DNA from: Deltaproteobacteria bacterium
GTDB lineage: Bacteria > Desulfobacterota_B > Binatia > Bin18
Assembly (NCBI GenBank): GCA_012271025.1
Contig: JAAXHF010000400.1
Span: forward strand, 1 to 19,605
Length of the DNA: 19,605 nt
Direction: 5' to 3'
Shown here: in pieces, positions 1 to 19,605 of the stretch
How the letters are laid out: each line of letters begins with the position of its first letter
Position numbering within the stretch: position 1 is the stretch's first letter
Made by a program: the position numbers and the translations under genes
Notes under the pieces: generated by a model
What the model was told of the DNA's origin: nothing
Databases searched by the model: none
The model's input: only the letters and a program-made list of their open reading frames with translations

Positions 1-14
1 CCCCCTCACCCCAG

Positions 15-35
15 CCCTCTCCCTGAGGGAGAGGG
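15..35. repeat. Perfect short hairpin repeat downstream of the PQQ dehydrogenase gene
   Basis: CCCTCTCCC (15-23) pairs perfectly with GGGAGAGGG (27-35) around a TGA loop, 24 bases beyond the stop codon of the minus-strand dehydrogenase gene. A related, partly degraded copy lies at 15564-15580 beyond the stop of another minus-strand gene. There is no U-tract, so it is not a textbook terminator. It could still act as an mRNA 3'-end stabiliser or be a dispersed REP-like element. Confidence 0.6.
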
Positions 36-58
36 AGGAAGACGGAGAGTGGTCTCGG

Positions 59-1864
59 CTAGGAATCGAGCCCGAACACGTACAGCATGCCACCCTTGTT
101 GGTGTCCTGGCCCAGTTCGCCAAAGGCACCGACCGCGCCCAGCGCTGCGGTCGGATCGTCGGTGGCCAGATCGCCCGCCACCACCAGGCCGGACCAGCCG
201 CCAATCCCCGACAGGATGGCGACATATTGTTTGCCGTCCGGCCCGAGATAGGTCATGGGCGCGCCAATAATGCCCGAGCCGGTCTTGAACTTCCACAGCT
301 CCTCCCCGCTCACGGCGTCAACCGCCTTGAACCAGCCGTCCATGGTGCCGTAGAACACCACGTCACCGGCGGTGGACAGCGCGCCGCCCCAGGCCGACCA
401 CTTTTCCTTGATGCCCCACTTCTTCTCACCCGCCACCGGATCCCAGGCAATGAACTCGCCCCGGTGTCCGCCCGGTCCGGGCGACATGTTCACAATCGCC
501 CCGACATACGGCACGCCAGCCATATAGTTGACCTGCATGCCCTCGTACTCCATGCACAAGTTGTTTGTCGGCACGTAGAGCAGACCCGTCTTGGGCGAAT
601 AGGCGGCCGGCTGCTGGTCCTTGGTGCCCATCGCCGCCGGGCAGATGTCGGTCACATTCACGCCCTGCCTGGTGCGCTTCTCCGGGTTTTCAATCGGCAG
701 CCCGGTCTCCAGGTCAACGCCCGTGGCCCAGTTCACATGCCCGAACGGCTTGGCGCTGATCAGCGTGCCGTTAGTGCGATCAAGCACATAGGCAAAACCG
801 TTGCGGTCAAAGTGGATCAGAGCCTTCCGGACGCCGTTGCCGTTCGCGCCCGGCAGGTCGATCAGAATGTTCTCATTGATGCCGTCATAGTCCCAGGCGT
901 CGTGGGGCGTCATCTGATACGCCCACTTGGCCATGCCGGTGTCGGGGTTGCGGGCAAACAGCGTCATCGACCACTTGTTATCGCCCGGCCGCTGATCGGG
1001 GTTCCAGGCTCCGGGGTTGCCCGTTCCGTAGTAGAACAGGTCCAGCTCCGGGTCGTAGCTGTACCAGCCCCAGGTCGTGCCGCCGCCGCGCTTCCACTCG
1101 TCGCCCTTCCAGGTTGAGAGGCCCAGGTCCTTGCCCTGATGCGAGGCGTAGGGCGATGAGAAGTCTTCGCCGATCAGCACCTCCGAATCCGGCCCGCTGC
1201 TGTAGGCCCGCCACACCTGCTCGCCGGTGTTGATATCATTGGCGGTCACAAAGCCGCGCACGCCAAACTCGCCGCCGCTGATGCCGGTCAAGACCTTGTC
1301 CCGCACCACCAGGGGCACCATGGTGATCGTCTGGCCCTGGCCGATATCGCCCTGTTTGACCTTCCACAGCTCTTTACCGGTCTCGGCGTCCAGGGCAACC
1401 GTATGGGCGTCGAGCTGATTGAAAAAGATTTTGCCCTCGGCGTAGGCCGCCCCGCGGTTGACCGTATCGCAGCAGGCAACCGGAATGGCCGCCTCGTCCT
1501 GCTCGGGCGCGTATTTCCACTTGATCGCCGGCCCGGGTTTGGTCAGATCCAGGGCGTACACGATGTTGGGAAAGGGCGTGACCACATACATGATGTTGTC
1601 GACGACCAGCGGGGCGCCCTCATGGCCGCGCAAGACACCGGTCGAGAAGGTCCAGGCTGCCTCCAGATCCTTGACGTTGTCCTTGGTGATCTGGTTCAGC
1701 GGGCTGTGACGGGTCATCGCATAATCCTTGCCGGGCAAGACCCACTGGCCGGGCTCCTGCTGCATCTCGACCAAGCCCTGCGCATCAGCCCGGGGGACGA
1801 CCCCGAACAGGAATCCAAACACCAGAAACGCTACCACAAACCGGCTCAATCGCTGTTGCTGCAT
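59..1864 (-). CDS. xoxF: XoxF-type lanthanide-dependent PQQ methanol/alcohol dehydrogenase
   Basis: Periplasmic quinoprotein that oxidises methanol or another short primary alcohol to the aldehyde and passes electrons to a c-type cytochrome. Counting from the GTG at 1870 (603 residues, usual for the family), residues 1-30 are a signal peptide ending ADA. C133-C134 form the vicinal Cys pair over PQQ, E200 and N285 are expected metal ligands, and W326-D-Y-D329 carries the catalytic Asp D327 plus the extra Asp D329 that marks lanthanide rather than calcium enzymes. Trp-rich beta-propeller blades continue to the C terminus. I chose ATG 1864 because AAGGAGG (1877-1871) sits six bases before it, whereas it directly abuts the GTG. 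No xoxG cytochrome or xoxJ gene is visible; they could lie beyond the window edge. The family call is firm, but methanol as substrate is inferred. Confidence 0.9.
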   Translation of the reverse strand: MQQQRLSRFVVAFLVFGFLFGVVPRADAQGLVEMQQEPGQWVLPGKDYAMTRHSPLNQITKDNVKDLEAAWTFSTGVLRGHEGAPLVVDNIMYVVTPFPNIVYALDLTKPGPAIKWKYAPEQDEAAIPVACCDTVNRGAAYAEGKIFFNQLDAHTVALDAETGKELWKVKQGDIGQGQTITMVPLVVRDKVLTGISGGEFGVRGFVTANDINTGEQVWRAYSSGPDSEVLIGEDFSSPYASHQGKDLGLSTWKGDEWKRGGGTTWGWYSYDPELDLFYYGTGNPGAWNPDQRPGDNKWSMTLFARNPDTGMAKWAYQMTPHDAWDYDGINENILIDLPGANGNGVRKALIHFDRNGFAYVLDRTNGTLISAKPFGHVNWATGVDLETGLPIENPEKRTRQGVNVTDICPAAMGTKDQQPAAYSPKTGLLYVPTNNLCMEYEGMQVNYMAGVPYVGAIVNMSPGPGGHRGEFIAWDPVAGEKKWGIKEKWSAWGGALSTAGDVVFYGTMDGWFKAVDAVSGEELWKFKTGSGIIGAPMTYLGPDGKQYVAILSGIGGWSGLVVAGDLATDDPTAALGAVGAFGELGQDTNKGGMLYVFGLDS

Positions 1865-1899
1865 GTCCACCCTCCTTGTGCGATCAGTACGTAGGAAAA

Positions 1900-1929
1900 A
1901 GGCTACTCCGAACCCAAAGCGTTTGTCAA
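1900..1929 (-). promoter_or_regulatory. Candidate sigma-70-type promoter of the PQQ dehydrogenase gene
   Basis: On the minus strand a perfect TTGACA (1929-1924) is followed after 18 bases by TAGCCT (1905-1900), a weak -10 (3 of 6). Transcription would start near 1893, giving a leader of about 30 bases that contains AAGGAGG. The -35 is convincing and the -10 is not. Confidence 0.4.
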
Positions 1930-1962
1930 TTCCGCGCCGACGCGACGTGACCCGCGCTTTCC

Positions 1963-1991
1963 TTGACTCCGTCAGACGGCCTTGCTAAGCC
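1963..1991 (+). promoter_or_regulatory. Candidate promoter with internal dyad for the hydrolase-oxidoreductase operon
   Basis: TTGACT (1963-1968) is followed by a 17-base spacer and TAAGCC (1986-1991), a poor -10. The spacer holds a perfect 5-1-5 dyad, CCGTC-A-GACGG (1969-1979), a plausible operator. The start would lie near 1998, before the GGGAGGAG ribosome site. It is back to back with the dehydrogenase promoter in the 159-base divergent spacer. Confidence 0.35.
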
Positions 1992-2023
1992 ACGGAGAGC
2001 GCAGACAGGGAGGAGCAACACAC

Positions 2024-2803
2024 GTGGCGCAAACCTGGTCTGAACAGTCTCTCGAAATCGCGGGTGGACAGGTCGAGTTGCTGACGGGCGGCAGCGGCCA
2101 GCCCCTGCTCGTGCTCCACCACGATATCGGTAATCCGGGCTGGCTGCCCTTTTACGACGCCCTGGCCCAGCATTGTAGCGTCTACGTCCCGTCCCACCCG
2201 GGCTACGGCAAGTCCGAGCGGCCGGACTGGATGCGCAACGTCCGGGATCTGGCCGTCATCCACCAGTGCTTGGTCAAAGACCTCAAGCTGAGCGACGCGG
2301 CCCTGGTCGGGCTGGGCTTTGGCGGCTGGGTGGCGGTCGAGATGGCCTGCATGAGCCCGAGCCAGTACCGGCGGCTGGTCCTGGTCGGGGCGATGGGCCT
2401 CAAGCCGACCCAGGGCGAGATCGCTGACCAGTTTCTGCTGTACACCACCGACTACATCAAGAGCGGCTTCTTCGACGTGGCGGCCTACGAGGCCCAGTTC
2501 GGCAGCGAGCCGGACATCGACCAGCTGGTCGCGTGGGAAATCCACCGTGAAATGACCACCCGCATCGCCTGGAAACCGTATATGTTCAACCAGGCCCTGC
2601 CCCACCTGCTGACCGGCGTGGACACCCCGACGCTGGTGGTGTGGGGCAAGCACGACCGCATCGTGCCGCTCAACTGCGGCGAACAATATGTGAAACAGCT
2701 GCCCAACGCGCGGCTGACCGTGCTGGACGAGTGCGGGCATTTTGTCGAGCTGGAGAAGGCCGAGGAGTTGGCCGGCGTGGTCTGTGACTTTCTCTCCGAA
2801 TAA
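2024..2803 (+). CDS. Alpha/beta-hydrolase fold protein with Gly in place of the nucleophile Ser
   Basis: A 259-residue alpha/beta-hydrolase-fold protein. The usual elbow G-x-S-x-G-G reads G96-L-G98-F-G100-G101, so the nucleophile Ser is Gly; one base change (AGC to GGC) would explain it. The rest of the triad is present: D211 in VVWGKHD and H239 in DECGHF. The N-terminal strand with the LHHD oxyanion-hole region and the SHPGYGKS loop are also normal. I chose GTG 2024 because GGGAGGAG precedes it by about eight bases; the TTG at 1982 in the same frame has no such site. The next gene, a luciferase-like oxidoreductase, starts 11 bases after the stop, so they are probably co-transcribed. Fold assignment is secure. 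Hydrolase activity is doubtful; a lyase, isomerase or scaffold role is possible. Confidence 0.85.
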   Translation: MAQTWSEQSLEIAGGQVELLTGGSGQPLLVLHHDIGNPGWLPFYDALAQHCSVYVPSHPGYGKSERPDWMRNVRDLAVIHQCLVKDLKLSDAALVGLGFGGWVAVEMACMSPSQYRRLVLVGAMGLKPTQGEIADQFLLYTTDYIKSGFFDVAAYEAQFGSEPDIDQLVAWEIHREMTTRIAWKPYMFNQALPHLLTGVDTPTLVVWGKHDRIVPLNCGEQYVKQLPNARLTVLDECGHFVELEKAEELAGVVCDFLSE

Positions 2804-2814
2804 GGAGTGTTGCC

Positions 2815-4047
2815 ATGCATCTGATGTATTTCACCGAACAGCCGATGTCGACCTACTCCCGGGCAGAGGGGGAGAAGTTTGGCTATACCACCCTGCTGTT
2901 TCCCAACACATTCTTCGATCCGGTCGAGGGCAGCCGCCTGTACAACGAGCGGATCGAAGAGTATCAGTACGCCGAGGAGTGCGGGGTGGACGGCATCATG
3001 CTCAACGAGCATCACAACGCGCCGTTCTGCATGCAGGCCAAGACCAACATCTGCGCCGCGATTCTGGCCGCCAAGACCGAACGGGTGAAGATCGTACTGC
3101 TGGGCAACCCGCTGCCAATCTCCGACAACCCGGTCCGGCTGGCCGAAGAGCTGGCCATGATCGACATGATCTCCAAGGGCCGTCTGGTGTCCGGTTTCGT
3201 GCGCGGCGGCGGCGTGGAGTCGCTGGCCGCCAACGCCAACCCGGCCTATAACCGCGAGCGCTTTGCCGAGGCTCACGACCTGATCATCAAGACCTGGACT
3301 CAGCCCGGCCCGTTTCGGTGGGAGGGCGACCACTATCAGCTCCGGGTGGTCAATCCCTGGGCGCTGCCCCTCCAGCAGCCACACCCCCGGATCTGGATTC
3401 CGGGCGTGGTCAGCCGCGAGACCATCGTCTGGGCGGCCGAACACCGCTATCCGTACATCATCCTGAACGCGCCGGTCCAGGAGTGCCAGAAAATCTGGCA
3501 GCTGTACGACGAGACCGCAGCGCGGGTCGGCTACACCTCAGGTCCGGAGCAGCGCGGCTATCTGATCCGCTGCCACGTCGCCGATACCGAGGAAAAAGCG
3601 CTCAGAAACGCTAAGGAGTTCATGTGGATGCAGGGCGAGTTCACCGGCCTGACCCACCCGCTGTGGGCATCGCCGGCCGGTTATCTGGGCGAGTGGGCGC
3701 GCCGGCCCCTGGCCGAGTACCGAGTCGGTCGCCGTCAGCAGAACATGCCGCCGTACGAAAAACAGCTGGAGAGCATGTCGATCATCGCCGGCACGCCCAC
3801 ACAGGTGATCGAAAAACTGCGGGTGATCGTCGAAGAAACCCGCCCGTCGATTCTGGCCCTGTGGGGCAACGACGGCCAGGTCGATCATGCCGATTCAATG
3901 GACTGCATCCGTCTGCTCGGCCAAGAGGTCATGCCGGCCATTCGGGAAATTGGCGACAAACTTGACCTCAAGAGTCCATTTGAGGCCAACAGCCCGGTCA
4001 GCCGGGCCGCCTCCCAGGAGGCGACCGGGATTGCCGCGGCAGACTAA
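2815..4047 (+). CDS. LLM-class (luciferase-like) flavin-dependent oxidoreductase
   Basis: A 410-residue bacterial-luciferase-fold TIM-barrel enzyme, expected to use reduced FMN (or F420) to oxygenate or oxidise an organic substrate. Family signatures are the N-terminal YxxEECGxDGIMLNEHH segment (about residues 52-67), the central LGNPLPISDNPVRLAEELAMID stretch followed by GRLVSGFVRGGG (about 98-133), and the conserved N-x-x-R-E-R-F-x-E segment after it. The length is usual for the long subfamily. ATG 2815 has AAGGAG seven bases upstream. It follows the hydrolase-fold gene by 11 bases, a pairing expected for a two-step oxidation/hydrolysis module. The C-terminal 20 residues are Ala/Ser-rich and likely disordered. 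The flavin reductase partner is not in the window. The family is certain; the substrate is unknown. Confidence 0.9.
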   Translation: MHLMYFTEQPMSTYSRAEGEKFGYTTLLFPNTFFDPVEGSRLYNERIEEYQYAEECGVDGIMLNEHHNAPFCMQAKTNICAAILAAKTERVKIVLLGNPLPISDNPVRLAEELAMIDMISKGRLVSGFVRGGGVESLAANANPAYNRERFAEAHDLIIKTWTQPGPFRWEGDHYQLRVVNPWALPLQQPHPRIWIPGVVSRETIVWAAEHRYPYIILNAPVQECQKIWQLYDETAARVGYTSGPEQRGYLIRCHVADTEEKALRNAKEFMWMQGEFTGLTHPLWASPAGYLGEWARRPLAEYRVGRRQQNMPPYEKQLESMSIIAGTPTQVIEKLRVIVEETRPSILALWGNDGQVDHADSMDCIRLLGQEVMPAIREIGDKLDLKSPFEANSPVSRAASQEATGIAAAD

Positions 4048-4056
4048 CAGGTTATG

Positions 4057-4134
4057 AGTGGCCAGTAGTCAGTGGTCAGTGACCTGCACGGGCTACCAAC
4101 CACTTGCCACTTGCCACTAAGCACTAAAAACTAA
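4057..4134. repeat. Two opposed heptanucleotide repeat arrays in the leader of the NTF2-like gene
   Basis: Four heptamers close to AGTGGTC run from 4057 to 4084. After a 15-base spacer come five heptamers at 4100-4134 (CCACTTG, CCACTTG, CCACTAA, GCACTAA, AAACTAA). The second set is roughly the reverse complement of the first, so an RNA could fold into a long imperfect hairpin. The array ends directly before the AAGGAG ribosome site of the gene at 4145. Similar short tandemly repeated heptamers occur in other bacterial genomes. Confidence 0.7.
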
Positions 4135-4144
4135 GGAGTCAGCT

Positions 4145-4546
4145 ATGGGAGCCGCAGAAAACAAACAGACGATCCGCGACGCGTTCACGGCCTGGACCAA
4201 CGGCGACGGCACGGCCTTCTTCAACACCCTGGCCGACGATGTGCGCTGGACGGTGATCGGCACCAGCCCGGTGTCCCGGACCTATACCAGCCGTCAGGCA
4301 TTTCTGGAGGGAGCGGCCAAGCCGCTGAACGCCAGGCTGGCCGGGCCGATCAGCCCAACCGTGGTCAGTGTCATCGGCGAGGGCGACAGCGTAGTCCTCC
4401 AGTGGGAGGGCCGGGCCACCACAAAGTCCGGCAAACCCTACAACAACAGCTATTGCTGGGTCATGCGCCTGGCCAACGGCAAGGTCGTCGAAGGCACGGC
4501 CTACATCGACACCGAGCTGGTCTCGGAGTTGTGGAAAGAGGCGTAG
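4145..4546 (+). CDS. NTF2/SnoaL-like family protein
   Basis: A 133-residue protein of the nuclear-transport-factor-2/ketosteroid-isomerase-like fold. It opens with the helix ENKQTIRDAFTAWTNGD, then FFNTLADDVRWTVIG, a conserved loop-and-strand pair in this family. The C-terminal half is the usual curved sheet (VVSVIGEGDSVVLQWEGRA, then YNNSYCWVMRLANGKVVEGTAYIDTELV). Such proteins are small isomerases, lyases or stress-bound folds and often accompany luciferase-like oxidoreductases. The ATG has AAGGAG six bases upstream. It lies 97 bases after the oxidoreductase, separated by the heptamer arrays, so it may be read through or independently expressed. Its last 66 coding bases and 31 bases beyond are repeated at 5161-5257. 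The fold is confident; the reaction is not. Confidence 0.85.
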   Translation: MGAAENKQTIRDAFTAWTNGDGTAFFNTLADDVRWTVIGTSPVSRTYTSRQAFLEGAAKPLNARLAGPISPTVVSVIGEGDSVVLQWEGRATTKSGKPYNNSYCWVMRLANGKVVEGTAYIDTELVSELWKEA

Positions 4547-4577
4547 CACGCAGCGGCCCGTCATCCGCGCCGCAGCC
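4481..4577. repeat. Direct repeat copy 1, 3' end of the NTF2-like gene
   Basis: This 97-base segment covers the last 22 codons of the NTF2-like gene and 31 bases beyond. It matches 5161-5257 at exactly 680 bases offset with about eight differences. The two copies bracket the gene at 4650-5129. Confidence 0.9.
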
Positions 4578-4649
4578 ATCGGACGACACCGATCCCTTAT
4601 GGGGCACGGTGTACACCGCTCAGGATTGACACAGCAAGGAGCAAGGACC

Positions 4650-5129
4650 ATGAACGATCAATTTGTCGCGTACCTTCACGAGTGTTTTCAGGGTGAAGTG
4701 ATAGGAGAAGCCTTCGGGGTCGCACTCGCAGAAGCGGCCCAGGACCCCGTTCACAGACAAAAATGGCGTTTTATGGAACAGCTTGAACGTGAGACCAAAG
4801 GCCGCATTCGGGCTGCGCTCGAAGCGCTCGGCGAATCGGTTGAGGATGACCCGGAAAAACGCGCCGAGGGAAAATCCTTTGGCGAGACGTTCGCCAAACT
4901 GCCGTGGTCCGAGGCGATGGATAAGCTGAAACCCGTGCTTGAGAAGTACGTCCGTTACTTTGAAGAGCACGAGAAAACAGCCCCGCCTGATGGGCTGGCC
5001 CTCGCCCAGCATCTTACTCGACACGAGCGTGCCTTGTTGGAGTTCACCGTGTGCGAGATTGAAGGTCAGCCGGACAACTCGGTTGAGCCGATTGAGCGCC
5101 TATTGGACAATCCGCCTTTGGCGGCGTAG
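4650..5129 (+). CDS. Putative ferritin-like helical-bundle protein
   Basis: A 159-residue, soluble, almost wholly helical protein without signal peptide or membrane segment. Four amphipathic helices can be drawn: about residues 4-28 (with E16), 33-60 (E43, E46, E48), 85-112 and 115-140. The last carries H-x-x-x-H-E-x-x-x-L-E-F, the spacing expected of carboxylate/His diiron ligands. This resembles ferritin-like proteins, but the canonical ExxH pairs are not clear, so metal binding is an inference; a DinB-like bundle is the alternative. ATG 4650 is preceded by AAGGAGCAAGGACC; the in-frame ATG at 4599 has no ribosome site. It sits between two direct-repeat copies of its neighbour's end, so it may have arrived with the rearrangement that made them. 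Confidence 0.6.
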   Translation: MNDQFVAYLHECFQGEVIGEAFGVALAEAAQDPVHRQKWRFMEQLERETKGRIRAALEALGESVEDDPEKRAEGKSFGETFAKLPWSEAMDKLKPVLEKYVRYFEEHEKTAPPDGLALAQHLTRHERALLEFTVCEIEGQPDNSVEPIERLLDNPPLAA

Positions 5130-5160
5130 GCTCCCTGTCGGCAGGTTCCTCACCCCTCGA

Positions 5161-5226
5161 AAGGTCACCGAAGGCACGGCCTACATCGACACCGAGCTGG
5201 TCTCGGAGCTGCGGAAAGAGGCATAA
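5161..5226 (+). pseudogene. Duplicated C-terminal fragment of the NTF2-like gene
   Basis: These 22 codons, ending in TAA, encode EGTAYIDTELVSELRKEA, the same tail as the gene at 4145-4546 with one visible change, Trp to Arg; the Leu change (TTG to CTG) is silent. The match continues 31 bases past the stop, to 5257. There is no start codon with a ribosome site and no upstream part of the gene, so this is a remnant of a tandem duplication whose 5' portion was lost or replaced by the gene at 4650-5129. Confidence 0.8.
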
Positions 5227-5327
5227 CACGCGGCGGCCCGTCCTCCGCGCCGCAGCCGTTAATGGCTCAGGGGCTCCTTCGCGGGCTGCGTGAGCGCGGC
5301 CCGCGACCACCCCCATCCGAACCGTCG

Positions 5328-5768
5328 TTAGCTGTCCGCATTTTCTTGTTCCGCAGCAACCTCTTCAATCACTTGAATGACAGGATCTCCGATTTTCACG
5401 TAGCTGTCTTTCTCATCAAGGTCATCCCAATTTTTGTCTTTCATTCTCAATGTTTCGTACTGTGTTATCCACCTAGGTGGCATGAGCAATCTACCGAAAT
5501 CTCCTAGACTACCACCGACGTTTACCCGCTGCCCTTGAGTGGACGCTAGAGATAATTTCCCTTTGACCTTCGTGATCCGTACTCTGACTTTCGTGCGGTC
5601 AATGGACCCCAATACTTCGTTCGTATCGGGGTCCCTGATCTCTTCTCCTCTGGGATCTATTACATCGAAGTGCATACCAACGACTACTCCATTTACAGAT
5701 CCCACATTTATTACGATTTCTCGCGAGTTAAGAACTCGTGCGACTTTTCCGCGAATCGGTTCGGTCAT
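5328..5768 (-). CDS. Small protein with FlgT C-terminal-like beta domain
   Basis: A 146-residue protein. Residues 5-75 (RGKVARVLNSREIVINVGS, then GMHFDV, then RDPDTNEVLGSIDRTKVRVRITKV) follow the pattern of the FlgT C-terminal beta-barrel domain, which in Vibrio is part of a flagellar ring protein but occurs widely in non-flagellar proteins. There is no signal peptide. The tail is acidic (EEVAAEQENADS). ATG 5768 is preceded by GAGGG at eight bases; longer in-frame starts lack a site. It begins 10 bases after the membrane-protein gene at 5779-6237, so the two are probably one transcript. Base composition is clearly lower in GC than the flanks, which suggests acquisition. No other flagellar genes are visible, so a flagellar role is unlikely. 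The domain call is moderate; the function is unknown. Confidence 0.6.
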   Translation of the reverse strand: MTEPIRGKVARVLNSREIVINVGSVNGVVVGMHFDVIDPRGEEIRDPDTNEVLGSIDRTKVRVRITKVKGKLSLASTQGQRVNVGGSLGDFGRLLMPPRWITQYETLRMKDKNWDDLDEKDSYVKIGDPVIQVIEEVAAEQENADS

Positions 5769-5778
5769 TGTCTGTCCC

Positions 5779-6237
5779 TCATGGGTTGCTGGAAGAGAGT
5801 CTTTGGCGTAACTCTTCCACATCTTCTGGAACGATATCCCTCCAATCTTCTAGCGCATCATCCGCGGTAGCCAATTGGTTGAAGACAAATGCTTCAAGCT
5901 TGGCGAGTATCACTTGGTAGTCTTCACGAGACTCAAAATCACGTGATGACTCTATGGCGTCCGCCACTTGAGAGAGACTGAGATAGAGAGAGCTAAGGCG
6001 TCTGAATGCAGACCGTGCGTGCGGCTTAATGAGTTCTTTCGCTGCCTCATGAGCGGATTGGCGCCCAAAAATAAATGAACCAACAAGGCCCGCCACTAAG
6101 GTAAAGGATTGCCACAAAACACTTTCCGGGCCAGTCAAGGTTCGTGTGGTCGCCACATATACGAAAAAAATCGCTACCCCCAGAGAGATCAAGATTAGCA
6201 AAGAAGGTAGTCCAAATCGTTCGAGATTTTTCATCAT
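5779..6237 (-). CDS. Small two-helix membrane protein with cytoplasmic helical tail
   Basis: About 152 residues from ATG 6237, or 166 if the TTG at 6279 is used; neither start has a strong ribosome site, so the 5' end is uncertain. Two hydrophobic helices are plain: one in FGLPSLLILISLGVAIFFVY near the N terminus and one in LWQSFTLVAGLVGSFIFG, joined by a short polar loop. The remaining ~95 residues are charged and helical. The protein therefore looks like an inner-membrane anchor with a soluble helical domain. It precedes the FlgT-C-like gene by 10 bases on the same strand and shares its lower GC. I do not recognise the family. It could be a membrane-associated partner of the FlgT-C-like protein. 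Confidence 0.6.
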   Translation of the reverse strand: MMKNLERFGLPSLLILISLGVAIFFVYVATTRTLTGPESVLWQSFTLVAGLVGSFIFGRQSAHEAAKELIKPHARSAFRRLSSLYLSLSQVADAIESSRDFESREDYQVILAKLEAFVFNQLATADDALEDWRDIVPEDVEELRQRLSSSNP

Positions 6238-6309
6238 CCACCACTGTATCAAAACGACATGTTGCCGGGCAATGTTCAAACTTGCCGGTAGTCATGGCAG
6301 ACAGGCGTT

Positions 6310-7575
6310 TCAGGCAGAAGGTGTCTCCTCCAGCTCAATCGGCTCGGGCACGACGAGGAAGTAATACACCAGGGTCGCCACCAGCAGCAGGGCGGCAATG
6401 ACCACCAGGGGCAGCTCCCAGCTACCCGTTGCCGCGACCAGAAAGCCGGCGCTCATCGGCCCGAAAATCCCGGCGAAATTGCCCGCCCCGTTCATCACCC
6501 CCGAGATGGCGCCAATCTGTTTGGGGTTCAGCTCGACCGGCACCGCCCAACACGCGCCGCTGCCCAGATTGGTGAAATACATGTACAGGGCCAGGCACCC
6601 GACCGACACGAGCGGCCACGGCACGAACGCGGCGGCCAGGATGCTGGGAATGCCCAGAAAGGCGCACAGCGCGGGCGCCCGCGCCCGGGCTACCCGCGGA
6701 CTCCAGCCACGCCGCAGCAGGACATCCGAAATCGTCCCGCCCGAGATCAAACCCAGGGCGCCGGCTACGGTCGGGATCATGCCCAGTATCCCCATCGCTT
6801 CCAGCGAGAAACCACGCGCCTGGACCAGATAGGTCGGCAGCCACAAAATCACCATCCACAGCCCGTACACCATGCACAGATAGCCCAGCGATAAAAGCAA
6901 GACGTGGCGATTCCTGAGAATGCGCAGCGGAGAGACTGTCGCCTTGGAACGCGGGGCCAGATTGTCTTCAATTTCCCGCAGTTCGTGTTCACTGATTTTA
7001 GGATGTTCGGCGGGCGTATTGGTCACCCACGCCAGCCACACGATCAGCCACAGCCCACCCAGGGCGCCATTAAAATAAAAGACCATCGGCCAGGAAAACG
7101 TGGTCAGAATCCAGGTCGTCACCGGATAGGCCAGGGCTTGGCCCAGGTGCGAGCCGGACAGGCTGATGTTCTGAGCCCGGCCATACTCGTAGCGTGGAAT
7201 CCAGCGCGCGTTCAGCACCGCATAGGCCGGAAAGCTGACCGATTCGAACAGGCCGACGCTGAACCGCAGAGCAATCATCAGGCCGAAGGCGGCCGCCCCC
7301 AGCGGCGTCAGGGCGGTGAACAGCGAAAAGCCGAAACACGCGATCGCCACCACCCAGACCGTGTTCCAGCGGTCGGCGATAATCCCGCCCGGCACCTGGA
7401 GCAGCGTATAGCCCAGCAGAAAGGCCGAAAAAACCAGACCGAACTGAGCCTCATTCCAGCCCAGGGCAAGCATCATGACCGGTGCGGCAACCGAGATATT
7501 GACCCGGTCGGCAAAGTTGATCATGCTGCCCGTGGCCAGCAGCCCGACGAGCCGGTAGCGGACGGGGAAAGCCAT
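6310..7575 (-). CDS. MFS transporter, anion:cation symporter-like
   Basis: A 421-residue major-facilitator permease of the inner membrane with twelve predicted helices. FADRVNISVAAPVM at residues 21-34 is typical of the anion:cation symporter (ACS) family, which imports organic acids, sugar acids and vitamins with protons or sodium. Motif A is present as GGIIADRW (63-70) between helices 2 and 3. A charged central loop (about 185-215) separates the two six-helix halves. ATG 7575 has AGGGG six bases upstream. It is the last gene of an operon, 10 bases after the 106-residue orphan and downstream of the amidohydrolase and cyclase genes, so the likely job is import of the substrate those enzymes act on. 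The family is certain; the cargo is unknown. Confidence 0.9.
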   Translation of the reverse strand: MAFPVRYRLVGLLATGSMINFADRVNISVAAPVMMLALGWNEAQFGLVFSAFLLGYTLLQVPGGIIADRWNTVWVVAIACFGFSLFTALTPLGAAAFGLMIALRFSVGLFESVSFPAYAVLNARWIPRYEYGRAQNISLSGSHLGQALAYPVTTWILTTFSWPMVFYFNGALGGLWLIVWLAWVTNTPAEHPKISEHELREIEDNLAPRSKATVSPLRILRNRHVLLLSLGYLCMVYGLWMVILWLPTYLVQARGFSLEAMGILGMIPTVAGALGLISGGTISDVLLRRGWSPRVARARAPALCAFLGIPSILAAAFVPWPLVSVGCLALYMYFTNLGSGACWAVPVELNPKQIGAISGVMNGAGNFAGIFGPMSAGFLVAATGSWELPLVVIAALLLVATLVYYFLVVPEPIELEETPSA

Positions 7576-7585
7576 GCGCTTCCCC

Positions 7586-7906
7586 TTAGGCTCGGATCAG
7601 ATCGTGGGCCCGGAGCGTGACCGCAGAGTCCGCCCCATCCTCAAAAAAATAATCATCGGTGACCTGGCTCATCGGCCCGAACTCCAGGTTCATGGCCACC
7701 GTGTCCGCGCTCGGCCACCAGCGCAGGCGCACCCCGAGCGCTCCGGCCGGCACCGCATGCTCGGTCTGCCGGCCGCCCGGCCCGTCGTAGAAATAGTCGC
7801 CCTCCTCGCCCTCGCGCGAGACCAGCCAGCTGCCCATCCAGCGTTTGCGCCGCTCCTCGGCCAGCTCGGCCTCACCCCAGTCCACCGTCAGTCGGTCCGG
7901 CTTCAT
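7586..7906 (-). CDS. Uncharacterised 106-residue protein in a catabolic operon
   Basis: I do not recognise this family. It is a small, soluble, acidic protein rich in Trp and Gly, probably all-beta: two WxxS/WxS segments (KRWMGSWLVSREGE), a GDYFYDGPGG turn, then VRLRWWPSADTVAMNLEFGP. No Cys or metal motif is visible. It is probably real because its ATG overlaps the amidohydrolase stop (ATGA, 7906-7903), which implies translational coupling, and the MFS gene starts 10 bases after its stop. The antisense frame is also open but has no such signals. It could be an accessory subunit or small ligand-binding protein for the pathway. Confidence 0.7.
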   Translation of the reverse strand: MKPDRLTVDWGEAELAEERRKRWMGSWLVSREGEEGDYFYDGPGGRQTEHAVPAGALGVRLRWWPSADTVAMNLEFGPMSQVTDDYFFEDGADSAVTLRAHDLIRA

Positions 7907-9018
7907 ACCCGCCCCTCATCCGGCGGCTCAAACCCGTACAGTTTGGCCGCCGTGCCGCCCAACACCTGACGCCGCTCGGCATCGCTCAGCTCACCCATCG
8001 TGCGCGCAATGACCTCCCCCGAGCGCGGCCAGGTACCCTCGTGGTGCGGGTAGTCATCGCCCCACATCAGGTTCTCGGCGCCGATCCACTGGCGCGTCTC
8101 CAGCCCGATCGGATCATCCTGAAACGTGGCATAGCCCTGGCGGCGGAAGTACTCGCTGGGCAACATCTCCAGCTTGGGCGCGACCCAGAAGTGATGCTTC
8201 TGATAGCCCTCGTCCATGACCCACAGGGTCCAGGCCAGCCAGCCGATACCGGCCTCGACCGTGGCAAACCTGAGCTGCGGAAAGCGCTGCAAAATACCCG
8301 ACACACACATCTGGGTCACCGGCTCGATTGCGGTCGATAGCGCGTGCCACACATAGTTGAGAATCGCCCCGCCGTTGCCGGTTGCGGTGCGCGGATCCTT
8401 GCCCGTTCCGACATGAAAGCTGATCGGCAGGCCGGCGTCCTGAATGGCCGCCCACAGCGGCTCGTACAGCGGCAGATTATACGGCTGGTCCGGCACCTGG
8501 ACCGGCAGAAAGACCACCCGGTAGCCGAGCCGGGCCACCCGCTCAACCTCTGTGACCGCCGTCTCGACATGCTGGGGCGCAATCGCCGCCACCGGCAGCG
8601 AGCGCTTCTGGCTGGGCGGAAAGACCTCAATCGCCCAGTCGTTCCACACCCGACACATCTCGGTCTGGTGCTCGGGGTCGGGCGAGGCCCACATCAACAG
8701 GCCCCGGTTGGGATACACCACCTCGGCGTCAATACCGTCCCGGTCCAGATCGGCGTGGCGTTTGCTCGCCTCCCAGCTGCCGCCCTTGGCCCGTTCCAGA
8801 TCGTCCCCTTCGAGGCTGAAATCCCGAATCCGGGTCGGCCGCTGGCCCTCAACGATCAGGGTTTTTCGGCCCCTGTCGTCCAGCTCCATGCGGGGCAAGC
8901 GGTGGCGAAACTTGGGCGCCACGCGACGCTCCCACAGATCCGGCGGCTCCAGCACGTGGCAGTCCGCCGATATCACACAATACGGTTTCTTCACCTGTTC
9001 AGACCCCGCCGATGCCAT
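7903..9018 (-). CDS. Amidohydrolase-2 family metal-dependent hydrolase/decarboxylase
   Basis: A 371-residue TIM-barrel protein of the amidohydrolase-2 (ACMSD-like) family, enzymes that hydrolyse or decarboxylate ring-derived and other organic acids using one metal ion. Visible landmarks are D19-C-H21 in ISADCHVLEPPDLW (strand-1 metal site, in the usual D-x-H variant), H202 in ISFHVGTG, E255 in VEAGIGW, and D321-D322 in LMWGDDYPHHEG, the C-terminal metal-site Asp. The tail VLGGTAAKLYGF is the family's closing helix. ATG 9018 is preceded by AGGAGG four bases upstream; a longer in-frame extension to 9171 runs over the previous gene and is rejected. It starts 16 bases after the cyclase-family gene and overlaps the next gene by four bases. 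Confidence 0.9.
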   Translation of the reverse strand: MASAGSEQVKKPYCVISADCHVLEPPDLWERRVAPKFRHRLPRMELDDRGRKTLIVEGQRPTRIRDFSLEGDDLERAKGGSWEASKRHADLDRDGIDAEVVYPNRGLLMWASPDPEHQTEMCRVWNDWAIEVFPPSQKRSLPVAAIAPQHVETAVTEVERVARLGYRVVFLPVQVPDQPYNLPLYEPLWAAIQDAGLPISFHVGTGKDPRTATGNGGAILNYVWHALSTAIEPVTQMCVSGILQRFPQLRFATVEAGIGWLAWTLWVMDEGYQKHHFWVAPKLEMLPSEYFRRQGYATFQDDPIGLETRQWIGAENLMWGDDYPHHEGTWPRSGEVIARTMGELSDAERRQVLGGTAAKLYGFEPPDEGRV

Positions 9019-9034
9019 AACACCTCCTGTGTCT

Positions 9035-9997
9035 TCACTTGATCGCGTACGCGTTGGCCGGCGACCCAACCCCACCCGGCAGGTTGAGCGGCACCGACAC
9101 CAAAAAGAACTCGTACACCCCGTCCTGGGCGCAGTCCCGGGCCAGCTCTTCCAGATCCCATACCTCGCCAATCGGCATGCCCTGCAGGGCGATCAGCCGC
9201 CGGTGCTGGAAGCCGCCCGTTTTGGCGTCAACCGGCAGCGCCTCGAGCGCCACATTATCCGCAGCCATGGCCGCAATCTGGTGGTCCCACAGCCAGGCCG
9301 CAGTCTCCTGCGTGGCGTCCAGCCCGGGACACGCCATGCCGCCCTCGCCCGGATGCAGCGTCCCCCGCAGCGCCTCGCGGCCGGCCTCATCCAGCCCGCC
9401 GTACCAGGCCAGCCAGCCCGTGCGCAGCAGCACGATATCCCCGGCCTGCACGCGCACCTGCTGCGCCTGGGCGACCCGCTCCAAAAACGGCCCGTCCATG
9501 GCAAAACGCCGGGTCGCGTCCAGCGGGCTGCCCTGGTGTTCCATGTAGCGGGCCGCGTCCAGCAATACGCCACGACCGACAATGCCGTGGCGGGCCCAGT
9601 GCTCGATACCCAGCTCAGCCTTGTCATCCACCTGCTCGTCCTGGCGGCCGCCATAATAGCCGAACTCCCGGTAGCGGATGTGACGCAGGCTGTCCCACTG
9701 GCTTGAGCCCTGCATGGCAAAATTGTCCACATAGTCGTCGCGGCCGCCACGGTTGACCTCGATATGATGGCGATAGCCGGTCCGAAACCCGCCGTACAGG
9801 GTGATCGGAAAGTTGAGCGGCAGGCTGAGGTTGATCACCCGCCCGGTCCGTACCAGGCCGACCGCCTGTTTGACCCGCTCCGGGGTCAGCAGATTGACCG
9901 TCCCCAGCTGATCGCCGGCCCCGAATACCTCCCAGGCCTGACGTTCTCCGCTGTGTCCGACCTGGGGCAGTTCACGAAAGGGGGGGATGCGTGACAT
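9035..9997 (-). CDS. Cyclase-family (kynurenine-formamidase-like) hydrolase
   Basis: A 320-residue protein of the Pfam 'Cyclase' family, metal-dependent hydrolases of amides, lactones or isatin-like substrates. The family's H-x-G-T-H-x-D-x-x-x-H signature appears here as Q96-x-S-S-Q100-W-D102-x-x-x-H106, so both motif histidines are Gln while D102 and H106 remain. This matches a divergent subfamily that also carries the YYGG segment right after it. Further conserved blocks are GDIVLLRTGW and the C-terminal EFFLVSVPLNLPGGVGSPANAYAI. ATG 9997 has AAGGAGG six bases upstream, far better than the upstream in-frame start at 10024. It is the first gene of the four-gene operon. Whether it is still a metal hydrolase is open. 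Confidence 0.88.
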   Translation of the reverse strand: MSRIPPFRELPQVGHSGERQAWEVFGAGDQLGTVNLLTPERVKQAVGLVRTGRVINLSLPLNFPITLYGGFRTGYRHHIEVNRGGRDDYVDNFAMQGSSQWDSLRHIRYREFGYYGGRQDEQVDDKAELGIEHWARHGIVGRGVLLDAARYMEHQGSPLDATRRFAMDGPFLERVAQAQQVRVQAGDIVLLRTGWLAWYGGLDEAGREALRGTLHPGEGGMACPGLDATQETAAWLWDHQIAAMAADNVALEALPVDAKTGGFQHRRLIALQGMPIGEVWDLEELARDCAQDGVYEFFLVSVPLNLPGGVGSPANAYAIK

Positions 9998-10087
9998 AAC
10001 AGCCTCCTTGACAGCCCGTATCACGGGCCCCGCCCCTCATAGCAAAGTCGGGGTCTGACCGCAAAGCGGGGTGGGGGAAAGGGGGGC

Positions 10088-10118
10088 ATGTCAAAGGGCA
10101 AATGTCAAAGGGCAAATG
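10088..10118. repeat. Tandem 14-bp repeat
   Basis: ATGTCAAAGGGCAA occurs twice in tandem (10088-10101 and 10102-10115), followed by a further ATG. The core GTCAAAGGGCAAA recurs, inverted, in the spacer at 17721-17755, so it is a dispersed short repeat of this genome. Confidence 0.85.
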
Positions 10119-10176
10119 TAGGGGATGGCGTATCACTTTGAAATTTTCTTTTCGCGGAGGACTCTCCTGGCGCAGC

Positions 10177-10234
10177 AATCCCCCTGCGCTTCGCGCTTCC
10201 CCCTTTGACTGACAAAGGGGGATTGAGGGGGATT
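10177..10234. repeat. Nested inverted repeat in the spacer between divergent operons
   Basis: An outer pair, AATCCCCCT (10177-10185) and AGGGGGATT (10226-10234), encloses an inner perfect stem, CCCCCTTTG (10199-10207) and CAAAGGGGG (10213-10221), with loop ACTGA. The right half recurs in inverse orientation, with one difference, near the window's right edge (19552-19580). It is a dispersed palindromic element (REP/MITE-like). The rest of this 365-base spacer (10025-10390) holds the tandem repeat and a candidate promoter but no gene. Confidence 0.75.
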
Positions 10235-10352
10235 TTCCGGCGTCTGGCGCGTCCTCGGCGCGGGCCGCTGGGGAGGAGACAGGCAAGCATTTTCAAACTG
10301 AGACACTAGCATGCAGGGGCGACTCCCCGGCGGTCGCCCGGCCGGCTCGCCG

Positions 10353-10381
10353 TTGCAGCGACCGGCGCTTTTGCCTATGAT
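10353..10381 (+). promoter_or_regulatory. Candidate promoter of the CoA-transferase operon
   Basis: TTGCAG (10353-10358), a 17-base spacer and TATGAT (10376-10381, 5 of 6 to consensus) fit a sigma-70-type promoter. Transcription would start around 10388, two or three bases before ATG 10391. No ribosome site is seen, so the message may be almost leaderless. Confidence 0.35.
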
Positions 10382-10390
10382 GCGCCCCGC

Positions 10391-11257
10391 ATGCGCACCA
10401 AACTTCAGTCTCTGGACGCCGCCGCAGCCAGCGTGCAGGCCGGCAGCCTGCTGGGTATGACCTCGGCCGTCCTCGACAATGCGCCCATGGCTTTCTTGCG
10501 GGCGCTGGTCAGACGCCAGATCGGTGGCCTGGGGCTGGTGACCCTGACCGGCGGCGGACTGAACGCCGATCTCCTGATCGGCGCCGGACTCATCGACAGC
10601 TACGAGACCTGTTCCTGTACCCTCGTCCCCTACGGTCCGGCGCCCAACTTTCAGCGCGCCGTGCGGGCCGGTCTGATCAACATGAAGGACAGCACTTGAG
10701 GGGTGCTGTACAGCATGATCCAGGCTGGATCGATGGGCCTCCCGTTTGTGGCCGTGCGCGGGCTGCTGGGCTCCGATATGCTGACATATCGGCCCGACCT
10801 GCTCGTTCAGGGCAACCCCTTCAAGCCCGGCGAACAGGTGGTGGTGGCTCAGCCGATCCGGCCCGATGTGGCCGTTTTCCACGCCCTACAAGCCGACCGC
10901 TGGGGCAACGCGATTACGCCCGGCCCCCGGGACGATGTCATGCTGGCCCGCGCCGCCCGGCGGGTGATTGTCACCGCCGAGACCGTGGTCGATACCCGAC
11001 TGACACCTGCCGACGCACCCCACGACACCTTCCTGCCCGCCATCGACGTTGACGTGGTAGCAGAAGCGCCGCTGGGCGCTCACCCGTGCGGCCTGGGCCG
11101 GCTGTACGAGCACGACCCGGACCACTGCCGGACCTATCTGGCCGCAGCCGCACACCCGCACGAGTTCCACGCCTACCTCGACCGCTACGTCTTTGGCGCC
11201 GCCGACCACGCCGTCTACCTCAGCCGGGTGGACGACACGCGCCAGGCCGGAGTCTAG
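10391..11257 (+). CDS. CoA-transferase subunit A with in-frame TGA at codon 103 (candidate selenoprotein or nonsense mutant)
   Basis: Read through one TGA (10697-10699), this frame gives 288 residues, a normal length for a class I 3-oxoacid/glutaconate-type CoA-transferase alpha subunit. Before the TGA come an N-terminal GSLLGMTSAVLDNAPMAFLRAL segment and the GGGLNADLLIGAGLIDSYETC glycine-rich core. After it, in the same frame, come QAGSMGLPFVAVRGLLGSD, IRPDVAVFHALQADRWGN and the C-terminal TFLPAIDVDVVAEAPLGAHPCG. Both halves are needed for one fold, so the TGA falls mid-protein, between DST and GVLYSM. A hairpin with a GGC loop starts its loop 23 bases downstream. Subunit B follows after three bases. 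Possibilities are selenocysteine, a nonsense mutation, a sequencing error, or a split gene restarting at GTG 10703. The start lacks a ribosome site. The family is sure; TGA decoding is not. Confidence 0.8.
10714..10735 (+). promoter_or_regulatory. Candidate bacterial SECIS hairpin after the CoA-transferase TGA
   Basis: GATCCA (10717-10722) pairs with TGGATC (10726-10731) around a GGC loop, and CAT (10714-10716) can pair with ATG (10733-10735) past one bulged G. The loop begins 23 bases after the TGA and starts with G, which satisfies the permissive bacterial SECIS model (loop 16-37 bases from UGA, early G). Such hairpins also arise by chance in GC-rich coding DNA. Confidence 0.4.
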
Positions 11258-11260
11258 GCC

Positions 11261-11989
11261 GTGCCAGCCGCTTATACCCCCCAGGAGCTGATGGCGGTGC
11301 TGATCGCCCGTCAGGTTCGGGACGGGGAAACCGTGGCGGTCGGAGCCGTCTCGCCCATCCCGGCTGCGGGCTGCGTGCTGGCCGAGCAGACCCACGCGCC
11401 CGACATCAGGCTGATCATTCTCGACTGCGAAGCGTACTATCCGTTCTCCGGCGGCAGCAGCGCGTTGCACTTTCTGGCCCAGCGGGGAGAGCTGGACCTG
11501 TTTTTCCTGAGCGGCATACAGATCGACCGACACGCCAACGTCAACCTGCATGTGATTGGCGACTACCGGGCACCCGACCGCCGGCTGGCCGGGGCGTATG
11601 GCTCGGCCATGCTGTACTACATGGCCGGCCGTGTCATCCTGTTTCGGACCGAGCACTCGCGGCGCAGCCTGGTCGAACAGGTCGATTTCGTGACCAGCCC
11701 GGGCACCAGCCCAGACTCGGTTCACCGCCCGGGCGGCCCGAGTCTGCTGATTACGCCCAAAGCCGTGCTGGAGTGGCACCCTGACGGCTGGGCGTGCCGC
11801 AGCATTCACCCCGGCTCGGACGTGCAGGACATCCGCGATAACACCGGCTTTGCCCTGGCCCTGTCCCCTCCCCCGCCGACCACCCCCCCGCCGAGCGAAC
11901 AAGAACTGGCGATCCTGCGCGGCCGGGTCCGGACCAAACTCGACCGCAGCTATCCCAGCTTTTTTGCCCGGCACGTCCTGCCCAGCTGA
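11261..11989 (+). CDS. CoA-transferase subunit B
   Basis: A 242-residue beta subunit of a class I CoA-transferase, which moves CoA between carboxylic acids through a glutamyl-CoA thioester. The likely catalytic Glu is E57 in LIILDCEAYYPF, close to the position of the active-site Glu in glutaconate CoA-transferase B. Other family blocks are ELDLFFLSGIQIDRHANVNL (residues ~75-95), AYGSAMLYYMAGRVILF and the late ITPKAVLEW. A proline-rich stretch, PPPPTTPPP near residue 210, precedes the C-terminal helix. The GTG start has GGAG eight bases upstream, inside the end of subunit A, with only three bases between the genes. An intact B subunit with an active-site Glu argues that the A/B pair is still selected. 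The substrate is unknown. Confidence 0.88.
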   Translation: MPAAYTPQELMAVLIARQVRDGETVAVGAVSPIPAAGCVLAEQTHAPDIRLIILDCEAYYPFSGGSSALHFLAQRGELDLFFLSGIQIDRHANVNLHVIGDYRAPDRRLAGAYGSAMLYYMAGRVILFRTEHSRRSLVEQVDFVTSPGTSPDSVHRPGGPSLLITPKAVLEWHPDGWACRSIHPGSDVQDIRDNTGFALALSPPPPTTPPPSEQELAILRGRVRTKLDRSYPSFFARHVLPS

Positions 11990-11998
11990 GGACCACGC

Positions 11999-13159
11999 AT
12001 GAACGTCAGCCATTTGTCTTGTGCCGCCTGCGGGCAAAGCTACCCGCCGAACCGGCTCTACAACCTGTGTCGGCAGTGTCAGAAGCCGCTCCTGGTCCAC
12101 TACGATCTCGACCGCGTCGCCCTGTCCACACAGCACTTGGCCGACCGGCCGGCCAGCCTGTGGCGCTATCGAGAAGTCTTGCCGGTCGAACACGCAGAAA
12201 ACGTCGTCAGCCTGGGAGAGGGCTGGACGCCGCTCCTGCACGCCCAACGCCTGGGCCGCCAGCTCGGGCTGTCGCGGTTGTACATCAAAGACGAAGCCCT
12301 CAACCCGACCGCCTCGTTCAAGGCCCGCGGCATGGCCGTGGCCGTATCCATGGCCAAAGAACTCGGGGTGAAAAAACTGGCCGTTCCCTCGGCCGGCAAC
12401 GCGGCCGGCGCGCTGGCCGCCTACGCCGCTCGGGCCGGGCTGGAAGCCCATATCTTCATGCCGCGCGACGTGCCGCTGGCCAACCGTCTGGAGTGTCAGT
12501 ACTACGGCGCCCGGGTGACCCTGGTTGACGGCCTCATCACCGACTGCGGCCGCAGGGTGGCCGAAGGGCAGGACCGGGAGGGCTGGTTCGATGTCTCAAC
12601 ACTCAAGGAGCCCTACCGTATCGAGGGCAAGAAAACCATGGGCTATGAACTGGCCGAGCAGCTCGACTGGCAGCTCCCGGATGTCATCGTCTACCCGACC
12701 GGCGGCGGGACCGGACTCATCGGCATGTGGAAAGCCTTTGACGAGATGGAACGGCTGGGCTGGATCGGTCCCCAGCGGCCACGCATGGTCAGCGTTCAGG
12801 CCGAGGGCTGTGCCCCGATTGTCCAGGCCCTGGCCGACGGTGCCCGCACCGCAGCGCCAATTGCCCATCCCCACACCGTCGCCGCCGGCCTACGCGTGCC
12901 CAAGGCCATCGGCGATTTCATCATCCTCGACATTCTGCGCCGCAGCCGCGGCACTGCGGTGAGCGTCAGCGATGCCGATCTCATGGCTGCGGCTCAACAG
13001 ATGGCTGCCGCCGAGGGCATTTTTCCGGCCCCAGAGGGTGCCGCCTGCGTGCCCGCCCTCCACACGCTGCTGGAGCGCGGGGCACTCAAGCCCGACGAGC
13101 GGGTGGTGGCGTTCAATACCGGCGGCGGGCTGAAATATGTGGACGTCTGGCAGCCCTGA
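11999..13159 (+). CDS. Threonine-synthase-like PLP-dependent enzyme with N-terminal zinc ribbon
   Basis: A 386-residue fold-type II PLP enzyme. The N terminus has two Cys pairs (C8-x-x-C11 and C24-x-x-C27) typical of the zinc ribbon on many threonine synthases. The PLP lysine is K108 in NPTASFKARG, SAGNAAGALAAY follows at about 131, and the phosphate-binding loop is T234-GGGTG239. The closing block FNTGGGLKYVD is also standard. Threonine synthase converts O-phosphohomoserine to threonine. ATG 11999 has GAGG eight bases upstream and starts nine bases after CoA-transferase B, so it is the third gene of this operon. No hom or thrB gene is adjacent, so a catabolic or other beta/gamma-replacement role is possible. 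It ends 24 bases from the convergent TolC remnant. Confidence 0.88.
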   Translation: MNVSHLSCAACGQSYPPNRLYNLCRQCQKPLLVHYDLDRVALSTQHLADRPASLWRYREVLPVEHAENVVSLGEGWTPLLHAQRLGRQLGLSRLYIKDEALNPTASFKARGMAVAVSMAKELGVKKLAVPSAGNAAGALAAYAARAGLEAHIFMPRDVPLANRLECQYYGARVTLVDGLITDCGRRVAEGQDREGWFDVSTLKEPYRIEGKKTMGYELAEQLDWQLPDVIVYPTGGGTGLIGMWKAFDEMERLGWIGPQRPRMVSVQAEGCAPIVQALADGARTAAPIAHPHTVAAGLRVPKAIGDFIILDILRRSRGTAVSVSDADLMAAAQQMAAAEGIFPAPEGAACVPALHTLLERGALKPDERVVAFNTGGGLKYVDVWQP

Positions 13160-13183
13160 AGCCAGGCAATGCGCTGCTCGGCC

Positions 13184-13588
13184 TTAGCGCTGGGGCTCAC
13201 TGATCCACAGGCCCCACCACTTGCCCCGCACCCGGCGGTAATTGTCTTCAGGATCGTAGGGCGTCACCGGCAGGGCCAGGGCGCGGGCGGTCAGCGTGCC
13301 GACCACCTGGCGCAGTTCGAGGCTGGCCACGACTTCATTGCGGGTCGCAACGACCAGGTTGCTGCACGCGTCCAGCAATTCCTGCTCGGCGTCCAGAACG
13401 TCGAGAATCGTCCGTGAGCCAACCTGCTCCTCCTGCACGACCCCGTCCAGGGCGACTTCCGCAGCCCGGACTTCGGCGCCGAAGGCGTCTATCTGAGCCC
13501 GGGCGGTCGTCAGGTTTTCCCACACCTGGGTCGCCTGTTGGCCTGTTGGATGGCGCGGCGGATCGCCGCATCAAGCTCCAGATCATTC
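13184..13588 (-). pseudogene. Truncated, frameshifted TolC-family outer-membrane efflux protein
   Basis: The reading frame ending at 13184 encodes about 110 residues matching the C-terminal end of TolC-type outer-membrane factors: GVVQEEQVGSRTILDVLDAEQ, then VATRNEVVASLELRQVVGTLTA, and YDPEDNYRRVRGKWWG at the tail. Near 13528-13536 the homologous frame shifts: upstream codons reading LELDAAIRRAIQQAN lie in another frame, consistent with a one-base deletion. Farther upstream nothing resembles the ~300 missing N-terminal residues and no signal peptide is found. It is a decayed remnant, convergent with the threonine-synthase-like gene. No pump partner genes are nearby. Confidence 0.8.
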
Positions 13589-13645
13589 GAGACGGGAAAA
13601 TTAAGGTAAGAGCTAACAATGCGGGGCGTTGCCCGAGGCACGTCC

Positions 13646-14176
13646 TTATGTTTCGGACGGGTTAGAATGGCTTGAGATAGGACGGCGCATATACTGCTTG
13701 GCTTTACCGTAGCCTTCACCTTCGAGATCTTTCACGCTTCGATGGCAGATATCAATATTTCGCACCCCCATTTTGCTGGTCCACCAACCTTTGTTGGGGC
13801 CTGTGGTCAATTGCCGTGCCATGTGCTTTGGTGTCCCCTGATCGTTTACGTAGATGACGACCTTTTGGTATTCTGATTCATAGGTGCCATCGTCACACGT
13901 CTGATATCCCAATGTCTCAAACGCCTGGACAAAACAGTCTAGACTTTCCTCACGAGGCACTGAGGGAGGCCAGCGCCACTCTTCCTCTGGTCTCTTCGGC
14001 CACCAGGGAAAAGAGGTGTCTTCTGCTGCCCACGCGATGCAATTGTACTGAAGGTTCGCCCGACTTGTAGGCTTGGAATTTTCCTCCGTGAGACAGGGGA
14101 ATGCCTCCAGGGCTGTCAGAATTCTCCACCACTCTTTCGTTTCTGCGGTGATTGTCTCGCTTACGTCCTCGGACAT
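13646..14176 (-). CDS. Uncharacterised protein with conserved NCIAWA and ARQL/WTSK motifs
   Basis: A 176-residue protein of a widespread but uncharacterised bacterial family (I believe DUF7689). The pattern I recall for the family is all present: YNCIAWAAEDTSFPWWP at about 44-60, WPPSVPREESLDCFVQAFETLGYQ, then KVVIYVNDQGTPKHMARQL, GWWTSKMG and LEGEGYG. The invariant Cys in NCIAWA and His in PKHMARQL suggest a papain/NlpC-like Cys-His fold, but this is only inference. ATG 14176 is preceded by AGGA at a short distance. It is the last gene of a three-gene cassette and starts seven bases after the preceding stop. GC is lower than in the flanking operons. In my memory this family often sits beside relatives of the next gene, so the two may act together. 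Confidence 0.7.
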   Translation of the reverse strand: MSEDVSETITAETKEWWRILTALEAFPCLTEENSKPTSRANLQYNCIAWAAEDTSFPWWPKRPEEEWRWPPSVPREESLDCFVQAFETLGYQTCDDGTYESEYQKVVIYVNDQGTPKHMARQLTTGPNKGWWTSKMGVRNIDICHRSVKDLEGEGYGKAKQYMRRPISSHSNPSET

Positions 14177-14183
14177 TGTGGTC

Positions 14184-14648
14184 CTATCCTAACTTCGGGA
14201 ATTTCTTTTCCGCCCACTGTAGCCACGCCGTGCGGATTGTTTCGATATCTCCGGCGAGGACTGAAGACGCCGGATCCTCGCCAGTGAGAGCACGAAGCGC
14301 AGCAAACCAATAGTCCAATCCTGTTCGCAGGTCTTGGATGATGAGCGGAACGACTGGAGACCCAAGGGCAATGATTGCTCGATAGGCCGGATGTTCCAGG
14401 ATCTCTGTCATGGAAGACGTGTAGAGGGTTCCATCACGCCACTGTTTGCGCAACTGCTGGAATGTCTCCTCAAGTGACGTAACTCCTTGTTCTCCTCTTA
14501 CCGTCTCGGTGAAGTCCTCGCTCAGAAGCGTGATAACCGAGTATGACCGCGACCGAATATAGTCCTCAGAGCCAGAATTCAGGGTCGTCCAGAATGGAAT
14601 AGGATTCCGTTTGTGTTCCCCTGCGTCTCGCTCTGCCGTGAGACTCAT
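14184..14648 (-). CDS. Uncharacterised protein with conserved C-terminal HPAYxxIIxxG / WFxALRALTGE domain
   Basis: About 154 residues from ATG 14648, which has AAGGAC eight bases upstream; the extension to 14690 lacks a site. The first ~80 residues are polar and poorly conserved. The C terminus follows a pattern I recognise from many uncharacterised bacterial proteins: HPAYRAIIALGSPVVPLIIQ, then DYWFAALRALTGEDPA and WLQWAEKKFP. It is predicted helical and soluble. The gene starts one base after the stop of the 91-residue gene and ends seven bases before the NCIAWA gene, so the three are translated as a unit. The function is not known; co-occurrence with the NCIAWA family in other genomes is my recollection, not a computed result. 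Confidence 0.7.
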   Translation of the reverse strand: MSLTAERDAGEHKRNPIPFWTTLNSGSEDYIRSRSYSVITLLSEDFTETVRGEQGVTSLEETFQQLRKQWRDGTLYTSSMTEILEHPAYRAIIALGSPVVPLIIQDLRTGLDYWFAALRALTGEDPASSVLAGDIETIRTAWLQWAEKKFPKLG

Positions 14649-14649
14649 A

Positions 14650-14925
14650 TCAGTTGTCCTTTCTGTTCGATGCTGGCTCCTTGAGCACATCGAGCGAGTC
14701 TAGCACAGTTGGCATCGTGGCACTGGTCACGCTGTACATGGGATTTCCGTTAGCGTCCCAGCGGTTATCAAAACGAATGACCTCTTGAACGACCGTCCTG
14801 ACTCGAAGAAGGGTGCCGTCATCAAGTTTGACGTCGCTGAATCGCTCCGTAGATTCAGTGATCCCAACCCACGTGCCGTCAACGATTTTGCCGCTTGGGT
14901 CTCGTATTTTCCTCTTACGTTCCAT
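14650..14925 (-). CDS. Uncharacterised 91-residue beta-rich protein
   Basis: First gene of the three-gene cassette. It is basic at the N terminus (MERKRKIRD) and then apparently a small beta domain: GTWVGITESTERFSDVKLDDGT, LLRVRTVVQEVIRFDNRWDANGNP. There is no signal peptide or membrane helix. ATG 14925 has GAGGA seven bases upstream; the longer frame to 15003 does not. The stop TGA (14652-14650) is one base from the next ATG, implying coupling. I do not recognise the family. The size and position would suit a small binding or antitoxin-like partner of the two downstream proteins, but nothing in the sequence proves that. Confidence 0.6.
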   Translation of the reverse strand: MERKRKIRDPSGKIVDGTWVGITESTERFSDVKLDDGTLLRVRTVVQEVIRFDNRWDANGNPMYSVTSATMPTVLDSLDVLKEPASNRKDN

Positions 14926-15110
14926 GCTGTGTCCTCTTCTGTGATTCGCAACCAAATCGGGCCGAGTACCGGACATTCCTTCACCTGTCGAGAGTCTTGG
15001 CACAAAGCGTTGGCCATATTCAACCTTAAAGAGTCTGGTGCTGGTCTGTGGGCGGATGAGTTCGTGCCGTCTTGGAAATGGCAGCGTGGGGAACGGCTCA
15101 GCTGATTTCT

Positions 15111-15407
15111 ATGAGGGAACATGCGCGGTCGGTCGAGCAGGCGGTCAATCTCGACATTCAAGACTTTTGGCATCGCGCGCTGCCGATCGTGCCGGTATGG
15201 ATCGCGTTTGCTGAACAGGCTCTGATACGAAAGTACCAGCCGGTGTGGAACAGCTGCTTAGACGGTTTCGGGAACCATCCTCAAGGCAGTCGACGGGCGA
15301 CAATCCGAAGCTGGTGGGACACCCTTCACCCCGGCCGACCTCGCAAGTTCAGCGCCACACAAGACAAGACCTCTGCCGAGGCCAGTCAGCGGGTGAGGGA
15401 CTTTTAG
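15111..15407 (+). pseudogene. N-terminally truncated Eco29kI-type (GIY-YIG) restriction endonuclease
   Basis: The 98 residues from REHARSVEQAVNLDIQDF through EQALIRKYQPVWN to LDGFGNHPQGSR and WDTLHPGR follow the C-terminal half of Eco29kI-family endonucleases. His, Glu and Asn equivalents (H in REH; E and N twelve residues apart in EQALIRKYQPVWN) are kept. The GIY-YIG strands and the catalytic Arg should lie upstream, but 14930-15110 does not encode them in any frame. There is no ribosome site and no methyltransferase nearby. It is therefore the remnant of a restriction-modification locus, and lies next to the uncharacterised cassette, probably in a gene-turnover hot spot. Confidence 0.75.
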
Positions 15408-15415
15408 ACGAGCCG

Positions 15416-15444
15416 GGTGGAATTCGGTCCAGGTGGAATTCGGT
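15416..15444. repeat. Tandem GGTGGAATTCGGT repeat
   Basis: The 13-mer GGTGGAATTCGGT occurs at 15416-15428 and again at 15432-15444, three bases apart, immediately after the endonuclease remnant's stop. It may be a rearrangement scar. Confidence 0.8.
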
Positions 15445-15505
15445 AATAATTGAATCAATCAGACCGATAACGGTACGCTCAATCATTCTCCTATTTTAGA
15501 TCAAA

Positions 15506-15533
15506 CTCGAAAAAAGTCATGACTTTTTTCGAG
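15506..15533. repeat. Perfect 28-bp palindrome
   Basis: CTCGAAAAAAGTCA (15506-15519) is followed directly by its exact reverse complement (15520-15533), with no spacer. A partial third arm, ACTCGAAAGTTTTC, follows at 15537-15550. It lies between the endonuclease remnant (+) and the amidohydrolase end (-), so a two-way terminator or a dyad for a dimeric DNA-binding protein are both possible. The U-run is inside the stem, unlike a standard terminator. Confidence 0.85.
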
Positions 15534-15563
15534 AAGACTCGAAAGTTTTCTTCCTTCCCACTG

Positions 15564-15580
15564 CTCTCTCAGGGAGAGGG
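15564..15580. repeat. Degraded copy of the CCCTCTCCC hairpin repeat
   Basis: CTCTCTCAGGGAGAGGG resembles the hairpin at 15-35 with a partly lost left arm. It lies two bases beyond the stop codon of the minus-strand amidohydrolase, as the first copy lies beyond the dehydrogenase stop. Confidence 0.55.
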
Positions 15581-15582
15581 CG

Positions 15583-17268
15583 TTACTGCTCCGCGTTGGC
15601 GCGCAGCACGCGGCCCGACAGGGGCCCGGTCTGTTCGCCGTCGGAGAACAGCACCTGGCCGTTCAGCAGGGTATGGACGATACCGCTGGACTTCTCGATG
15701 TAGCGCGTCCCGCCGCCCGGAAAATCGTGCACCGCCTCCTGCTTGCCGCAGTTGACTGTGGCGGGGTCGAAGACCACCACGTCGGCGATATTCCCCACCT
15801 CCAGCGTGCCGCGCAGCGGTACGCCAAACACCCGGGCTGGGACGGCGGTGAGTTTGTGAATGGCGTCTTCGAGCGACAGCATGTGTTTGTCGCGCACCAG
15901 GCTGCCGAGCAGATAGGTCGAGTAGCCGGCCTCACAGCGCATATCGGCGTGAGCACCGCCGTCGGACAGACCGACCAGGGTGTGGGGATGGACCAGCATG
16001 TCTGGGTTGACCTCGCCGAACTCGTACAGAAACTGCATGTCGAGATTGTCGTCGAGGGCCAGCTCAAAGAACAGCTCAAGCGGGTCCTGACCCCGCTCGC
16101 GGCTGAGGCTGGCCAGGCTCTTGTCCAACAGGGTTTGCAGCTCCGGCTTGTTGACCGTGAACACGCTCAGCTGCTCCCACTGTCCGGTGAAGAGCCGGGG
16201 CTGTTTCAGCTCCTCACGAAACGCGGCCCGAAACGCGGGGTCGGCGCACATGCGCTTCTGCTCGTCCAGGGGACGGTCGAAGATCGGCTTCCAGCAGTCA
16301 AAATTGCCGAAGATAAACGGCCGCTGGAGACTGAAGCGGGCGCTCTTGTAGTGACACGGCACCTGGCCCAGGGGTAGATAGCCGCGGTCGAACAGCGGCA
16401 CTACGCGTTGCAGGGCGGCCTTCCAGGCGTCGGGTGCGGCCTCGGGTTTTTGCAGCACGCCGAGCCAGGTCACCGGCCGCTCACTGTGGCCCAGCAGAAA
16501 GGTCAGCAGCTCGTACTCGTCGTCCGACAGGGCGCCCGGACTGCGGGTCAGGGCAATCTCGATGCTGCCCCGGCCCACATCCTTGAGCACCCCGGACAGG
16601 GCGGCAAGCTCATCACGGCTGGCCAAACGGCACGGCAGCGGCCGGCCCTGAAAGCCCAGGTGCTGGGGCAGGACGGTGGTCGAAAAGCCAAATGCGCCGG
16701 CCTCCATGGCCGCCCGGAACAGGGCTTGCAGCTGCTCCAACTCGTCCGGGTTGGCGGCTCGCTCCTTGCTCTCCTCGCCCAGCACGAACTGGCGCAGCGG
16801 CGACAGGGGGACCATCATGCCCACGTTCATGCCCAGCCCTGGGGCGCTGATCGCGTCCAGATACTCGTCAAAGGTCTGCCAGTTCCAGTTCACCCCGCGC
16901 TGCAACACGTCGAGCGACATGCCCTCGACATTGACCAGGTCGCCGACCAGGGCTTCGCGGTCGGCCGGCCGGCACGGGGCCAAACCGACCCCGCAGTTGC
17001 CCATGATGATCGACGTCACGCCGTGCCACGACGAACAGGTGGCCAGCGGGTCCCACAGAATCTGGGCGTCATAGTGGGTGTGGTGGTCGATAAAACCGGG
17101 GCAGACGACCAGGCCGTCAGCGTCGATGACGCGGGTCGCCTCGGCTGGGGCGATATGGGGTTCGACCGCCGCAATCCGGTCGCCGCGGATGGCCACGTCA
17201 GCCACCCGGCGTTCCTGGCCGGTGCCGTCAATGACGCTGCCGCCCTTGAGCAGGATATCGTAGGACAT
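15583..17268 (-). CDS. D-aminoacylase-like amidohydrolase
   Basis: A 561-residue cytoplasmic metalloenzyme of the N-acyl-D-amino-acid deacylase group in the amidohydrolase superfamily; length is typical. An N-terminal beta-sandwich half (ILLKGGSVIDGTG) precedes the barrel. Metal-site residues are H63-T-H65 in FIDHHTHYD, C92 in GNCGVGLAP (the bridging Cys of D-aminoacylases) and D436 in GLSDGGAHADM. The barrel closes into the second sandwich half with GTLEVGNIADVVVFDP. It would hydrolyse an N-acyl or carbamoyl bond; the acceptor is unknown. ATG 17268 has AAGGAA about nine bases upstream. It starts 21 bases after the Rid-family gene's stop and is the last gene of the operon headed by the 349-residue protein and the UGSC selenoprotein. 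Confidence 0.9.
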   Translation of the reverse strand: MSYDILLKGGSVIDGTGQERRVADVAIRGDRIAAVEPHIAPAEATRVIDADGLVVCPGFIDHHTHYDAQILWDPLATCSSWHGVTSIIMGNCGVGLAPCRPADREALVGDLVNVEGMSLDVLQRGVNWNWQTFDEYLDAISAPGLGMNVGMMVPLSPLRQFVLGEESKERAANPDELEQLQALFRAAMEAGAFGFSTTVLPQHLGFQGRPLPCRLASRDELAALSGVLKDVGRGSIEIALTRSPGALSDDEYELLTFLLGHSERPVTWLGVLQKPEAAPDAWKAALQRVVPLFDRGYLPLGQVPCHYKSARFSLQRPFIFGNFDCWKPIFDRPLDEQKRMCADPAFRAAFREELKQPRLFTGQWEQLSVFTVNKPELQTLLDKSLASLSRERGQDPLELFFELALDDNLDMQFLYEFGEVNPDMLVHPHTLVGLSDGGAHADMRCEAGYSTYLLGSLVRDKHMLSLEDAIHKLTAVPARVFGVPLRGTLEVGNIADVVVFDPATVNCGKQEAVHDFPGGGTRYIEKSSGIVHTLLNGQVLFSDGEQTGPLSGRVLRANAEQ

Positions 17269-17289
17269 GGTGTCTTCCTTTCTGTTTTC

Positions 17290-17676
17290 TCAGTCCAAGA
17301 CCGCAATCGCGTCAATCTCAATCAAGGCGTCGGGCCGCAGCAGCTCTTTGACCACAATGCCGGTGGCGGCCGGAAAGCCGTTCTTGAAATACTCGCGGCG
17401 CACCTCGGCCGTGCCCTTATAGCCCTGCTTGGTGGTAATGTAGTCCACCGTCTTGACGATATCGTCCATGCTGCCGCCGGCCTCGGCCATCAGGGTTTCA
17501 AGTTTCTCGAAGATATTGCGGGTCTGGGCCACAATGTCGCCCGGCCCGACGATATTGCCCCGGTTGTCGGTCGCGGTCAGGCCGGAGATGAACAGCAGAT
17601 TGCCCTTACGGACCGCCGGCGAAAAGGTGTAGCGCTTAGTAAACGCCCAGGGGTCGATAATTTCCAGTTTTGGCAT
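17290..17676 (-). CDS. Rid (YjgF/UK114) family protein lacking the RidA arginine
   Basis: A 128-residue trimer-forming Rid-family protein. Landmarks are FSPAVRKGNLLFISGLTA (residues 18-35), QTRNIFEKLETLMAEAGGSMDDIVK, and the C-terminal LIEIDAIAVL. RidA enamine/imine deaminases use an Arg in the motif P-A-R-S; here the stretch reads F101-P-A-A104-T-G, so that Arg is Ala while E120 is kept. This places it outside archetypal RidA, in one of the uncharacterised Rid subgroups or a ligand-binding member. ATG 17676 has GAGAGG seven bases upstream; the longer frame to 17769 would run into the repeat-bearing spacer. It sits between the selenoprotein gene and the amidohydrolase, so it may handle an imine or amide intermediate of this pathway. 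Confidence 0.87.
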   Translation of the reverse strand: MPKLEIIDPWAFTKRYTFSPAVRKGNLLFISGLTATDNRGNIVGPGDIVAQTRNIFEKLETLMAEAGGSMDDIVKTVDYITTKQGYKGTAEVRREYFKNGFPAATGIVVKELLRPDALIEIDAIAVLD

Positions 17677-17720
17677 GGCACGCCTCTCTCGTTCAGGGGG
17701 CAAGCATAGGGCATTGCCCC

Positions 17721-17755
17721 GACATTTGACTTTTGCCCTTTGACTTTTGACTTTT
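17721..17755. repeat. Short tandem repeats of TTTGACTTTT type
   Basis: Read on the minus strand this is a run of AAAAGTC/AAAGGGC-like heptamers sharing GTCAAAGGGCAAA with the tandem repeat at 10088-10118. It lies in the 122-base gap between the selenoprotein stop and the Rid-family start. Confidence 0.7.
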
Positions 17756-17798
17756 CTTACCGAGGCCAAGCATGAGGGCTGGCCCCTACAGCTTCAAA

Positions 17799-18350
17799 TC
17801 AGTCAGCCGCCACAGCCTGGAGAGCTGAACGCCCCAGCTCCAGGTGGCGGGCGATCTCGGCAAACGCGGCCTGGGCGCGTTGACTGAAGTCCTCGGCCGT
17901 TTCACCCGCTTTGAGATGCGGGATGACCACCAGCGGGATGTCCGGCATGGCCATGGCCTTGGCCTGATCCTGGGCGGCGACCAGAAAAGTATCGAGGGTG
18001 ACCGCCACCGCAGGCACGCCACGCTTCCACAGTTTGGCCGAGTCGAGCATACAGCCCGACGTGCACGAGCCTCAAGCGCACAGGCCGACCACAGCCTGGT
18101 GCGAGGCTGCGGCCAGCTCGTCAATCAGCTGCTCGGGCGACGGCCGGGTAAACACCGGCTTGCGCCAGATTTTGACCTCGCTGACCGCACCCTCGGCGGC
18201 CAGCAACTCTTTCAGCCGTGCAAAGAACAGGCCGGCGATCTCGCCGCCAAACCCGTTATTGAGCAGACCAATTGTTCGTCCCTGGGCATCGCTGCCCAGA
18301 GCCTTGGCCGCAAACTGCCGCCGCTCGCCAACCGGGCTCAGTACGCGCAT
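17799..18350 (-). CDS. UGSC-family selenoprotein (in-frame TGA read as selenocysteine)
   Basis: The frame is 183 residues with one TGA (18074-18072) at codon 93. Directly after it comes GSCTSGCMLDSAKLWKRGVPAVAV, the Sec-Gly-Ser-Cys signature of the UGSC-containing selenoprotein family described from marine metagenomes. Upstream, IGLLNNGFGGEIAGLFFARL and the strand AVVGLCA leading into the TGA fit the family; downstream, PDIPLVVIPH is its usual late strand. Sec93 and Cys96 form a U-x-x-C redox pair and C100 is near. Reading ends at TGA 18074 only if selenocysteine cannot be inserted. ATG 18350 has AGGAG six bases upstream and lies nine bases after the 349-residue gene's stop. The biochemical role is unknown; a thiol redox enzyme is inferred. 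The selA/B/C/D genes must lie elsewhere. Confidence 0.9.
18042..18060 (-). promoter_or_regulatory. Candidate bacterial SECIS element of the UGSC gene
   Basis: On the minus strand GTCGGGC (18060-18054) pairs with GCTCGAC (18048-18042), seven pairs including one G-U, around the loop TGTAT (18053-18049). The loop starts 18 bases after the TGA and has G at its second position, as the bacterial SECIS model requires. It lies inside the coding sequence, as expected in bacteria. Confidence 0.7.
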
Positions 18351-18359
18351 AGCTTCTCC

Positions 18360-19409
18360 TCAGGCTGATGTGATTTCCCTGGTCACGGCAAAACCGCCCA
18401 GGCCGCCCCAGCCGGGGCACACCGCCGCAAAGTAGGTATCTCCGCCGGCAACCATAATGTGAATGTCCCGAGGCCGGGCGGCAATCGGGACCGGATAGTC
18501 GTCGTTGTCCTGTTCGACCCACTTGGGCCAGAACTGACCGGTGATGCCCAGCGCGTCAACCGCCTTGATCTGCCCCAGCCGAGCCCGGACGTGTTCCCAC
18601 AGATAGACCCGAATCTCGACCTTGGACCAGCCCTCGGCCTCGAACTGGCGCGCCTGCCAGGGGTTGAGGACGACCAGACTCTCGCCCATGGCGTGCGTAT
18701 TATTGCTGCCCAGGCTGCTCAGCGCGCTGACCAGGCAGCTCAGCATCTGTTTGACCGTGCCGTAGCACAGGACCGAGTGGGGCGCCTCGCAGCTGAACAC
18801 GGTCACCGCGTTGCTGCCCGCAGGGATACCCCGCTCGACCGCAAACGGCTCCCACGGGCTGGCCGCCTCGTGCTCGGCAATACAGTAGCTCCACTTGCCG
18901 GGATGGGCCTGGGTGGATTTATCCACCTCACCCGGGATATTCCCGCCCAGATTCCACAGGATCAGCCGAATCGCTCGCCCGACCGTGCCGTTGGCCCGAA
19001 AGCCGCTGCCGAACACGCCGTCGCCGGCGTTAAAGCCGAGCTGTTGGGCAATCGGGCCGTGGACGATGACCAGGGGTACACATGAGTGGGTCGTGGTCTG
19101 CACGCCGTTGAGGTTGTGCTCGGGTTCCAGCATGGCCTCGACCGCAGCCAGCACGATTGGAAAATATGCGGGCCGACAGCCGGCCATGACACTGTTAATG
19201 GCCAGCTTCTCAACCGTGGCAATGCCCTGGGCGGGCGGGATTTCACCGATTTCTTCCTCAGGTCGGCGGCCCGAGGCGCGCACCATGCGCTCGACCAACT
19301 CTTCGGTGGGCGGAACAATCGCCAGGCCATCGGTCCAGCCCCGCTCAAAAAAGAGTTCGACCGCCGCGTGATAATCGGCAACATCAATGGCTTCGGCACG
19401 AAACTCCAT
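18360..19409 (-). CDS. Uncharacterised 349-residue protein, operon partner of the UGSC selenoprotein
   Basis: I do not recognise a characterised family. The protein is soluble, without signal peptide. Notable blocks are FFERGWTDGLAIVPPT near residue 20, AINSVMAGCRPAYFPIVLAA (C78), GVQTTTHSCVPLVIVHGP (C110, with THSC), NAGDGVFGSGFRANGTVGRAIRL, then FSCEAPHSVLCYG, and a C terminus with MVAGGD and CPGWGG. The paired, well-spaced Cys and the THSC motif could be redox or thiolate-binding sites. ATG 19409 has GGGAGAG in front; the longer in-frame start at 19430 is less well placed. The UGSC gene starts nine bases after its stop, with the selenoprotein's ribosome site between them, so the pair likely works together. 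Function is inferred from context only. Confidence 0.75.
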   Translation of the reverse strand: MEFRAEAIDVADYHAAVELFFERGWTDGLAIVPPTEELVERMVRASGRRPEEEIGEIPPAQGIATVEKLAINSVMAGCRPAYFPIVLAAVEAMLEPEHNLNGVQTTTHSCVPLVIVHGPIAQQLGFNAGDGVFGSGFRANGTVGRAIRLILWNLGGNIPGEVDKSTQAHPGKWSYCIAEHEAASPWEPFAVERGIPAGSNAVTVFSCEAPHSVLCYGTVKQMLSCLVSALSSLGSNNTHAMGESLVVLNPWQARQFEAEGWSKVEIRVYLWEHVRARLGQIKAVDALGITGQFWPKWVEQDNDDYPVPIAARPRDIHIMVAGGDTYFAAVCPGWGGLGGFAVTREITSA

Positions 19410-19551
19410 GTCTGCTCTCCCGCCCCCCATCCCTACGTCAGGCGCTCAGTCGGCGTCAAGGCACCCGAGCGGGCGGTACTGTTTCGGTTTGGAAATGGGC
19501 ACTCCGTATAGTCCCCAGCGGGCTGCTCTCATGCCAGTCCTCACGTCGGGA

Positions 19552-19580
19552 AAATCCCCCTCAGTCCCCCTTTTACAACG
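19552..19580. repeat. Half copy of the AATCCCCCT palindromic repeat
   Basis: AATCCCCCT, four bases, then CCCCCTTT is the inverse of AAAGGGGG and AGGGGGATT at 10214-10234 with one difference. It lies about 145 bases upstream of the operon start. The remaining bases 19410-19605 hold no gene and no convincing promoter. Confidence 0.65.
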
Positions 19581-19605
19581 GGTGATGCAAATTACAGCGT
19601 CCACC

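Follow-up and report, generated by a model that had tools for sequence, protein, structure and literature searches.

A probable selenoprotein family with the class I CoA-transferase fold and selenocysteine at a putative catalytic position

Related enzymes and the two-subunit locus

The nearest solved fold to the protein described here is that of IpdAB, the COCHEA-CoA hydrolase of steroid ring degradation, which is represented by structures from Rhodococcus jostii (6co6, 6co9, 6coj) and by its M. tuberculosis counterpart (6con). According to excerpts of PMC5380842, IpdAB showed no CoA transfer between acetyl-, propionyl- or succinyl-CoA and free acids, and its B subunit has Gly57 where the B subunit of our locus has Leu54. 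The best sequence match in the PDB is GctAB (1poi; E 2.4e-31 for subunit A and 5.9e-23 for subunit B). The residue Glu54 of GctB is missing from our subunit B, and GctA has Gln at the column that we assign to selenocysteine (Sec). A further relative is the 3-methylglutaconyl-CoA decarboxylase AibA/AibB (5mzw), which carries Cys on B, at the Glu54 column, and Gly at the Sec column of AibA, whereas in the present family Sec or Cys is placed on A and the window's B has Leu54. The UGSC family (NF041046) resembles our case in that one of its genes, also with an in-frame TGA, lies in the same window, but it is another protein, of an already known selenoprotein family (PMC13188914, Table 1).

The window, by which we mean the whole stretch of 19,605 nucleotides analysed, contains two adjoining genes for subunits A and B (Table 1). 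PF01144 is matched in both, and the fold comparison of A agrees with the class I CoA-transferase fold. The initial annotation had described a single TGA at codon 103 of A with the same frame on either side and an intact subunit B three bases downstream; both points were confirmed, with 102 codons ahead of the TGA, 185 behind it and the B frame beginning three bases past the TAG of A. The same strand carries a gene for a PLP enzyme from 11999 onwards. At E 0.001, subunit A is matched by no more than two NCBIfam models; TIGR02429 scores best with the window protein, at 31.5 bits out of 128.5. In a predicted model, residue 103 is the first residue of a helix that spans residues 103-115. The name CoA-transferase, given initially, is retained for the fold and not for the enzyme class: we prefer "CoA-transferase fold" because the B subunit lacks the catalytic Glu, Leu54 (11420-11422) being found at the position of GctB Glu54. 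An altered genetic code with TGA as a sense codon throughout was considered and rejected, as TGA is the terminal stop of the window's B and of several further A and B genes.

Table 1. Positions of the main features within the window
Feature	Position	Strand	Details
Subunit A gene (PF01144)	10391..11257	+	288 residues with putative Sec103; stop TAG
In-frame TGA, codon 103	10697..10699	+	TGA in 22 of 22 group genes, window included
bSECIS-like hairpin with an apical GGC loop on a stem of 6 bp	10717..10731	+	GATCCA-GGC-TGGATC; stem 10717-10722 paired with 10726-10731, loop 10723-10725; TGA-to-loop 23 nt
Subunit B gene (PF01144)	11261..11989	+	start GTG; end TGA, serving as true stop
UGSC-family gene	17799-18350	-	in-frame TGA 18074-18072; NCBIfam NF041046

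Comparison of 20 gene neighbourhoods showed a B-type frame beside A in 19 of 21 loci; nothing beyond A and B was widely shared, and no substrate was indicated. In two loci a threonyl-tRNA editing-type domain (PF08915), which is archaea-specific by its Pfam description, is coded just upstream of subunit A (L068, 9808-10230; L001, 5270-5695), and the cluster also occurs in L069 and L076. Within the window, similar intergenic repeat units of the gtcaaagggcaaa type lie near both Sec genes (10088-10120 on the plus strand and 17721-17760 on the minus strand) and possibly represent a dispersed repeat. Two nearby frames share the peptide EGTAYIDTELVSEL near their ends (4490-4543 and 5170-5223), which looks like a partial duplication. 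Directly upstream of the UGSC-family gene there is a frame of 356 residues on the minus strand (18363-19430), for which no Pfam or NCBIfam match was obtained at E 0.001.

Conservation of the in-frame TGA and of the hairpin behind it

The window shares its TGA at codon 103 with 21 further genomes, the aligned column having been checked for each, and neither TAA nor TAG occurs at this codon among the 22 genes of the TGA group. The TGA-bearing relatives span 34-96% protein identity to the window. A scan of GTDB contigs yielded five relatives, four of them close (60-70% identity) and with TGA103, and a fifth (26%) without it. Two overlapping samples, apparently from one phylum, so that other phyla are little covered, were searched in greater number: 198 genomes of the phylum of one relative, with matches at E 1e-40 or better in 11, and 247 genomes in a profile search, with matches in 70. 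All 11 best matches of the former contained exactly one in-frame stop, a TGA at query position 103, and a twelfth match was a paralog with no in-frame stop. In the profile search, 14 matches had one TGA and scored above most paralogs; the other listed matches had open frames except for one distant homolog, G201:C53:16762-17562, which has a single in-frame TAG. A class search of 148 genomes found matches in 11 genomes, 8 of them carrying TGA, and in 299 genomes of another phylum the one match at E 1e-75 or better was a Cys form, in the centre genome itself.

The separate genome G556 (locus L054) codes for a protein 96% identical to that of the window and has the same TGA, which speaks against a sequencing read error. 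In the six pairs computed, pN/pS was about 0.2-0.4 before as well as after the TGA, which indicates purifying selection on both halves of the gene.

A search of protein databases returned 474 homologs, of which the best 120 were examined. As many as 118 of these start at query positions 106, 109, 115 or 122 (BLAST offset), just past the TGA, and many of the shortened homologs are named glutaconate CoA-transferase subunit A by JGI; the remaining two, P0005 and P0092, cover the full length, with Cys at position 103. We searched again with residues 1-135 only, a region that the shortened proteins can hardly match, and obtained 14 proteins. Six were short (186-188 residues, 22% of the region matched) and eight were of full or near-full length, with Cys in five (P0122-P0125 and P0128) and Glu in three (P0126, P0127 and P0129). 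Taken together, 10 database homologs of full or near-full length were examined, seven with Cys at column 103 and three with Glu; the gene of locus L051 has Cys as well. The initial annotation had proposed that TGA or Cys in independent relatives would favour Sec, and that Arg, Gly, Trp or Glu with no Cys or TGA at all would speak against it. The 21 additional genomes have TGA, and the closest relatives of full length have Cys; Glu, Asn and His occur at this column too, but in other clades of the superfamily.

The tree was a quick maximum-likelihood one of 52 rows, in which the Asn, His and locus-derived Glu rows were without insert-column residues and the three database Glu proteins were trimmed to their last 280 residues. 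In it, the 22 Sec rows and 7 Cys rows formed one group (SH-aLRT 94), with the Cys protein P0128 placed outside. The Sec label required 3 changes on the tree, compared to a mean of 16.9 after shuffling. Because the Sec gene L057 is sister to the Cys protein P0092 (support 99), it appears that Sec and Cys have been exchanged more than once.

According to section 5 of PMC13188914, a bacterial SECIS element has a loop of 3-9 nt, a stem of 4-16 bp, G in the first two positions of its loop, a spacing of 16-37 nt and an MFE of at most -7.5 kcal/mol. The window hairpin agrees with these rules, having a loop of 3, a stem of 6, GG and a spacing of 23, and its MFE is -8.2 kcal/mol for the 24-nt core and -15.8 kcal/mol for 49 nt. 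It had been said initially that the hairpin starts 23 bases after the TGA, at a distance within the bacterial range. The distance does fall within 16-37 nt, but it is the GGC loop that lies at 23 nt, and the stem begins 17 nt past the TGA. All 22 TGA genes have the stem at equal distance and the GGC loop 23 nt past the TGA. Among them 129 of 132 pair cells are standard, and 11 cells are changed on both sides; none of 500 shuffles matched the observed pairing or covariation score, and slid registers of the hairpin were at most 51% paired. In the first 16 Sec genes, six of six pairs were formed in 13 and five of six in three, and L006 was the sole one with a 24-nt core above the MFE limit (-6.0). 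The hairpin is lost in the Cys gene L051 (2 of 6 pairs), which is the only Cys gene with DNA and thus a control of n=1. When the window gene was recoded synonymously 2000 times, six of six pairs arose in 1.6% of the recodings.

Folding of the single window hairpin gave no signal against dinucleotide shuffles (z 0.02; 92 of 200 shuffles folded equally well or better), and the Rfam scan of the window gave no match over gathering. The hairpin stands above chance because of the comparison across genes, not because of the stability of its own fold. Synonymous conservation, which the initial annotation had named as a sign of Sec if present at 10714-10735, was highest there: six-codon windows within residues 108-115 ranked first in all three comparisons, namely within each clade (281 windows for clade 1, 276 for clade 2) and across the two (275).

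The tRNA-Sec model RF01852 scored over its cut-off in 20 of the 21 TGA genomes (67.6-78.3 bits) and in 5 of 14 control genomes; in G061 the best match had 45.6 bits against a cut-off of 47, which is the level of secondary matches elsewhere. SelB (TIGR00475) was over the cut-off in 18 of the 21 and in 2 of the 14 controls, the exceptions being G037, G097 and G557, and every one of the 21 genomes had tRNA-Sec, SelB or both over the cut-off. SelB is so common in the phylum (175 of the 196 genomes sampled) that its presence is permissive rather than specific. For the window's own genome, the basis for probable Sec decoding is a single gene, that of the UGSC family. It matches NF041046 at E 9.3e-28 but with 97.1 bits against a cut-off of 125, and is perhaps a divergent member of the family.

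The residue at column 103 and its counterpart on subunit B

Aligned to IpdA, column 103 falls on a residue for which 6co6 has Glu and 6coj has Ala. Because 6coj is titled as the E105A variant, we take the Sec column to be the IpdA Glu105 column; where IpdA has this Glu, the window family has Sec or Cys. For 42 distinct A genes we then determined which residue the accompanying B has at the column of GctB Glu54, and 38 pairs were readable; the four A rows with no readable B in this count were L016, L036, L054 and L059, and for the first two of these a distant B supplied the residue. Where A had Asn or His, B had Glu in 16 of 16 pairs. Where A had Sec, Cys or Glu (26 genes), B was readable in 22 and Glu was found in none of them. 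The readable neighbouring B subunits of the Sec genes were non-Glu in 18 of 18, and Leu, Tyr, Phe, Arg, Gly or Ala occupied the column opposite a Sec subunit A. This complementarity has a Fisher p of 4e-11, which serves as a guide only, because the rows are related and the value overstates their independence.

The reading of the B column depends on the alignment. L046 and L047 have Asp there when the insert columns are dropped and Glu in the other alignment, and their raw sequence (FFETGG) bears out Glu; the alignment of L051 at this column is less certain than that of the others. The Glu-type rows L040/L060 and L044 are outside the Sec/Cys group in the tree. A catalytic residue on the A side together with loss of the B-side Glu is perhaps seen in three lineages, the placement of L044, a long branch, being unsure.

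Two loci, L072 in G194 and L073 in G238, have a Sec subunit A and no adjacent subunit B in the stretch examined. No B occurred within 19 kb (G194) and 13 kb (G238) around A, and each genome has one B elsewhere, on another contig, with Ala (G194) and Gly (G238) at the Glu54 column.

There is no other invariant Cys in the A or in the B alignments, and hence no obvious redox partner for Sec103. No UxxC or CxxU motif was found either, the residues following U being mostly GV, PA, PG or GA. Both observations speak against thiol redox chemistry. The initial annotation had considered a Sec that is either redox-active or nucleophilic near the CoA site; the redox part found no Cys partner or motif, and a place in the acyl-CoA slot is supported by the A/B complementarity. 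In one subclade (L070 and L077-L080) redox genes lie nearby, coding for a CMD family protein, a pyridine-nucleotide disulfide oxidoreductase and a 4Fe-4S protein.

Proposed function, alternative explanations and significance

We suggest that subunit A belongs to a heteromeric enzyme of the class I CoA-transferase fold, in which the UGA at codon 103 would be translated as Sec by SelB and tRNA-Sec under the direction of the hairpin 17-31 nt downstream of the UGA. In this superfamily the catalytic group is found either on B, where glutaconate CoA-transferase has its Glu, or on A, where IpdA has Glu and the present family would have Sec or Cys. Sec103, which opens a helix and takes the place of IpdA Glu105, would then be the catalytic residue, and its selenolate may act as nucleophile or acid/base in what is most likely an IpdAB-like acyl-CoA hydrolase, C-C bond hydrolase or lyase. 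These activities seem likelier than that of a classical CoA-transferase because B is without the Glu. Judged from sequence comparison, the subunit A gene almost certainly encodes a selenoprotein, and Sec103 very likely sits in the catalytic slot. The explanation as a whole, a Sec family with the class I fold and a catalytic Sec on A, IpdAB-like rather than a CoA-transferase, we hold with high confidence. The chemistry and the substrate are deduced from the fold and the position. IpdAB-like hydrolysis or C-C cleavage in particular is a serious possibility, somewhat short of probable. More tentatively still, we propose that Sec performs acyl-CoA chemistry and not redox chemistry, with the selenolate on A replacing the catalytic carboxylate, perhaps through an acyl-selenoester, after a move of the catalytic group from B to A.

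Several alternatives were considered. An otherwise intact gene broken by a single TGA is what a nonsense mutation in a decaying gene would look like, and the initial annotation had mentioned this. We regard it as hardly credible, because 21 other genomes, with identities as low as 34%, keep the TGA and never replace it by TAA or TAG, both sides are under purifying selection and an intact B adjoins. It is only slightly less far-fetched that the TGA is a true stop between two separate proteins, the second of which restarts at GTG 10703 or ATG 10715. Gene callers annotate the locus in this way for 118 of the best 120 homologs, and a G-rich stretch past the TGA could be a ribosome site in the window's clade. 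However, the eight-row sister clade has TGACC in six genes, so that the G-rich stretch is not general, and in the predicted model the break would hit the start of a helix within one domain. Two proteins would also leave unexplained why only TGA is used, why relatives have Cys and why a covarying hairpin lies at a fixed distance.

The other alternatives accept Sec and differ in what it does. Sec may be inserted for redox or metal binding rather than acyl-CoA chemistry, as most uncharacterised selenoproteins are held to be likely redox proteins (PMC13188914) and some of our loci have the redox neighbours listed above. We consider this improbable, because the second invariant Cys and the UxxC/CxxU motifs are absent, the redox neighbours occur in 3-4 of 21 loci and in one subclade, with several contigs being short, and the A/B complementarity points to the acyl-CoA catalytic slot. 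A true CoA-transferase, in which Sec instead of the Glu on B would carry the acyl group covalently, has more in its favour: the class I fold and the A+B architecture agree with it, as does the JGI naming of many homologs, and a selenolate could carry an acyl group. Against this, the Glu column of B opposite a Sec subunit A holds six other residues, and IpdAB, also without the B Glu, showed no CoA-transferase activity according to the excerpts of PMC5380842. This reading is therefore unlikely, though less so than a redox role, and we prefer an IpdAB-like enzyme with a catalytic Sec on subunit A.

None of the 119 families or subfamilies in Table 1 of the review PMC13188914 (2026) is a CoA-transferase or a PF01144 protein. 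The main text of this review does not use the words CoA-transferase, CoA transferase or glutaconate, and neither do the accessible portions of the main texts of PMC12013277 (deep-Sep), PMC9312934 and PMC2398784; CoA-transferase is absent from the accessible portion of the main text of PMC8318568. A full-text search of the open-licence literature gave no title or abstract start that reports a Sec-containing CoA-transferase-like protein. The initial remark that no selenocysteine-containing CoA-transferase was known thus agrees with that table and the open-licence literature searched. Sec in a CoA-transferase-like catalytic slot does not seem to have been reported in the open-licence main texts.

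If our explanation is right, a selenoprotein family would be added whose fold is missing from the PMC13188914 table for Sec. The family has been hidden by mis-annotation, the great majority of its best homologs being cut just past the Sec codon. Here Sec would be placed where Glu or Cys is thought to catalyse acyl-CoA chemistry, in a setting with no redox motif, and the family would test the use of Sec in nucleophilic or acid/base chemistry outside redox reactions. A catalytic residue that shifts between B and A would also be a clean case of active-site migration in one superfamily.
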